A stretch of 64,000 nt of DNA, from the NCBI RefSeq assembly GCF_040741455.2, contig NZ_CP160328.2, forward strand, positions 1,863,701 through 1,927,700, in the 5' to 3' direction. Below, piece by piece: positions 1 through 64,000 of the stretch (positions are counted from its first letter, which is position 1; each line of letters opens with the position of its first letter). Origin of the DNA: Snodgrassella alvi. GTDB taxonomy: Bacteria; Pseudomonadota; Gammaproteobacteria; Burkholderiales; Neisseriaceae. Both the position numbers and the translations under genes were made by a program. The notes below the pieces were generated by a model. It was not told where the DNA came from, searched no databases, and was given only the letters and a program-made list of their open reading frames with translations.

Positions 1-885
<885 letters not shown>

Positions 886-959
886 GAGAAAAGAAGAGGG
901 TTATTCGCATTCACACTTATCGGTAAACTGAAAAGATGCGAGAAGAGACTGAATAAACT

Positions 960-1036
<77 letters not shown>

Positions 1037-1052
1037 CTTATTTAAGAAGAGA

Positions 1053-1128
1053 GGGGGCATAGCTCAGTTGGTAGAGCACCTGCTTTGCAAGCAGGGGGTC
1101 ATCGGTTCGATCCCGTTTGCCTCCACCA
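1053..1128 (+). tRNA. alaT: tRNA-Ala (TGC)
   Basis: A 76-base tRNA with CCA encoded. The acceptor GGGGGCA pairs with TGCCTCC with one G.U pair, the anticodon TGC is at 1086-1088, and the T loop ttcgatc is present. It lies 16 bases after tRNA-Ile and is processed from the same rrn transcript. Confidence 0.97.
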
Positions 1129-1209
1129 CACTTTACTTTGGAAATTAAATTGAGTTTATCTGGAAGCAGATGAAGCGGAAGCTGAATTTAATTTGCGAAG
1201 TAACGCATC

Positions 1210-1222
1210 GATCTTTAACAAA
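1210..1222 (+). promoter_or_regulatory. boxA-like antitermination element in the 16S-23S spacer
   Basis: The stretch gatctttaacaa resembles the rrn boxA core (gctctttaacaa in E. coli). It lies about 230 bases before the 23S gene, the usual place for a second Nus/antitermination site. The rest of the 1129-1451 spacer holds no gene; short open frames there are chance. Confidence 0.6.
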
Positions 1223-1451
1223 TTGGAAAGCCGAAATCAACAAACAAAGATTGAGGCATGGAAGCAGAGTCTGGAGACGGATGAAGTGGAAGTGCTGAAA
1301 GAATTGGGTGATGATTGTATCGCTGAGCAACGAAGACAAAAGGCGTTGTTCAGACAACCAAGAAGTAAGCTTTATGAGAGTAGGGAGCTTAAGTCATGAT
1401 TACAGGTCAACGGTAGTTGTGATGAAGTCAAGAGGTTCTTGAAATGATAGA

Positions 1452-4337
<2,886 letters not shown>

Positions 4338-4449
4338 TCTATCATTTGAAGGACTTCGCACGCAGAAGATGTGCAAGGTAAATGATAAAGCTTACTGATG
4401 AGAATACAAGCATCACCAAGATTAAGGCTTTCTGATTTGACAGTTTAAA

Positions 4450-4564
4450 GTCTGGCGGCCATAGCGGGTTGGTCCCACGCCTTCCCATCCCGAACAGGAC
4501 CGTGAAACGACCTAGCGCCGATGATAGTATGGATGCCCATGTGAAAGTAGGACACCGCCAGACA
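4450..4564 (+). rRNA. rrf: 5S ribosomal RNA
   Basis: About 115 bases. The terminal helix tctggcgg pairs with ccgccaga, and the internal cccatcccgaacagg segment is typical of 5S loops B and C. It follows the 23S gene by about 110 bases and closes the rrn operon. The ends may be off by one or two bases. Confidence 0.95.
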
Positions 4565-4576
4565 CCCATTAAAAAG

Positions 4577-4607
4577 AACCCAGTAGATAGTCTACTGGGT
4601 TTTTTGC
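4577..4607 (+). terminator. Rho-independent terminator of the rrn operon
   Basis: A perfect 11-bp stem (aacccagtaga / tctactgggtt) with a 3-base loop is followed by a T run. It lies 13 bases after 5S. Confidence 0.92.
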
Positions 4608-4629
4608 TTTGTGCTGAATGAGAAACTGG

Positions 4630-4842
4630 TTAAGACAAACCAGCGAACCCCTGCTGCCGTAGGGCTTCGTACACTACGATGGCCGCTGCGTTGGATAGAT
4701 TCAATGAGCGGATATGGGAAGTCTGAGGGATACGCAGGCAGTGATCTGCTCTGGCCTGTGCGAACTCCTGCGGCAGGCCGGTCGTTTCGCGGCCGAAGAG
4801 GAAATAGATTGCTTGCCTGCTGTTGCTGTAGTCAAATCCTGT
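4630..4842 (-). pseudogene. trmL: C-terminal remnant of tRNA (cytidine(34)-2'-O)-methyltransferase
   Basis: Reading the minus strand from 4842 down to the stop at 4630-4632 gives about 70 residues. They contain [10 protein letters not shown] and then [19 protein letters not shown], the cofactor-binding and knot motifs at the end of the SPOUT methyltransferase TrmL (about 155 residues when whole). There is no start codon and the first half of the protein is absent. Homology stops at about 4842, exactly where base composition drops into an AT-rich block. TrmL methylates the wobble base of tRNA-Leu. This fragment lacks the N-terminal half of the fold and should be inactive. A full copy probably exists elsewhere (inference). 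Confidence 0.85.
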
Positions 4843-4967
4843 GTGGGGACGGGTATAATTAGTATAAAATTATTAGGTATATATTTACTCATAACTGTTT
4901 CTAAATCAGGGAAAGTTGTTCTTTATTTGTTTGATATCTGATTTAATCAAGATAAATAATCTATATG

Positions 4968-4996
4968 TTGATGGTATTGACAGTTATATATAAAAT
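4968..4996 (+). promoter_or_regulatory. Candidate sigma-70 promoter for the HAD-UbiA gene
   Basis: TTGATG at 4968-4973 and TAAAAT at 4991-4996 are 17 bases apart, about 34 bases before the GTG start at 5030. An overlapping TTGACA at 4977 has no -10 box at a usable distance. The surroundings are very AT-rich, so chance matches are likely. Confidence 0.4.
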
Positions 4997-5029
4997 TATT
5001 TTTTTTGTTTGATTTGTTAAGGAAAAATA

Positions 5030-6460
5030 GTGCAAGAATCTAGTCATCCACTTGTAGTGGATTTAGATGGAACTTTAATTCTGACTGATTCGTTACATGA
5101 AACTTTAATAGCCTTGATTAAGATAAAACCTTATGTAATTTTTAAACTGATCAAGTTATGTTTTCATAGCAAGGTAGAATTAAAAAAATTTGTTTATGAG
5201 CAGACAGGTTATCGTGCTGAACAAATGCCTTATCGCCAAGAACTACTCGAATATATTTGGCATGAAAAACAAAATGGAAGAAAAATCTATCTAGCCACTG
5301 CTGCATATGAGGGTATTGCAGAAAAAACAGCTAACTATCTTCAATGTTTCGATGATGTTATTGCTACTAATTCTAGGCAAAATCTAAAAGGTATTAATAA
5401 ACTCAATGCCATACAGGAAAAGATTGGTCAAGAATTTGTTTATGCTGGTGATAATGTTGCTGATTTAGTAATCTGGAAGGAAGCATGTGGTGCAATTGTA
5501 GTAGGAAAAAAAGTAAATCAATTAACTCTCAAGATTCAACAATCTGGAACACCTGTTTTAAAGAAATGGGAAAATACTGGTTTTAGCATCAATACTTGGA
5601 TGAAAGCGATTCGCATACATCAATGGCTAAAAAATATTTTACTTTTTGTTCCTCTGTTAACTGCTTTTCAATTCTTTGATTTGCATAAATTATTTACAAC
5701 TTTTGTCGGATTTGTGGCTTTTTCTTTAGGTGCATCAGCAACTTATATCCTTAACGATTTATGGGACATAGAAAATGATCGTGTCCATAGTAATAAAATG
5801 CAGCGCCCTTTTGCATCGGGAAAGTTATCAATCGTACAAGGTATAACAGCCAGTCTAGTACTATTAATCATTGCTGCTATTATTGCTATCAATATTTCTT
5901 GGATGTTTTTTAGTGTTTTTTTATTATATTTATTGATAACTACTATATATAGTTTGAGATTAAAACAAATTATATTGCTTGATATTATAATTTTGTCTGT
6001 TCTGTATACCATCCGAATTTTTGCTGGAGGTGTGGTTACAAATATTGATTTAAGCTATCCGCTTTTAGCTTTTTCAATTTCTATTTTTTTAAGTCTAGCT
6101 ACAGTTAAACGTTGTACTGAGCTGATTGCTATGCCAGATGAAAAAAAAGTAATTGCTGGTAGGGGGTATATTAAATCTGATTTGGATATACTTTGGCCTT
6201 TGGGTATAAGTACCTATATCGGAGCCATTATTCTATTTGGTCTATACATCACTGCGTCTGAAACAATTGTTCTTTATCATGTCCCCGCTTTATTGTGGTT
6301 GGTGCAGCTCCTCATGATTTATTTGATAGGTAACTTATGGATGATGACAAAACGTGGTTTGATGAATGAAGATCCAATTGTTTTTTTAATTCAGGATAAA
6401 AAAAGCCTAGCTTTGCTGGCTTTAATTGTAGGTATCATATTATTGGCTAGATATTTATAA
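5030..6460 (+). CDS. HAD-phosphatase / UbiA prenyltransferase fusion protein
   Basis: 476 residues. Residues 1-165 form a HAD-like domain with motif I DLDGT at 11-15 and a late GDN acidic motif near 140. Residues 185-476 form a UbiA-type integral membrane prenyltransferase with about eight helices and the Mg-diphosphate motif NDLWDIEND at 242-250. Fusions of this kind are related to decaprenyl-phosphate phosphoribosyltransferase, which moves phosphoribose from PRPP to a polyprenyl phosphate while the HAD part could remove the 5' phosphate. The substrate here is inferred from family only. The start is GTG at 5030, preceded by aagga with good spacing. Base composition is far more AT-rich than the housekeeping genes, which suggests transfer. 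DprE1/DprE2-type epimerases, common partners of this family, are absent nearby. Confidence 0.8.
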   Translation: MQESSHPLVVDLDGTLILTDSLHETLIALIKIKPYVIFKLIKLCFHSKVELKKFVYEQTGYRAEQMPYRQELLEYIWHEKQNGRKIYLATAAYEGIAEKTANYLQCFDDVIATNSRQNLKGINKLNAIQEKIGQEFVYAGDNVADLVIWKEACGAIVVGKKVNQLTLKIQQSGTPVLKKWENTGFSINTWMKAIRIHQWLKNILLFVPLLTAFQFFDLHKLFTTFVGFVAFSLGASATYILNDLWDIENDRVHSNKMQRPFASGKLSIVQGITASLVLLIIAAIIAINISWMFFSVFLLYLLITTIYSLRLKQIILLDIIILSVLYTIRIFAGGVVTNIDLSYPLLAFSISIFLSLATVKRCTELIAMPDEKKVIAGRGYIKSDLDILWPLGISTYIGAIILFGLYITASETIVLYHVPALLWLVQLLMIYLIGNLWMMTKRGLMNEDPIVFLIQDKKSLALLALIVGIILLARYL

Positions 6461-6777
6461 ATTTAGAAAGTGGAAGAGTTGCAGAAATATTTTCTACTTG
6501 CTGTTATTAATTCTAGAATAGGGTTATAAGCCATTTTAGTACATTTCAATTCCGGACTATTTGTTTAGCAGGTTCATACTGGATTCAATATACTTGGCGT
6601 ATCATTTTTGATGATTTTGTATAACACACCTATTCAAAGTATTGTTCGCGAACGTTGATTAAAAGTTTATGTTAGATACTGGTAAGATAATTCGATAATT
6701 TGTATGAATTCTGTCTAGTACCGATATTGAGTGATATGTGCCGATTGTAATAATCTTAAAGATTCGGATAAAAATCG
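6461..6777 (+). other. AT-rich spacer without a recognisable gene
   Basis: A 317-base gap inside the AT-rich island. No open frame of useful length, terminator or strong promoter stands out. It may hold the promoter of the following membrane-protein gene or eroded sequence. Confidence 0.5.
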
Positions 6778-9105
6778 ATGAACCAAAATAAAATTAACCT
6801 TAAACAGGCTCTGTTATTTTCTACATTATATGCTATTACTGTTATAACTATTTGTTGTTTGTTTCAGAACGATTTTTTTTGTGTTGATGATGCCGAATTT
6901 GAAATGCTGGGTTTTTTCAGACAGATGGGTCATATATGGTCACAGGGTAAAATACCTTTAATTGTTGATTCGATGTATTTTGGCGGTAATGAAGTGATTG
7001 ATTTAGATAGAGGAATTTTTTTGCCGCAAAATATTCTCGTTTCTCTCATTACTTCCAAGTTTGATGATATTCAGTTACCTGGACGGGTATTAGCTTTCAT
7101 TAATATTGTATTAGTATGCCTTTCGTCTTTGTCTATTGCTAAAACGTTCAAACTGCAAAATTGTTATGCTTATGCATTTGCTAGTTTAGCTGTGATTCAG
7201 CCAATTTTTCTTTATCAGTATTTAGGTGCATGGTGGAATGCAGCTAGTGGGCAGGCTTGGGCCATGGTTTCTATTGCCACTTTTTTGTTACTTCTAAATC
7301 ATTTTTCTAAAACAAATATTGTTTTAAATTTTATTTCAGTCATTTTTTTGTTAGCAGCTGGCTGGCCACATGGTGTCATCGGTTACGTTGTTTTTGTTGT
7401 AGTCAGTGTAGCTTATCAACTGAAACAATCTAATGGATTGCAAAAAGCATTTTATTTAAGTTTACCTACCGTTTTGGCTTTTATTTTTGCTTTTCCTATT
7501 TATTCTGAATATATTTTTTCTCATGAGTTAATTAACCGAGTTAGTGGATTTGATAACCAAAATAAAGCTTTTATACCGTCTTGGGCAACAATCATTATGG
7601 GTTTTTTCCCTACATTTTATGATTACATGACTTATTTTAGCTATAAATTAATACTCATTCCTTTAGGTTTTTCAACTTTATTCGTACCAATAGTTTTTTT
7701 TTACTACAATGTGAAATCATTATGGCAAAAAAATGACAATTTAAAAATATTTTTGACTTTAATGATTGCGTTTTTTGTTTTGTCACAAATGCCCAGTCAG
7801 TTTGGACCTTTTCGCTGGCCTTTTCGCTTTTTACCTTTTCTAAGTTTATTTGAGTGTTTAGCTGTATTCTATATTTTGCAATTTGCTCAAGGTATAAATG
7901 AGAAAGGTATAAAATTAAATAAAAAAATTTCTTTTGTTTTATACATTATCTTGGGCTGTTTTTTTCTTGGATTACCTTTTTATGCCGGATTTGATACATT
8001 CGCGCTGATTTTATGTTTTATATTAATTTTATTTTTATTGGAGCGCGATTCATTTTTTTTAAATAAAAGTATTTTGGCAAATTTGAATAAGAAATATTTG
8101 TGTTTTATTCTTTTATCGTCAATATTTGTTTTTTTTAATTCTTGGAATCTCCATCCTATTTTTGTTGTGTTGCAGATTTTTTCAATTTGGTTACTTTTAT
8201 TGAGCCCTATGTTTATAAAGAGAAAAAGCTCATTTTCAATGGTAGGGTTAAGTTTATTAATACTATTAATTATATTAAATGGATTGCCAACTTTGGGTGG
8301 CTATTATTCGAGACATACTGATTTAGCAGAGCAAATTAGTTTACCTAAAAATGTCAATTTGGAAGGCTATGTTTTATCGCTTCCAGATAATACTAATTTA
8401 AATCAGATTAGACAATTTAATGATATTGCTTCTGCTCTGTTTGGTTTTTATGGTATTAAATCAATAAATGGTTATACTCCGGTTGGTAATAAAAGATTAG
8501 ATAAGATTCTGCCTGCAAATCAAACTTCGCATGGTATTTTCAAGCCTGAGATGTCTTTAAAGAATATTTTGCAATTATCTGACAAATCTCATGTTTGCCA
8601 GGCTGAGTTGATGCGTATTAGCACAATTATTGTAGATGAAGCTAAATATTCTGCTTTTAGTTCTCAGTTTAAGCAATGTGGATACACTGTGGTTCAATTT
8701 GCAGGAAGTAGGCATGATCTTTATGTTTCTTTACCGTTAGACAAAACTATAGGATGGAACAGAAATTCTCCTTTTGTATTTCCTAATATTGCGGGCGTTA
8801 ATGTTTTATCACATCAGAATAATATTGATTTAATTAGAATCCCAGAACATAAAGAGGTGTTAACTCTTATTTTTCCTCGCTTATGGTGGTTTGGTTATAC
8901 TGCAAAAATTAACGATCACTCTTTACCTGTTGTTGCGGATGATTCAGGATCTTTAGTGCAAGTTTCAGTCCCACCACAATGGAATGGTGTGTTAAAGCTT
9001 AGTTATTTTCCTGTTACTTGGCGCTATGTTTGGGTTTTACCTTTGGTTGCCATGTTTGCGCTAATTTTATTATTGATATTTAATAGAGATATGAAATTTA
9101 GGTAG
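6778..9105 (+). CDS. Large polytopic membrane protein, possibly GT-C / YfhO-like
   Basis: 775 residues. There are about 12 to 14 hydrophobic segments up to residue 510, an extracytoplasmic C-terminal region of about 220 residues, and one last helix at 748-770. The first large loop after helix 1 carries acidic DDAEFE (near residue 39), in the position where GT-C glycosyltransferases keep catalytic Asp/Glu residues. The layout resembles YfhO-type proteins, which use polyprenyl-linked sugars on the outer face of the inner membrane. This assignment rests on topology rather than a diagnostic motif. With the HAD-UbiA protein upstream it could form a lipid-linked sugar synthesis and transfer pair. 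The ATG at 6778 has no clear ribosome site. The gene is strongly AT-rich, with many TTT and ATT codons. Confidence 0.6.
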   Translation: MNQNKINLKQALLFSTLYAITVITICCLFQNDFFCVDDAEFEMLGFFRQMGHIWSQGKIPLIVDSMYFGGNEVIDLDRGIFLPQNILVSLITSKFDDIQLPGRVLAFINIVLVCLSSLSIAKTFKLQNCYAYAFASLAVIQPIFLYQYLGAWWNAASGQAWAMVSIATFLLLLNHFSKTNIVLNFISVIFLLAAGWPHGVIGYVVFVVVSVAYQLKQSNGLQKAFYLSLPTVLAFIFAFPIYSEYIFSHELINRVSGFDNQNKAFIPSWATIIMGFFPTFYDYMTYFSYKLILIPLGFSTLFVPIVFFYYNVKSLWQKNDNLKIFLTLMIAFFVLSQMPSQFGPFRWPFRFLPFLSLFECLAVFYILQFAQGINEKGIKLNKKISFVLYIILGCFFLGLPFYAGFDTFALILCFILILFLLERDSFFLNKSILANLNKKYLCFILLSSIFVFFNSWNLHPIFVVLQIFSIWLLLLSPMFIKRKSSFSMVGLSLLILLIILNGLPTLGGYYSRHTDLAEQISLPKNVNLEGYVLSLPDNTNLNQIRQFNDIASALFGFYGIKSINGYTPVGNKRLDKILPANQTSHGIFKPEMSLKNILQLSDKSHVCQAELMRISTIIVDEAKYSAFSSQFKQCGYTVVQFAGSRHDLYVSLPLDKTIGWNRNSPFVFPNIAGVNVLSHQNNIDLIRIPEHKEVLTLIFPRLWWFGYTAKINDHSLPVVADDSGSLVQVSVPPQWNGVLKLSYFPVTWRYVWVLPLVAMFALILLLIFNRDMKFR

Positions 9106-9175
9106 AATATTGAATTTTTGTTAGAATTTAATATTCTGATATATATTAAAGCTGGATAATACGTTTTTAATGTTT

Positions 9176-9217
9176 AAATGCACTTTATATTTTGATGTAA
9201 AGTGCATTTTTTCTTTT
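9176..9217 (+). terminator. Rho-independent terminator after the AT-rich island
   Basis: A perfect 12-bp stem, aaatgcacttta / taaagtgcattt, with a 10-base loop and a long T-rich tail. It lies 70 bases after the membrane-protein stop. Confidence 0.85.
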
Positions 9218-9430
9218 AATTTTTTTGGATATTAAACTATCAATTAACAACTTAATTTTAATATTGTTGGAAATAAATTTAAGTTATTAGTTTGATTTTT
9301 GGTTATAAATATGTAATCTATTTAAATAAATCATATATTTATATAATAAGTTCTTAATAATTAGTGTCAATAACATCAAATTCTGTTTTTAATTATTCTT
9401 TTTTGTCAATGAAAATCGTGTTTGTTAAGC

Positions 9431-9436
9431 TATAAT
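9431..9436 (+). promoter_or_regulatory. Candidate -10 box for the M20 hydrolase gene
   Basis: A consensus TATAAT lies about 35 bases before the preferred start codon. No good -35 box sits at 16-18 bases; TTGTCA at 9403 is 22 bases away. The remainder of 9218-9430 is AT-rich with no gene visible. Confidence 0.4.
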
Positions 9437-9471
9437 CCTTTCTTTTAAAGAATATGTGTAAGGGTATGTTT

Positions 9472-10659
9472 ATGAAAGCAGTTAGGGAAATGGTAGAGGC
9501 TGAATTGGATACTTTTGTTCAGTTGCGTCATGATATTCATCAACACCCTGAGCTGGCTTTTGCTGAAAATCGTACCAGTGATCTGGTTGCTGGTATGTTG
9601 GAGCAATGGGGTTATCAAGTTGAGCGAGGAATTGGAGGCACCGGTTTAGTTGCCCAGCTTCGTGTTGGTGATGGTTCAAAGAGTGTTGGTATTCGTGCTG
9701 ATATGGATGCCCTTCCGATTTTGGAAGAAAGTGGTGTGACGCATTCGAGTAAACATGAAGGGAAGATGCATGCCTGTGGTCATGATGGGCATACGACGAT
9801 GTTGTTGGCAGCAGCGAAAGTGCTGGCAAGTAGAAAGGCGTTTAATGGAACGCTGAATTTGATTTTTCAGCCGGCTGAAGAGTATGGTAAATCGGGTAGC
9901 GGCGCAATGCAGATGATTGCTGACGGCCTTTTTGAAAAATATCCGTGTGATGCGGTATATGGTATGCACAATATGCCTGGTTATCCTCAAGGTGAATTGC
10001 ATTTTTATGATGGCTGGATGATGGCTTCTTCTGATGTGGCTACGATTACGGTTAAAGGGGTAGGTGGTCACGGGGCGAAACCGCATAATACGCACGACCC
10101 TATTGTGGCTGCTTCTTCTATTGTGATGGCTTTGCAGACGATTGTGTCTCGTAATGTAAATCCGCTTGATTCAGCAGTGGTGACTGTGGGTATGTTCCAT
10201 GCAGGTGTAGCCAATAATGTGATACCGGAACAAGCTGAATTAAAGCTGACTGTGCGTTGTTTTAAGCCGGAAGTACGTAAGATGTTGCAGGAACGTATTG
10301 AGGCTATAGCTCATGCTCAGGCACAAAGTTTTAATGTGGTGGCTTCTGTGGATTATCAACATGGTTATGCTCCTGTATTTAACACGAGTAAGGAAACACA
10401 ATTTGCCCGTGATGTTGCCCGTGATGTGGTTGCAGAAGAAGATATTGTAGACCAGACGCAACCTATGGCTGGTAGTGAAGATTTTGCGTTTATGCTGGAA
10501 AAGTGTCCGGGAAGTTATTTATTTATTGGTAATGGTCTGAAGGAAAAGGATGCTGCTTCTGGTTTTGATCTGCATAATCCTTATTATGATTTTAATGATA
10601 AGAATATTGTTATTGGTGCCACTTACTGGGTAGCGCTGGCAGAACGATTTTTAAAATAA
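9472..10659 (+). CDS. M20 family amidohydrolase (hippurate / N-acyl-amino-acid hydrolase type)
   Basis: About 395 residues from ATG 9472, which has taaggg 7 bases upstream. In-frame ATGs at 9454 and 9466 are possible but less well placed. Metal-site motifs of peptidase family M20D are in order: ADMDALP, HACGHDGHT, QPAEE and a late AGSEDFAF. The family removes the acyl group from N-acyl amino acids such as hippurate or IAA conjugates, using a di-metal centre in the cytoplasm. The exact substrate cannot be read. The gene lies 39 bases before an MHS transporter, so uptake and hydrolysis of a shared substrate is likely. No signal peptide is visible. Confidence 0.9.
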   Translation: MKAVREMVEAELDTFVQLRHDIHQHPELAFAENRTSDLVAGMLEQWGYQVERGIGGTGLVAQLRVGDGSKSVGIRADMDALPILEESGVTHSSKHEGKMHACGHDGHTTMLLAAAKVLASRKAFNGTLNLIFQPAEEYGKSGSGAMQMIADGLFEKYPCDAVYGMHNMPGYPQGELHFYDGWMMASSDVATITVKGVGGHGAKPHNTHDPIVAASSIVMALQTIVSRNVNPLDSAVVTVGMFHAGVANNVIPEQAELKLTVRCFKPEVRKMLQERIEAIAHAQAQSFNVVASVDYQHGYAPVFNTSKETQFARDVARDVVAEEDIVDQTQPMAGSEDFAFMLEKCPGSYLFIGNGLKEKDAASGFDLHNPYYDFNDKNIVIGATYWVALAERFLK

Positions 10660-10698
10660 TTTTGTTTTGATTTTTTTATTTTATCAGGGAGTTTTAAT

Positions 10699-11979
10699 AT
10701 GAATACAGGCCAAGAGGCTGTTGAACACAAGAAGCCACCGGCGAAAGCGATAGCTGCGGCAGTAGCGGGTAATGCACTAGAATTTTACGATTTTATTATT
10801 TATTCGTTTTTCTCTGTTTATATTGCAAAGTCTTTTTTTCCAAATGATGATAAATTTATCAGCTTGCTGACTGCTGTGGCTGTTTATGGTGTAGGTTTTT
10901 TTACTCGTCCTCTTGGTGGACTGTTAATTGGTACTTATGCAGATAAAAAAGGGCGAAGAGCGGCCATGATTTTAACGGTAACGTTAATTACGATTGGTAC
11001 GCTGGGACTGGCTGCTACGCCTAGTTATGAAAGTATCGGTATTGCTGCACCAATTATTGTGCTGTTGGCTCGTCTAGTACAAGGTTTGGCGCTAGGTGGA
11101 GAGGTTGGTCCGGCTTCGTCTATGCTTATCGAATCAGCGCCTCCTAATCAACGCGCTTTTTATGCCAGCTGGCAAATGGCTAGTCAGGGTATTGCAGTGG
11201 CTGTAGGCGGAGTGGTGGGTTATGTTGTTTCTGCTACACTGAGTTCCGAGCAGTTGGCTAGTTGGGGATGGCGTATACCATTTCTGGTGAGTCTGGCATT
11301 AATTCCGATTGCCGTTTATATTCGCCGTGCTTTACCGGAAACTTTGGAAAAACCAGCCTATCATAGTGATTCTCAGATAATAAAGATAATATTCACGCGT
11401 TATCGAAAAGAGGTTATTCTGGGTATTTTAGCTTTGATGTCGACTGCTATTACGGCTCAGGTTGGCAATTATATGACTACTTTTGCTATTAATACGCTTG
11501 AGTTGAATCCGGCAGTTGCTCAAATTAGTACTGTTTTGGGCGGGGTAATGATGTTTCTGTTTTCTCTGCTAGCCGGTTTTCTGGCTGATAAATATGGGCG
11601 CAAAAGTATTATGCTCTGGCCACGTGTGGCTTTGATGTTGCTGATTGTGCCAATGTTTTATATGTTGGTAAAAACTGAAAGTGTGGCAATGTTGTTGCTG
11701 GTGACGATGACAGTTACGTTGTTAACAGGAATGAGTGGTGCCAGTAGTTTGGTGGCAATTCCAGAAATGATGCCGATTGCGTTGCGCGCAACGGGTGTAT
11801 CGTTAATTTATGCGATTGGCGTGACATTGTTCGGAGGTACGGCGCAGTTTGTGTTAACCTGGTTAATAGAGCATTTTGGTGCAGTCTCCCCTGCTTATTA
11901 TGTGGTGGTTACCAGTGTATTTTCTATCATAGCGATGTTGATGATGCCAGAAACGCGCCATGTTAATGTAAAAGATTGA
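10699..11979 (+). CDS. MFS transporter, metabolite:H+ symporter (MHS) family
   Basis: 426 residues with about 12 transmembrane helices. Family marks include GNALEFYDFIIYSFFS in helix 1, the loop 2-3 signature DKKGRRAAM, and the repeat DKYGRKS in the second half. MHS members (ShiA, ProP, KgtP and PcaT-like) import small organic acids, osmolytes or aromatic acids with protons. The start ATG follows agggag. It forms an apparent operon with the M20 hydrolase and probably imports that enzyme's substrate. It is closed by the terminator shared with tkt. Confidence 0.88.
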   Translation: MNTGQEAVEHKKPPAKAIAAAVAGNALEFYDFIIYSFFSVYIAKSFFPNDDKFISLLTAVAVYGVGFFTRPLGGLLIGTYADKKGRRAAMILTVTLITIGTLGLAATPSYESIGIAAPIIVLLARLVQGLALGGEVGPASSMLIESAPPNQRAFYASWQMASQGIAVAVGGVVGYVVSATLSSEQLASWGWRIPFLVSLALIPIAVYIRRALPETLEKPAYHSDSQIIKIIFTRYRKEVILGILALMSTAITAQVGNYMTTFAINTLELNPAVAQISTVLGGVMMFLFSLLAGFLADKYGRKSIMLWPRVALMLLIVPMFYMLVKTESVAMLLLVTMTVTLLTGMSGASSLVAIPEMMPIALRATGVSLIYAIGVTLFGGTAQFVLTWLIEHFGAVSPAYYVVVTSVFSIIAMLMMPETRHVNVKD

Positions 11980-11997
11980 TGGGAATTGATCTGATAT

Positions 11998-12028
11998 AAA
12001 AAAGCCAGCAATTACTGCTGGCTTTTTT
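11998..12028. terminator. Bidirectional terminator between the transporter gene and tkt
   Basis: The stem aaaaagccagca / tgctggcttttt has a 5-base loop and runs of A and T on the two flanks, so it can stop transcription from both convergent genes. Confidence 0.9.
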
Positions 12029-12038
12029 ACGAGTTGAT

Positions 12039-14024
12039 TTAAATTAGGCGTTTAACCACATCAACTACTTGCTCAACGGTAAAGCCAAATTCTTTGAAGA
12101 GTTGCTCTGCAGGCGCAGATTCACCAAAGCGGTTGATGCCGATAATGGCTCCATTGTTGCCTACGTATTTGTACCAAGAATCACTGACGCCAGCTTCTAT
12201 GGCAATACGAGGTATGCCGGCTGGTAAGACACTGTCGCGATATGCTTTATCTTGCCTGTCGAAGATATTGGTATTGGGCATAGAGACAACGGTAGTGCCT
12301 ATGCCCATTTCGGCTAGTTTGCTTTGCGCATTAATGGCTAGTTCAACTTCGGAACCAGTGGCAATCAGTACGGCCTGTGTTGTTTTTTCATTTGCGGTTT
12401 TTAACACGTATCCGCCACGGCGTATATCTGCTAGCTGCTGGCTGGTTCTTGGCATAAAAGGTAATCCCTGACGGCTGAAAATTAAGCAGCTTGGGTGGTT
12501 TTCAGCAGCTACGGCATCAGCCCAGGCCACCAATGATTCTGCGCTGTCGCACGGACGCCATACACTCATATTCGGAATGAGGCGTAAGGTAGCGATTTGT
12601 TCCACAGGTTGGTGTGTAGGGCCGTCCTCTCCTAAGCCAATTGAGTCGTGAGTAAATACGAATACCGGATTGATACGCATCAGTGCTGCCATGCGCAGGG
12701 CATTACGTGCATATTCGCTGAACATTAGGAAGGTGGCGCCAAACGGCTTGATGCCGCCGTGTAGGCTGAGGCCATTCATGATGGCAGCCATACCAAATTC
12801 GCGCACGCCATAGTGAATATAATTGCCGCTATCTGAGGGCGTTATAGAGGTACTGCCGGACCAGTCGGTCAGGTTTGAGGGTGTAAGATCTGCAGAACCG
12901 CCAACTAATTCTGGCAGAATCTCTGCCAGAATTTCGATACTGTTCTGACTGGCTTTGCGAGTAGCAACTTTTTCAGCTTTGTTGCATATGTCGTTCAAGG
13001 CTTTTTGTACATGGGCGTCGTAATTTTCTGGCAGTTTGCTATCCATACGGCGCATGAATTCTGTAGCTTCGGCCGGATATTGCTGCTGGTAACGGCTAAA
13101 TAAATCTTGCCAGTCCTGCTCCAGTTTTGCGCCGGCTGCTGCTGCATTCCAATCGTCGTAGATTTCCTGTGGAATGGTAAAGGGCGCATGTGTCCAGTTA
13201 AGGGCTGTCCGTGTAGCGGCAATTTCTTCGGCACCTAGTGGGGCGCCGTGGGTTTTATGGCTACCCTCTTTATTAGCTGCACCTTTTCCGATTTTGGTTT
13301 TGCAACATATGATAGATGGTTTATCAGTTTCGGCTTTGGCGGCGGTGATGGCTGCGCGGATGGCGACTTCATCATGGCCGTCTACATTGGCCACGGTGTG
13401 CCAGCCGTAAGCAGCAAAGCGTTCAGGAATGTTTTCGCTAAACCAGTTGTCTACTTTGCCATCAATGGAAATGTTATTGTCATCATATAAAACAATTAGT
13501 TTGCCTAGTTTGAGGGTGCCGGCCAGTGAACATACTTCGTGAGAGATACCTTCCATTAAGCAGCCATCACCGACGAAAACGTAGGTGTAATGATCCATGA
13601 TGTTGAAGCCGGGTTTGTTGAATCGGGCTGCCAGAATTTTTTCGGCTAATGCCATACCAACTGCATTACCGATGCCCTGTCCCAGAGGACCAGTGGTGGT
13701 TTCGACGCCATCAGTGTAGCCATACTCGGGGTGGCCGGGTGTTTTGCTATGCAGCTGACGAAAGTTTTTCAGGTCTTCTATGCTGAGGTTGTAGCCGCTC
13801 AGATGCAGCAGGCTGTACAGCAACATGGAGGCGTGGCCATTGGATAAAATGAAGCGGTCACGGTTGTAGAATTTAGGATTTGCCGGGTTGTGTTGCAGGA
13901 ATTCGCGCCAAAGTACAGTTGCCATTTCGGCCATGCCCATTGGTGCACCAGGGTGGCCGGAGTTAGCCTGTTGAATTGCGTCCATTGCTAGAAAGCGAAT
14001 TGCGTTAGCCAGATGTGATGCCAT
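12039..14024 (-). CDS. tkt: Transketolase
   Basis: 661 residues, the usual length. The N-terminal [18 protein letters not shown], the thiamine-diphosphate motif GDGCLMEG and the [11 protein letters not shown] segment are present, as are the pyrimidine-binding domain (FMLFS-type, near [13 protein letters not shown]) and the C-terminal domain. The enzyme moves two-carbon ketol units between sugar phosphates in the non-oxidative pentose phosphate pathway, with ThDP and a divalent metal, in the cytoplasm. The start at 14024 is preceded on its strand by aagg. It is transcribed alone and is convergent with the MHS transporter. Confidence 0.97.
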
Positions 14025-14331
14025 GAAGTTGCCTTTTGATGAAGGGTGACAGCTGCCTGAATCAGCTTTGTTTTAGTAAGGTTCTAAACCTTGTTGTATG
14101 GGACAGGGTTTATCCGGTATGAATTATCCTGAATCTGTGCAAACCTTTCAAGAAAAGTATATTTTTTATGTTTGGTTTGTGGTGGGTTGTTTGGGTATTT
14201 GTGCTATATGAATTACTGAATGGGTATAAAAATAATATTTGCATAAATGTTATTTGTGTTTTATGCTTTTGGCACATTCTGAATGTAAGGATGTGCTCAA
14301 TTCTTCAAGTGGATATTCAGGGGAGAAACAA

Positions 14332-14655
14332 ATGCGGAAGATGATTGTGCTGCTGACATTATTGTTAACTATGGTTTCGGCGCGGGCGGCGGTAAATATT
14401 AATTCTGCTACAGCGCAGCAGCTACAATCCTTACCGCATATTGGAGCGGTTAAAGCGCAGGCAATTGTGGAATATCGGAATGAACATGGTCCTTTTGTTT
14501 CTACAGCAGATATTATGAAGGTGAAAGGTATAGGTAAAGCTACTTATGAAAAGTTGCGGTATGAAATTAGTGTGAGCGGTAGTAGTGCTCAGCCTGCTGA
14601 ATTCTCTTCTGCAACTGGCCAGCGTCGTGCCCGTCCGGCTACTGCTGGAAAATAA
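14332..14655 (+). CDS. comEA: ComEA-type helix-hairpin-helix DNA-binding competence protein
   Basis: 107 residues from ATG 14332, which follows ggggag. An upstream extension to 14239 would spoil the signal peptide. Residues 1-20 form a signal peptide ending in ARAA. Residues 21-85 hold a tandem helix-hairpin-helix unit, with VNINSATAQQLQSLPHIG and then ADIMKVKGIGKATYEKL. The tail is short and Ser/Ala/Arg-rich. ComEA binds incoming double-stranded DNA in the periplasm during natural transformation. Neisseria has several short comE copies linked to rRNA operons; this one lies about 10 kb from an rrn operon. Confidence 0.9.
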   Translation: MRKMIVLLTLLLTMVSARAAVNINSATAQQLQSLPHIGAVKAQAIVEYRNEHGPFVSTADIMKVKGIGKATYEKLRYEISVSGSSAQPAEFSSATGQRRARPATAGK

Positions 14656-14680
14656 AATAATTATTTGCTAATACGGGTAG

Positions 14681-15568
14681 TTAATCGCTGAAGATATTGG
14701 CTTTGATATGGTAGTAAAAATTCTCCGCCTGTGCTGAGAGTTTTCGTTCTTTGTGTTTTATCAGATATATGGATCGTTCCAGATTCATGTCTTGTACGTC
14801 TTTGACGACCAGATTATTGTGCTCAAACTGAAATAAGGTCAGTCTGGGCACCAGTCCAATGCCATAGTTTGCTGCAACCAGCCCCATCATGGTGGTGAGT
14901 TGACTGACTTCAACTACATAATTAATTCCAAATAAATCAACGATTTTATCGACATAGTGGCGGATGCTAGTGCCTTTGGTGAAGCCTATCATGTCGTATT
15001 CCAGTAGATCTTTGAGTTGGATATTGTCTTTGCACGCCAATGGATGGTTTATATGACAAATAAGATGAAATTTATCTGAAAAAAGAAATTCAGATGATAT
15101 TTCTGTTAAAGACGGGGATTTGGCGGTTAAGGCCAGCTCGGCGTGTCCTTGTAATAAAGCTTGTAGGCATAAGTCCCATTGTGTGTCTAACAGTTCGACT
15201 TTGATGTTGGCATGCCGGTGATGAAAGGTGGCCAGCAGCTGCGACACCCATTGCACGACGATGGAGGGCATGACTGCGAGTATTAGTTTTTCCTGATAGG
15301 CATTGGCATGAGAACGTATTTCTTTGGTTGTTCGTTCGTAAGCAAACATGAGTTCACGTGCCAGTTTGATGAAGTGGATACCGTTTTCATTTAGGCGAAC
15401 TTTGCGGGTATCTCTGTCAAACAGGCGGTAGCCGATTTCCTGTTCTAAATTAGCTATAAGGCTGCTGAACGCAGGCTGAGATAAATGAATTTTCTGTGCG
15501 GCCCGGGTGAAATTGTCTTCTTCGACCAATGCGAGAAAAGCTTTTATCTGTTTGATTGATATATTCAT
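14681..15568 (-). CDS. LysR-family transcriptional regulator
   Basis: 295 residues. The N-terminal winged helix carries the LysR pattern QIKAFLALVEEDNFTRAAQ and LSQPAFSSLIANLEQEIG. A linker helix and a type-2 periplasmic-binding-like effector domain (about 90-290) follow, with NYGIGLVPR near the end. It is divergent from the CitMHS/AtuA operon across 228 bases that carry twin TTAATCGATT repeats. The standard LysR arrangement makes it the likely activator of that operon, responding to its substrate or an intermediate. The effector cannot be deduced. Confidence 0.92.
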   Translation of the reverse strand: MNISIKQIKAFLALVEEDNFTRAAQKIHLSQPAFSSLIANLEQEIGYRLFDRDTRKVRLNENGIHFIKLARELMFAYERTTKEIRSHANAYQEKLILAVMPSIVVQWVSQLLATFHHRHANIKVELLDTQWDLCLQALLQGHAELALTAKSPSLTEISSEFLFSDKFHLICHINHPLACKDNIQLKDLLEYDMIGFTKGTSIRHYVDKIVDLFGINYVVEVSQLTTMMGLVAANYGIGLVPRLTLFQFEHNNLVVKDVQDMNLERSIYLIKHKERKLSAQAENFYYHIKANIFSD

Positions 15569-15668
15569 ATATCATTAATTGCCGTTTTTATTTTTATCAT
15601 TTTCTACGATAGCATATTTTCTGCAAAGTTTATTATTTTTTTATCAATGTTTTTTAAAGCGGAATTGA

Positions 15669-15709
15669 TTAATCGATTTTCTTTATTAATCCATCTTTTT
15701 AATCGATTA
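15669..15709. promoter_or_regulatory. Candidate twin operator for the LysR regulator
   Basis: TTAATCGATT occurs at 15669-15678 and again at 15699-15708, start to start 30 bases, about three helical turns. Each copy centres on the palindrome AATCGATT; the second extends to TAATCGATTA. Paired dyads on one DNA face between divergent genes are typical of LysR tetramer sites. Confidence 0.55.
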
Positions 15710-15796
15710 GACAGGGTGGGTCGTTATGGTGAGAATGCTGCATTGTTGGATATTGATTCTTTTTTTTATTAATAACGACCCAAAAAGGGGACTTTT

Positions 15797-17152
15797 ATGC
15801 TGGCTTTAATAGGCATATTAACTATTGCAACTTTGCTGTTTTGTATTATGAGCAAGCGGCTATCGCCGATTGTCGCTTTAATTACGATTCCGATTCTGGG
15901 AGCGGTGGTTGCGCTTTATGCTGTGCCATTGTTTGATGGTGGTCAGGAAATTGTGCCACATTACACCACGATTCCTAAGATGGTGGTGGCGGGGATTGCG
16001 AAACTGGCACCGATGGCGGCTATGTTCGTGTTTGCCATTATTTTCTTTGGTGTGGTAAGCGATGCGGGGATGTTTGATCCGATTATTGCCAAAATTCTAA
16101 AGGTTGTCGGTACCAGTCCGAAGAAAATCATTATCGGTACGGGTGTGCTGGCGCTGATTGCGCATTTGGATGGTAATGGTGCGGTGACTTTTCTGATTAC
16201 TGTGCCGGCGATGCTGCCTTTGTATGACAAGTTGGGCATCGATAAAAGAATTCTGGCCGGTATTACGGCATTGAGTGCAGGTGTAAATTTTCTGCCTTGG
16301 ACGGGGCCGATGATTCGCGCTGCGGCTGCTTTGGATGTATCGACGCATGATTTGTTTACGCCTTTGATTCCTGCACAGATTTGCGGTTTGGCATTCATGG
16401 TATTTATGGGCTGGTACTGGGGTCGTAAGGAAGAACGGCGTTTGGGGCTGGCTGGAGCTACAGCCAGTGCTGGTGGTGATGAAAATGCGGTAACGCATTT
16501 TGCGCCTAAAGAGCTGACTGAGGAAGAACGCAAACTGCGTCGTCCGCATTTATTCTGGCCGAATATTATTCTGGTGGTTTTGGTGATTACCGGTATGGTG
16601 GCCACTAAGATTCCGCCGGTTGTTATTTTTATGGTGGCCTGCTGTATTGCGCTGACGCTGAATTACCGTAAACCGGCTGAGCAATCTGCGCGAATTAATG
16701 CGCATGCTAAGGGTGCGCTGATGATGGCTTCGATTTTGTTTGCGGCAGGTGTGTTCACGGGCATTATGGGTGAATCCGGCATGCTTAAGGCGATGGCGGT
16801 TTCTGCTGGTCATTTTGTGCCTGATGCGCTTTCTTCTCATATTCCGTTTATTGTCAGTCTGATTGCGATGCCGCTGAGTCTGGTATTTGATCCTGATTCT
16901 TATTATTTCGGCATTATGCCGGTAGTGGCGAATATTGGCGGTTTCCCGCCGATTGAGGTGGCACAGGCTTCTTTGCTGGGACAGATGACTACAGGTTTTC
17001 CGGTAAGTCCGCTGACGCCTGCTACTTTTCTCTTATGCAGTCTGTGTGGTGTGGATCTGGCCGATCATCAGAGATTCAGTATTCCGGTTTTGTGGCTGGC
17101 TTCTATTGTGATGGCGATTGGTGCAGTGGTGACGGGTGTATTCCCGCTGTAA
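15797..17152 (+). CDS. CitMHS-type carboxylate:H+ (or metal-citrate) symporter
   Basis: 451 residues with about 12 hydrophobic helices. Features of the CitMHS family are the start MLALIGILTIATLL, the helix pair IAHLDGNGAVTFLITVPAMLPLYDKLG and the late re-entrant-like FPVSPLTPATFLL. The family imports citrate or related di- and tricarboxylates, often as a metal complex. The start follows aaaagggg. It is the first gene of an operon with AtuA, CoA-transferase and thiolase genes, so the substrate is probably a carboxylate broken down through acetoacetyl-CoA rather than citrate itself (inference). Confidence 0.88.
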   Translation: MLALIGILTIATLLFCIMSKRLSPIVALITIPILGAVVALYAVPLFDGGQEIVPHYTTIPKMVVAGIAKLAPMAAMFVFAIIFFGVVSDAGMFDPIIAKILKVVGTSPKKIIIGTGVLALIAHLDGNGAVTFLITVPAMLPLYDKLGIDKRILAGITALSAGVNFLPWTGPMIRAAAALDVSTHDLFTPLIPAQICGLAFMVFMGWYWGRKEERRLGLAGATASAGGDENAVTHFAPKELTEEERKLRRPHLFWPNIILVVLVITGMVATKIPPVVIFMVACCIALTLNYRKPAEQSARINAHAKGALMMASILFAAGVFTGIMGESGMLKAMAVSAGHFVPDALSSHIPFIVSLIAMPLSLVFDPDSYYFGIMPVVANIGGFPPIEVAQASLLGQMTTGFPVSPLTPATFLLCSLCGVDLADHQRFSIPVLWLASIVMAIGAVVTGVFPL

Positions 17153-17190
17153 AAGGCTGTTTGTAAATTATTGTGTGTAATGAGGTATGG

Positions 17191-18531
17191 ATGATGAAAA
17201 AAATCAGAATTGGTTGCGGTGCCGGATATGCCGGCGACCGGATTGAGCCGGCGGTTGAGTTGGCTGAAAAAGGGAATATTCAGTATCTGGTGTTTGAATG
17301 TTTGGCTGAGCGGACGATTGCGATTGGTCAGCGCCAGAAAAAACACAATCCGGATGCTGGTTTTAATGAATTGCTGGGTGCACGTATGCGGGCGGTATTG
17401 CCGGCCTGTCTGGAAAAGGGCATTAGGATTGTGACCAATATGGGTTCTGCCAATCCGCGGGCTGCTGCGAAGTTAACTGCTGAGATTGCGCGTTCGCTAG
17501 GCGCTAAAAATCTGAAAATTGCGATTATTGAAGGTGATGATGTTTTTGAACAGGTCATGCAGCAGGATTTGTTGCTGGATGAGCAGCAAAAACCAGTTTC
17601 ACAATGTGGCAAGAAAATTGTTTCTGCTAATGCCTATATTGGTGCGGAACCAATGGTGCAGGCGCTGGCTAACGGGGCGGATATTGTGATTGCAGGCCGT
17701 GTTTCTGACCCGTCTTTATTCCTGTCTATTATGATGCATGAGTTTCAATGGGCAGCGGATGATTGGGCGCATCTGGGTAAAGGCACGATTCTGGGACATT
17801 TGTTGGAATGTGCCGGCCAAATTACCGGTGGCTATTTTGCTGACCCAGGCTATCGTTATGTACCTGATCTGGCACGTTTAGGCTTTCCAATTGCTGAAAT
17901 CAGTGCGGATGGTGATGCGGTGATTACTAAAGTTGAAGGTTCTGGCGGTATGGTGACGCCTGATACTTGTAAAGAACAGATGCTGTATGAAATTCACCGG
18001 CCGGATGAGTATAAAACGCCGGATGTGACTGCTGATTTCAGTCAGGTAACGTTTACTCAGGTGGGTAAGGATCGTGTGGCGGTATCAGGCGGTACCGGCC
18101 GTGCGCGTCCAGAAACGTTGAAGGTGTCTGTGGGTTATGAGGATGGCTTTATTGGTGAAGGTGAGATGAGCTATGCCGGCCCTGGTGCGGTTGAGCGTGG
18201 TCGTTTGGCTTTGGACATTGTGAAAGAACGTTTTGCGATTACTGCTGTGCAGCCACAAGAGGTTCGTTTCGATTTAATCGGAGTGGATTCTTTGCATGGG
18301 GCGACGTTGTCTCGGAATAGTCAGCCTTACGAGGTGCGTGTACGTGTGGCCGGCCGTTTTGAAACGAAAGCTGCTGCTGCGGTGGTGGGTAATGAAGTGG
18401 AAGCTTTGTATACCAATGGTCCTGCTGGCGGTGGTGGTGCAATGAAGTCTGTCAAAGAAATTGTGGCGATGGATTCTACTTATATTCCGCGTAATCTGGT
18501 GACAACCAGCATTGACTATCTGGAGGTTTGA
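17191..18531 (+). CDS. AtuA family protein, large subunit (DUF1446)
   Basis: About 446 residues from ATG 17191, which lies 5 bases after gagg; ATG 17194 is equally plausible. The protein opens with IRIGCGAGYAGDRIEPAVELAE, characteristic of the AtuA (acyclic terpene utilisation) family, and has an ADIVIAGRVSDPSLFL segment near the middle. AtuA proteins occur in terpene and short-chain acid catabolic clusters but their reaction is not established. It is followed after 2 bases by its small partner. Clustering with a CoA transferase and thiolase suggests a step on a hydroxy or keto acid before acetoacetate. No signal peptide is seen. Confidence 0.85.
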   Translation: MMKKIRIGCGAGYAGDRIEPAVELAEKGNIQYLVFECLAERTIAIGQRQKKHNPDAGFNELLGARMRAVLPACLEKGIRIVTNMGSANPRAAAKLTAEIARSLGAKNLKIAIIEGDDVFEQVMQQDLLLDEQQKPVSQCGKKIVSANAYIGAEPMVQALANGADIVIAGRVSDPSLFLSIMMHEFQWAADDWAHLGKGTILGHLLECAGQITGGYFADPGYRYVPDLARLGFPIAEISADGDAVITKVEGSGGMVTPDTCKEQMLYEIHRPDEYKTPDVTADFSQVTFTQVGKDRVAVSGGTGRARPETLKVSVGYEDGFIGEGEMSYAGPGAVERGRLALDIVKERFAITAVQPQEVRFDLIGVDSLHGATLSRNSQPYEVRVRVAGRFETKAAAAVVGNEVEALYTNGPAGGGGAMKSVKEIVAMDSTYIPRNLVTTSIDYLEV

Positions 18532-18533
18532 TA

Positions 18534-18836
18534 ATGAAGCTACGTGAAATTGCACACTCTCGTACTGGTGATAAGGGCAATACTTCTAATATTTCGGTAA
18601 TTGCTTATCAACCTGAAGACTTTGAGCGTCTGAAAGCGGCTGTTACACCGGAAAAGGTGAAAGCGTTTTTTGCTGACGTTGTGACTGGTGAGGTGGTGCG
18701 CTATGAGCTGCCAAATATTGGTGCGCTGAATTTTGTGATGTATGGCGCGCTGGGTGGCGGGGTGACCCGTTCTCTGGCTCATGATATGCATGGCAAAGGG
18801 CTAAGCGCCGCAATTCTAGATATGGATATTGAGTAA
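18534..18836 (+). CDS. AtuA-associated small protein (ferredoxin-fold-like)
   Basis: 100 residues from ATG 18534, which follows ggagg at 7 bases. A TTG at 18528 is in frame but overlaps the previous stop and the ribosome site. The start MKLREIAHSRTGDKGNTSNISVI matches the small domain that often forms the C-terminus of longer AtuA proteins; here it is a separate polypeptide. The spacing of 2 bases implies translational coupling and a stable complex with the large protein. The function is unknown. Confidence 0.8.
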   Translation: MKLREIAHSRTGDKGNTSNISVIAYQPEDFERLKAAVTPEKVKAFFADVVTGEVVRYELPNIGALNFVMYGALGGGVTRSLAHDMHGKGLSAAILDMDIE

Positions 18837-18845
18837 TTGCTAAAT

Positions 18846-18875
18846 GGTTGGCGGTAGCTGTGGGCACCGCCGGCC
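18846..18875 (+). other. Hairpin between the AtuA pair and atoD
   Basis: In the 126-base gap, ggttggcggt can pair with accgccggcc (10 bp, two G.U pairs) around a 10-base loop. There is no T run, so it may stabilise or partly attenuate the polycistronic mRNA rather than end it. Confidence 0.4.
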
Positions 18876-18962
18876 GACAAGACGATATGTCCTGATGTGC
18901 ATGTAGGCTGGAAGGGTAGTTGCTTTTTGTCTGGATTTTGGTTTGTCTCAGGTTAGAAAAAT

Positions 18963-19616
18963 ATGAAAACGAAACAGCTCAGTTTGGCAGATGTGAAAAA
19001 TCATCTGTGGGATGGCATGACAATTATGTTTGGCGGTTTTATGGGTATAGGTACGCCTGCCAGATTAGTACAGGCCATTCTGGATGCAGGGGTGAAAGAT
19101 TTAACGATTATTGGCAATGACACGGCATTTGTGGAAACCGGTGTAGGGCCGTTGATTACGCATAATCGGGTGAAAAAAGTAATTACTTCCCACATTGGTA
19201 CCAATCCGGAAACTGGTAAAAAAATGATTGCCGGCGAGATTGAGGTGGAGCTGGTGCCGCAGGGTACTTTGGCTGAGCGTATTCGCGCAGCCGGTGCTGG
19301 TCTGGGCGGAGTGCTGACGCCAACAGGGCTGGGAACGGTGGTTGAGGAAGGTAAGCAGAAAATTGAGGTGAATGGGCGCGAGTTTCTGCTGGAACTGCCT
19401 CTGGAGGCTGACTTGGCTATTGTGGAAGCCAAAACGGCCGATAAGCTGGGTAATTTGGTGTATGAGCTGGCGGCGCAGAATTTCAATCCGCTGGTTGCTC
19501 TGGCGGCGAAAACGGTAATTGTGGAAGCGAATAACGTGGTTGAAGTAGGCGCAATTACACCAGATGCAGCGATTACGCCAGCAGCACTGATTGATTATAT
19601 TGTTTATCCAGCATAG
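18963..19616 (+). CDS. atoD: 3-oxoacid (acetoacetate) CoA-transferase subunit A
   Basis: 217 residues, the normal length of the AtoD/ScoA alpha subunit. Marks are the glycine-rich [16 protein letters not shown] near residue 25 and [13 protein letters not shown] near the middle. Together with AtoA it transfers CoA from acetyl- or succinyl-CoA to a 3-oxoacid such as acetoacetate. atoA begins 12 bases downstream. The AtuA and thiolase neighbours place it as the activation step of the pathway. Confidence 0.93.
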
Positions 19617-19628
19617 GGGATTATTGCC

Positions 19629-20294
19629 ATGAATGCAAAAGAGCTGATTGCACGCAGAATTGCGCTGGAATTTAATGACGGTGATGTGGTGAATCTTGGG
19701 ATTGGTCTGCCGACACAGGTGGCCAATTATGTGCCGGAAGATGTTCATATTACCTTACAGTCTGAAAATGGTTTTCTGGGTCTGGCAGCATTTAATCCAG
19801 ATGAAGCCAATCCGAATATGGTGAATGCTGGGGGGCAGCCGTGTGGTATTGCAGCTGGTGGCTGTACTTTTGATAGTGCGTTTTCATTTGCGCTGATTCG
19901 CGGCGGCCATGTGGATGCCTGTGTGCTGGGTGGTCTGGAAGTGGATCAGGAAGCCAGTCTGGCCAATTGGATGGTACCTGGCAAAATGGTGCCGGGCATG
20001 GGAGGAGCGATGGATTTGGTTACCGGAGCTCGTCGTGTGATTATCGGTATGGAACACTGCACGAAAAACGGTGAATCGAAGATTCTGAAAAAATGTAGTC
20101 TGCCGCTGACAGCTAAAAACAAGGTAAATCTGATTGTTACTGAGCTGGCGGTGTTTGCTTTTGACGATGGGCAGCTGGTGTTGCAGGAGCATGCGCCGGG
20201 CGTTGATTTGGAAACGATTAAGGCCAAAACACAGGCTGAATTTATGGTTGCAGAAAATTTCTGCGAAATGACAATCAGCCAGCGAGGTCTGTAA
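19629..20294 (+). CDS. atoA: 3-oxoacid (acetoacetate) CoA-transferase subunit B
   Basis: 221 residues, full length for the beta subunit. The catalytic glutamate is E46 in the signature SENG, which forms the glutamyl-CoA thioester. The oxyanion-type GIGLPTQVANY and GGHVDACVLGG segments are also present. It forms a heteromer with the protein encoded just upstream. The start follows gggga at good spacing. Which acid it activates is inferred only from the thiolase that follows. Confidence 0.94.
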   Translation: MNAKELIARRIALEFNDGDVVNLGIGLPTQVANYVPEDVHITLQSENGFLGLAAFNPDEANPNMVNAGGQPCGIAAGGCTFDSAFSFALIRGGHVDACVLGGLEVDQEASLANWMVPGKMVPGMGGAMDLVTGARRVIIGMEHCTKNGESKILKKCSLPLTAKNKVNLIVTELAVFAFDDGQLVLQEHAPGVDLETIKAKTQAEFMVAENFCEMTISQRGL

Positions 20295-20324
20295 AACGGG
20301 CAGTTGTCAGGTTAAGGAGTAGAT

Positions 20325-21506
20325 ATGGAACATGCGGTAATTGTTAGTGCAGCGCGTACACCAGTAGGCAGTTTCAATGGTTCGCTGGCCAGTGTGGGTA
20401 CGGTGGATTTAGGCAGATTAGTGATTGCAGAATCGATTAGTCGTGCCGGTGTCGATGCGGGGCTGGTTGATGAAGTTGTGATGGGTAACGTGTTGCAGGC
20501 AGGGCTGGGACAAAATCCGGCACGGCAGGCAGCACTGGCAGCTGGGCTGAATGATACGGTACCGGCTTATACGGTAAATAAAGTATGCGGTTCTGGTCTG
20601 AAAACGGTGGCTTTGGCGGCACAGGCTATTGCAGCTAAAGATGCAGAAGTGGTTATTGCGGGTGGTATGGAAAATATGAGCCGTGCACCGTATCTGCTGG
20701 ACAGTGGAGCACGCTGGGGCTTTCGTATGGGCAATCAGCAGGTAATTGATACGATGGTTCATGATGGTCTGACTTGTGCGACCAATCATTATCATATGGG
20801 TATTACTGCTGAAAATATTGCACAAAAATATCAGATTAGCCGGCAGGAGCAGGACGGGCTGGCTTTACGTTCGCAGCAGCTGGCGGCACAGGCTGTGGCT
20901 GCTGGTGTGTTCGACGCTGAAATTGTGCCGGTGACGATTAAGTCGCGTAAGGGTGAAGTGGTGTTTGCTCGTGATGAGTATCCGCGTGCAGAAGCTACCG
21001 CTGAGGGGCTGGCTAAGTTAAAACCGGCTTTCCGCGCCGATGGTACGGTGACGGCGGGTAATTCATCTGGTATTAATGATGGTGCGGCAGCAGTGATGGT
21101 GATGGCGGAAAGTAAAGCCAGAGAGCTGGGTTTGCAACCGCTAGCGCGTATTCGTAGCTATGCCAGTGCCGGTGTTGATCCTGCGCTGATGGGGCTTGGG
21201 CCAGTGCCGGCGACTCAGAAAGCTTTACAGAAAGCTGGTCTGTCTCTGGCAGATATTGATCTGATCGAGGCTAATGAGGCTTTTGCTGCGCAGTTTCTCG
21301 GGGTTGGGCGTGAGTTGAACTTTGATATGGATAAAACCAATGTTCATGGTGGGGCAATTGCGCTTGGTCACCCGATTGGTGCCAGTGGTACACGTATCCT
21401 GGTAAGCCTGCTGTATGGTTTGCGTAAACGTGATGTACAGCTAGGTTTGGCTACGCTGTGTATTGGCGGCGGTCAGGGTATTGCCATGATAGTGGAACGG
21501 ATGTGA
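20325..21506 (+). CDS. atoB: Acetyl-CoA C-acetyltransferase (thiolase)
   Basis: 393 residues, standard for a biosynthetic/degradative thiolase II. The nucleophilic cysteine is C88 in VCGSGLK. H349 in GHPIGASG and C379 in LCIGGGQG complete the active site. It splits acetoacetyl-CoA into two acetyl-CoA, the last step of this operon and an entry into the TCA cycle. It starts 30 bases after atoA with aaggag upstream. A phaA role is possible, but no phaB or phaC is present here. Confidence 0.95.
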
Positions 21507-21622
21507 TGTTGTCGCAATTGTGTTAGCAAGGAATGGAATATGTGAGCCATGTAATACGGATGTGTTATGTGGCTTGTTTTTTGTCAGAAACTATACCAGT
21601 TGATATGGTGTGACTTGGTATT

Positions 21623-22039
21623 TTAGTTTTTATCTTCAATCATTTGCAGAATGTCGGCTTCTGTCATGTTTTGGGTTTGATTGGCGAAGGTGTAGCAGTC
21701 GGGTTTGTTGTCTATATACACTTGTAGGTTGAAGTCCAGTGGCAGGGGTGGTTTGAAAATCCATGCAGCTATGTAATATAGGCCGCTGTGTTTTAATCGG
21801 TAGTAAAGATGGGTGCCGCATTCTGAACAGAATGCCCGTTCTGCCCATTCTGATGATTGATAATGAGTAATCAGCTCTTTGTTGTGAAAGTGAATTTTGC
21901 CAGTATGCATGATGGTCATTAATGGACCAGCATTCCATTGGCGGCAGGTATGGCAGTGGCAGGCACTCATGGAATAATCTTCCAGTTCAAGGGAAAAAGT
22001 AATTTTTCCACACAAACATGAGGCAGTGTGATTTGCCAT
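21623..22039 (-). CDS. GFA family zinc-binding protein
   Basis: 138 residues with an Mss4-like zinc fold. Metal ligands are C8 and C10 (CLC), C27, C29 and C32 (ACHCHTC) and C71 and C74 (FCSECG). The family is named for glutathione-dependent formaldehyde-activating enzyme, but most members have no proven activity. It is transcribed towards the thiolase gene and precedes no obvious partner, so it is probably monocistronic. Confidence 0.85.
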   Translation of the reverse strand: MANHTASCLCGKITFSLELEDYSMSACHCHTCRQWNAGPLMTIMHTGKIHFHNKELITHYQSSEWAERAFCSECGTHLYYRLKHSGLYYIAAWIFKPPLPLDFNLQVYIDNKPDCYTFANQTQNMTEADILQMIEDKN

Positions 22040-22155
22040 GTATGGACTCCGATAGAATATGTAAAGCGTAGTAGACGGCAGTAGTTAGGCTTTTGGTCTG
22101 ACTACTGTTGTCTGTAAGCTTTGGTTATGTTTTTATATTGCTACAGACTACACTT

Positions 22156-22539
22156 TTAGATGGAAGCGATATATAAGGAGATGATGCACACGACGCCTAC
22201 ACCCCAAATGCAGGAGCGGGCAAAGGGTTTATCTTTGATGTAGCAATATAGGTAACCTAGCCGGCTGAGTATGAATAGAACGCTCCAGTAATTAATAGTG
22301 ATCTGGGCAGCCTTGCCAGTGGCATGAGCTATGATAACCGCAGCGGCAAAGGGGGCAAAAATTTCGTAACCATTCTGTTGCGCTGCATCGGCGCGAGCAG
22401 CTTTGTCATACGCTCTAGCCAGAAATGCGCGCGGTCGATGATTGTCGTCGGCGATGAAACCACCGATTTTTCTTGCATAAAAGGCGGTAATCCATGGCAG
22501 TAGCATGGCTATAAAAATACACCAGTAGGCAAGGGTCAT
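22156..22539 (-). CDS. MAPEG family membrane protein
   Basis: 127 residues with four hydrophobic helices. Between helices 1 and 2 lies the basic and acidic stretch with RAFLARAYDKAARADAAQQN, typical of bacterial MAPEG proteins, whose eukaryotic relatives act in eicosanoid and glutathione metabolism. The late SRLGYLYCYI segment also fits. The bacterial role is unknown. It lies upstream of the GFA gene on the same strand with a 116-base gap. Confidence 0.82.
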   Translation of the reverse strand: MTLAYWCIFIAMLLPWITAFYARKIGGFIADDNHRPRAFLARAYDKAARADAAQQNGYEIFAPFAAAVIIAHATGKAAQITINYWSVLFILSRLGYLYCYIKDKPFARSCIWGVGVVCIISLYIASI

Positions 22540-22793
22540 GATGTTATCCTGTTTGAGTATGCTTATGTGTTGGGTTGATAATGGTTTTAACTATATTAAG
22601 GGTATATGTGCTTTCGGTTTTATCCGGTTTCTGACTTTACCCTGAATTTAAATTATAAGATAATTCAAAGTTTTTCAAGTTTTTTGTGTTTGATAACTAT
22701 TTTTATGTGTTTGTTGCGCTGATGAGGTGGTCGTCGGGCGGTTTTGAATGGTAAGGCGATTTTGTCGGCGATTTTTGTTTCGGGAACTCTACC

Positions 22794-23969
22794 ATGTTGT
22801 TTAAAAAGTTGGCTGACCAGAATGTGTCGGGCAAGACTGTTGTTATTCGGGTGGATATGAATGTGCCGGTAAAGGATGGTGTGATTGCAGATGATACGCG
22901 CATTCGTGCTTCGCTGGCTTCAATCCGTTTTTGTTTGCAGCAAGGGGCTGCTGTGGTGGTATTGACGCATCTGGGGCGTCCGAAAGCTGGAGCACCGAAG
23001 CCGGAAGACAGTGTGGCGCCGGTAGCACAACGTCTAGGCGAGCTGCTGAGGCAAGAAGTCAGGGTAGTGGAAGATTGGCGTGAGCATAAACCACAGTTAC
23101 AGGCGGGAGAGGTGGTGATGCTGCCTAATGTGCGCCTGAATGTTGGTGAAAAAGAAAATGACTCAGCTCTGGCTGCGGCTTATGCTGCGCTGGGTGATGT
23201 GTATGTAAATGATGCGTTTGGGACGGCACACCGAGCTGAAGCTTCTACTGTAGCGGTAGCCGCGGTGGCGGGTATGGCCTGTGCTGGTATGCTGTTGACT
23301 GCTGAGCTAGATGCGCTGTCACAAGCGTTGCAAAATCCCCAAACACCGGTTGTTGCGATTGTGGGTGGCAGTAAGGTATCGACTAAACTGACGATTCTGG
23401 AGAGTTTGGCTGATAAAGTGGACCATTTGATTGTTGGCGGTGGGATTGCCAATACTTTTTTGCTGGCACAAGGCTTGCCAGTGGGACAGTCGCTGGCGGA
23501 ATCGGAGCTAGTAAACAGTGCGCGGCAGATTCTGGACAAAATTGCGGCTAAGGGCGGGGATATTCCGCTACCCACTGATGTTGTAGTGGCAAAACGCTTT
23601 GCGGCAGATGCGCCGGCTGAAATCAAAAATGTGGCAGATGTGGCGGCGGATGATATGATTTTGGATATTGGCCCGCAGTCGGCACAAAGGCTGGCACAGA
23701 TGCTCAAATCGGCCAGAACAATTGTTTGGAACGGCCCAGTAGGGGTGTTTGAGTTTGCTTCGTTTGCGCATGGTACTGAGGTCCTGGCTGAGGCAATTGC
23801 GGCTAGTGAAGCTTTTTCAATTGCCGGTGGCGGCGATACGCTGGCGGCGATTGCTCAGTTTGGTGTCAAGGATGATATTAGTTATATCAGTACTGGTGGT
23901 GGTGCATTTTTGGAGTTTTTGGAGGGTAAGACTTTGCCAGCTGTGGCTGCGTTAACTGCCCGTGTGTAG
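22794..23969 (+). CDS. pgk: Phosphoglycerate kinase
   Basis: 391 residues, full length. N-domain marks are [14 protein letters not shown] and [10 protein letters not shown]-domain marks are the nucleotide-binding [12 protein letters not shown] and the hinge and catalytic GGGDTLAA. The enzyme interconverts 1,3-bisphosphoglycerate + ADP and 3-phosphoglycerate + ATP in glycolysis and gluconeogenesis, in the cytoplasm. In an organic-acid user it would mainly run in the gluconeogenic direction (inference). The gene appears monocistronic, with its own terminator. Confidence 0.97.
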
Positions 23970-24013
23970 GTTGGAATAATTCTGCCGGTACTGCTCTGGT
24001 ATCTATGATGATG

Positions 24014-24047
24014 GCGAAACCGCTACTAATAGCGGTTTCGCTTTTTT
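24014..24047 (+). terminator. Rho-independent terminator of pgk
   Basis: A perfect 11-bp stem, gcgaaaccgct / agcggtttcgc, with a 6-base loop and a T run, 45 bases after the stop. Confidence 0.93.
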
Positions 24048-24232
24048 TATGGCCGTAAGTCCGGCTGTTAGGACTACTCTGATGTGATGATAAAGAATGA
24101 GATTATGGATTTGTTTGGATTTGAATGAGTGCCGACGCAGGCAGAAAGCAGAATTTTTTTCAAAATGCGCACTTTTTTAATTTTTTGCTTGGTCTGTTTT
24201 TACTTATCAACTATAGCCTGAATGTTAATTTT

Positions 24233-24261
24233 TTGACAATGGCTTATTTTCAAGTTAATAA
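24233..24261 (+). promoter_or_regulatory. Candidate sigma-70 promoter for gcd
   Basis: A perfect TTGACA at 24233-24238 and TAATAA at 24256-24261 are separated by 17 bases. It would give a leader of roughly 165 bases before gcd. The rest of the 24048-24434 gap is AT-rich and holds no gene that I can see. Confidence 0.55.
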
Positions 24262-24434
24262 TAATGCTGTTTTGTTAATTTTATTTTAATTTTGTTTGTT
24301 TAAGTCATTTAATTTCATTGATTTATAAATAATTATTTCAAATATTGGTATTGATTGCTGGCTGACGGGCAGGGTGGAAGCTTTGCGTGTTGGGTGGCAA
24401 TTTTTATTCACACACTTCAGGTTAGGAGTAGTTG

Positions 24435-26843
24435 ATGTCTGGTTCTTCAGGTGGTTGCTGGCGTTGTTTACCTCGCTGGCTGCTGGTATTGATTTTACTG
24501 GCAAGTGGTCTGGCGCTGGGCTATGGCGGGATTGTGCTGCTGATGCAGGGCGGATCCATGTATTATCTGCTGGCCGGTATTGCTTATCTGGTGCTGGCGG
24601 TGCTGGTAGCTAAGCGTAAGTCTTGTATGGCTTTAGTTTCACTGCTGATTTTTGTGGCAACGTTTATCTGGGCATTGGTTGATGCGCCGGAGCTGACTTT
24701 CTGGCCGCTATTGTCGCGACTGGTGGTGCCGGCTCTGCTGCTGATGATGACTTTCTGGTCAGGCAGTGGTTATTCTGGTGTTTCGACTGGGGCGCGCCGT
24801 TTCTACAATTGGGGCGGAGCAGTTATTTTCCTAGCGTTGCTGGCTACGCTGATTGCGGCATATTTTCCTCATGGTGAGATTCGTAATCAGGTCGCCATTA
24901 GCGAGAATGCAGCTGCTGCTCAGGTAAGTGCGCGTAATCCAGCTGATTGGGCATTTTTTGGCCGTAATCAGCATGGGACACGTTTTGCGCCTTATACCCA
25001 AATTAATCCGGATAATGTACGTAATCTACAGGTGGCATGGACGTTCCATACCGGCCGCCGTACCAGTGGCAAGGCAATTGGTGTGGATGAAAATACGCCG
25101 TTGCAGATTGGTGACAAGCTGTATTCGTGTACGCCGGAAAATCTGGTTTCGGCCATTGATGCGGATACGGGTAAGCTGATCTGGCGCTTTGACCCGAAAG
25201 CGCGTACAGCCGAACATGTGACCTGTCGCGGTGTTGGCTATTATGATATGGATAAGGACGAAAGTCTGACTACAGCAGAGAAAGCAGCCTATACTGAGCC
25301 TGTATGCCGCCGCCGTATTGTGGTTTCTACTGTTGATGCGCGTTTATTTACGCTGGATGCGGATAAAGGAACGTTGTGCCCAGGTTTCGGTAATAAAGGC
25401 TATGTGGACCTGAAAACGTATATGGGGCCGACTGAAAACAGTAAGCGCTATCACCCAACTTCGGTACCGGTAATGATGGGGCATCTGACGGTGGTTGGCG
25501 GCTGGGTACGTGATATCGTGCATGGTGAGCCTTCCGGTGCGGTGCGTGCGTTTGATGTGCGTGACGGTAAGCTGGTGTGGACTTGGGATATCGGTAAACC
25601 GGATGGTTTAGCTAAACCTGGTCAGAACTATACTTTAGAAACGCCAAATGTATGGACTATTCCTACTTATGATAAGGAACTGAATCAAGTTTACTTACCA
25701 ACTGGTAATGGCCCTCCGGATTACTGGGGCGGTGACCGCAATCACATTAAAGAAAAATTCGGTGCGGCTGTGGTGGCTCTAGATGCCAGCACGGGTAAGC
25801 TGCGCTGGGTGCGACAGCTGATTCACCATGATGTGTGGGACTATGATCTGCCTTCTCAGCCGGTGTTGTATGATGTGACTAATGATAAAGGACAGAAAGT
25901 TCCTGCTCTGATTCAGACTACTAAGACCGGTCAGATTTTTGTGATTGACCGTCGCAATGGTGAGTTTGTGACTAAGGTAGTGGAACGGCCTGTACCGACT
26001 GCTCCGGCTGCAGAAGGTGAGCGTCTGGCGACTACGCAGCCGGATTCGGTAGGTATGCCGAGTATCGGAAATGAAACGCTGACTGAGCAACGGATGTGGG
26101 GTATTACGCCGTTTGACCAGCTGTATTGCCGTATTTTGTTTAAGAAATCGGTATACAAAGGCCGTTTCACGCCACCGGGTGCGCAACCCTATATTGAATG
26201 GCCTAGTCTATTGGGTGGTATGAACTGGGGCGGTATTTCGATTGATGAATCGCGCAATCTAATGTTTGTTAATGATATGCGCATGGCGCTGCGTATGCAG
26301 TTGGTCACCCGTGAGCAGGCTAAGCAGTATAAGGTATCCACTGATGAAGTACCTGGCTTTATGGGTACAATCCGGCCGCAGGTGGCAGGTATTTATGGTG
26401 GGGTGAAGATTGATATTCTGCAGTCTCCACTGGGTGTGCCGTGTCAGCAGCCTCCGTTCGGTACAATGAGTGCTATTGATTTAACCACTAAGCAGCTGGT
26501 ATGGCAGGTACCTTTGGGTACGGTGCAGGATACTGGTCCGCTGGGTATTAAGACGCATCAGCAAATGCCGATTGGTATGCCTACTTTGGGCGGTCCTACG
26601 GCTACAGCTTCTGGTCTGGTGTTCTTTGCTGGTACGCAGGATTATTATCTGCGTGCTCTGGATGCGAAAACAGGTAAGGAAGTGTGGAAAGCGCGTCTGC
26701 CGGTGGGTTCGGTGGCTGCCCCGCTGATTTATGTTTCGCCGAAAACAGGTAAGGAATATGTAGTGATTTCAGCTGGTGGCACCAGCCATGCTACGGATGT
26801 AGGCGATTATGTAATTGCTTATGCGCTGCCGGATAAGAAATAA
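24435..26843 (+). CDS. gcd: Membrane-bound PQQ-dependent glucose dehydrogenase
   Basis: 802 residues from ATG 24435, which lies 6 bases after aggag; a TTG one codon earlier sits too close. Residues 10-140 hold five membrane helices. The rest is a periplasmic eight-bladed propeller with tryptophan-docking repeats such as DADTGKLIWRF, DASTGKLRWVRQ and DAKTGKEVWKA, the active-site segment HHDVWDYDLPSQP, and paired cysteines. Gcd oxidises glucose and other aldoses to lactones and passes electrons to ubiquinone. No pqq biosynthesis genes lie in the window, so PQQ comes from elsewhere in the genome or from outside. Confidence 0.95.
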   Translation: MSGSSGGCWRCLPRWLLVLILLASGLALGYGGIVLLMQGGSMYYLLAGIAYLVLAVLVAKRKSCMALVSLLIFVATFIWALVDAPELTFWPLLSRLVVPALLLMMTFWSGSGYSGVSTGARRFYNWGGAVIFLALLATLIAAYFPHGEIRNQVAISENAAAAQVSARNPADWAFFGRNQHGTRFAPYTQINPDNVRNLQVAWTFHTGRRTSGKAIGVDENTPLQIGDKLYSCTPENLVSAIDADTGKLIWRFDPKARTAEHVTCRGVGYYDMDKDESLTTAEKAAYTEPVCRRRIVVSTVDARLFTLDADKGTLCPGFGNKGYVDLKTYMGPTENSKRYHPTSVPVMMGHLTVVGGWVRDIVHGEPSGAVRAFDVRDGKLVWTWDIGKPDGLAKPGQNYTLETPNVWTIPTYDKELNQVYLPTGNGPPDYWGGDRNHIKEKFGAAVVALDASTGKLRWVRQLIHHDVWDYDLPSQPVLYDVTNDKGQKVPALIQTTKTGQIFVIDRRNGEFVTKVVERPVPTAPAAEGERLATTQPDSVGMPSIGNETLTEQRMWGITPFDQLYCRILFKKSVYKGRFTPPGAQPYIEWPSLLGGMNWGGISIDESRNLMFVNDMRMALRMQLVTREQAKQYKVSTDEVPGFMGTIRPQVAGIYGGVKIDILQSPLGVPCQQPPFGTMSAIDLTTKQLVWQVPLGTVQDTGPLGIKTHQQMPIGMPTLGGPTATASGLVFFAGTQDYYLRALDAKTGKEVWKARLPVGSVAAPLIYVSPKTGKEYVVISAGGTSHATDVGDYVIAYALPDKK

Positions 26844-26860
26844 TTCTGGCCGTTTGATTC

Positions 26861-26893
26861 AACAGCACCTGTAATGCGGGTGCTGTTTTTTTT
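26861..26893 (+). terminator. Rho-independent terminator of gcd
   Basis: A 9-bp stem, aacagcacc / ggtgctgtt, is followed by eight or more Ts, 17 bases past the stop. Confidence 0.9.
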
Positions 26894-27033
26894 CTGATGG
26901 CGCTATAATAGTATTGTTTACTTATTAATTGCATTTATATTCCTGTTTTTACGCTGGTTTATGAAATACTGTTGATGATATAAGAATGTGATGCTGTGGT
27001 GCATTGTTAACTGAAATAATAAGGAGTTGTGTT

Positions 27034-27534
27034 ATGAAAAGTTTTACCCGTGTAGTAACGCTGGCTGCTTTGTCTTCTTTGAGTATCGCTGCTTTTGCAG
27101 CACCCGCAACGGATGTGCCCACTGCGGTGATGACTGAAACTGTAGTGGTTCAAGAACATGCACCGGTAAAAGGGTGGGTGAATACGCATTCAATTTTGCC
27201 GCAGTTGAATTTGAGTACGCAACAGAAGGCGCTGGTGCAGAAAATTGATCATCAATATGCTAGTCAGCGTCCGTTGATGAGTAATGAAAATCGGCAGACA
27301 TTGTCTAATCTTCAGCAGCTGCGTAGAAATCTGGTTACTGGCAAACGTTTTGATGATGCTAAGGCTAAGAATATGATTGCACAGGAACAGCAGATATGGG
27401 CGCAGCAGCAACAGGCTCGTGCTGATTATGATTTTTTACAGCTGAAACGGGAACACGATATTTATCAGATTCTGACGCCTAAACAGCAGCAGCAATATTG
27501 GCATTTACGCCAGCAGCAGAAGTTGTTGCGCTGA
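27034..27534 (+). CDS. Spy/CpxP-like periplasmic protein
   Basis: 166 residues from ATG 27034, which follows aaggag; an upstream extension to 27004 has no ribosome site. A signal peptide (residues 1-23, ending AAFA) precedes a helical, Gln-rich body. Two LTxxQ-type motifs, LNLSTQQKALV near 62 and ILTPKQQQQYW near 150, are the mark of Spy/CpxP proteins. These act as ATP-independent periplasmic chaperones or envelope-stress sensors and are often induced by copper or zinc. It is convergent with a copper-type TonB receptor gene, which fits a metal or envelope stress role. Confidence 0.75.
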   Translation: MKSFTRVVTLAALSSLSIAAFAAPATDVPTAVMTETVVVQEHAPVKGWVNTHSILPQLNLSTQQKALVQKIDHQYASQRPLMSNENRQTLSNLQQLRRNLVTGKRFDDAKAKNMIAQEQQIWAQQQQARADYDFLQLKREHDIYQILTPKQQQQYWHLRQQQKLLR

Positions 27535-27560
27535 TGCGCTGGCGTGTATTCTGTTGATTG

Positions 27561-27585
27561 AAAACCTCGGATATCCGGGGTTTTT
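27561..27585. terminator. Terminator between the Spy-like gene and the TonB receptor gene
   Basis: The stem aaaacctcgg / ccggggtttt (one G.T) has a 4-base loop with A and T flanks, so it can serve both convergent genes. Confidence 0.8.
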
Positions 27586-27605
27586 GTATGTGGGCTGGCA
27601 ATGTA

Positions 27606-29699
27606 TCAGAAGCGTATCTGAGCCCGTGCCCAAAGGGTACGGCCAGGTTCGTTGACGCGGCGTTCCTGTACGGAATAGGTGTCGAAATCGTAGGCAGATT
27701 TGTTGACAGCTTCGGCATAGGTTTTGTTGAAGAGGTTGTCGATGCCGATTTGTAGGAGAGCGTGCTTGTTGGGTTTCCAGCCTGCATTGAGAGCAAGGGT
27801 ACCGAAACCATTGCTGCGGCCTAAATCCATACCGACGATGTTGCCCTGATTTTTGGCATAGCGATGCTGGCTGGCAGCTAAACGCCAAAGGGCACCGGCG
27901 CTGAAGTGTTCGTTTTCCCAGTTGAGGTACGTGCGCCATTCTAATGGTGGGGTTTGTGCCAGTGGCCGTTTGTCGCTGCGGTTGCTGGCGTAGGTATAAG
28001 CCAGACTGCCACCAAGATTCCAGTGTGGGGCAAACTGCCAGTTGGTTTTGGCTTCGAAGCCATAGCGACGGGCATTAATCTGGCGGGCATAATTTTTGCT
28101 ATTTATGCTTTCAATCAATATGAAATCATTGATTCTGCTAGCGAAGATGTCGATGGAGCTGGTGATGCTGCTGCCTTGATAGCTGAGGCCAGCGTCGATT
28201 TCGTGGTTGGTTTCTTTGTGCAGTTTTGCACCATTTGTTTTGCTGCGTTCCCAGTAATCGGGGGCACGCTCGGCCTGACCATAGCCAATATAGCTGGTGA
28301 ATCTGTCACCACGGTGTTGCAAACGCATGAAGCCTGCGTTTAGGCCTTCATGTTGATGTAGATAATTTGGGGCAATGGTATTTTTCTTAGGGTTGAACTG
28401 GGTATTGGTCCAGTCGTGACGCAGACCACCGTAGAGGCTATTGTTTTCGTCGAAATTCCATTCGCTTTGCACGTAGACACCATGGCGTTTATAAGTCTGA
28501 TTCCATTCAAACGGCCATCTGGTGAAGTTTTCTGCCTGATGTTTGTCGGTGCTCATCATCATCGGGCGTGAGCTGACTTCGTCACTCTGCCAGTCTGCGC
28601 CAATTTCGCTGTGGGTGTTGCCAAGCTCTATCTGTGCCGACAGTTTGGCTGATTTAATTTCACGTCCTGGATTCATTACTGAATACATGCGCCGTACCGG
28701 CATGGCTGCTTGATGCGTACTGTCCATTCCGTTCATGCCTGTACCCGTTTTCATGCCCATACCCATGCCGCCATTCATTTTCATTGGTGGAGTAGTACGC
28801 AGGCTGAAGTTGTCCATGACATGATCAATTTTGCTGCGGCCGTATTCAAACTGTATCTGGCTTAGCCAGTCAGTGATGTTTTGCTGACGTAGTTTCATTG
28901 ACCAGCCACGGCGGTTAAATTGGGTACCGTCCATTGACCGGTCGGCATAGCGGGCATGGCCGGTGCTGTGTTCGTACTGTACGGCAAGCAAGGTATCGGT
29001 GAAAGGTGTGAGGGCACCCTGAACTATTTGGTTGTTGCGCTTGAAAGCCGAATGAACGGTGTCACCATTACCATCTTTGTAGTCTTTTGATTCGTTGTGG
29101 CTGGCGTTGAGTCGAAGCCAGCCGTACTGGTTGCCTAGTGTGCTGTCTATGTAGGCATCGCTACGGCCAAATGAGCCTTTGGTAAGGGCGCTATCGAGTT
29201 TGGCCGTGGGCTGTGTTAGTGGTTTTTCGTCACGCATGAATCGGACTGAACCAGTGATCATACCCGGTCCCTGATTAACGGCTTGAGGGCCTTTGGTGAT
29301 GATTACGCGGTCGTAACTGGCCGGAAAGAGATAGGATGTGGGCGGATCCATGCGTCCCGGGCAGCCACCGAGTACAAACTGGTCGTCGGCAGTAATGAGC
29401 AGGCGCGAACCGCCAAGTCCGCGCAGCAAAGGGTCGCCGGAGCTACCGCCTTTGCGGGTAACACTCATGCCGGCTACGGATTTGAGTAAGTCGGCACCAT
29501 CCTGTGCCGGTAGAGGTTGAAGGGCAGTTTTGGGGTCGATAATTTCGATACCGGGTGCATTTTGCTTTGAAGCAACAACCACAATGGGACTTAGTTCGGC
29601 GGTATGAGGATCTGAATTAACTGGCTGGGGCTGAGCCTGCGCTTTGACGAGGATGCAGGACAGTGCAAGAAAAACAAGAAAGCGGGAGGGAATATACAT
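27606..29699 (-). CDS. TonB-dependent copper receptor (OprC/NosA type)
   Basis: 697 residues. A signal peptide ends near AQA at 22. A plug domain follows (LSPIVVVASKQNAPG TonB-box region, ADLLKSVAGMSVTRKGGSSGDP), then a 22-strand barrel ending in the outer-membrane signature RAQIRF. The plug retains LGGCPGRMDPPTSYLFP, as in OprC/NosA copper receptors. A methionine-rich insertion at about 300-320 (MKMNGGMGMGMK and MNGMDS) is a likely Cu(I)/Cu(II) trap. It would take up copper across the outer membrane with TonB energy. Convergent with the Spy-like gene. Confidence 0.88.
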   Translation of the reverse strand: MYIPSRFLVFLALSCILVKAQAQPQPVNSDPHTAELSPIVVVASKQNAPGIEIIDPKTALQPLPAQDGADLLKSVAGMSVTRKGGSSGDPLLRGLGGSRLLITADDQFVLGGCPGRMDPPTSYLFPASYDRVIITKGPQAVNQGPGMITGSVRFMRDEKPLTQPTAKLDSALTKGSFGRSDAYIDSTLGNQYGWLRLNASHNESKDYKDGNGDTVHSAFKRNNQIVQGALTPFTDTLLAVQYEHSTGHARYADRSMDGTQFNRRGWSMKLRQQNITDWLSQIQFEYGRSKIDHVMDNFSLRTTPPMKMNGGMGMGMKTGTGMNGMDSTHQAAMPVRRMYSVMNPGREIKSAKLSAQIELGNTHSEIGADWQSDEVSSRPMMMSTDKHQAENFTRWPFEWNQTYKRHGVYVQSEWNFDENNSLYGGLRHDWTNTQFNPKKNTIAPNYLHQHEGLNAGFMRLQHRGDRFTSYIGYGQAERAPDYWERSKTNGAKLHKETNHEIDAGLSYQGSSITSSIDIFASRINDFILIESINSKNYARQINARRYGFEAKTNWQFAPHWNLGGSLAYTYASNRSDKRPLAQTPPLEWRTYLNWENEHFSAGALWRLAASQHRYAKNQGNIVGMDLGRSNGFGTLALNAGWKPNKHALLQIGIDNLFNKTYAEAVNKSAYDFDTYSVQERRVNEPGRTLWARAQIRF

Positions 29700-29756
29700 G
29701 GGGTGAGTCTGTCCAGATGCAGGTATGGATGTGGCTTATTATATCTTAATCAATAC

Positions 29757-29789
29757 AAACAAATCTTTAAACAATAAAATCATTTGTTT
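29757..29789. promoter_or_regulatory. Inverted repeat upstream of the copper receptor gene
   Basis: aaacaaat at 29757-29764 and atttgttt at 29782-29789 form a perfect 8-bp dyad around 17 bases. It lies about 60 bases upstream of the receptor start, with a TATAAT-like box (minus strand, 29738-29743) between. It could be a metal regulator site; the identity is unknown. Confidence 0.4.
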
Positions 29790-29818
29790 AGGCGGACAGG
29801 TTAATGTGCTCTAATTTT

Positions 29819-31132
29819 TTAGTGACTTAACCATTGTGATAGTACGTAGATGATGAGACCGATACATCCGCCCACCAATGTGCCGTTGATGCGGATGAAT
29901 TGTAAATCGCGGCCAACACTTAGCTCGAGTTTATCTACCATCTGCCGGCTATCCCAGCTTTTTACTTTGTCTGCGATAAACTGGCTGACGCGATTTTTGT
30001 ACTGCTGGATGAAATGGCGTGCACATAGTGTGATGCGGGTGTCGAGCCGGCGCATAAATTGTGGATACTGGCTGGCTTGCTGTTGCATATGGCTACACAG
30101 GTGGATGAGCTGTTGCTGCCACCAAGAGTTATGTTGAGTGATGTCCTGCTCACTCCAGCCGACGAAGCTATCCCATAAATCCATGATGCTTTGCTGTAAG
30201 GCGGATGATTGTAGTAATTGCTGCCGGCTGGTGGCCAGTTTGCGGTGCCAGCTGCGGTTGCGGCGTAACTGCCGCTCGATAATGAGCAGTTGTTTGCGAC
30301 TGGCACGCCAGAATGCATGTTGTGGATTGTCTAGTACAGCGTCTATATAGGAATCAGCCCAGTTGAGAGCTTTGCCGGCTACCCAGTCATCTATCTGTGC
30401 AGTGAGGGTGGTTTTGAGGGAGGCTTTGAGTTTGTCCCATGTGGAGGGGTCGCTCTTTTCTATTCTGCCTACCCATGACAACAGGCTTTTTTCCAACTGA
30501 GCTCGTGTTTGTTCGTTTTGTAGCCAGCGGCGCACTTGTTGTAATAGCGCACGCAGGAGAATGGTGTCGATTCCTTGTTTGTTTATCAATAGCAAGATGT
30601 TGGCTAATGTTTTGCCTACGCGGGCACCGCTGTACTGTGTGTTTAGCAGTTGGCTAATGAATCGGGAGACGTCGCTAGCGGTGGCGGTGCGTAATAGGAG
30701 CGGAATCTGACGAGTAAGGATAGGCAACCATTGCTGTTGGTTGTCTGTATTGACCAGCCATTGTAATGCGCTTGTGGCCGGATGCAGACGATAAATGCGG
30801 CTGGCGATGGCTTTGTCTTGCAAAAAATTGTTTTCGATAAAGCGTGCGAGCTCATCGGCGATTTTATTTTGCTTTTGCGGCAGAATGGCGGTGTGAGGAA
30901 TGGGCAAACCGAGTGGATGGCGGAATAGGGCTGTAACCGCAAACCAGTCAGCCAGTGCACCTACCATGGCTGCTTCGGCAAATGCTTTCAGGTAAGCGAG
31001 TGCCGGATAGTGCTGCTGCCACAGACAACTGAACACAAATAAGACGCAGGCAGCACACAGTAGGCTGGTAGCCAGAAGGCGCATGCGGCCTAATCGACGG
31101 CGTTGCTGCAAATTGTGTGCGGTTTGGGACAT
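29819..31132 (-). CDS. DUF445 family membrane protein
   Basis: 437 residues. An N-terminal helix pair (about 18-60) is followed by the conserved AEAAMVGALADWFAVTALFRHPLGLPIPHTAILP, the hallmark of DUF445/YjiN proteins. A long, mostly alpha-helical, possibly coiled region follows, and one C-terminal helix (IGLIIYVLSQWL). The layout resembles a membrane-anchored bundle. The function is unknown. It lies upstream of the copper receptor gene on the same strand, with a 119-base gap. Confidence 0.88.
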   Translation of the reverse strand: MSQTAHNLQQRRRLGRMRLLATSLLCAACVLFVFSCLWQQHYPALAYLKAFAEAAMVGALADWFAVTALFRHPLGLPIPHTAILPQKQNKIADELARFIENNFLQDKAIASRIYRLHPATSALQWLVNTDNQQQWLPILTRQIPLLLRTATASDVSRFISQLLNTQYSGARVGKTLANILLLINKQGIDTILLRALLQQVRRWLQNEQTRAQLEKSLLSWVGRIEKSDPSTWDKLKASLKTTLTAQIDDWVAGKALNWADSYIDAVLDNPQHAFWRASRKQLLIIERQLRRNRSWHRKLATSRQQLLQSSALQQSIMDLWDSFVGWSEQDITQHNSWWQQQLIHLCSHMQQQASQYPQFMRRLDTRITLCARHFIQQYKNRVSQFIADKVKSWDSRQMVDKLELSVGRDLQFIRINGTLVGGCIGLIIYVLSQWLSH

Positions 31133-31327
31133 GGGTTTGGGCTGATGTGTTCTGTGGTAGATGTAGTGATTTTAGTGGTTGCTGTCCGGTTATCCATTCT
31201 GATTTCCGGAATTTTACCCGATTAAGTAAAAATATGGATTTTGGGAGCAGATGTGTGTGACAGGCTGTTGTTTTTTGCCGGCAGGATTTGGATTGTGGGA
31301 AAGCCGCCTATCTTCTGTAAATGAGTT

Positions 31328-31353
31328 TGCGGCAAAACTGTGGTTTTGCCGCA
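31328..31353. terminator. Strong perfect hairpin downstream of the four-helix protein gene
   Basis: tgcggcaaaac / gttttgccgca is a perfect 11-bp stem with loop tgtg, 25 bases past the stop of the minus-strand gene. It lacks a T run on either side, so termination is a guess. The 31133-31377 gap contains nothing else clear. Confidence 0.5.
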
Positions 31354-31377
31354 CGGTAGAATGATGCGAATGGAAAT

Positions 31378-31779
31378 TTAGGCGCTAGGCTGCGGGCGTT
31401 GCCGTTTATGCTGCCACCATTTGAAAGCATAGCCGGCAATAACCGGAATCAGGGCGTAGATAATGAGTGCTGTCCAGCTGCCGTACCAATGTACCAATTT
31501 GGTTGTGCTGCCATCACTATTGAGCATGATTTCGCTTGAGCCGTGGTGAATGGCACGCCACCAGCACATGACCAGTAAACCCAAGAATAATGGCCATATG
31601 TTGCGCGTGCGTGCGCGTTGCCATAGCAGAAAAAACACCAGTGCCCACACCAGTGTCAAGGTGGTGACGAGTAAACCCGTATCTGTTGGCAGTTGCAGAT
31701 AGCGGCAGATGATGAAGGTGATCACTACCCAGATGCCGGCGAGAATGGCCATGATGAATTCTTCGGGTTTATTTAGCAT
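31378..31779 (-). CDS. Small membrane protein of unknown function, four helices
   Basis: 133 residues with four hydrophobic helices (about 8-27, 33-52, 59-77, 100-122) and a basic C-terminus, HKRQRPQPSA. A short exposed loop, HHGSSEIMLNSDGSTT, lies between helices 3 and 4. I do not recognise a family. It sits 50 bases beyond the recB stop on the same strand and could be co-transcribed with recC-recB, although nothing links it to recombination. Confidence 0.7.
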   Translation of the reverse strand: MLNKPEEFIMAILAGIWVVITFIICRYLQLPTDTGLLVTTLTLVWALVFFLLWQRARTRNIWPLFLGLLVMCWWRAIHHGSSEIMLNSDGSTTKLVHWYGSWTALIIYALIPVIAGYAFKWWQHKRQRPQPSA

Positions 31780-31829
31780 GCTGTTGCTTCCTTAGCGAAT
31801 TTACGGCAGTTACGTTCAATATACCGCAG

Positions 31830-34800
31830 CTATTTTGCTTTGTCATGTGCTGGCAGCCATGGCTTCAGGGTACTGGTATCGATATCCCACTGCCAGATGC
31901 CATGCTGATTGAGCGGATTAAGGCCGCGCAGAAACAGATATCGTACGCTGATGGTGGTCGGCAGCTGGCCGTGGCTGTGCAGAAATCGGGCGCAGGCGAT
32001 GCTGTAGATGAGTGCCTGTAAATAGTAATGATGTCTGGCGATAGCGGTGTCCATGTTTGCCTGGGTATAGTCGTCAAGGCGGTTGCCCAGATGGTTAGAT
32101 TTGTAATCAATTACATATACTTGCCCGTTAATGTCTTCGCCCATTAGGTCGATGGCGCCGTTGATATAGCCGCTGACGGTGGCAAAGTCTAGCTCTTGAG
32201 CTGCCTGAACACAGCATTCAGGCAGGCCGGGTGCTTGGGCAAACCACTGTTGTAAATCTGCGATATTAAAGTCGTCGACGTGTAGCATGAAATTCATTTC
32301 GGCAACGCGCTGTGTGATGGGCAGGCTTGCTATGGTGGTCTGTGCGGACAAGGGGCAGTGGCGTACGGCATCGCTGAGTTCCTGCATGGTAGCGGCATGG
32401 GTATTATCGAAACCGTAGCGGGCGAGACAGGCAAGTATTTGTTCTTGTTCGTCACTGTTGGCTGGCTGGCTAAATTCAGTCTGTTCTAGTATGGCATGCA
32501 GGCACAAGCCGGCATTGATGCCACGTTCAAATGCCAATAGGGCGGTTTCGGCTTCAGCGGTGGGGGTTGCAGGCTGTGACAATATTTCCGCCTGATCGAG
32601 TGCTGGTGCCAGTTTTTCTTCTTCGAGGCTGTGTTCGTGGTGACGGTATTCGTGGCGGCTTAAGCTGGTGAAGCTGGTATAGCGTACAGTCTGAAATTCT
32701 CGTGGTGGCAGGGTCAGGGCGCGATAGGGTTGCTCTGGCGCTGCTGCTTCATCCGCAACGGTAGGCGCAACACTGCCTTCGCACCAGTGAAACATGGATG
32801 TGCTGCAGCCGGCTAATCGTTTTTGCCATGCTGCATGCAGGGTGCTGGAGAGATTTTTTTTATGGGTTTGTTGCCAAAACTGTAGTGATTGTTCAAGTGT
32901 GCCGTCGGGCTGCCCGTCCAGTAACCATGCCATAGGGTTGCAGGCGGTGTTGTTGCAGGCGGCTGTATAGAGAATGAGTTGTTCACGGGCACGGGTGAAA
33001 GCTACGTAATACAGGCGCAAACGTTCGGCCATGCTTTCGCGTACCAATTCTGTGCGGTCAGTGTCGCTAAGAAGGCTGCTGGCAATCAGTTCTGTCTTAT
33101 CCTGCTGATGCAAGCGCTGCCAATTTTCCTGATTGTTGATGGCCTCTTTGCCGTCCCAAACAAAAGGACAGAATACGACAGGATATTCTAGCCCTTTGGA
33201 GGCATGCATGGTAACAATTTTAACCAATGCTTCGTCGCTTTCCAGCCGCAGCAGGTTGTTTTCAGCGGCCGGCCGTTCGTTGTCGATGGCACTGGCTAGC
33301 CAGTCGAGCAAGGCGGTGGCGGTGGACAGGGTTTGTTCGGCGTCGGCAAGTAATTCAGTGAGTTGCCACAGATTGGTCAGGCTGCGTTCATTGCGCTGGC
33401 TAAGCAGGTTCGTTTCCATGCTGGTGTGGCCGGCAAACCACTGCATGGCGCTATAAATCCCGTACTGCTGCCATAGCTCGCGGGTTTGCTGTGCCAGTTG
33501 TATCCATTCGCTGAGGTCGTTTTCGTTTTCGTTCAGTTGTGCCAGTTGTGCCGCTGTTTGGTTATACAGTATGCCGCCAAGAATAAAGCGCAAAATTTCG
33601 GTACGTTGTGGTTGCAGCCAAAAACGGAGCAGCGCCAGTACAGCCTGTGCTTCAGTACTGGCAAATACGGACTGATTACCCAGTGACACACTCATGATAC
33701 CGCAGCGTTTAAGTGCACTGGCAATCATGCTGCCTTCGTTGTGGGAATGTACCAGTACGGCGATGTCGCCTGCCTGTAATGGCCGAGTATTGAGTAACAG
33801 TTCATCTCGTCTGCCTTGATTAATCAGGCTGGCTATTTCGTGGGCACAGCATTCTGCTGCACGTACACGCAAGCTGTCTTTATTGGGGATAAGCTCTTCG
33901 CCTTTGCTGTTGAGCTCAATTTGTTCTGGTAGCCAGCGTACGACCACGGCAGGTACGACTGTTTTGTTCAGTCTGCTATGCAGGCGGCTTTCAAGCGCCT
34001 GTGCTTGTACCGGTGGGTAATCGATACCTTCCAGCACAAATGGCAGCTGTTTGCCATTGAAGAGATGCCCAATTGCCTGTACGAGTGCCTGATGGCTGCG
34101 GTAATTGGTGGTGAGGGTGTAGCGTTGTTGCGGCGGAGTATCGGCGGCAGCACGTAGATAGGCATGAATGTCGGCACCGCGAAAACGATAAATAGCTTGT
34201 TTGGGATCGCCAACCATAATCAGTGGTCGATTTTGCTCGGCGAAAGCGGTTTTGAATATTTTGTATTGCAGCGGGTCGGTGTCTTGGCATTCGTCTACAA
34301 GTGCTATTTGCCATGTTTGTGCTAATGCGGCAGCCAGTGCAGAGGCCATGGGATTTTCTGTAGATAGTGCCATACCAACGTCGGCAAGAAGATCGTCGTA
34401 GCTGCGTTGATGGCTGTGGCGCCGATGTTCGCTTAAACACTGTTTTACGTAATTGAAGCAATCCAGCTGTAATTGCAGTACAACGCTTGTGTCTGCAGCT
34501 TGCAAGGCGCTGAAAGCAGCGGCTAACTCGGCTAATACCGCTACTTCCGCTACCAGTACATCGTTTAGAGTTTGTCCTTTTTTGGTTTTTTCGTGCAGCT
34601 GGTCAGCAGACAGTTTGGCACATCTTTCTAGTGTTGCTGTGGAAAAGGTCGGTATGCTGGCTACACTTTCCAAAGCTGATTGTAGTTCGCAGAAAAGTTG
34701 TTGGTAGCTGCTAGTGCGATAAATATTGCCGTTGAGATGTGGCTGTAATTGCCAGAAAGCATCCTGAATATGAGCAAAGCGCGTACTGACAGTGTGCCAA

Positions 34801-35459
34801 GTCTGCTGCCAACATGCATGGATAGCATCTTTGTTTACAGCCGGCGGCTGGCGCAATTGGATATCGGCTATACCACAATAACGACCCATTTCACGCATTA
34901 GGCGTGCCGGTGTTAGTTTGTAGGTTACCACAAGCTCAGCTAAGCTGTTGTTGTTGCTGACTTGCCGGCGCCAGAAATCCTCGGCAAACCGGCACAATAG
35001 TTCTGGGTCGGTTTCGATGGTTTCGGTATCAAATGGTGTCTGGCACAAAAAGGCGTAGTCAGTGAGTACGCGCTGACAGAAGCCGTGAATGGTGTAGACG
35101 GCGGCGCGGTCGAATTGGGTAATCGCTGCCTGTAGGCGCAGTATCAGACTCGTTTCGTCTTCCTGAGCGCGCGCATAGTCAATCAGCTGTTGCAGTACCG
35201 GATCGTTTTGTTCGGCGGGCAGAGTGTTTTGAAGTAAGGCCAGAGCTTGGTTGAGGCGTGTCCGCAGGCGGGTTTTTAGTTCGGCAGTGGCGGCTTTGGT
35301 GAAGGTCACCACCAGTATGGCGTCTACCGGCATGTGTTCCAGCAGTACCAGCCGTGCAAACAAAGCTGCGATGTTGAATGTTTTGCCGGTACCGGCAGAG
35401 GCTTCTATGAGGCTGCTGCCGTGCAAGGGCATGGTAATGGGATTTAAGGCTTGGCTCAT
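31830..35459 (-). CDS. recB: RecBCD exonuclease V, beta subunit
   Basis: 1209 residues, full length. N-terminal superfamily-1 helicase: Walker A EASAGTGKTF at 19-28, the DEXX-type motif LVDECQDTDPLQ, motif III VGDPKQAIYRFRGAD and motif V/VI with TMHASKGLEYPVVF. C-terminal RecB-family nuclease with the catalytic VIDYKSNHLG. With RecC and RecD it unwinds and degrades double-strand ends and loads RecA at Chi-like sites. It overlaps recC by 4 bases, so translation is coupled. recD is not nearby. Confidence 0.97.
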   Translation of the reverse strand: MSQALNPITMPLHGSSLIEASAGTGKTFNIAALFARLVLLEHMPVDAILVVTFTKAATAELKTRLRTRLNQALALLQNTLPAEQNDPVLQQLIDYARAQEDETSLILRLQAAITQFDRAAVYTIHGFCQRVLTDYAFLCQTPFDTETIETDPELLCRFAEDFWRRQVSNNNSLAELVVTYKLTPARLMREMGRYCGIADIQLRQPPAVNKDAIHACWQQTWHTVSTRFAHIQDAFWQLQPHLNGNIYRTSSYQQLFCELQSALESVASIPTFSTATLERCAKLSADQLHEKTKKGQTLNDVLVAEVAVLAELAAAFSALQAADTSVVLQLQLDCFNYVKQCLSEHRRHSHQRSYDDLLADVGMALSTENPMASALAAALAQTWQIALVDECQDTDPLQYKIFKTAFAEQNRPLIMVGDPKQAIYRFRGADIHAYLRAAADTPPQQRYTLTTNYRSHQALVQAIGHLFNGKQLPFVLEGIDYPPVQAQALESRLHSRLNKTVVPAVVVRWLPEQIELNSKGEELIPNKDSLRVRAAECCAHEIASLINQGRRDELLLNTRPLQAGDIAVLVHSHNEGSMIASALKRCGIMSVSLGNQSVFASTEAQAVLALLRFWLQPQRTEILRFILGGILYNQTAAQLAQLNENENDLSEWIQLAQQTRELWQQYGIYSAMQWFAGHTSMETNLLSQRNERSLTNLWQLTELLADAEQTLSTATALLDWLASAIDNERPAAENNLLRLESDEALVKIVTMHASKGLEYPVVFCPFVWDGKEAINNQENWQRLHQQDKTELIASSLLSDTDRTELVRESMAERLRLYYVAFTRAREQLILYTAACNNTACNPMAWLLDGQPDGTLEQSLQFWQQTHKKNLSSTLHAAWQKRLAGCSTSMFHWCEGSVAPTVADEAAAPEQPYRALTLPPREFQTVRYTSFTSLSRHEYRHHEHSLEEEKLAPALDQAEILSQPATPTAEAETALLAFERGINAGLCLHAILEQTEFSQPANSDEQEQILACLARYGFDNTHAATMQELSDAVRHCPLSAQTTIASLPITQRVAEMNFMLHVDDFNIADLQQWFAQAPGLPECCVQAAQELDFATVSGYINGAIDLMGEDINGQVYVIDYKSNHLGNRLDDYTQANMDTAIARHHYYLQALIYSIACARFLHSHGQLPTTISVRYLFLRGLNPLNQHGIWQWDIDTSTLKPWLPAHDKAK

Positions 35460-38400
35460 TGTTCTTTTTCGGCTGTTTCCAGCGTGGCCATCATTGGCAG
35501 AAGTAGTTCTTCAATCAGCTGCCAAAACAGCGGGCTGTCAATCGGCAGGGTGTCGTCACGGCCGAATACTTGGGCTACTTCGGGATATTCGGCCTGCGGT
35601 TTGCCGTTGTGGCTGTCTATATACATTTTAAAAGCTGCGCTGCGTTCTTCCGAGCCATATTCTGCTGGAGTGTTGGCTTTTTGTCGGCGCTTATACCAGT
35701 AGCGGGCGGCACTGAGACTGGTTTTCGGAAAAAACGGCAGTGGCCGGTATTGCCCAAGCTGGTAATAATCCAGCCATAAGGCCAGTTGCGCCTGTGCATC
35801 CGGCCGGCTTAGTGCGGCTAGCTTGCGTGGCTGGGGCGGGTATAGCTCGTAGGTATGCTGTTCAAACTCTGTGGCGCTGGCGCAAAAAAGCAAATGGCGC
35901 AGGTACAATTCAATGTTATCTGGTGCGGTGGGCGCCTGAGAGCGCTCGAGTAATTGTCCGCACTGGTGTATATGGCTGATGTTGCCATTAAGCTGAAGCT
36001 GTTGATGATTGAAAACGAAAGCGATATCGGCTACAGCGGGGCTAAACAGTATTTCACCGTCCAGAGCGAGTGTTTGAGTGCGTAAAGTCTGGCTGACAAC
36101 TAAACCAAGCGCGCCTTCTGGCACCAGTCCGCTGACCGCCAATGCTGCATCCACGTCGTTAAAATCCAGATGCTGCTGGCGCGCGCGCGTGTAAGCATTA
36201 TAGATTAAGGCGCTGTTTTCAATGGCAAATGGTTCTGCGGCGCTGACCGGTGCTTCTTGATACGGTGCCTGCCATTGCAATTGTTGTTGTAGCCAATGGC
36301 GTACCGGATTGCGCCAGAAACGGATAAACGTTTCAATATCAATTTCTTGTGGTTGTAATTCGGCTTCTTCTGTGGCTGCATAAAATGGCAGTGGCTTGAC
36401 AGTTTTTTGATTCAAAGCTTTGGCATAATCAGAGCGGCTGCTGTTCAGGTCTCCATTAAAATATCGATAGGAAAACGGTTGTAATGGATGACGAATGATA
36501 TGTTGCTGATTGAACTGCAACGGGTTGCAGCCCGTCATAGCCGACAGTACATCTATTAGCTCATGCAGTAGGGCAGAAGGTGCCAACTCTTCGTTTTTGC
36601 GTATATCTTTACCAATATATGACAGATAGAGTTTCTCCCGTGCACTCAAAATGGATTCGAGAAACAGATAGCGGTCGTCATTGCGGCGTGCACGGTCGCC
36701 TCGGCGTGGATGGCGGGCAATCAAATCGAAAGCAGCGGATTTAGTGGTACGCGGGTAGTCTCCATCGTTTAGACCAAGTAGGCAAATGCAACGAAAGGGT
36801 AGACTGCGCATCGGCACCATACTGCAAAAGGTGATGCCACCCCGTAAAAAGCCGGCCTGACGAGTGCCGGATAGATAGTTCTGTAAATGCTCTATGGCAA
36901 TTTCTGGCTCAATTAGACACTCAAATTGTGCCAGCTCTGCTTGTGCCTGCCATTCGCCAAGGCTGGTTTCCAATTGCTGCATGGCTTGACCAGCCAGAGA
37001 ATCTGCATCGGCTATATCGCGCAGGAGCAGGCGTGTGCGGGCAATCCAATCGCTGATGCTGGCAGCGCTTTGCCAGCAGCTGTGGTGCTTAATCAGACAA
37101 TCAATTAATTGTTGTCCCCGAGCTAGAATCTCTGTCTGACCAACATCGCCAAACCATGGCAATTGTTGCTGCCACAGGGCAGTGCGTTTATCGTCTGGCA
37201 GCAGCCAGCCTAGTACAGTTCGTTCTCGTGCTTGCTGCCAAGTAAAAAGTTTGCTTTCACCGCCATATTTATGGCGCATATCTGTGTCTATGCCCCATCG
37301 CACACCTTGTTCTCGCCAGACACGGCTAATTAGTTCCACGTCGCTGTCACTTAAATCGAAATGTGCGCGCAGCGGTGATTCGTCTAATAAAGGCTGTATG
37401 CTTTCGATGTCGAAGCGGCTTTGCATGAGTTGCAAGAGTTTTTCCAGCAATTGCAGTAATGGCTCCTGCAAACTGATTTTTACGTCAGCAATGTTGTAGG
37501 GCAGTGCAGGGATGTTGCCCTGAGATTGACCAAATACCGCATGAATGAACGGTAAATAAGGCTCGATATGCGGAGTGAGTACGGCAATGTCCTGTGGCTG
37601 CCACTCTGGATGTGTGGCTAAATCCTGCATCAACTGCTCTTTCAGAATTTGCAGCTCACGTAAGCAGGAGTGTGCAGACACAATCTGTATAGAATTATCA
37701 TAAGCTTGCTGTACATAAGGTGGGTCGGTCTGTTTCGGATAGTGCAGACACTGAATATCGTTTTGTAGCCGGTGTAGCAGGCTGTCGGCAGTGTCGCCGC
37801 ATTCTGCATAAACTGGTGGCATGTACACCACTTCGCCTAAATCATTGAGTGCATCAAAAAAATCACGTCCCTGTTTTCCCAGACTGGCGAGTAGTGGATG
37901 GCCGACCATACTTGAATCCGCTTGCTGATGCTCGAGCAGTAAATCAGCAGAAAGGACATTGCCCCAGTATTCGGCACTGGGATTCACTGCAAACACATGT
38001 ACATCTGTGTGCTGTGCCATTATCTGCAAAGCGTGTAGATAGACTGGTGCCAGAGTGGCAATGCCAAAAACAAAAATACGTTTCGGTAGGTGTTCTTCTC
38101 GCAGCTGTGACAAAAATTCTTGCATTAGGTCGGCACGATGGGAAGAATTGGTTTCTTTGCTTAGCCAATACCATAATTCTGCCTGCCAGTCCTCATCTTC
38201 TCCAAGGCCAACTAATTCTTTTTTTTGCCAATTATTTATCCAATCATTGCGATAAATTAAATATTGGTCAAACATATCTGCAAGTTTGCCGGCAAGATGG
38301 TAGGGTGCCTGTATACTGCTTTCAAGATATGATTGCAATGCTTTGGCAGTCAGGCATAATTGCGCTCCCTGTAAATCATTGCTACGAAACAGGCTGAATA

Positions 38401-38683
38401 GGCGCCAACGCAGCACATCTGTCTGAAAAGGATTGAGTCTGGGCGTGTCAGGTAGTACTTTATGAGTTAACTGCCAGATGTAAGCAGCTGGTAGGCTGAA
38501 ATGCAGATTGGCTGCGATGCCGTGTTCCTGAGCCAGATAGTGGTTAAGGTAGCGGCGCATACCCTGACTTTGAACTACAATTTCAGTCGGCGTCCATGCT
38601 GAATACTCGGCGGTGTGCTGATACACGCTGGCCAAAAGTGCAGCTAAATCAGATAAGTGATTGGATTGATAAACATACAGCAT
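35456..38683 (-). CDS. recC: RecBCD exonuclease V, gamma subunit
   Basis: 1075 residues, near the usual length. The N-terminal MLYVYQSNHLSDLAALLASV, the helicase-like fold with TPHIEPYLPFIHAVFG, and the conserved LPFRCICLLGLNDGDYPR segment identify it. RecC is an inactivated helicase that recognises Chi and splits the DNA strands. Genes run recC then recB; the recB start overlaps the recC stop. A stretch of 242 bases separates its start from the divergent roadblock gene. Confidence 0.96.
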   Translation of the reverse strand: MLYVYQSNHLSDLAALLASVYQHTAEYSAWTPTEIVVQSQGMRRYLNHYLAQEHGIAANLHFSLPAAYIWQLTHKVLPDTPRLNPFQTDVLRWRLFSLFRSNDLQGAQLCLTAKALQSYLESSIQAPYHLAGKLADMFDQYLIYRNDWINNWQKKELVGLGEDEDWQAELWYWLSKETNSSHRADLMQEFLSQLREEHLPKRIFVFGIATLAPVYLHALQIMAQHTDVHVFAVNPSAEYWGNVLSADLLLEHQQADSSMVGHPLLASLGKQGRDFFDALNDLGEVVYMPPVYAECGDTADSLLHRLQNDIQCLHYPKQTDPPYVQQAYDNSIQIVSAHSCLRELQILKEQLMQDLATHPEWQPQDIAVLTPHIEPYLPFIHAVFGQSQGNIPALPYNIADVKISLQEPLLQLLEKLLQLMQSRFDIESIQPLLDESPLRAHFDLSDSDVELISRVWREQGVRWGIDTDMRHKYGGESKLFTWQQARERTVLGWLLPDDKRTALWQQQLPWFGDVGQTEILARGQQLIDCLIKHHSCWQSAASISDWIARTRLLLRDIADADSLAGQAMQQLETSLGEWQAQAELAQFECLIEPEIAIEHLQNYLSGTRQAGFLRGGITFCSMVPMRSLPFRCICLLGLNDGDYPRTTKSAAFDLIARHPRRGDRARRNDDRYLFLESILSAREKLYLSYIGKDIRKNEELAPSALLHELIDVLSAMTGCNPLQFNQQHIIRHPLQPFSYRYFNGDLNSSRSDYAKALNQKTVKPLPFYAATEEAELQPQEIDIETFIRFWRNPVRHWLQQQLQWQAPYQEAPVSAAEPFAIENSALIYNAYTRARQQHLDFNDVDAALAVSGLVPEGALGLVVSQTLRTQTLALDGEILFSPAVADIAFVFNHQQLQLNGNISHIHQCGQLLERSQAPTAPDNIELYLRHLLFCASATEFEQHTYELYPPQPRKLAALSRPDAQAQLALWLDYYQLGQYRPLPFFPKTSLSAARYWYKRRQKANTPAEYGSEERSAAFKMYIDSHNGKPQAEYPEVAQVFGRDDTLPIDSPLFWQLIEELLLPMMATLETAEKEQ

Positions 38684-38925
38684 AACAGCTTCCGCCCCTG
38701 TTCAATGTTGCTATTATAGCGGTAGCACGGTGGTTTGCATCTGATTCAGAACTGGATTTTGCTTCTGAGGGCTGACTGGGCTATCTGTATGAAGATAAAT
38801 GAATATCGAAATGAGCATCGAGTTAAAAAAATAGTTAATGCTGGTCAAAAGCGGGAAAAAATTGGAAAATAGATGCTTAAATACCCTGCCATAAGCAAGT
38901 ATGGCATCAGAAGAAGGATATCACA

Positions 38926-39297
38926 GTGAGATTTGAAGGCGTCATTGATGAGCTGGCGGCAACTAAAGGTGTCATGGCGTGTGCTGTCGTGGATTATGAA
39001 AGCGGAATGTTTATAGATGGAGTCAGCCCGTCTGGCATGGATCTGGACATTCTTTCTGCTGGCAATACTGAAATTGTTCGTTCCGAGGTAAAAGCCATTG
39101 CACGCCTCTATGGACAGGAAAGCAATGAAGATGCGATAGATGATATTCTCATCAGTCTGCATAAACAGTATTACCTACTGAGGCCGATGAAGAATGTGAA
39201 AGGCGTATTCATGTTTATGGTGCTCGACCGTAAAACTGCCAATCTGGCTTTAGCTCGGAGAGCACTAAAAGTAGCCGACCGCAAATATCACGACTAA
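38926..39297 (+). CDS. Roadblock/LC7-like small protein
   Basis: 123 residues starting at GTG 38926, about 8 bases after agaagga. The fold pattern, an N-terminal helix (VIDELAATKGVMACAVVDYESGMFI) followed by alternating strands and helices with a final LVLDRKTANLALARRAL-like segment, suggests a roadblock/LC7 domain. Such proteins regulate small GTPases or bind partner NTPases. No GTPase gene is adjacent. The assignment rests on pattern, not on a catalytic motif. It is divergent from recC and convergent with dsbD. Confidence 0.6.
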   Translation: MRFEGVIDELAATKGVMACAVVDYESGMFIDGVSPSGMDLDILSAGNTEIVRSEVKAIARLYGQESNEDAIDDILISLHKQYYLLRPMKNVKGVFMFMVLDRKTANLALARRALKVADRKYHD

Positions 39298-39340
39298 ACA
39301 CTTTTCTTTGATACAGCCGATACAGTTTGTTATCTGCGCG

Positions 39341-39370
39341 GCAGCCTCCCTGCATTTGCAGCGAGGCTGC
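39341..39370. terminator. Hairpin terminator between the roadblock gene and dsbD
   Basis: gcagcctc / gaggctgc (8 bp), continued by ctgca / tgcag, forms a long stem between two convergent stops. The T run is weak (taattta). Confidence 0.6.
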
Positions 39371-39374
39371 TAAT

Positions 39375-41234
39375 TTATTGTGCTTTCTGTACTTGTTTGT
39401 CATACCAGCTTAATAATTCCGGTGCTGGTACATACCCAATTAAGGGTTTACTGCGATAGCCGTTACTGTGTACCACAAATAGACCGGGTGGTCCGTACAA
39501 GCCATACTGTTGCAACATGTGTCGTTGCGCTGGTGTATTGTTGGTAACATCGATTTGTAAGAAGCGATCTTCTTCAATTACTCTTCTGACCGCAGCATTA
39601 CTTAAAGTAAACGCTGTCATTTCTTTACAGGAAATGCACCAGTCGGCATAGAAATCTACGACTACCGGTTTGTCTGGATCCTTATCAAACAGCTCCTGCA
39701 TGGCCTGTCGCAAATGAATTGGCTTAGTGAAATATCTTCCGAAATGCTGGCCGTTTGGCGGTGTTAATGTCAAAAAGCGATGGAGCGGGGTGACATAGTG
39801 CATGACGCTGGCTGTCATAAAATAAATACCACTAGTCAGAAATAGTATGCCGGCCAGTGCTGTGAACCAGTGTCTGCGTTTGGGGGCATAATACCACTGC
39901 CAGCCCAGATAACACGCCGGTGCTACCATCAGCAAGGTATAAATGATGATCACCAGATAGTAGTTTAGAAACGGGGTGGCAATATAAGTGGCCGCGCCCA
40001 ATAGCATCAACCCGAATAAATATTTTACACACGTCATCCAGTTTCCGGCACGCGGTAGGATATGTACGCCAAATACGGAAATCAGAATCAGTGGAACACC
40101 AGTACCCAGTGCCATGACATACAGTGCCATACCTCCCAGAGCAGCATCACCGCTCTGACCAATATAGCCCAGCGCAAAAGCCAATGGCGGTGCAACACAG
40201 GGACCGATAATTAGTGCCGACAATGCCCCCATAACCAGTACTGATAATAAATGACCGCCACGGAAACGGTTGCTGATGCGTTGAAAATATGCCTGCCAGC
40301 TGGCGGGTAGCTGAATACTGTATAAATCAAACATCGACAATGCCAGAATCACCAATATTGCTGCTGCAGATAGCACTACTGCCGGCTGTTGAAGCCAGCC
40401 GGTGAGAAAAGCTCCGGTACGTGCCGTTACAATACCCACCACGGTGTAAGTAAAAGCCAGCCCCTGCACATACACAAACGACAGCAGAAATGCGCGCCAT
40501 TTTGTAGTTTTCTGGCGCGAACCCATGACAATTGCCGACACAATCGGCAGTAATGGATACATACATGCCGTCAGGCTCAAACCCATGCCGGCAATGAAAA
40601 ACGTCATTAAATTGGTAATTAGGGTTGTCCGGGATAACTGAAACAGACTGTCACTGCCCGAATTGCCAGACCAGTCTGGAGGTGGAGCAATAGCAGGAGG
40701 GCTGCTAAAACTATCCAGCTCCGGCTGAGTAGACGCAGAAGAGGGGACAATATGATATTTGCCAGTGCGGCTGATGGTAAGAGTATTTTCCACTGGCGGA
40801 TAACAGATACCAGCTTCAGCACAGCCCTGATAGGATAAGGTCAGCTGATATGGTTCGGTTTGTGTGCCTTTGTTATAGCGCCAGACCACATCAGTATGTT
40901 GGTAATAAACCTCTTGCTTGCCAAAGAATTCATCCTCTTTCTGTTTTCCCGACTGGTTAAACTGAGCGGCACCGAGCACGCCCGCCGGCTCAGTAGTAGC
41001 TAGAATTTTATTGCGGTATAAATAATAGCCATTTGCAATAACAAAATGTACCCGTATTTCATTATCATGTACATTTAACTGTGGCACAAAAGCCTGTTCC
41101 GGCGGCAACAGTCTACCGTTATTACCAGCAGCCAGCCCAGCGTGGCTCAGAACCAATAGCAGCGCAGATAACAGCACCAAATGCTTCAGTAGGAAATCCG
41201 TGCAGACACGCAAGCGAGAAAAAGAGTGATACAT
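39375..41234 (-). CDS. dsbD: Thiol:disulfide interchange protein DsbD
   Basis: About 619 residues from ATG 41234; a GTG three codons earlier (41243) is possible and neither has a clear ribosome site. A signal peptide precedes the periplasmic alpha domain with cysteines in GCAEAGICYPP. Eight membrane helices with TACMYP and GPCVAPP carry the redox pair. A C-terminal thioredoxin-like domain has DWCISCKE. It passes electrons from cytoplasmic thioredoxin to periplasmic DsbC/CcmG-like proteins. Start uncertainty does not affect function. Confidence 0.95.
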   Translation of the reverse strand: MYHSFSRLRVCTDFLLKHLVLLSALLLVLSHAGLAAGNNGRLLPPEQAFVPQLNVHDNEIRVHFVIANGYYLYRNKILATTEPAGVLGAAQFNQSGKQKEDEFFGKQEVYYQHTDVVWRYNKGTQTEPYQLTLSYQGCAEAGICYPPVENTLTISRTGKYHIVPSSASTQPELDSFSSPPAIAPPPDWSGNSGSDSLFQLSRTTLITNLMTFFIAGMGLSLTACMYPLLPIVSAIVMGSRQKTTKWRAFLLSFVYVQGLAFTYTVVGIVTARTGAFLTGWLQQPAVVLSAAAILVILALSMFDLYSIQLPASWQAYFQRISNRFRGGHLLSVLVMGALSALIIGPCVAPPLAFALGYIGQSGDAALGGMALYVMALGTGVPLILISVFGVHILPRAGNWMTCVKYLFGLMLLGAATYIATPFLNYYLVIIIYTLLMVAPACYLGWQWYYAPKRRHWFTALAGILFLTSGIYFMTASVMHYVTPLHRFLTLTPPNGQHFGRYFTKPIHLRQAMQELFDKDPDKPVVVDFYADWCISCKEMTAFTLSNAAVRRVIEEDRFLQIDVTNNTPAQRHMLQQYGLYGPPGLFVVHSNGYRSKPLIGYVPAPELLSWYDKQVQKAQ

Positions 41235-41283
41235 AAATGTCACAGTAGCCAGTTTAATTCCAACCAGAACATCGAACTCAGTA

Positions 41284-41320
41284 AATGGCTACCAGCAAAA
41301 CCAAGCGGGGGGTAGCCATT
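41284..41320. repeat. Perfect inverted repeat in the dsbD-folE2 gap
   Basis: aatggctacc at 41284-41293 and ggtagccatt at 41311-41320 form a perfect 10-bp stem around 17 bases. It lies 50 bases before dsbD and about 70 after folE2 in the direction of transcription. It may be a folE2 terminator without a T run, or an operator. Confidence 0.5.
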
Positions 41321-41389
41321 CACTTCCCCTTATGTTTCCTAAGTTTATCCACACAGAAACGGATAAAGATTGAATGTTGAGATATCAAA

Positions 41390-42163
41390 TCAGGGGTATT
41401 GTATCAGTGCATAGGCCGAGTGATTGTGAATAGATTCGAAATTTTCGCTTTCTACGGTAAAAGATTGAATGCGCGGGTCGGCTTTAAGCGCCGTAGCTAC
41501 ATCACGTACCATATCCTCAACAAATTTCGGATTGTCGTAAGCGTATTCAGTTACATATTTTTCATCCGGCCGTTTCAGCAGACCATATAATTGACAGGAA
41601 CCCTGCTGCTCCACCATATCAATGATTTCTTCAATCATCACGGCTTCGCAGGATTGTAGTGTAACTGTCACATGTGAGCGCTGATTATGTGCACCGTAAG
41701 CCGAAATTTCCTTACTACACGGACATAAGCTAGTTACCGGAATCATTACCTGCAACGTGTGCTGATAAATACCGTCCTTGATCTCCCCACAGAGCTTCAC
41801 TTCGTAATCCAGCAGGCTGGAAATAGCCGTCACTGGTGCCTGCTTGCGCCGAAAAAAAGGAAAACGCATACTGATTTTACCAGCCGTTGCCTGTAGCTTC
41901 TGCAACATGTTCACGGTAAGCTCTTTGAGCGCCGAAAAATCAATGCTGACTTGCTGCGATTGCATTAACTCGACAAAACGAGACATATGCGTGCCCTTCT
42001 GCTCGGCTGGCAGCGCTACTGTCATGGTTAAATCAGCTATTGTGTGTTGTTCACCGGCCGCACTCATAATACATAGGGGTAGCCGTAAGCCCTTCACTCC
42101 AACCTGATTGATTGGCATATTGCGTTTATCAACACTGCTTTGCACATCGGCAATAGTGTCCAT
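41390..42163 (-). CDS. folE2: GTP cyclohydrolase FolE2 (type IB)
   Basis: 257 residues, normal for FolE2. The start MDTIADVQSSVDKRNMPINQVGVKG and the metal-site motif SLCPCSKEIS are diagnostic, and ESIHNHSAYA near the C-terminus completes the active site. It converts GTP to 7,8-dihydroneopterin triphosphate for folate (and queuosine) synthesis, and can use Mn or Fe instead of Zn. In many bacteria folE2 is under Zur control and used when zinc is scarce. No Zur box was recognised here. Divergent from the PLP-enzyme gene. Confidence 0.96.
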   Translation of the reverse strand: MDTIADVQSSVDKRNMPINQVGVKGLRLPLCIMSAAGEQHTIADLTMTVALPAEQKGTHMSRFVELMQSQQVSIDFSALKELTVNMLQKLQATAGKISMRFPFFRRKQAPVTAISSLLDYEVKLCGEIKDGIYQHTLQVMIPVTSLCPCSKEISAYGAHNQRSHVTVTLQSCEAVMIEEIIDMVEQQGSCQLYGLLKRPDEKYVTEYAYDNPKFVEDMVRDVATALKADPRIQSFTVESENFESIHNHSAYALIQYP

Positions 42164-42251
42164 TCTGATGGTTTTCCTCTTGAAACAATGTCAAATCTGC
42201 CCGCCAGATACTATAAAAACATCCAAACTGGCGGCACATAAGGCGTAAAAT

Positions 42252-42420
42252 TATACTGTATGGCTTAATTCCGAGCAAATCACTCGGGATTAGGTATTCG
42301 GCAACGTGAAGCTGCCTCAGAAGCAGGGTGCATGCTAAACTAAGCACCCGCGGCAGCCGGTATTTTGCCAGTACCTGCTGCGGTACCGACAAAACCAAGA
42401 CTTATCCCAGCGGAGAAAAT
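42252..42420 (+). promoter_or_regulatory. Structured 5' leader of the sulfur amino acid enzyme gene
   Basis: A TATACT box at 42252-42257 predicts a transcript from about 42264. The leader can fold into hairpin 1 (attccgag 42268-42275 with ctcgggat 42283-42290, one G.U), then a two-tier element: gctgcc 42311-42316 with ggcagc 42352-42357, enclosing gggtgc 42326-42331 with gcaccc 42344-42349. The ribosome site ggag is at 42412. No known SAM or SAH riboswitch consensus was recognised. A cis-regulatory RNA is plausible, unproven. Confidence 0.45.
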
Positions 42421-43578
42421 ATGAAATTTGCCACACAGACCATTCATTCCAGTTATCAGCCTGAAGAGCATAACCGTGCTTTAATGCCGCCTATTTACCA
42501 AAATAGCATGTTTGCCCTGCATGAAATCGGCGAAAATATTTCGTTTCGTTATGCACGCATCTCCAACCCTACCCGTCAGGTGTTAGAAGATACGGTAGCC
42601 GAGCTGGAAAATGGTTGCGCTGGCTTTGCCTACGCCAGTGGTATGGCCGGAATTGATGCCGTGTGGCGTACTTTTCTGCGTCCAGGTGACACTATTGTGG
42701 CTGTAGCCGATATTTATGGTGGTGCCTACGACCTACTCACAGAAGTGTATGCCCAATGGGGCGTGAATGTTATTTTTGCAGACCTCACTAATCCAGCCAA
42801 TCTGGATAGCATATTGGCACAAACAAAAGTCAAAATGGTATGGCTAGAAACTCCGAGTAACCCGTTATTGCGTCTGGTAGACATCGCTGCACTGTGTGAG
42901 AAAGCCAAAGCAGCCGGAGCCATTGTTGGTATGGACAATACCTTTGGCACTCCCTATGTTCAGCAACCGCTGAATCTAGGTGTAGACATCGTGTTTCATT
43001 CTGCTACCAAATATTTGTGCGGACATTCCGATGTATTAATGGGTATTGTCGTGGTTAAAGATGAAGCACATGCGCGGCAGTTGCGAGCACTGAGTATTCA
43101 AACCGGCGGCGTGGCCGGCCCAATGGACTGTGCGCTGGTATTACGCGGTATCAAAACTCTGGTTGTACGCATGGATCGGCATCTGGCCAATGCAGCTGAG
43201 CTAGCGCGCCGGCTGAAGCAGCATCCGGCGGTAGAAAAAGTGTTTTATCCCGGCCTGCCTGAACACGAACATCACGATATTGCTTGCAAACAAATGAAGC
43301 ATGGCTTCGGCGGAGTAGTCTCCATCTACCTACGCCAGAACAGCCGCGAAGCGGCCAACAGCGTAATTAAAAACTTGCGCCTAATCCGCATGGCTGCTAG
43401 CCTTGGTGGCGTGGAAAGCTTAATTAACCATAGCTCCAGCCAGTCGCACAGCGGCATGAGTAAAGAAGTAAAAGAAGCATTAGGTATTCGGGAAGGTCTG
43501 CTGCGTATTTCTGCCGGCATCGAAGATATCGAAGATATCTGGGAGGATATCAGCCATGCACTCAATACCTTGATTTAA
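42421..43578 (+). CDS. PLP-dependent cystathionine gamma-synthase / O-acylhomoserine sulfhydrylase family enzyme
   Basis: 385 residues from ATG 42421, which follows ggag at 5 bases; a longer frame from 42328 would run through the leader structures. It is a Cys/Met-metabolism PLP enzyme. The PLP lysine is K197 in SATKYLCGHSD, and YASGMAGI, WLETPSNPLL and VESLINHSSSQSH are conserved. MetB, MetC and MetZ are hard to tell apart by eye; the SLGGVESL and C-terminal GLLRISAGIEDIEDI patterns occur in all. It acts in cysteine-methionine conversion. The J-domain gene starts 20 bases downstream. Confidence 0.88.
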   Translation: MKFATQTIHSSYQPEEHNRALMPPIYQNSMFALHEIGENISFRYARISNPTRQVLEDTVAELENGCAGFAYASGMAGIDAVWRTFLRPGDTIVAVADIYGGAYDLLTEVYAQWGVNVIFADLTNPANLDSILAQTKVKMVWLETPSNPLLRLVDIAALCEKAKAAGAIVGMDNTFGTPYVQQPLNLGVDIVFHSATKYLCGHSDVLMGIVVVKDEAHARQLRALSIQTGGVAGPMDCALVLRGIKTLVVRMDRHLANAAELARRLKQHPAVEKVFYPGLPEHEHHDIACKQMKHGFGGVVSIYLRQNSREAANSVIKNLRLIRMAASLGGVESLINHSSSQSHSGMSKEVKEALGIREGLLRISAGIEDIEDIWEDISHALNTLI

Positions 43579-43598
43579 CCAGTGTAAGTGAACAATCC

Positions 43599-44381
43599 GT
43601 GCACAACTACTACGACGTATTAAATGTAGCTCCCGGCGCGTCTGCAGAAGTGATTCGCGCCGCCTATCGGGCTTTGTCTCAAAAATACCATCCAGACCGC
43701 AATCCGCATAATCCGCAGGCACATCAGCGCATGGCTGAAATCAACGAAGCCTACAACGTGCTCTCGGACCCAGAAAAACGCCATCATCATGATGTGTGGA
43801 TTGCGCGCCAGAGCCTGCAAGCACATGTGTCACCGGCCTTACTGGCTCGAAAGCAGACCCCGTTTGCTCCGCCAGTTTTGCTACCCAATCATCAAGACCA
43901 CGTGGTTGACCTGCACGACCATGGCCATGGATGGATGTGGATAGTGGGTATCGCGATTCTGATAGCCATGGGTGGCGTGTGGTGGCGACTGGCCTATCCG
44001 CCTGCGGAAAATACGCCGGCGCAGACCGGCGCACCAGTGCTAACAGCACCCAACGGACAGCTTTTTCCGCTTAAGGCTGCCTATGTATCCGGTTATCCAG
44101 TTTTGCGTGAACGCGGTAATAACACCATCATCGTGCACGCCTCATCCTTGCAATCGCCGGTATTTGCCCAATTATACGAATTGCACGCTGGAAAATTCAC
44201 CGCTATCCGCTCTTTTTATATTCCAGCGGGCGAAACCTTTGCCCTGCATAAAATCGGCGATGGCGACTTCAGCCTGCAATACCAGCGTATCAATGATGGT
44301 AAATGGGCAGTAAGCGACGGCATTGAAATCAAAAATACCGAAATCAGCCGCAAATATCAGGACATCGATATCAGACTCTAA
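43599..44381 (+). CDS. Membrane-anchored J-domain (DnaJ-like) protein
   Basis: 260 residues. The start codon is GTG 43599. Residues 3-65 form a J domain (YYDVLNVAPGASAEVIRAAYRALSQKYHPDRN) with the HPD tripeptide at 31-33 that stimulates DnaK ATPase. There is a His-rich linker (DLHDHGHG), one membrane helix at about 112-129, then a C-terminal domain of about 120 residues predicted to be beta-rich and probably outside the cytoplasm, which I do not recognise. The GTG start is 20 bases after the PLP-enzyme stop. It is a specialised co-chaperone, possibly for a membrane client. Confidence 0.78.
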   Translation: MHNYYDVLNVAPGASAEVIRAAYRALSQKYHPDRNPHNPQAHQRMAEINEAYNVLSDPEKRHHHDVWIARQSLQAHVSPALLARKQTPFAPPVLLPNHQDHVVDLHDHGHGWMWIVGIAILIAMGGVWWRLAYPPAENTPAQTGAPVLTAPNGQLFPLKAAYVSGYPVLRERGNNTIIVHASSLQSPVFAQLYELHAGKFTAIRSFYIPAGETFALHKIGDGDFSLQYQRINDGKWAVSDGIEIKNTEISRKYQDIDIRL

Positions 44382-44430
44382 CACAATACAGCGCCGCCGC
44401 TTGACTGGTGGCCGACACAGGAACAACTGC

Positions 44431-45204
44431 ATGCAGGCTGCTGAAGCCAAATTTACCGAAGAAACTGTACTGTGGGTAAAATACCATACCCCGAAACTGC
44501 TGACTTTTGCCATTACCCGCCCCGAAGCTTATCGCTTCAGTGCCGGCCAGTTTGCGCGATTGGGTTTTCGCGATGGCGCTGGATATATCTGGCGCGCCTA
44601 TTCCATTGTCTCAGCCGAATATGCTGAGACATTAGAATTTTTTGTGGTACTGATTGAAAACGGGCCGATGAGTGCAAGGCTGGCACAGCTAAAAGCAGAA
44701 GACACCATCCTGCTTGATAAATCTGCATTTGGCTTTCTATTGCCCGGCCGCTTCACCGATGGTGAACAACTGGTTCTGCTCAGTACCGGCAGCGGCATCG
44801 CACCGTTTCTGTCTATGCTACAACAACCATCGGTGTGGGAGCGTTTTCAGCAAATCGGGCTGGTGCATTCTGTTTCTCACGCAAATGAATTAATTTTTAG
44901 CAATTATATCAAAGAATTAAATCATCATCCGCTGGTTGGTGAATATGTTGATAGATTATCCTACCAACCAGTGGTTACCCGTGAAAATGTCACAGGTGCA
45001 CTGCATGAACGTTTACCACAATTATTGTCAAATGGTTCTCTAGCCAAGGGCTTACAGCTTGATTTTACTCCAGAAAAGACTCGGTTTATGCTATGTGGCA
45101 ATCCAAGCATGGTAGCTGATACATTTCAGTCACTGCTGAATATGGGCTATAGCATGCATCGCAATAGAGTACCAGGGCAGATTATTATGGAAAATGGTTT
45201 TTAA
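44431..45204 (+). CDS. Ferredoxin/flavodoxin-NADP(+) reductase, first copy
   Basis: 257 residues from ATG 44431, which follows acaggaac; the open frame extends upstream into the J-domain gene but without signals. The FAD motif RAYSIVSA and the NADP motif LLSTGSGIAPFLSML are present, as is LCGNPSMVADT near the end. The family moves electrons between NADPH and ferredoxin or flavodoxin, for sulfite reduction, radical-SAM enzymes or oxidative stress. A second copy lies at 51156. It ends in ENGF rather than the RAFVEQ-type tail of the second copy, so the two differ around the terminal residue that controls NADPH access. Confidence 0.88.
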   Translation: MQAAEAKFTEETVLWVKYHTPKLLTFAITRPEAYRFSAGQFARLGFRDGAGYIWRAYSIVSAEYAETLEFFVVLIENGPMSARLAQLKAEDTILLDKSAFGFLLPGRFTDGEQLVLLSTGSGIAPFLSMLQQPSVWERFQQIGLVHSVSHANELIFSNYIKELNHHPLVGEYVDRLSYQPVVTRENVTGALHERLPQLLSNGSLAKGLQLDFTPEKTRFMLCGNPSMVADTFQSLLNMGYSMHRNRVPGQIIMENGF

Positions 45205-45652
45205 CAAAGGCTACGATATTCAATTGCGTTCAGCATATTTTCCAATTTGAGATATTGTGAATTCATGCCTGAGTCGCTTGAAATATTTTTTTGCATGGTA
45301 ATATTTAGACCAGTATACAAATGATAAAAGGTTGAAATAATTAAATTCTTTTTTAAACATTATCAAGCTAAAATCAAAAATTTCTACACTGTGATATGGT
45401 TGTTTTTTAATATATTTAATTAATTGAATTTAATGTAAAAATATTATAAATGCTGATTTTTTTTTAGCTAAAGCGATAAATTTGGATCCTACATTTTATT
45501 ATAAATTAAAAATACCTTTTACCAGTTGTTTATACCGTTAGTTAATATTTAGAATAAATGTGAAGAATGTGATTTAGCTATCCCAATCATCAGGATAGCT
45601 AAACAGGATGTTCTATAAACTATTGAATTTATTTTAAATTTAAATTAAAAAT
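45205..45652 (+). other. AT-rich spacer without a gene
   Basis: 448 bases, very AT-rich. A perfect 11-bp inverted repeat, tttagctatcc (45573-45583) / ggatagctaaa (45593-45603), lies about 50 bases past the isochorismatase stop and may help end that transcript, although no T run follows. Nothing else is recognisable. Confidence 0.5.
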
Positions 45653-46297
45653 TTAGCTATAGTCATATAGCCGCTCAAATTCGCCGGTCGTTATTGATTC
45701 ACCATAATGGGGAACTGTATACTTCAGCATATGATCTTGTTGAATTCTATCAAATGTTCCAGTTGCATCACTAATAATGACTGGAAGATAGCCTTTGTCT
45801 TGAGCTTCACGGAAAGTTGATTCCACACAAACATTAGTAGCATATCCTACTAAATAAAGTGTTTCTATATTATTATTTCTTAGATAAACATCCAAATTGG
45901 AACCAGCAAATCCACTTGATCCAGTTCTTCCCATTACAATAAATTCTTCGTTTATTGGTGCTAAAGTTTCATAAAATTGTGAATTAAAAGTGTCAATAGG
46001 AAATGTACCATAGTGACTGATGGCACATCTCAAGCCTGTTTTTCCATTGGCTAATTCTGGATATCCCTTTTGAAATCTTAAACCACAGTGAATAATTGGC
46101 ATCTTAATCTGTCTTGCATAGACCAAAGCTGATTCAATATTTTTGATTGAATCTTCAAATAAATCTTTATCTTTAAAGCTCTGATATAAATGGCCTGTTG
46201 GGTGAAGCCATTCATTTTGGCATTCGATAAGAACCAATGCAGATTTTTTTACATCATCTGTCTTTGATTTCAATGTGGTTAAATTTGCTTTTGTCAT
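45653..46297 (-). CDS. Isochorismatase-like cysteine hydrolase with altered triad
   Basis: 214 residues with a Rossmann-like isochorismatase fold. The nucleophilic cysteine is C157 in ATNVCVEST, preceded by the cis-peptide-type GYATN. The usual catalytic Asp (DxQ) is replaced by Glu, E25 in IECQNEW. The usual catalytic Lys is replaced by Arg, R124 in GRTGSSGFAGSNL, by alignment of the SGF motif. Family members hydrolyse amides or vinyl ethers; the substrate here is unknown. The gene is AT-rich, unlike dciA and secA. It diverges from a MerR regulator that probably controls it. Confidence 0.8.
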   Translation of the reverse strand: MTKANLTTLKSKTDDVKKSALVLIECQNEWLHPTGHLYQSFKDKDLFEDSIKNIESALVYARQIKMPIIHCGLRFQKGYPELANGKTGLRCAISHYGTFPIDTFNSQFYETLAPINEEFIVMGRTGSSGFAGSNLDVYLRNNNIETLYLVGYATNVCVESTFREAQDKGYLPVIISDATGTFDRIQQDHMLKYTVPHYGESITTGEFERLYDYS

Positions 46298-46369
46298 ATT
46301 ATGTCTCTGAAAATTAGCGGTTAGTACAGGGTAATTAGTTGATTACATCGAAATTTGGTATTTAATTTT

Positions 46370-46438
46370 TATACAGGTATACTATTTTACAGAATAAATT
46401 TATTTTTGCAATTTATTTACAATTATTGCAAATAAATT
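46370..46438. promoter_or_regulatory. Candidate operators between the hydrolase and MerR-type genes
   Basis: Two dyads lie in the 158-base divergent gap: tatac-ag-gtata at 46370-46381, and a longer imperfect one, aatttatttttgcaat facing attgcaaataaatt (about 46397-46438, two extra Ts in the left arm). MerR proteins bind such dyads within promoters. Confidence 0.4.
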
Positions 46439-46455
46439 CCAAATAAGGTTGTAAT

Positions 46456-46752
46456 ATGGCATTTGATGATAAATTTTTAGAAACACTTATTGTGGGTATT
46501 GGTGAGGTGTCTCAGATAACAGGAATTCCGACACGGCAAATCCGTTATTGGGAGGACAAAGGTATAGTATCCAGCCTTACAAATGGTGAAGGAAAAAATA
46601 GAAGATATAATTATATCAACATAAAAAAAATGCTTTTGATTAAAGAGCTGCTAGATGAAGGCTATACATTAGAGACAGCTAACTTAAAAGTTGTTAAACG
46701 TATGGAAATGATTGAATCTACAATGAACTCTTTGAAATCAATTCAATCTTGA
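46456..46752 (+). CDS. MerR-family transcriptional regulator, short form
   Basis: 98 residues. The winged helix-turn-helix of MerR is clear: GIGEVSQITGIPTRQIRYWEDKGIVSS, a variant loop and YNYINIKKMLLIKELLDEGYTLETA. The C-terminus is a short helix (residues 78-98) with no cysteine pair or effector domain, so it is not a classical metal sensor. It probably regulates the divergent isochorismatase-like gene. Its stop overlaps the region upstream of dciA, whose TTG/ATG starts follow at once. AT-rich. Confidence 0.85.
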   Translation: MAFDDKFLETLIVGIGEVSQITGIPTRQIRYWEDKGIVSSLTNGEGKNRRYNYINIKKMLLIKELLDEGYTLETANLKVVKRMEMIESTMNSLKSIQS

Positions 46753-46763
46753 CAGTGACTGCT

Positions 46764-47180
46764 ATGAATCTGAACCAGATTGGCCAAAAAAATAAGCAAC
46801 TTCAACAGTTGTTGGCACAGTCTACACATTGGCAACGTTTGACAAACTGTCTCAAGCAAGAATTGCCTGCCACCATGAGACCGCACTTTAATGTAGCTTG
46901 TGTGCGCGATGGATGTTTGGTCGTCATCGCCTTTAACAGCATGGCCGCTTCTCGATTACGCATGGTATTACCGGCATTATTACCACAATTACAACTGATT
47001 GATGGCACGGTTGAATCAGTTAAAGTTAAAGTGCAACCACCAGATTTAAAGCCTGAATTGGCTAAACGCGCTAGTCTCGGTCCTTTAGCGCGCAGTGAAT
47101 TGGCGCGTTCAGCTGAGGCTTTGAGCCATCACCCAGAGTTGGCAATTGCATTACAGCGTTTAAGTGAAAAAAAAGACTAA
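46764..47180 (+). CDS. dciA: DciA family protein (DUF721), replicative helicase loader
   Basis: 138 residues from ATG 46764; a TTG at 46749 would overlap the merR stop. No strong ribosome site is visible for either. The body QLQQLLAQSTHWQRLTNCLKQELPATMRPHFNVACVRDGCLVVIAFNSMAASRLR is typical of the N-terminal KH-like DUF721 domain, with a longer C-terminal tail. DciA loads DnaB in bacteria that lack DnaC. It is often encoded close to secA, as here, but a foreign-looking small gene now lies between. Base composition is normal, unlike its upstream neighbours. Confidence 0.78.
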   Translation: MNLNQIGQKNKQLQQLLAQSTHWQRLTNCLKQELPATMRPHFNVACVRDGCLVVIAFNSMAASRLRMVLPALLPQLQLIDGTVESVKVKVQPPDLKPELAKRASLGPLARSELARSAEALSHHPELAIALQRLSEKKD

Positions 47181-47311
47181 AAATTCTAAACGTAAAATTT
47201 AATTAGTAGTATTGAATGGCTTTAATTAATAAATGTTAAGATAAAAAATATATTTGATTTTATGAACATTCAAATGTTTGACAAAAATATTCAAAATGAG
47301 AAAGTTGTAAT

Positions 47312-47845
47312 ATGAGGAGACATAAAGTAATTATATGTGCCTTACTATTCTTTTTTAATTTAAATCATTGGGCTGCCGTAGCTAAAAGCAATACAGTATC
47401 TCCGGAACAATTTAGAGCAGCACTATTATGTAAGGCTGAACCCATAGATGCTCGTGATGCAAATATCGCTAATCAGCTAAAAAAACAAAAAATTGCCGTA
47501 AAAGACTTTGAAAAAAATGGCCTCATAAATTTGAAATATCGCTTTGCAAAACCGTTGCACATTTCGAATGTTAAAGTTTCTGCTGTTCGATATCAAGGAG
47601 ATAGTGGTTCGTACTTTTATGCAATAGCAAAAGGTGATATGGCTAAGTTTGCTGAATCTATCGGCGCTAAATCTGTTCCTCGCTCATCAAAAGAAACTTT
47701 ATCATGGGGCGATATAAATCAATATTTTAAATATACTAATCCTGTAACAAAAACTAACCTGTATCCAAACATTATTCTTATCGGCCGAGACAAGACTTCA
47801 AAACAAGATGAGTTTTATTTTGGCTGTTTACGTTTTGATTATTGA
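47312..47845 (+). CDS. Secreted protein of unknown function
   Basis: 177 residues. A signal peptide (about 1-24, ICALLFFFNLNHWAAVAKS) is followed by a mature protein with two cysteines (LLCKAEP, FGCLRFDY) that may pair. No family is recognised. The gene is AT-rich and lies between dciA and secA, so it looks like a later insertion. The start has a poor ribosome site (tgagaaag). No partner is nearby. Confidence 0.65.
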   Translation: MRRHKVIICALLFFFNLNHWAAVAKSNTVSPEQFRAALLCKAEPIDARDANIANQLKKQKIAVKDFEKNGLINLKYRFAKPLHISNVKVSAVRYQGDSGSYFYAIAKGDMAKFAESIGAKSVPRSSKETLSWGDINQYFKYTNPVTKTNLYPNIILIGRDKTSKQDEFYFGCLRFDY

Positions 47846-48214
47846 TTGTATTTAATAATCAATAATTTAAATAATAAGAATGTTCGCACTCAGTTGAATC
47901 ATTTTAAAAAGCTTTACTCTGAATTATGTTCTCTAGTTTGTGATCATCGTTAGCTATATAGATAAAGCTTTTTTATTTTCCACTTCAGTTTTTACAAACA
48001 AATAGTTTTACATCATCTAAGCTGCTTGGAAAAAAACAATTAACCATTATATTAACCAGCATAATACGCAACCTTATGCGCCAAACAAGTTTTTTGTTTC
48101 CTATAATTGAAACAAGCATGCAATCAGCCGCACAGCAGCACAGAGGCTTGTGTTAAAATTCCCTATTTCATGCTTACTTTTTACTGCGCCCTTTAGGTGC
48201 CGGACTATTGATTT
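47846..48214 (+). other. Upstream region of secA with a terminator-like repeat and promoter candidates
   Basis: 369 bases without a gene. aaaaagcttta (47906-47916) and taaagcttttt (47963-47973) form an 11-bp inverted repeat with a 46-base loop, T-rich after it. TATAAT (48102-48107) sits in the centre of ttgtttc-N8-gaaacaa (48094-48115). An extended -10, tgttaaaat (48151-48159), is nearest secA. SecA has only a distant aggtg as ribosome site. Confidence 0.5.
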
Positions 48215-50890
48215 ATGTTGAAGAACCTGGCAAAAAAAATTCTCGGAAGCCGCAACGACCGGCTTTTGAAACAATATCGTAAAGAAGTATCCAAAATCAA
48301 TGCCCTTGAACCAACCATTCAGGCACTTAGTGATACTGAACTACAGGCTAAAACAGCTGAATTCAAACAACGTCTGGCCGATGGCGAAAAACTGGACCAC
48401 CTGCTGGTAGAAGCCTTTGCCGTATGTCGTGAGGCTAGCCGGCGCGTACTTGGCATGCGCCACTTTGATGTGCAGCTGATTGGCGGCATGGTGCTGCATC
48501 ACGGCAAAATTGCCGAAATGCGCACCGGTGAAGGTAAAACACTGGTGGCCACCACAGCTGTGTATCTTAATGCTCTGGCTGGCAAAGGCGTGCACGTCGT
48601 TACAGTCAACGATTATCTGGCCGCTCGTGACGCTGGCATCATGCGTCCGCTGTATGAATTCCTTGGCATGTCTGTTGGCATCATTATCAGCAACATGGAC
48701 CATGAAGATAAAAAAGCCGCTTATCAGGCTGATATCACCTACGGTACCAACAACGAATACGGCTTTGATTATCTCCGCGACAATATGGTCAGTGACTTGA
48801 GCGAAAAAGTACAGCGTGAGCTCTCATACGCTGTAGTCGACGAAGTCGATTCCATCCTAATTGACGAAGCACGTACTCCACTAATTATTTCCGGTCAGGC
48901 CGATGATAACGTCACTCTATATCAGGTAATGAACCAGATACCGCCGCAACTAATTGCCCAGAAGACCGAAGAAGGCGAGGGCGATTACTGGGTAGACGAA
49001 AAAGGTAGACAGGTCATTCTCAGCGATCAGGGGCATGAGCACGCCGAACAGATTCTCACCAAAATGGGATTGTTAAAAGAGGGCGATTCCCTTTACTCTA
49101 CTACCAACATCATGCTGATGCACCATCTGATGGCTGCCTTGCGCGCCTATACCTTATACCAGCGCGACCAGCATTACGTGGTGCAGGATGGTGAAGTAGT
49201 GATTGTAGACGAGTTTACCGGCCGTCTGATGGCCGGCCGGCGCTGGTCTGATGGTCTTCATCAGGCAGTAGAAGCCAAAGAAGGTGTGGAAATCAATAAA
49301 GAAAACCAGACACTGGCTTCCATTACTTTCCAGAATTTCTTCCGCCTGTACGACAAACTAGCCGGCATGACCGGTACTGCTGATACCGAAGCATTTGAAT
49401 TCCAGAATATTTATGGTCTTGAAACCGTCATCATCCCGCCAAATCGCCCGATGATACGTAAAGACCTGAACGACCAGATTTACCGTTCCATCGAAGAGAA
49501 GTTCGAAGCTGTAGTGGCTGATATCAAAGAACGCCACGCCAAAGGCCAGCCCATACTGGTCGGTACCACCAGTATCGAAAACTCCGAGCTGGTTTCCGCA
49601 TTATTGGATAAAGAGCATTTGCAGCACAATGTGCTCAATGCCAAAGAGCATGCCCGCGAAGCCGACATCATTGCACAGGCCGGCCGCCCAGGCATGATTA
49701 CCGTTGCCACCAACATGGCAGGCCGCGGTACCGATATCGTACTTGGCGGCAACATCAAGCCGCAAATTGATGCCATTCAGGACGACGAGAGTCTCAGTGA
49801 AGCTGCCAAAGCAGAAAAAATTGCCAAACTACAGGAACAATGGCAGCGCGATCACGATGCTGTAATAGCCGCAGGCGGGTTGCACATCATTGGTACTGAA
49901 CGCCATGAAAGCCGCCGTATCGACAACCAGTTGCGTGGCCGCGCCGGCCGTCAGGGTGATGCCGGTTCGAGCCGTTTTTATCTTTCATTTGAAGACCCGC
50001 TGCTACGCCTGTTTGCCCTAGACCGTGCCACGGCCATTCTGAATCGCCTCGCGCCTGAACGTGGCGTTGCCATAGAAGCCGGCATGCTGACCCGCCAGAT
50101 TGAAGGTGCCCAGCGTAAAGTGGAAAACCGTAATTTCGACATGCGTAAGCAAGTACTGGAGTACGACGACGTCGCCAACGACCAGCGTAAAGTGATTTAC
50201 CATCAGCGTGCCGAAATACTGGCTAGCAACGATATCGACGGCCTGATGCAGGAAATTCGTCACGATGCTATTGTGGAAACGGTAGACAGCTTTATCCCGC
50301 CCGATAGCATGGAAGAGCAATGGGATATTGCTGGACTGGAGCACAAACTGGCCAGCGATTTCCACATCGAAGTTTCCATCAACGACTGGCTAAAAGAAGA
50401 CAATAGCCTCGACAATGAAAGCATCTGTGAGCGCCTGCTAGACATGGTTGAAAAGGATTATGCTTATAAAGTCGAACAGGTTGGCCTTGAAACCATGCGT
50501 AGATTCGAACGCGATATCATGCTGCAAATCATCGACAACCGCTGGCGCGAGCATCTGGCCGATATGGATTACCTGCGGCAAGGGATTCATCTGCGCGGAT
50601 ACGCCCAGAAAAACCCCAAACAAGAATACAAACGCGAAGCATTTGAAATGTTTCAGGCCATGTGGAGCAACATACGCAATACCGTAGCCTCATTGCTGAT
50701 TTCCGTGCGTTTCGAACAGGCGCCGGCAGAAGAAGAGACACTGCCGCCGCAGATGTTTGCAGCCGGTACTGACGACGATGAGGATTACAGCCCCACAGCC
50801 ATGGAAGCACGCGGCATCATTGTGCGCCGCAACGACCCTTGTCCCTGTGGCAGTGGCCTGAAATATAAATTGTGCCACGGCCGCCTGTAA
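48215..50890 (+). CDS. secA: Preprotein translocase ATPase SecA
   Basis: 891 residues, full length. Walker A is in [12 protein letters not shown] near 110; [20 protein letters not shown] is the DEAD-like motif II. The preprotein cross-linking, helical scaffold and wing domains follow. The C-terminal zinc motif is [21 protein letters not shown], for SecB and lipid binding. It drives export of unfolded proteins through SecYEG, using ATP, on the inner face of the membrane. It appears to be transcribed from its own promoter. Confidence 0.98.
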
Positions 50891-51020
50891 TTTCAACTAA
50901 ATTATTTCATCATTCACAACAGGCTGTCGGGAAACTGGCAGTCTGTTGCTGTATTGGCAGAAGCTTGAGCTAAATGTTTCCTGCCAGCTGAAATGATTAA
51001 AGTGATTACTCTAAAACCCA

Positions 51021-51049
51021 TTGAACCGCGCATCAAATTGTCTTAAAAT
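51021..51049 (+). promoter_or_regulatory. Sigma-70 promoter of the second ferredoxin-NADP reductase gene
   Basis: TTGAAC at 51021-51026 and TAAAAT at 51044-51049 have a 17-base spacer. The expected transcript starts near 51056, 100 bases before the ATG. Confidence 0.6.
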
Positions 51050-51155
51050 TCACACCTTACGCCAGCGCCGACAGCAAAAATGCTTATTCAGACATCAGGC
51101 TGGCGTATTTTCGGTTTACGCTAAAAATACCGCTTTCCTTAATCATGGATTATTA

Positions 51156-51932
51156 ATGGCAGCCTACAACACTCAAAAAGTCCTGTCCGTACATCACTGG
51201 ACAGATGCATACTTCACATTTACCTGCACCCGTGACGAATCTCTGCGTTTTCAGAATGGCCAGTTTGTCATGATTGGCTTGCTGGTGGATGGCAAACCGC
51301 TAATGCGTGCTTACAGTATTGCCAGTGCCAATTGGGAAGAAGAGCTGGCTTTTTTCAGTATCAAAGTACAGGATGGCCCATTAACCAGTCGCCTGCAACA
51401 CCTGAAGCCGGGCGATGAAGTGCTCGTTAGCAAAAAGCCCACTGGCACATTGATTGCTGGTGATCTCAATCCTGGTAAAAACCTGTATTTGCTTTCTACC
51501 GGTACCGGTTTAGCACCGTTTCTCAGCGTCACCAAAGACCCTGATATCTACGAGCAGTTTGAAAAAATTATCCTGATTCACGGCGTACGCTACCAGAAAG
51601 ATTTGGCCTATTACGACCACTTCACCACCGAACTGCCTAATCACGAATATCTGGGTGAGATGGTGCGCGAAAAACTAATTTATTATCCGGTGGTATCACG
51701 TGAAGACTACATTCATCATGGGCGCTTAACTGATTTAATGAAATCAGGTAAACTTTTCACCGACATTGGCTTACCACCGATCAATTCCGCCGACGACCGA
51801 GCTATGATTTGTGGCAGTCCGGAAATGCTCAAAGATTGCTGTGACACCCTCAATAGCTTCGGGCTATCCATTTCCCCGAAAATGGGGCAGCGCGGTGACT
51901 ATGTAATTGAGCGCGCATTCGTGGAGCAGTAA
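51156..51932 (+). CDS. fpr: Ferredoxin/flavodoxin-NADP(+) reductase, second copy
   Basis: 258 residues from ATG 51156; the frame is open further upstream but the promoter at 51021-51049 lies inside that extension. FAD motif RAYSIASA, NADP motif LLSTGTGLAPFLSV and MICGSPEML are conserved. The C-terminal VIERAFVEQ is the usual tail of the bacterial subclass I Fpr. It recycles electrons between NADPH and ferredoxin/flavodoxin. It is the more typical of two paralogs in this window (the other at 44431). Confidence 0.92.
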   Translation: MAAYNTQKVLSVHHWTDAYFTFTCTRDESLRFQNGQFVMIGLLVDGKPLMRAYSIASANWEEELAFFSIKVQDGPLTSRLQHLKPGDEVLVSKKPTGTLIAGDLNPGKNLYLLSTGTGLAPFLSVTKDPDIYEQFEKIILIHGVRYQKDLAYYDHFTTELPNHEYLGEMVREKLIYYPVVSREDYIHHGRLTDLMKSGKLFTDIGLPPINSADDRAMICGSPEMLKDCCDTLNSFGLSISPKMGQRGDYVIERAFVEQ

Positions 51933-52044
51933 AGCTATACCGGACGAATTCGGCAGCAGCCATTGTCAGTCAATGTGCTGCTGATTTTATTTAGTCTGGC
52001 AGCCATATCATGCTACTCATTTAACTGCACCTTAACCGCGAACT

Positions 52045-52962
52045 ATGCAAAATCTGCTTACTTTGTTCATCATCTTGATTCCGCTGTTTGCCGGATTTTG
52101 TATTCCTGTGCCTGCGCGTGCCGTTAGCTGGCTGAATATCGGACTCTCATGGCTGGTGTATTTGATTTTATTTTTGATTGGTCTGTCACTGGCACAAGTG
52201 CCCAATCTAGGCGCCGAGTTGGCTGTCATCAGTTTTACCGTAGCAGTATTATTTGTCTGCCTTATAAGTACCAATCTACTGCTGTTTATCTGGTTTGACC
52301 GCCGTTACCCGTGGCATGTGCAACGGCAGCAGACCGCAACCCAGTCAGGTGATATCAGCATTATGGGTAGCTTAAAACAGGTAGCCTGTCTGCTGCTCGG
52401 TTTGACCGCCGGCCACTTTTTTTCTTTTAGCTGGTTAGGCAATCCGCAGGCTGCTGTCAACAAGGCACTGATTATTCTATTGCTGCTGGTTGGAATGCAG
52501 TTGCGTAGTTGCGGTATTACCTTGCGACAAGTATTTCTGAATCGCCGTGGTGTGATTTGTGCCGTTTTATTCACACTGGCCAGTCTGCTTGGCGGTCTGC
52601 TGTTTGCACTGTTGATGCCAAACGTATCCATTAGCAAAGGGCTGGCACTGAGTAGTGGATATGGCTGGTATTCGCTTTCCAGCATTATTATAAGTAAATC
52701 CTATGGAGCCGTGTGGGGCAGCATTGCCATGTTCAATGATCTGGCACGCGAATTCTTTGCGCTGCTGTTTATTCCTCTTTTGATGCGACGCTATCCTACT
52801 GCAGCCGTCAGCATCGGCGGCGCCACCAGCCTTGATTTTACCCTGCCCGCGATACAGGCTTCCGGTGGAATCAGTGCTGTACCATTGGCCATCAGCTTCG
52901 GCTTTATTGTAAATTTAACCGCGCCGGTGCTAATGGTGTTTTTTTCTTCACTGAATTTTTAG
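52045..52962 (+). CDS. lysO: LysO-type lysine exporter (YbjE/DUF340 family)
   Basis: 305 residues with about eight to ten membrane helices. The C-terminal LysO domain contains SSGYGWYSLSSIII, FNDLAREFFALLFIPLLMRR and GGATSLDFTLP, all conserved in LysO. The protein exports L-lysine and toxic analogues such as thialysine. The N-terminal half is less conserved, as usual. It is about 110 bases downstream of fpr, and may share its transcript. Confidence 0.88.
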   Translation: MQNLLTLFIILIPLFAGFCIPVPARAVSWLNIGLSWLVYLILFLIGLSLAQVPNLGAELAVISFTVAVLFVCLISTNLLLFIWFDRRYPWHVQRQQTATQSGDISIMGSLKQVACLLLGLTAGHFFSFSWLGNPQAAVNKALIILLLLVGMQLRSCGITLRQVFLNRRGVICAVLFTLASLLGGLLFALLMPNVSISKGLALSSGYGWYSLSSIIISKSYGAVWGSIAMFNDLAREFFALLFIPLLMRRYPTAAVSIGGATSLDFTLPAIQASGGISAVPLAISFGFIVNLTAPVLMVFFSSLNF

Positions 52963-54535
52963 TGTAAAAAATTTTTTGTTTAGCTCTGCGATTGGCCAAA
53001 ATAGCCGTTCCATTTTTTGTATCTAACAAAATAGTTATTATGTTTATCAAGCGTGTATACACCAGAAAATAACGCATTATGTATCAATACTCAAAATAGC
53101 CGCTGGCCAGAGTGAATCAGTTGCCGTGAAAAAGGTGTTTGAGTTCACTGCATTACATGGATATGATCCATTACAATATCCTTGCCCAACATTTTTTGGA
53201 TTATTTTAAAGTCCATAAATAATGGCATAACCCAAAATTTTTTGTCTACAAATGACATCTATTGTTAGGTTAATGTTACATTTAAATACAAAACAAATTA
53301 CGCCTATATCAATACGACTAATGTGTTTTATATCCCGTTTTTTACCACTCTATCCGTACTTAGAAAAATTATGTTCTTCACTTATCCAACATAGAAATTT
53401 TATGAATTGAAGATGATATTAATTGTTGGAAGAAGCTAAATCATATTCACAAGTAAAATAAATAACTTTAAAGAAAATTTTGTCTGGTTTAGGTTTAACT
53501 CTTTCTATTAAATTTCAAAATATTTTCTAATTTGCATTAGCAATTGATTATTAATACCTACCTTGAAGGTATTTATTAAATGTTTGTGTCAAAGTTCAAA
53601 CCATTTATCCAGATTTTATATTTCTGATTATTCATAATAAAATTATTAATAAGGTATTTTAAACTGATAATACTAAATATATATTATAAATATATAATTT
53701 ACGAAATTATATTTTATAGAATTATATTCAAGCAAAACTAATTAAATCCTTTTTTTAAATCATTTATTTTGACAAAACTTATTTTAAGTATTAATATTTT
53801 AATGTTTAATTTAATAAATATAATGTAAAAATTGAAAACACAAGCTGTGGGAGAACAGCAACCAGACAGGAGGAACAATCTGCCGGATATCATCCGGCTA
53901 GCTATTCCGGCCGCAATAAAAAATGTTGCCTTAAATTTGGAAACAACATACAGGTATCAATCCTGATTTATTGCAATATCATTTAAATTTCACCATTCTC
54001 CAGCGGCAGTCAACAGTGCCAGAAGAAAGCAAAGCCACAGTGAATATTATTAAATATTAAATTAATGATTTGAATTAGAATTTTATGTCAAATATATCGA
54101 TATATGCGCAATTTTTAACGATATATAAAAATATGTACGCAAATAGATTGCAACAAATGAAATATCTTCATTAAAATTAAATGAAATTGCTTATTCCTAA
54201 CCATAATTTACAAATACAGCTTCACGAATTAGACCTGCCGTTGCTCGTGTTTAAGGCGCTGCATAGTATCTGAATGATACTCAGCCTGATTTAATCAATA
54301 AACTTCGATGAACCTATACGGTAAGAAAAGAGTTGATTAATAAGTTACTGAGTTTTAAAGATTCGAAAAAATCATTCTGCCTATTTGTTTTAGTTCAAAT
54401 AAACAAAGCTTTTTTATTGGCTAAAAATGCTGTTAAGAGTAAATTAAAGGCATAAAGTTTTAAAAAAAACTTTAATCTGTAAGAAATTAATCAAAACGAT
54501 ATATTCTCAAAACTAGACAAAGAAAGAGAACCATC
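52963..54535 (+). other. AT-rich gene desert with short GC-rich islets
   Basis: 1573 bases without a credible gene. Most of it is extremely AT-rich. Two patches are richer in GC: about 53845-53950, with a gccggat/atccggc hairpin at 53882-53898 and an aggaggaac motif at 53869; and about 54225-54290, with a stem formed by gctg-N3-agtatc and gatact-cagc at 54258-54285. They could be small RNAs, leader remnants or gene fossils. No long open frame, tRNA or transposase remnant was recognised. Confidence 0.6.
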
Positions 54536-55804
54536 ATGTTTATGTGGTATAAAAATGTATCAAGAAATGAGAGAAAAACTTTTTGGGCGTGTTTCAGTGG
54601 CTGGGCACTTGATGCACTCGAAAATCAGATGTTCGGATTGGTGATTCCCTCATTAATTGCCTATTTTGCCATTACCAAAGGGCAGGCCGGATTACTCAGC
54701 AGTGCGACATTAGTTACCTCAGCTTTGGGCGGTTGGTTTGCTGGAGCTCTTTCCGACCGCTATGGACGCGTCCGTACACTGCAAATCATGATTGTGTGGT
54801 TTGCATTTTTTACATTCCTGGCTGCATTTGTAACCGACTACCATTGGTTGTTAGCACTCAAAGCCTTACAGGGTTTTGGTATTGGGGGAGAATGGGCTGC
54901 CGGAGCTGTACTGATGGCTGAAACTATCTCCAGTCAGTATCGTGGCAAGGTAATGGCTATTGTACAAAGTGCATGGGCTGTGGGATGGGGATTATCCGTA
55001 ATCTTGTTTTCCATTGTGTTTAGTCTGGCACCAGAAAGCATGGCTTGGCGCATTATGTTTGCTGTGGGTCTATTGCCATCGTTACTTATATTTTATGTTC
55101 GCCGGCATGTAGAGGAACCGGTCAAGCAGACAGTCGAAACATCAAAAACCGAAGAAAGGCAACCATTAGCTGATGCACTCTTCGGTATTTTTTCACCCAA
55201 GCTTATTCGCACCACGGTATTGGGTGGTTTACTAGGACTGGGTGCACATGGCGGCTATCATGCCATTATGTCGTGGCTGCCAACCTTTCTTAAAGAAGAG
55301 CGCCATCTTTCGGTACTTAATTCTAGTGGCTATTTGGCTGTAATTATTGTTGCATTCTGGTGTGGCTGTATCGCTAGCTCGGTACTGCTCGACAAAATCG
55401 GCCGCCGCTTCAATGTAGCTTGCTTTGCCATCTGTTGTGTAATTACCGTTCGCATCTATCTTTTTGTACCATTGACTAATACCCAAATGCTGTTTCTCGG
55501 TTTTCCACTAGGCTTTTTTGCCGCTGGTATACCTTCAAGCCTTGGTGCATTGTTTAACGAACTCTATCCGCAACAGTATCGTGGTGCCGGCGTGGGTTTT
55601 TGTTATAACTTTGGCCGCATACTTTCCTCAATCTTTCCGTTTCTAGTTGGTCACATGAGTGCATCTATGTCACTGGGTTCCGCAATCGGTATTGATGCCA
55701 GCTGGGCTTATTCAATTGTAGTTATCAGTGTATTGCTCCTGCCGGAAACCAAAGGCCGTGATTTAAAGCAGATCAATCAGGATGGTCAGATTTCCGATAA
55801 GTAG
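54536..55804 (+). CDS. MFS transporter, aromatic/organic acid:H+ symporter type
   Basis: 422 residues with 12 helices. Helix 1 has the acidic GWALDALENQM motif (D and E), typical of acid:H+ symporters of the AAHS/sialate groups. Loop 2-3 is GALSDRYGRVRTL; helix 4 holds KALQGFGIGGEWAAGAVLMAE. It sits 21 bases ahead of a TIM-barrel hydrolase gene, so it probably imports that enzyme's substrate or precursor. The upstream region is a long AT-rich desert. The ribosome site is weak (agaga). Confidence 0.85.
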   Translation: MFMWYKNVSRNERKTFWACFSGWALDALENQMFGLVIPSLIAYFAITKGQAGLLSSATLVTSALGGWFAGALSDRYGRVRTLQIMIVWFAFFTFLAAFVTDYHWLLALKALQGFGIGGEWAAGAVLMAETISSQYRGKVMAIVQSAWAVGWGLSVILFSIVFSLAPESMAWRIMFAVGLLPSLLIFYVRRHVEEPVKQTVETSKTEERQPLADALFGIFSPKLIRTTVLGGLLGLGAHGGYHAIMSWLPTFLKEERHLSVLNSSGYLAVIIVAFWCGCIASSVLLDKIGRRFNVACFAICCVITVRIYLFVPLTNTQMLFLGFPLGFFAAGIPSSLGALFNELYPQQYRGAGVGFCYNFGRILSSIFPFLVGHMSASMSLGSAIGIDASWAYSIVVISVLLLPETKGRDLKQINQDGQISDK

Positions 55805-55825
55805 AATATTAAATAAGGTAAAAAA

Positions 55826-56650
55826 ATGATTCAGCCAACAATCGGCAGAATAGACAGTCATGCACATGTATTTACACTGGATTTGCCGATGGTGGCTGGC
55901 CGGCGCTATACACCGGCTCAGAATGCGCCACTGTCTGCTTATCTGGCGCATCTGGATGCGCTCGGCTGCACCCATGGCGTATTAATCCAGCCAAGTTTTC
56001 TGGGTAGTGACAATAGCTTTATGCTGCAAGCGATAGCTCAGGCTGCCCCCAGACTCAGAGGCGTAGCCTGTGTTACTCCCGATATCAGCTTGCCCGAATT
56101 GGAAGCATTAGACAGAAGCGGCATCGTTGGCATCCGTCTTAATGTTATCGATGGCACCCAGCCGGATCTGAATACTGCTGCATGGCAAGATTTGCTCGAA
56201 AAAATCAAATCTCTTTGCTGGCATGTGGAAGTGCACTGCCGCAGCAACAAACTCAGCTCCATTCTGGTGCCACTGCTTAGAAAGCAGATCAATGTGGTAA
56301 TCGACCATTTCGGCCGGCCATCAGATTGTAATCATAGCCGTGATTACGGTTTTCAGCAGCTATTAGAATGGGGGCACAGTGGGCTGGTGTGGTGCAAAAT
56401 CTCTGCGGTATACCGCATCTGTGCTCATGCGGATGAAGGTCATAAATTTTTAGCCGATACTGTACCTAAGCTTGTGGAAAACCTTGGCCGTGAGCGCCTG
56501 ATGTGGGGCAGTGACTGGCCGCATACTCAGTACGAACAGCAGATCAATCCTGAATATCTGACTACACAGCTGAATATATTGTTACAGGATGAAACACTGG
56601 CACAGGCCGTATTGTGGGACACTCCGGCTAAGTTTTTTAAATTTGTTTAA
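55826..56650 (+). CDS. Amidohydrolase-2 family TIM-barrel hydrolase (2-pyrone-4,6-dicarboxylate hydrolase-like)
   Basis: 274 residues. Metal-ligand and catalytic motifs of the family are in order: RIDSHAHVF near 8, VEVHCR, VIDHFGRP near 160, and MWGSDWPHTQY near 230. Relatives include LigI and lactonases of uronic or aromatic acid pathways. The start ATG follows aagg. Co-directional with the MFS transporter, 21 bases apart; together they form a two-gene uptake and hydrolysis module. The true substrate is not known. Confidence 0.85.
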   Translation: MIQPTIGRIDSHAHVFTLDLPMVAGRRYTPAQNAPLSAYLAHLDALGCTHGVLIQPSFLGSDNSFMLQAIAQAAPRLRGVACVTPDISLPELEALDRSGIVGIRLNVIDGTQPDLNTAAWQDLLEKIKSLCWHVEVHCRSNKLSSILVPLLRKQINVVIDHFGRPSDCNHSRDYGFQQLLEWGHSGLVWCKISAVYRICAHADEGHKFLADTVPKLVENLGRERLMWGSDWPHTQYEQQINPEYLTTQLNILLQDETLAQAVLWDTPAKFFKFV

Positions 56651-57069
56651 ACCAAATTCAGATTGATACAACTTCTTTTATGCTAAATACATTTCTGGTC
56701 GCAATGTTAGCAAAAATCTCTGTTTTGTTATGCTGTAGCAACCCTTTATCATTCAGACCAATTCTGCAAACAAGTGGCGATAAGTTTCCCTCATTCGGAA
56801 CATGATTCAGGACATATTAGAAGACTGGTTTGTTATAAGTTTTGATGTATAAATTGAACAAATATTAGACACTTTTGGTTGTTATAACAGAAATGGTTAT
56901 GAACAGTAGCAAAATTGTTTATATATTAATTTTGGCTGTTGGATTAAATTTATGCGATGGGTTAAATCAGAGCAAAAGTTCTGAAATTTTATAATTGCGA
57001 AGCATATATTGCAGGCTGTATAAAGAAAGTATGGCTTAATCCACTCATATAAATTAGGAATATTCACTT
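56651..57069 (+). other. AT-rich spacer with a possible tiny secreted peptide
   Basis: 419 bases. It contains a 33-codon frame at 56893-56994, which starts MVMNSSKIVYILILAVGL and could be a signal-like peptide, but it has no good ribosome site. No terminator for the hydrolase operon was found. The last 60 bases presumably hold the promoter of the next gene. Confidence 0.4.
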
Positions 57070-57621
57070 ATGAAAAAATACATTTTAGCTTCTGCATTAT
57101 TATTTGGGCTGTGTTCGGGCGTATTTGCTAAAGGATATAGCTATGATTCCTCTAACATCGAAGACTTACCTGCACAATGCATAACCTTGGAAACGGTTTT
57201 ATCAACAACCTATAATCAATATAATATGGCTTACAGAGGGCAAAGATCGCTGGCGGATGCTGATAGAGTAGTGGGTACAGAAATTGAAAAAGCCTTTTTA
57301 AAAGGCACACCTGATGAGTACCTGCTCAATAAAAATCTACAACAATTTACTATGATTAAAAGAAACGGGCTAGAAAATGAGATTGCTCGAAACAGAATTT
57401 ACAATCTCACCGGATTGATGACGAGACAGGAATTAATCAACATCGCTAAAAAAATGAAAAAGAAAGCAATGAATGGTGGTTTGACTGATAAAGATTATCG
57501 TATGTATGATGAATCAGTAATTAACGATTGCCTTGCCAGAGTGAAAAAACATCCGGAAGGTAATAGCGGCTCAGATTACTATAAAGCCATTGATTATTCA
57601 AAACGCAAAGCCACCAAGTAA
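57070..57621 (+). CDS. Secreted protein of unknown function
   Basis: 183 residues. A clear signal peptide (1-20, ILASALLFGLCSGVFA then K) precedes a mature, basic, mostly helical protein with two cysteines (PAQCITLE, INDCLARV) that could form a disulfide. No family is recognised. A terminator closes the gene. The AT-rich setting, next to a decayed NTPase gene, suggests accessory DNA. Confidence 0.72.
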   Translation: MKKYILASALLFGLCSGVFAKGYSYDSSNIEDLPAQCITLETVLSTTYNQYNMAYRGQRSLADADRVVGTEIEKAFLKGTPDEYLLNKNLQQFTMIKRNGLENEIARNRIYNLTGLMTRQELINIAKKMKKKAMNGGLTDKDYRMYDESVINDCLARVKKHPEGNSGSDYYKAIDYSKRKATK

Positions 57622-57628
57622 TATATCC

Positions 57629-57657
57629 AGCCGCCAAATAGGCGGCTGATTATTTTA
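57629..57657 (+). terminator. Rho-independent terminator of the secreted-protein gene
   Basis: agccgcc / ggcggct (7 bp) around aaata, followed by a moderately T-rich tail, 8 bases after the stop. The remainder to 57891 holds no gene. Confidence 0.8.
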
Positions 57658-57891
57658 TTAATGAATGGAAAGCATTAATCCAATATCCAATATCCGATAC
57701 CGGTGCTGGCAGCGGGGTAGGTTGGTCGCTGCGGCAATGATGAAGTCTTTACTCAAAGATACAAGTACAATCGGCTTTTAGGCTGAGTCTAAACAGGTCC
57801 TTATTTTGTACATCTTTAGAGCCTTGCAGATAGGCTTCATGATGGTGGATTTTAATGCTTAAAATTCATTTCTATTAAAGATGATGATTTA

Positions 57892-59323
57892 TTAAAGGCT
57901 AAAATTTACTGAAAATTCAATTGATTTTTTTAAATTTAGCAATTCATAAGTACCAAATTCTTCATATTTAATCATTAAAAAGCATTTTTCTAAGACTGTT
58001 ATTTTGTCGTTATCCAAATTATATTTTTTAATATAATTTTGTACGATTGGTGTATTAACAGATAATGGATTCAAGCTAGAAACACTCAACAGTAAACTTT
58101 CTAACAATGGAAGAGATTTTAAATCTTTAGATTCTACAACAGTAGAATGTGATTGAAGATTTTCTAAAGCACGGTTTATGAAATTTTTTATACTATTTTT
58201 ATTAAGAGATTTATAAATATCAGGAACTTTTAATTTTAAAATAATTAAGAAAAATAACAGAGTTAATTCACTTCTATCTAAATGATTATGAGTTCTTAAG
58301 ACGACATTGAGAATTTTACTAAATGACTCTTGTTCTCTTAACGTTAATTGATATAAATTAATCAAATTATTGGATAAATTTAAATAAGTGTCCCTAGAAA
58401 CTGTGTCCATATAAAAGGGTTTTGTATTATTAAGAATTTGGTCGAGAGAGAACTTTTGAAGCAAATTTTTAAAAAAGTTATTATTATCTGAAGTTGGTAA
58501 TAAATAATCAAAATCAATAAACCGCCGCAGATAGCCATTTACATCCAGTCCTTGCCCATATACCGCCTGAATGGAATGCGCAAGCTGGCTTTTATCTGTG
58601 GCCAGTACAAAAATAATATTGTCCACATTAAAAAAATGTTTGGCTTTTTCCAGTACTTCAATTGCAAAATTAAGGCGGCAGCGATCCAGCTCATCAATAA
58701 AGATTATCAATGGTTTCGTTTCATTGGTAGAGGAATAGCATTCTGCCAGTTTACTCAAATTTTCTTTAAATTAATTTAAAATTTGTTTTGATTTTTCGTA
58801 TTTTTCAATTTGCTCTTTGGCTAAACAAGCACCCAAATTGTTTGTAAACTCTACAATTTTATCCGCTTTAATTCGTCCATTCGTAAAGAAGCTTCCTATT
58901 GCTGAACCAATTGCCAGCCAGTCTTTCGCAGAAGCAGCTTTTACCCAAATAGATTGATTTGTTCTTTAACGTATTTAAAAAATCATTGCCTTTTTCCTTA
59001 TTTTCTCCAGACAAATTTTCAATTGATAAACCAATCTCCCCAATCAAAGCAATCAGTGCATCATCAGTGTAATCACTTTCCCAGGCATTGAAATAAATAG
59101 TCGGAATAGATTGCTGATGCAAATATTTTTCCCACATCCTGATAAAAGTGGTTTTGCCTTGCCCCCAGCCGCCATCAATACACAGCACAATTGATTGTTC
59201 AAAGCTGGTAATAAACTTGGTGAGAATTTCAATATTGTCTTTTCTGTTCAGTACATCGTTCTGAAACGGATTATCATCAGGAATTTCGATAGGTACACAT
59301 TTTTTCAGGCTGTTTTCACTCAT
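57892..59323 (-). pseudogene. Broken KAP-family P-loop NTPase
   Basis: Two frames on the minus strand make one protein of about 477 codons. The first (59323 to about 58940) has Walker A GGWGQGKTTF at residues 51-60 and an NAWESDYTDDALIALIGEIG segment. The second carries Walker B LIIFIDELDRC and AVYGQGLDVNGYLRRFIDFD, typical of KAP NTPases. A one-base shift in the A4 run at about 58939-58942 ends the first frame at 58868. In the shifted frame the sequence reads on sensibly to an in-frame TAA at 58771-58773. Two lesions point to true decay. KAP NTPases include PifA, which excludes phage T7, so this may be a defence relic. Confidence 0.82.
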
Positions 59324-59742
59324 TTCAGCTTATCCCCTGTAGCCAATTTGTTAGCGGCCAGCGGCCACTTGGTTTACTCTGATTTTGTATAGATTATAAC
59401 TGTTTATGTTGTATACAAGTCCGATATCATTGCATAGGTGCAGCACATTAGCGCAATATAAATATTTTAACAGTCAGATAGGCATAAAATATCGAATCAG
59501 CTCTGTATTCGGCCACTAAATTCCAGCGGCTTGTTGCAATTAGCTTTGTTAGTAGTAGCGATAAGCAGAACAACAGGCCTTGCATTTCAGTTGAGAGTAT
59601 TAGTTCCATCTAATAAGATGATTTGTAAGAAAATTATTATGAATAGTAAAGTCTGGTCACAGCCGTTGCTGAAATGCCCGATTGCGTTATAAATCCCCTG
59701 TGGCTGCTTGCTTTTTGCTATAGATGGCCTTATGTGTAGATT
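59324..59742 (+). other. Spacer without a recognisable gene
   Basis: About 420 bases between the NTPase relic and uvrB. A 60-codon frame on the minus strand (59587-59769) has no known motif and no ribosome site. The end of the gap carries an orphan terminator. Nothing else was identified. Confidence 0.45.
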
Positions 59743-59763
59743 AAACCGCGTACTGCGGTTTTT
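59743..59763 (+). terminator. Orphan rho-independent terminator before uvrB
   Basis: aaaccgc / gcggttt with a 5-base loop and five Ts. No plus-strand gene lies upstream for more than 2 kb, so it may end a small RNA or be left from a lost gene. Confidence 0.65.
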
Positions 59764-59819
59764 AGCCATTATGAGCAGTGTTAATTTTTTGGATGAATTT
59801 ATTTTCAGGTAGCAGACAT

Positions 59820-61847
59820 ATGGATGTGATTCAGTATCCCGGTAGTGTATTCAAATTGCACCAGCCGTTTCCACCGGCTGGCGACCAGCCAACGGCAATT
59901 GAGGGATTGCTGGAAGGGCTGGATGATGGTTTATCCAGCCAGACTCTGCTTGGGGTAACCGGCTCAGGTAAAACTTTTACCATGGCTAACGTTATCGCCC
60001 GTAGTGGCCGTCCGGCCATCATCATGGCGCACAACAAAACACTGGCTGCCCAGTTGTACGCAGAGATGCGCGAATTTTTTCCTGAAAACGCCGTTGAATA
60101 TTTCGTCTCTTACTATGATTACTATCAACCGGAAGCCTATGTTCCCAGCCGCGACCTTTTTATCGAAAAAGATTCGGCCATCAATGAACACATCGAACAG
60201 ATGCGCCTGAGCGCCACCAAAAGCCTGATGCAGCGGCAGGATGTTGTGATAGTTGCCACTGTGTCTGCTATTTACGGTATTGGCGACCCCAATGAATACC
60301 ATCAGATGATTCTGCACCTTAAAGAAGGACAGAAAATCGACCAGCGCGACATCATAGCGCGACTGGTAGCGATGCAATATGAACGCGGCGACATCGACTT
60401 TGCGCGTGGCTCTTTCCGCGTACGTGGCGACGTGATTGATATTTATCCGGCCGAAAGCTCCGAGCTGGCACTGCGCGTAAGTCTGTTTGATGATGAAGTT
60501 GACCGCATGCAATTATTCGACCCTGTATCCGGCAGCTTGCAACAGCGTGTCGGCCGCTATACGGTATTCCCCTCCAGCCACTATGTCACCCCCCGTGATA
60601 CGGTACTGCGTGCCTGTGAACACATCAAAGAGGAGCTGGGCGACCGCATTAAATGGTTTACTCACGAGGGGCGGCTGGTTGAAGCCCAGCGCATAGAGCA
60701 GCGTACGCGCTTTGATTTGGAAATGCTCTACGAAATGGGTTTCTGCAAGGGCATTGAAAACTATTCTCGCCATTTTTCCGGCAAACCTGAAGGCGAACCG
60801 CCACCCACTTTGATGGACTATCTTCCTAAAAACGCACTGATGTTTATCGACGAGAGCCATGTCACCGTCAGCCAGATTGGTGGCATGTATAAGGGTGATG
60901 CTTCGCGCAAGCAAAATCTGGTTGATTATGGTTTCCGCTTGCCTTCGGCACGAGACAACCGCCCATTGAAGTTTCACGAATTCGAGCGCGTGATGCCACA
61001 GACTATTTTTGTTTCCGCCACACCGGCGAAATACGAAGAAGAGCACGCAGGGCAGGTGGTCGAACAGGTGGTGCGCCCCACAGGTCTTGTTGACCCAGAA
61101 ATCATCATTCGTCCTGTGGCCACGCAGGTAGATGATTTACTTTCAGAAATCAATATTCGTCGTGAAAAAGGTGAGCGCGTACTCGTAACCACTCTGACTA
61201 AACGCATGGCCGAGCAGCTTACCGATTACTACGCTGAGTTAGGCGTTAAAGTTCGCTATTTGCATAGCGACATTGATACTGTTGAGCGCGTAGAAATCAT
61301 CCGCGACCTGCGACTTGGATTATTCGATGTACTCGTCGGCATCAACCTGCTACGTGAGGGGCTGGATATTCCTGAAGTTTCACTGGTGGCCATACTCGAT
61401 GCCGACAAGGAAGGCTTCCTGCGTAGCCACCGCAGTCTGATTCAGACTATTGGCCGTGCCGCGCGTAACGTCAACGGCAAAGCCATTCTATACGCAGACA
61501 AAATCACCGACTCTATGAAAGCGGCGATAGACGAAACTGAGCGGCGACGTGCCCGCCAGATACAATTCAATACTGAACACGGTATCGTACCGCAGCAGAT
61601 AAAAAAACAGGTGCGTGACCTCATTGATGGTGTGTATCACGACGAAAACGGCGGCAAAGGCCGAGGCCGCAGTAAACTCAAAGTTGGCGAAATCCATACC
61701 GAAGACGATGCGGTTAAAGAGATTGCTAAACTCGAAAAAGCCATGCAGGCAGCCGCCCGTGACTTACAGTTTGAAGAAGCAGCCCAGATACGTGACAAAA
61801 TTCGCGCCATCAAAGAAAACCTGCTCTTCGGCGCCAGTGACACCTGA
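59820..61847 (+). CDS. uvrB: Excinuclease ABC subunit B
   Basis: 675 residues from ATG 59820 ([15 protein letters not shown]); a longer frame from 59778 lacks family similarity. Walker A is [16 protein letters not shown]. The damage-clamping beta-hairpin [21 protein letters not shown] and helicase motifs such as [17 protein letters not shown] follow. The C-terminal UVR motif for UvrC binding is at about 635-670 ([29 protein letters not shown]). It verifies damage in nucleotide excision repair. Confidence 0.98.
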
Positions 61848-62041
61848 ATGACAAATGTTTCCGGTATCGGCCGGTGTATTGCCATCCAATAGTGGTTGGC
61901 GCTGCCCAAAAAATACTAAGCCGGCCGTACTCGGAGCATAAAATTTCCGCCCTTAGCGCCACAGGTATATACTAACCTAGCTATCTCTATACGTGCCGGC
62001 CGCTGCCGCCCAGCACCGGCACACCATACTGGAGCCATACT

Positions 62042-62485
62042 ATGCAGCTCTCGCATCGCCAGCGCTTGCTGGCTCTGGCCAGACTTCCCGCGCTGCTTCT
62101 GCAAACCGCCGCCAGCGTAGTGTGTACCGCAATATTTTGCTCCATCCTCTTCATATGGCGAGTAAGTAGCGAGCTGCCACTGCATCCCGTCAACCTGCTC
62201 AACCACAACGATTTTCGCCTTATCCTAATATTACTCTGCGGCTGCATGCTGTTTGCCTTTCTACCCTCACTTCTGTCTGCCATCCTCAGTAGCTACCTCA
62301 GCCACCACCTGCCACGTCTCATCATCAGTGCCGTAGCCGCCGGCACCGCTTTGTTTACTGCCCTGATACAGAACTGGCTGTTTGTCTGGCCGCTAGACTG
62401 GTTGCCCCTGCTCCTCAATGCACTGGCGGCCGGACTTAGTGCACTATGCTTTGCCAATGTAAAAATACTAGCAAAAAAACATTAG
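62042..62485 (+). CDS. Small membrane protein of unknown function, four helices
   Basis: 147 residues with four hydrophobic helices (about 18-40, 57-85, 93-112, 118-141), a basic N-terminus (MQLSHRQRLLALARLP) and a basic tail (KILAKKH). No family is recognised. It follows uvrB by 194 bases and may be transcribed with it. Codon use is like uvrB, so it is probably native. Confidence 0.7.
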   Translation: MQLSHRQRLLALARLPALLLQTAASVVCTAIFCSILFIWRVSSELPLHPVNLLNHNDFRLILILLCGCMLFAFLPSLLSAILSSYLSHHLPRLIISAVAAGTALFTALIQNWLFVWPLDWLPLLLNALAAGLSALCFANVKILAKKH

Positions 62486-62727
62486 TTATCAGGCTGTAAT
62501 CATCTGCACTCTCGCCATTACAGTCGGCTGTTATCGCAAATCTTCAATATCATCATACACATAATCGGCTCCCGTTCCTAAGCTGGTGTAGCCATCACCT
62601 GCTGTTATCAAAAAATTTCATCGTCATCATAACAATCGTCAAACAGCAAAATAATCAACCAGCTAATCGTTGCAAAACCGGCATAGCCGCGCCAGAACTA
62701 AATTTACTATTGCTGAGGACAAGTAAA

Positions 62728-62758
62728 AGTGCTTAAATTAAGCACTTATTATTGTCAA
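62728..62758. promoter_or_regulatory. Palindrome and -35 box upstream of mqo
   Basis: aagtgctta-aat-taagcactt (62728-62748) is a perfect 9-bp dyad, followed directly by TTGTCA at 62753-62758. The -10 match (cataaa, 62777) is weak. The dyad could be an operator for mqo or a weak terminator of the previous gene. Other parts of 62486-62870 show no gene. Confidence 0.4.
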
Positions 62759-62870
62759 TGATTTAAGTCAAAAACACATAAATCACACCAATAGTGAATA
62801 CTTCTTTGTGCTAACTTCCAGATAAACACTTATCAGAACAACCTGAAGAGAAGAGAGAAGAGTTTGCGTT

Positions 62871-64000
62871 ATGAAAAACACCAAATGCGATAGCTCAGCA
62901 GACGTCGTACTCATTGGCGCCGGCATCATGAGCGCAACACTGGGAACATTTCTCAAGGGGTTACAGCCAGACTGGCAGATAAACATCTACGAACGCCTTG
63001 CCGATGTAGCCGCCGAAAGTTCCGATGCATGGAATAATGCAGGTACCGGCCACTCAGCCCTGTGCGAACTCAACTATACACCTGAGCTAAAAGACGGCAC
63101 AGTTGAAGTATCCAAAGCCATCAAAATCATCGAGCAGTTCGAGCTGTCCAAACAGTTTTGGGCCTCACTTGTTGACGCCGGCATGATTTCTGACCCTAGC
63201 GAATTCATCCGCAGCGTTCCTCACATGAGTCTCGTGCGCGGTGAAAAGGATGTAGATTTCCTACGCAAACGCTACCATGCCCTGCAACAATACCGTCTGT
63301 TTCAGGACATGCTCTACACCGAAGACAAACAACAAATCAGCCAGTGGGTACCCCTTATGATGCAAGGGCGGGACAACAGTGAGCCCGTTGCCGTCACTTG
63401 GTCAGACCTTGGTACCGACGTAAACTATGGCTCTTTAAGCCGCCTCTTAATCAACAACCTTACCGAACACGGTTGTCACCTGCATCTTCAGCACGAAATT
63501 ATTGACCTCCGGCAGGAAAGTGGCCGCTGGTTGCTTGATATCAGAGACCTCTCTACCAATACCCGTCAGCAGATATCTGCTCGTTTTGTATTTATCGGTG
63601 CTGGTGGTGGTTCCTTGCGTTTGCTGCAGAAAAGCCAAATCAATGTCAGCAAGGGCTACGGCGGCTTTCCTGTATCCGGACAATGGCTAGTGTGTAAAAA
63701 CCCTGAAATCGTCCGCCGCCATAATGCCAAAGTCTATGGCAAAGCCTCCGTCGGTGCTCCACCTATGAGTGTGCCACATCTGGATAAACGCGTGATTAAT
63801 GGCGAAGAAGCCTTACTTTTCGGCCCTTTTGCCGGCTTTACCACCAAATTCCTCAAACGTGGTTCCTTCAAAGATCTATTCAAAACCCTCAACTTTGCCA
63901 ATATTCGTCCTATGCTCACCGTTGGCATGCACAACCTCGGCCTCGAACACTATCTCATCCAACAAGTGAGATTAAGCTTTGCCGACCGCATGAAAGAATT
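62871..64000 (+). CDS. mqo: Malate:quinone oxidoreductase, 5' part
   Basis: 376 codons are visible from ATG 62871; the gene runs off the window (usual length near 490-500). The FAD-binding GAGIMS at 16-21, YERLADVAAESSDAWNNAGTGHSALCELNYTP and the later GTDVNYGSL and FIGAGGGSL are diagnostic of Mqo. It is a peripheral membrane flavoprotein that oxidises malate to oxaloacetate and passes electrons to quinone. It can replace NAD-malate dehydrogenase in the TCA cycle. A purine-rich gaagagaagagagaagag precedes the start. Confidence 0.96.
   Translation, partial: MKNTKCDSSADVVLIGAGIMSATLGTFLKGLQPDWQINIYERLADVAAESSDAWNNAGTGHSALCELNYTPELKDGTVEVSKAIKIIEQFELSKQFWASLVDAGMISDPSEFIRSVPHMSLVRGEKDVDFLRKRYHALQQYRLFQDMLYTEDKQQISQWVPLMMQGRDNSEPVAVTWSDLGTDVNYGSLSRLLINNLTEHGCHLHLQHEIIDLRQESGRWLLDIRDLSTNTRQQISARFVFIGAGGGSLRLLQKSQINVSKGYGGFPVSGQWLVCKNPEIVRRHNAKVYGKASVGAPPMSVPHLDKRVINGEEALLFGPFAGFTTKFLKRGSFKDLFKTLNFANIRPMLTVGMHNLGLEHYLIQQVRLSFADRMKE

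Follow-up and report, generated by a model that had tools for sequence, protein, structure and literature searches.

What do two adjacent, AT-rich genes of the bee gut symbiont Snodgrassella alvi do together, and do they form a self-sufficient pair or the remainder of something larger? The genes lie in the 64-kb stretch of DNA that was analysed (the window), where the preliminary description had seen a two-gene island acquired by transfer. The first (5030-6460, forward strand) encodes a HAD-UbiA fusion of 476 residues from a GTG start, and the second (6778-9105, forward strand) a polytopic membrane protein of 775 residues from an ATG start, both as given in the open reading frame list; 317 bp (6461-6777) separate them. 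The island is indeed AT-rich, with 31-32% GC in both genes versus 45% in the whole window. It adjoins an rRNA operon, and a terminator-like hairpin at the end of this upstream operon (4573-4605, forward strand) forms the unit's left border, while a second one (9176-9209, forward strand; 15 pairs and a T-rich tail) is its probable end. Five terminator-like sites occur in 4500-9460, where shuffled sequences average 2.6. Neither reading frame is a product of chance, because the first matches NCBIfam NF006088 with E 1.1e-165 (score 551.9, cut-off 351) and homologues of both proteins are found in other genomes.

In the first protein, the HAD domain is N-terminal (residues 9-146) and the UbiA domain C-terminal (209-439), both above the Pfam cut-offs. 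The two motifs reported earlier for a single chain, DLDGT (residues 11-15) and NDLWDIEND (242-250), are both in this frame, together with KRCTEL (360-365), and the corresponding patterns DLDGT at 11, NDxxDxxxD at 242 and KRxxE at 360 are conserved in four genomes. The UbiA half matches PDB 8j8j (E 3.6e-21), a mycobacterial phosphoribosyltransferase, and through this match is homologous to Rv3806c. In ORF15 of Citrobacter youngae, the residues tested by mutation are N247, D248, D251 and D255, R366 and E369, and D18 of the HAD domain (PMC11127046). Compared by motif and spacing, the N, D, D and D of NDLWDIEND are spaced as in ORF15, the R and E of KRCTE are three apart, and the N-terminal HAD domain joined to UbiA is the architecture of an ORF15-type synthase with its phosphatase domain. 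These comparisons support the prediction that the protein is a polyprenyl-phosphate 5'-phosphoribosyltransferase (UbiA half) fused to a phosphoribose phosphatase (HAD half), an enzyme that would make polyprenyl-P-ribofuranose from PRPP. The kinship of HAD-UbiA fusions with polyprenyl-phosphate phosphoribosyltransferases, given in the preliminary description, is upheld by the NF006088 and 8j8j matches, with the addition that this synthase carries its own phosphatase domain.

The second protein fits its earlier portrayal as polytopic with an acidic first loop. A simple hydropathy scan gave 13 hydrophobic segments, an extramembrane region at about 507-749 with predicted strands near its end, and a last hydrophobic helix; D37, D38, E40 and E42 (VDDAEFE from residue 36) lie in the first loop past the first hydrophobic helix. 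Residues D37, D38, E42, H198, R346 and R350 are invariant among four Snodgrassella sequences. No Pfam or NCBIfam family matched above its cut-off: the best Pfam match was DUF4131 (E 0.024, under the cut-off), and the NCBIfam search with the relatives' homologues gave one match at E 2.7, for one relative, with none for the window's protein. By sequence, no solved GT-C structure in the PDB matched at E <= 10, and the plasmid records held no match either. AlphaFold gave a mean pLDDT of 40.5 and a pTM of 0.27 for the full length (from four sequences) and a mean pLDDT of 50.5 for a C-terminal fragment, with ten-residue means of 56-82 over fragment residues 171-240; Foldseek with this low-confidence fragment model found nothing in the PDB at E <= 0.001 (best 0.064). 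From the topology, the acidic first loop, the linkage to the synthase and the known system described below, we infer that the protein is a GT-C pentofuranosyltransferase, which would belong to a family described by no library searched here.

The pair is present in five of 14 Snodgrassella genomes, and the co-occurrence that had been proposed as a check is complete: the genes are together in all five carriers and never apart. A search of 69 family members outside the genus did not find the 775-residue protein; a profile search of 398 genomes drawn from the phylum matched, besides the window's own genome (G000), one genome alone (G508), and a scan of genome contigs for this protein returned three loci, all from Snodgrassella. 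Composition and patchy distribution together suggest acquisition by transfer between species. The region at the neighbouring hydrolase gene was retrieved from eight genomes of the genus, and none showed a clean empty site. In seven of them the contig stops 0.35-4.1 kb upstream of the hydrolase gene, three of these (L129, L130 and L133) reaching the rRNA operon, with other cargo or transposase-like reading frames between; the eighth (L136) has a different neighbourhood around the hydrolase gene.

In three of the carriers (G068, G077 and G076), the interval between the end genes is 1.37-1.38 kb long and holds two further reading frames, giving the order synthase, SMR, SDR, transferase. The first encodes a four-helix SMR/ArnF-like protein (best model match ArnF, E 7.3e-14, under the cut-off), a flippase gene that is absent from the window's unit and from G072, a second, conspecific strain. 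The second encodes a GalE-type SDR, with TGxxGxxG and YxxxK present in G068 and G077, generic matches to GalE- and dehydratase-type models, and purifying selection between these two genomes (dN/dS 0.11). Its frame is interrupted in G076, where both end genes are open; the interruption may be an assembly error. Because three relatives have four genes at the locus, we read the two-gene layout as the state after a deletion. The two genes of the described island are therefore real, and its two-gene state is not the original one; what had been taken for a minimal donor and transferase pair appears to be the leftover of a synthase, SMR flippase, SDR epimerase and transferase unit.

The interval left behind corresponds to the loss of about 1.05 kb, which removed the flippase gene and the greater part of the epimerase gene. 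The interval is common to G000 and G072 (n=2 strains, 95.3% identical), and its 3' part (approximately 6608-6777) appears to be what remains of the epimerase gene's 3' end, decayed and containing stop codons. This assignment rests mainly on position and on a comparison of the final 170 bp to the epimerase 3' end of G077 (100 of 174 columns identical; none of 2000 shuffles as good). The G077 comparison is strong evidence for a remnant; the one with G068 is weaker (84 of 175 identical; 22 of 2000 shuffles as good), as is the one at the protein level, where 24 of 5000 shuffles reached the score for the epimerase C-terminus; tblastn of the epimerase against the same stretch gave E 0.044. An alignment of the whole interval with the epimerase protein was rejected (68 of 2000 shuffles as good, and aligned to another part of the protein). 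The score against the SMR protein was reached by 1350 of 2000 shuffles, so there is no SMR remnant. With gaps counted, the remnant is 57% identical to G077, while the flanking genes show 50-56% at their third codon positions; being about as diverged as silent sites, it makes the loss look old. The start at 6778 now lies free of the overlap with the epimerase gene that the relatives show, and reading the sequence upstream of it revealed no clear ribosome site.

Replacements for the lost enzymes were sought in the window's genome. No close copy was found of the epimerase (best other SDR 29% identical) or of the SMR flippase (best other SMR 27% identical), though two SMR-like genes stand in tandem, unlinked to this locus, at C1:1687563-1688269. 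Within the window, an intact SDR epimerase with TGxxGxxG and YxxxK is absent, the decayed 3' remnant being all that is there. The search for DprE1 that had been suggested gave no match in this genome at E 0.001; in 11 of 14 genomes of the genus a match was obtained that spans about one third of the protein and is 27-30% identical, and we accordingly read these as a generic FAD-binding domain. The four genes of the relatives, the epimerase remnant and the lack of a close epimerase copy or DprE1 elsewhere together point to a deleted four-gene operon of the C. youngae O1/O2 layout. An epimerase pair had been noted as missing, so that it would lie elsewhere or the sugar would be ribose: the absence and the ribose alternative stand, whereas the lost enzyme would be a single GalE-type SDR and not a DprE1/DprE2 pair.

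Other loci with a synthase of this class vary in their partners. A DprE1-like gene lies within 6 kb in 23 of the 37 HAD-UbiA loci fetched, the commonest of four partners sought, and two loci (L096 and L101) hold it together with a 45% identical SDR. A 956-residue frame at L101 was considered as a DprE1-DprE2 fusion and rejected, since it matched DprE1 alone and gave nothing for DprE2 at E <= 10. Two Burkholderia plasmid records (H1 and H2) each have an intact synthase frame with a weak SMR-like frame about 1.2 kb behind; SDR, DprE1, DprE2 and a related transferase were searched in them and gave no match.

Taken together, the locus is probably a reduced three-component pentofuranose system whose donor is now ribose. 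In the ancestral pathway, whose genes are intact in two relatives, the SDR epimerase would have converted lipid-linked ribose to a different pentofuranose, for which the analogy of C. youngae O2 makes xylofuranose the likeliest candidate. The SMR/ArnF-like flippase would have moved this donor outward. With both middle genes gone from the window's strain and from the conspecific G072, the donor would stay ribose and be flipped by another protein, for which the unlinked SMR-like pair is available. The 775-residue enzyme would then take the lipid donor in the periplasm and attach the pentofuranose to a glycan or glycoprotein; the acceptor may be bound by the enzyme's C-terminal extramembrane region. 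The net prediction is that ribofuranose is displayed here and the epimer in relatives of the G068 and G077 type.

Alternatively, the operon could have died with the flippase and epimerase, leaving two drifting genes. Two of four genes are gone, the epimerase frame is broken in G076 as well, and between G000 and G072 the transferase has a dN/dS of 0.31, above the 0.18-0.26 seen between species. Its non-synonymous divergence also exceeds that of the synthase (pN 1.7% versus 0.45%, Fisher P 0.004), and this faster evolution is compatible with relaxed constraint. Such decay is nevertheless unlikely: the loss looks old, but neither gene is shortened or carries a stop in either strain, and their non-synonymous change is far under the silent rate, with 5 changes against about 61 expected in the synthase (dN/dS 0.079, P 7e-21) and 30 against about 95 in the transferase (P 3e-15). 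The scar itself has diverged by 4.7%, versus 5.2-5.5% at silent sites. Purifying selection on both genes in two strains with the deletion indicates that they probably still function, using ribose. A transporter, polymerase or ligase in place of a transferase would agree with the lack of a family match or usable model for the 775-residue protein, but we consider it distinctly unlikely given the strict linkage to the synthase and the D37-D38-E42 residues past the first helix, which with the large C-terminal extramembrane region resemble the description of ORF12.

The identity of the sugar admits two further readings. TfpW belongs to the D-arabinofuranosylation of Pseudomonas aeruginosa group IV pilin, and the pentose here could be arabinofuranose, of this or the mycobacterial type, from a DprE1/DprE2 pair encoded elsewhere; despite the many HAD-UbiA loci with a DprE1-like neighbour, this is very improbable for a genome with no DprE1 match at E 0.001 and a genus with partial, generic ones. 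The lost SDR might instead have produced a nucleotide sugar used for the acceptor, in which case the product of the pair would always have been ribofuranose. Its purely generic model matches would allow this, and L096 and L101, which hold both, indicate that such an SDR can coexist with another epimerising enzyme. We regard it as rather unlikely, since in three genomes the gene sits among those for synthase, flippase and transferase, and the role of the SDR was demonstrated in C. youngae O2 (PMC11127046).

If the donor has indeed become ribose, comparing related species that have the epimerase with those that lack it amounts to a natural experiment in which a single gene decides what the surface sugar is. 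Surface sugars can influence phage attachment and colonisation. A paper (PMC11389375) reportedly describes gene deletions in bee gut symbionts, so tests look practicable. A bolder and doubtful extension is that repeated loss of the single epimerase, by the old deletion and by the separate interruption in G076, switches the surface pentofuranose to ribose and spares synthase and transferase, and that what is decorated is not O antigen but an O-linked protein glycan or pilin. This acceptor is suggested by the only Wzy_C-family protein found in G000, which is PglL-like. If true, the symbiont would alter its surface chemistry through gene loss alone, and the three-component system would be at work in a new context, on a protein glycan or pilin. 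Among the matches listed in the openly licensed literature (titles and abstract starts), no work on Snodgrassella surface glycans was found, and for xylofuranose and pentofuranose/GT136 PMC11127046 alone was relevant.

The closest known system is that of C. youngae O1/O2 described by Kelly et al. 2024, with ORF15 as synthase with phosphatase domain, ORF14 as flippase (EmrE/ArnE-like, named MATE in the paper), ORF13 as SDR epimerase carrying TGxxGxxG and YxxxK, and ORF12 as the GT-C enzyme that founds GT136; there, loss of the epimerase changes the side chain from xylofuranose to ribofuranose (PMC11127046). All four functions have putative counterparts in G068 and G077 (HAD then UbiA, a four-helix SMR-like protein, a GalE-type SDR and a large polytopic protein, whose likeness to ORF12 is by description), and the natural epimerase loss that left a remnant between O1 and O2 is paralleled in the window. 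Unlike C. youngae, the window has lost the flippase as well, and its locus lies by an rRNA operon rather than in an O-antigen cluster. The mycobacterial DPA pathway (Rv3806c, Rv3807c, DprE1/DprE2, Rv3789 and Emb/Aft) shares the homologous UbiA-type phosphoribosyltransferase and a lipid-linked pentofuranose donor used outside the membrane (PMC11127046), but here a fused HAD domain would serve as phosphatase, the genome gave no DprE1 match, and the transferase has no sequence match to Emb/Aft-type PDB chains at E <= 10. The P. aeruginosa group IV pilin system is likewise a synthase-dependent pentofuranosylation in a Gram-negative, although its synthase has no phosphatase domain and its sugar is arabinose (PMC11127046). 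Since the flippase gene is absent from the unit, the locus is not a complete member of the three-component type; judged from gene content and motifs, it works like, or derives from, that type. The type is known, and what appears to be new is a version reduced by loss of flippase and epimerase, which would place a recently established glycan-modification pathway in a bee gut symbiont.

Both open reading frames lie where the preliminary description had placed them: a 476-residue HAD-UbiA fusion, the putative synthase (5030-6460, + strand), and a polytopic 775-residue protein, proposed to be a GT-C transferase (6778-9105, + strand). The genome is a single contig of 2.29 Mb, and the genome G072 is listed as conspecific. 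With a GC content of 31-32% versus 45% in the window, the pair is flanked by the end of an rRNA operon on one side and, on the other, by a hydrolase gene that we take from its sequence to encode an amidohydrolase; terminator-like hairpins stand on both sides. Adjoining the rRNA operon is a gene remnant (4652-4844, - strand), presumably, from its motifs, of a TrmL-like tRNA methyltransferase gene; the same neighbourhood holds a 106-residue fragment of it in G068 and full-length-looking copies in G077 and G080. In other species, different cargo sits between the rRNA operon and the hydrolase gene (1473-3514 of stretch L129, from G069; 825-2902 of stretch L130, from G075), including RNA-ligase-like and HD-hydrolase-like genes, so named from sequence reading alone, and transposase-like ORFs occur there in G070, G071, and G075. 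Because of this differing cargo and the transposase-like ORFs, the interval looks like an insertion hotspot.

The synthase matched the Pfam HAD and UbiA families, each above its own cut-off, and NCBIfam NF006088 over residues 2-474 (E 1.1e-165). The next-ranking NCBIfam models, under their cut-offs, were decaprenyl-phosphate phosphoribosyltransferases, and the M. tuberculosis enzyme of that name (PDB 8j8j) aligned with the UbiA half (E 3.6e-21). For ORF15, the Citrobacter youngae synthase, PMC11127046 reports that changing N247, D248, D251, or D255 in the UbiA half abolished activity in vitro, and that with D18 of the HAD half changed a phosphorylated product predominated. The window synthase shows a matching arrangement of residues: NDLWDIEND spans 242-250 and DLDGT 11-15, and both motifs are kept across four genomes.

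The transferase had no Pfam or NCBIfam family above cut-off and no relevant PDB match by sequence, and structure prediction gave no usable model. In a hydropathy scan, the protein had 13 segments, an extramembrane region (~240 residues) in which strands are predicted near the end, and a final helix. Residues D37, D38, E42, H198, R346, and R350 are invariant across four genomes; in the C. youngae GT-C transferase ORF12 (family GT136), changing D31, E34, H106, or R349 is reported to abolish activity in vivo (PMC11127046), a resemblance in conserved residues that is suggestive. One distant relative outside the genus was found in G508 (profile E 1.8e-4; hhalign probability 94% over the C-terminal 215 columns), two genes away from a family-2 glycosyltransferase gene.

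Of 14 Snodgrassella genomes, 5 carry both synthase and transferase, and neither was seen without the other; the remaining synthase matches in the genus were weak (E 1.4e-7 or worse), fell on different UbiA proteins, and were not counted as carriers. A search for the transferase alone found it in none of 69 other genomes of the family. In G068, G077, and G076, the end genes lie 1.37-1.38 kb apart with two genes in between. The first encodes a 124-residue four-helix SMR-like protein matching EamA above cut-off, with ArnF as best NCBIfam match (E 7.3e-14, under cut-off); the second encodes an NAD-dependent epimerase of 327 residues (E 8.8e-39 in Pfam), which in PDB matches a GalE best (E 1.5e-23) and has TGGSGFTG and YxxxK motifs in G068 and G077. 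The G076 copy is split over two frames, which may be an assembly error. The four genes in G076 are flanked by genes for a glycosyltransferase and a UDP-galactopyranose mutase (4729-6501 and 11934-13046 of stretch L026), the former with a weak GlfT2 N-terminal match under cut-off, a combination reminiscent of arabinogalactan. Three of 14 genus genomes carry the mutase; that of G076 had no match in the window's genome at E 1e-20.

In the window, as in G072, the end genes are separated by about 317 bp (6461-6777 in the window). When the last 170 bp of this scar are aligned to the epimerase gene of G077, its 3' end agrees in 100 of 174 columns, beating all 2000 dinucleotide shuffles; for G068 the agreement is 84 of 175, which 22 of 2000 shuffles reached. 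The remnant is broken by stop codons. The preliminary description had noted that the epimerase pair was missing and proposed that it lay elsewhere or that the sugar was ribose. That interpretation was right in outline, and the puzzle is answered: relatives carry an epimerase between the end genes, and the window has lost it. In its genome, no close second copy of the epimerase or of the SMR (flippase-type) gene was found, the best-scoring others being 29% and 27% identical, and no DprE1 match. A tandem SMR-like pair in another cluster (C1:1687563-1688269), also present in most other genus genomes, could supply the flippase.

The loss looks old, and the end genes have survived it. The identity of the remnant to G077 (57%, gaps counted) is close to what the flanking genes show at third positions (50-56%) and lower than at their first and second positions (74-83%). 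Between the window's genome and G072, the scar diverges by 4.7%, similar to silent sites; dN/dS is 0.079 for the synthase (5 non-synonymous, 18 synonymous differences) and 0.31 for the transferase (30 and 27), with non-synonymous change far slower than silent change in each (synthase, P 7e-21; transferase, P 3e-15). Against continued use counts the faster evolution of the transferase than of the synthase (Fisher P 0.004, two strains compared). Unless the G076 interruption is an assembly error, an intact epimerase is absent from three of the five carriers, in two lineages; both end genes have open frames in every carrier.

Across the class, 47 of 369 genomes, the window's own counted, had a synthase match at E 1e-50. 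Of the 48 matches outside the window, 11 partial ones were set aside and the neighbourhoods of the other 37 were examined. Profiles detected within 6 kb an SMR gene at no fewer than 8 loci, an SDR related to the lost epimerase at at least 5 (one just 23% identical to it), a DprE1-like gene at at least 23, and a DprE2-like gene at at least 20, all lower bounds as 13 of the 37 stretches were shorter than the others' 17 kb; none of the four was found at 7. DprE1-type loci were the most common, whereas 2 of 37 had an SDR, at 30-33% identity, but no DprE1. Two stretches (L096, 4175-9050; L101, 2844-10522) combine the synthase with a DprE1-like gene, an SMR gene, and an SDR of 45% identity, L096 additionally having a DprE2-like gene; two ring epimerisations might take place there. 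Lyxofuranose, which would require both, is described in PMC11127046 as unknown in polysaccharides. On a Vibrio alfacsensis plasmid (L139, 7983-9772), a synthase gene paired with an EamA-family gene adjoins XrtA/PEP-CTERM exopolysaccharide genes.

The window's genome has one Wzy_C (PF04932) match, in a protein also bearing PglL_A and Wzy_C_2, which looks like a protein O-oligosaccharyltransferase and not an O-antigen ligase. For this reason, an O-glycan, pilin, or LOS core would be a likelier acceptor than O antigen.

In C. youngae, according to PMC11127046, ORF15 makes lipid-linked ribofuranose, the flippase is presumed to be ORF14, and ORF12 acts as the GT-C transferase; O2 also has the SDR ORF13, which determines that the sugar is xylose. 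O1 displays ribose and retains O2 sequence remnants; replacing orf13 in O2 gave ribose side chains, and ORF12 accepted both donors in vitro (same source). All four functions are matched in the Snodgrassella relatives, and the window shows the same kind of loss. By analogy, the donor in the window strain would stay ribose and ribofuranose would be displayed, and G068- and G077-type strains would display a ribose epimer, putatively xylofuranose. Gene content, motifs, the loss, and the selection are observations, and the enzyme activities, the replacement flippase, the fold of the transferase, and the acceptor are inferences. Since the window locus lacks a flippase gene, we do not call it a complete member; most likely, it works like the C. 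youngae system and derives from one as an incomplete member. The pentose system is a variant of an already known one.
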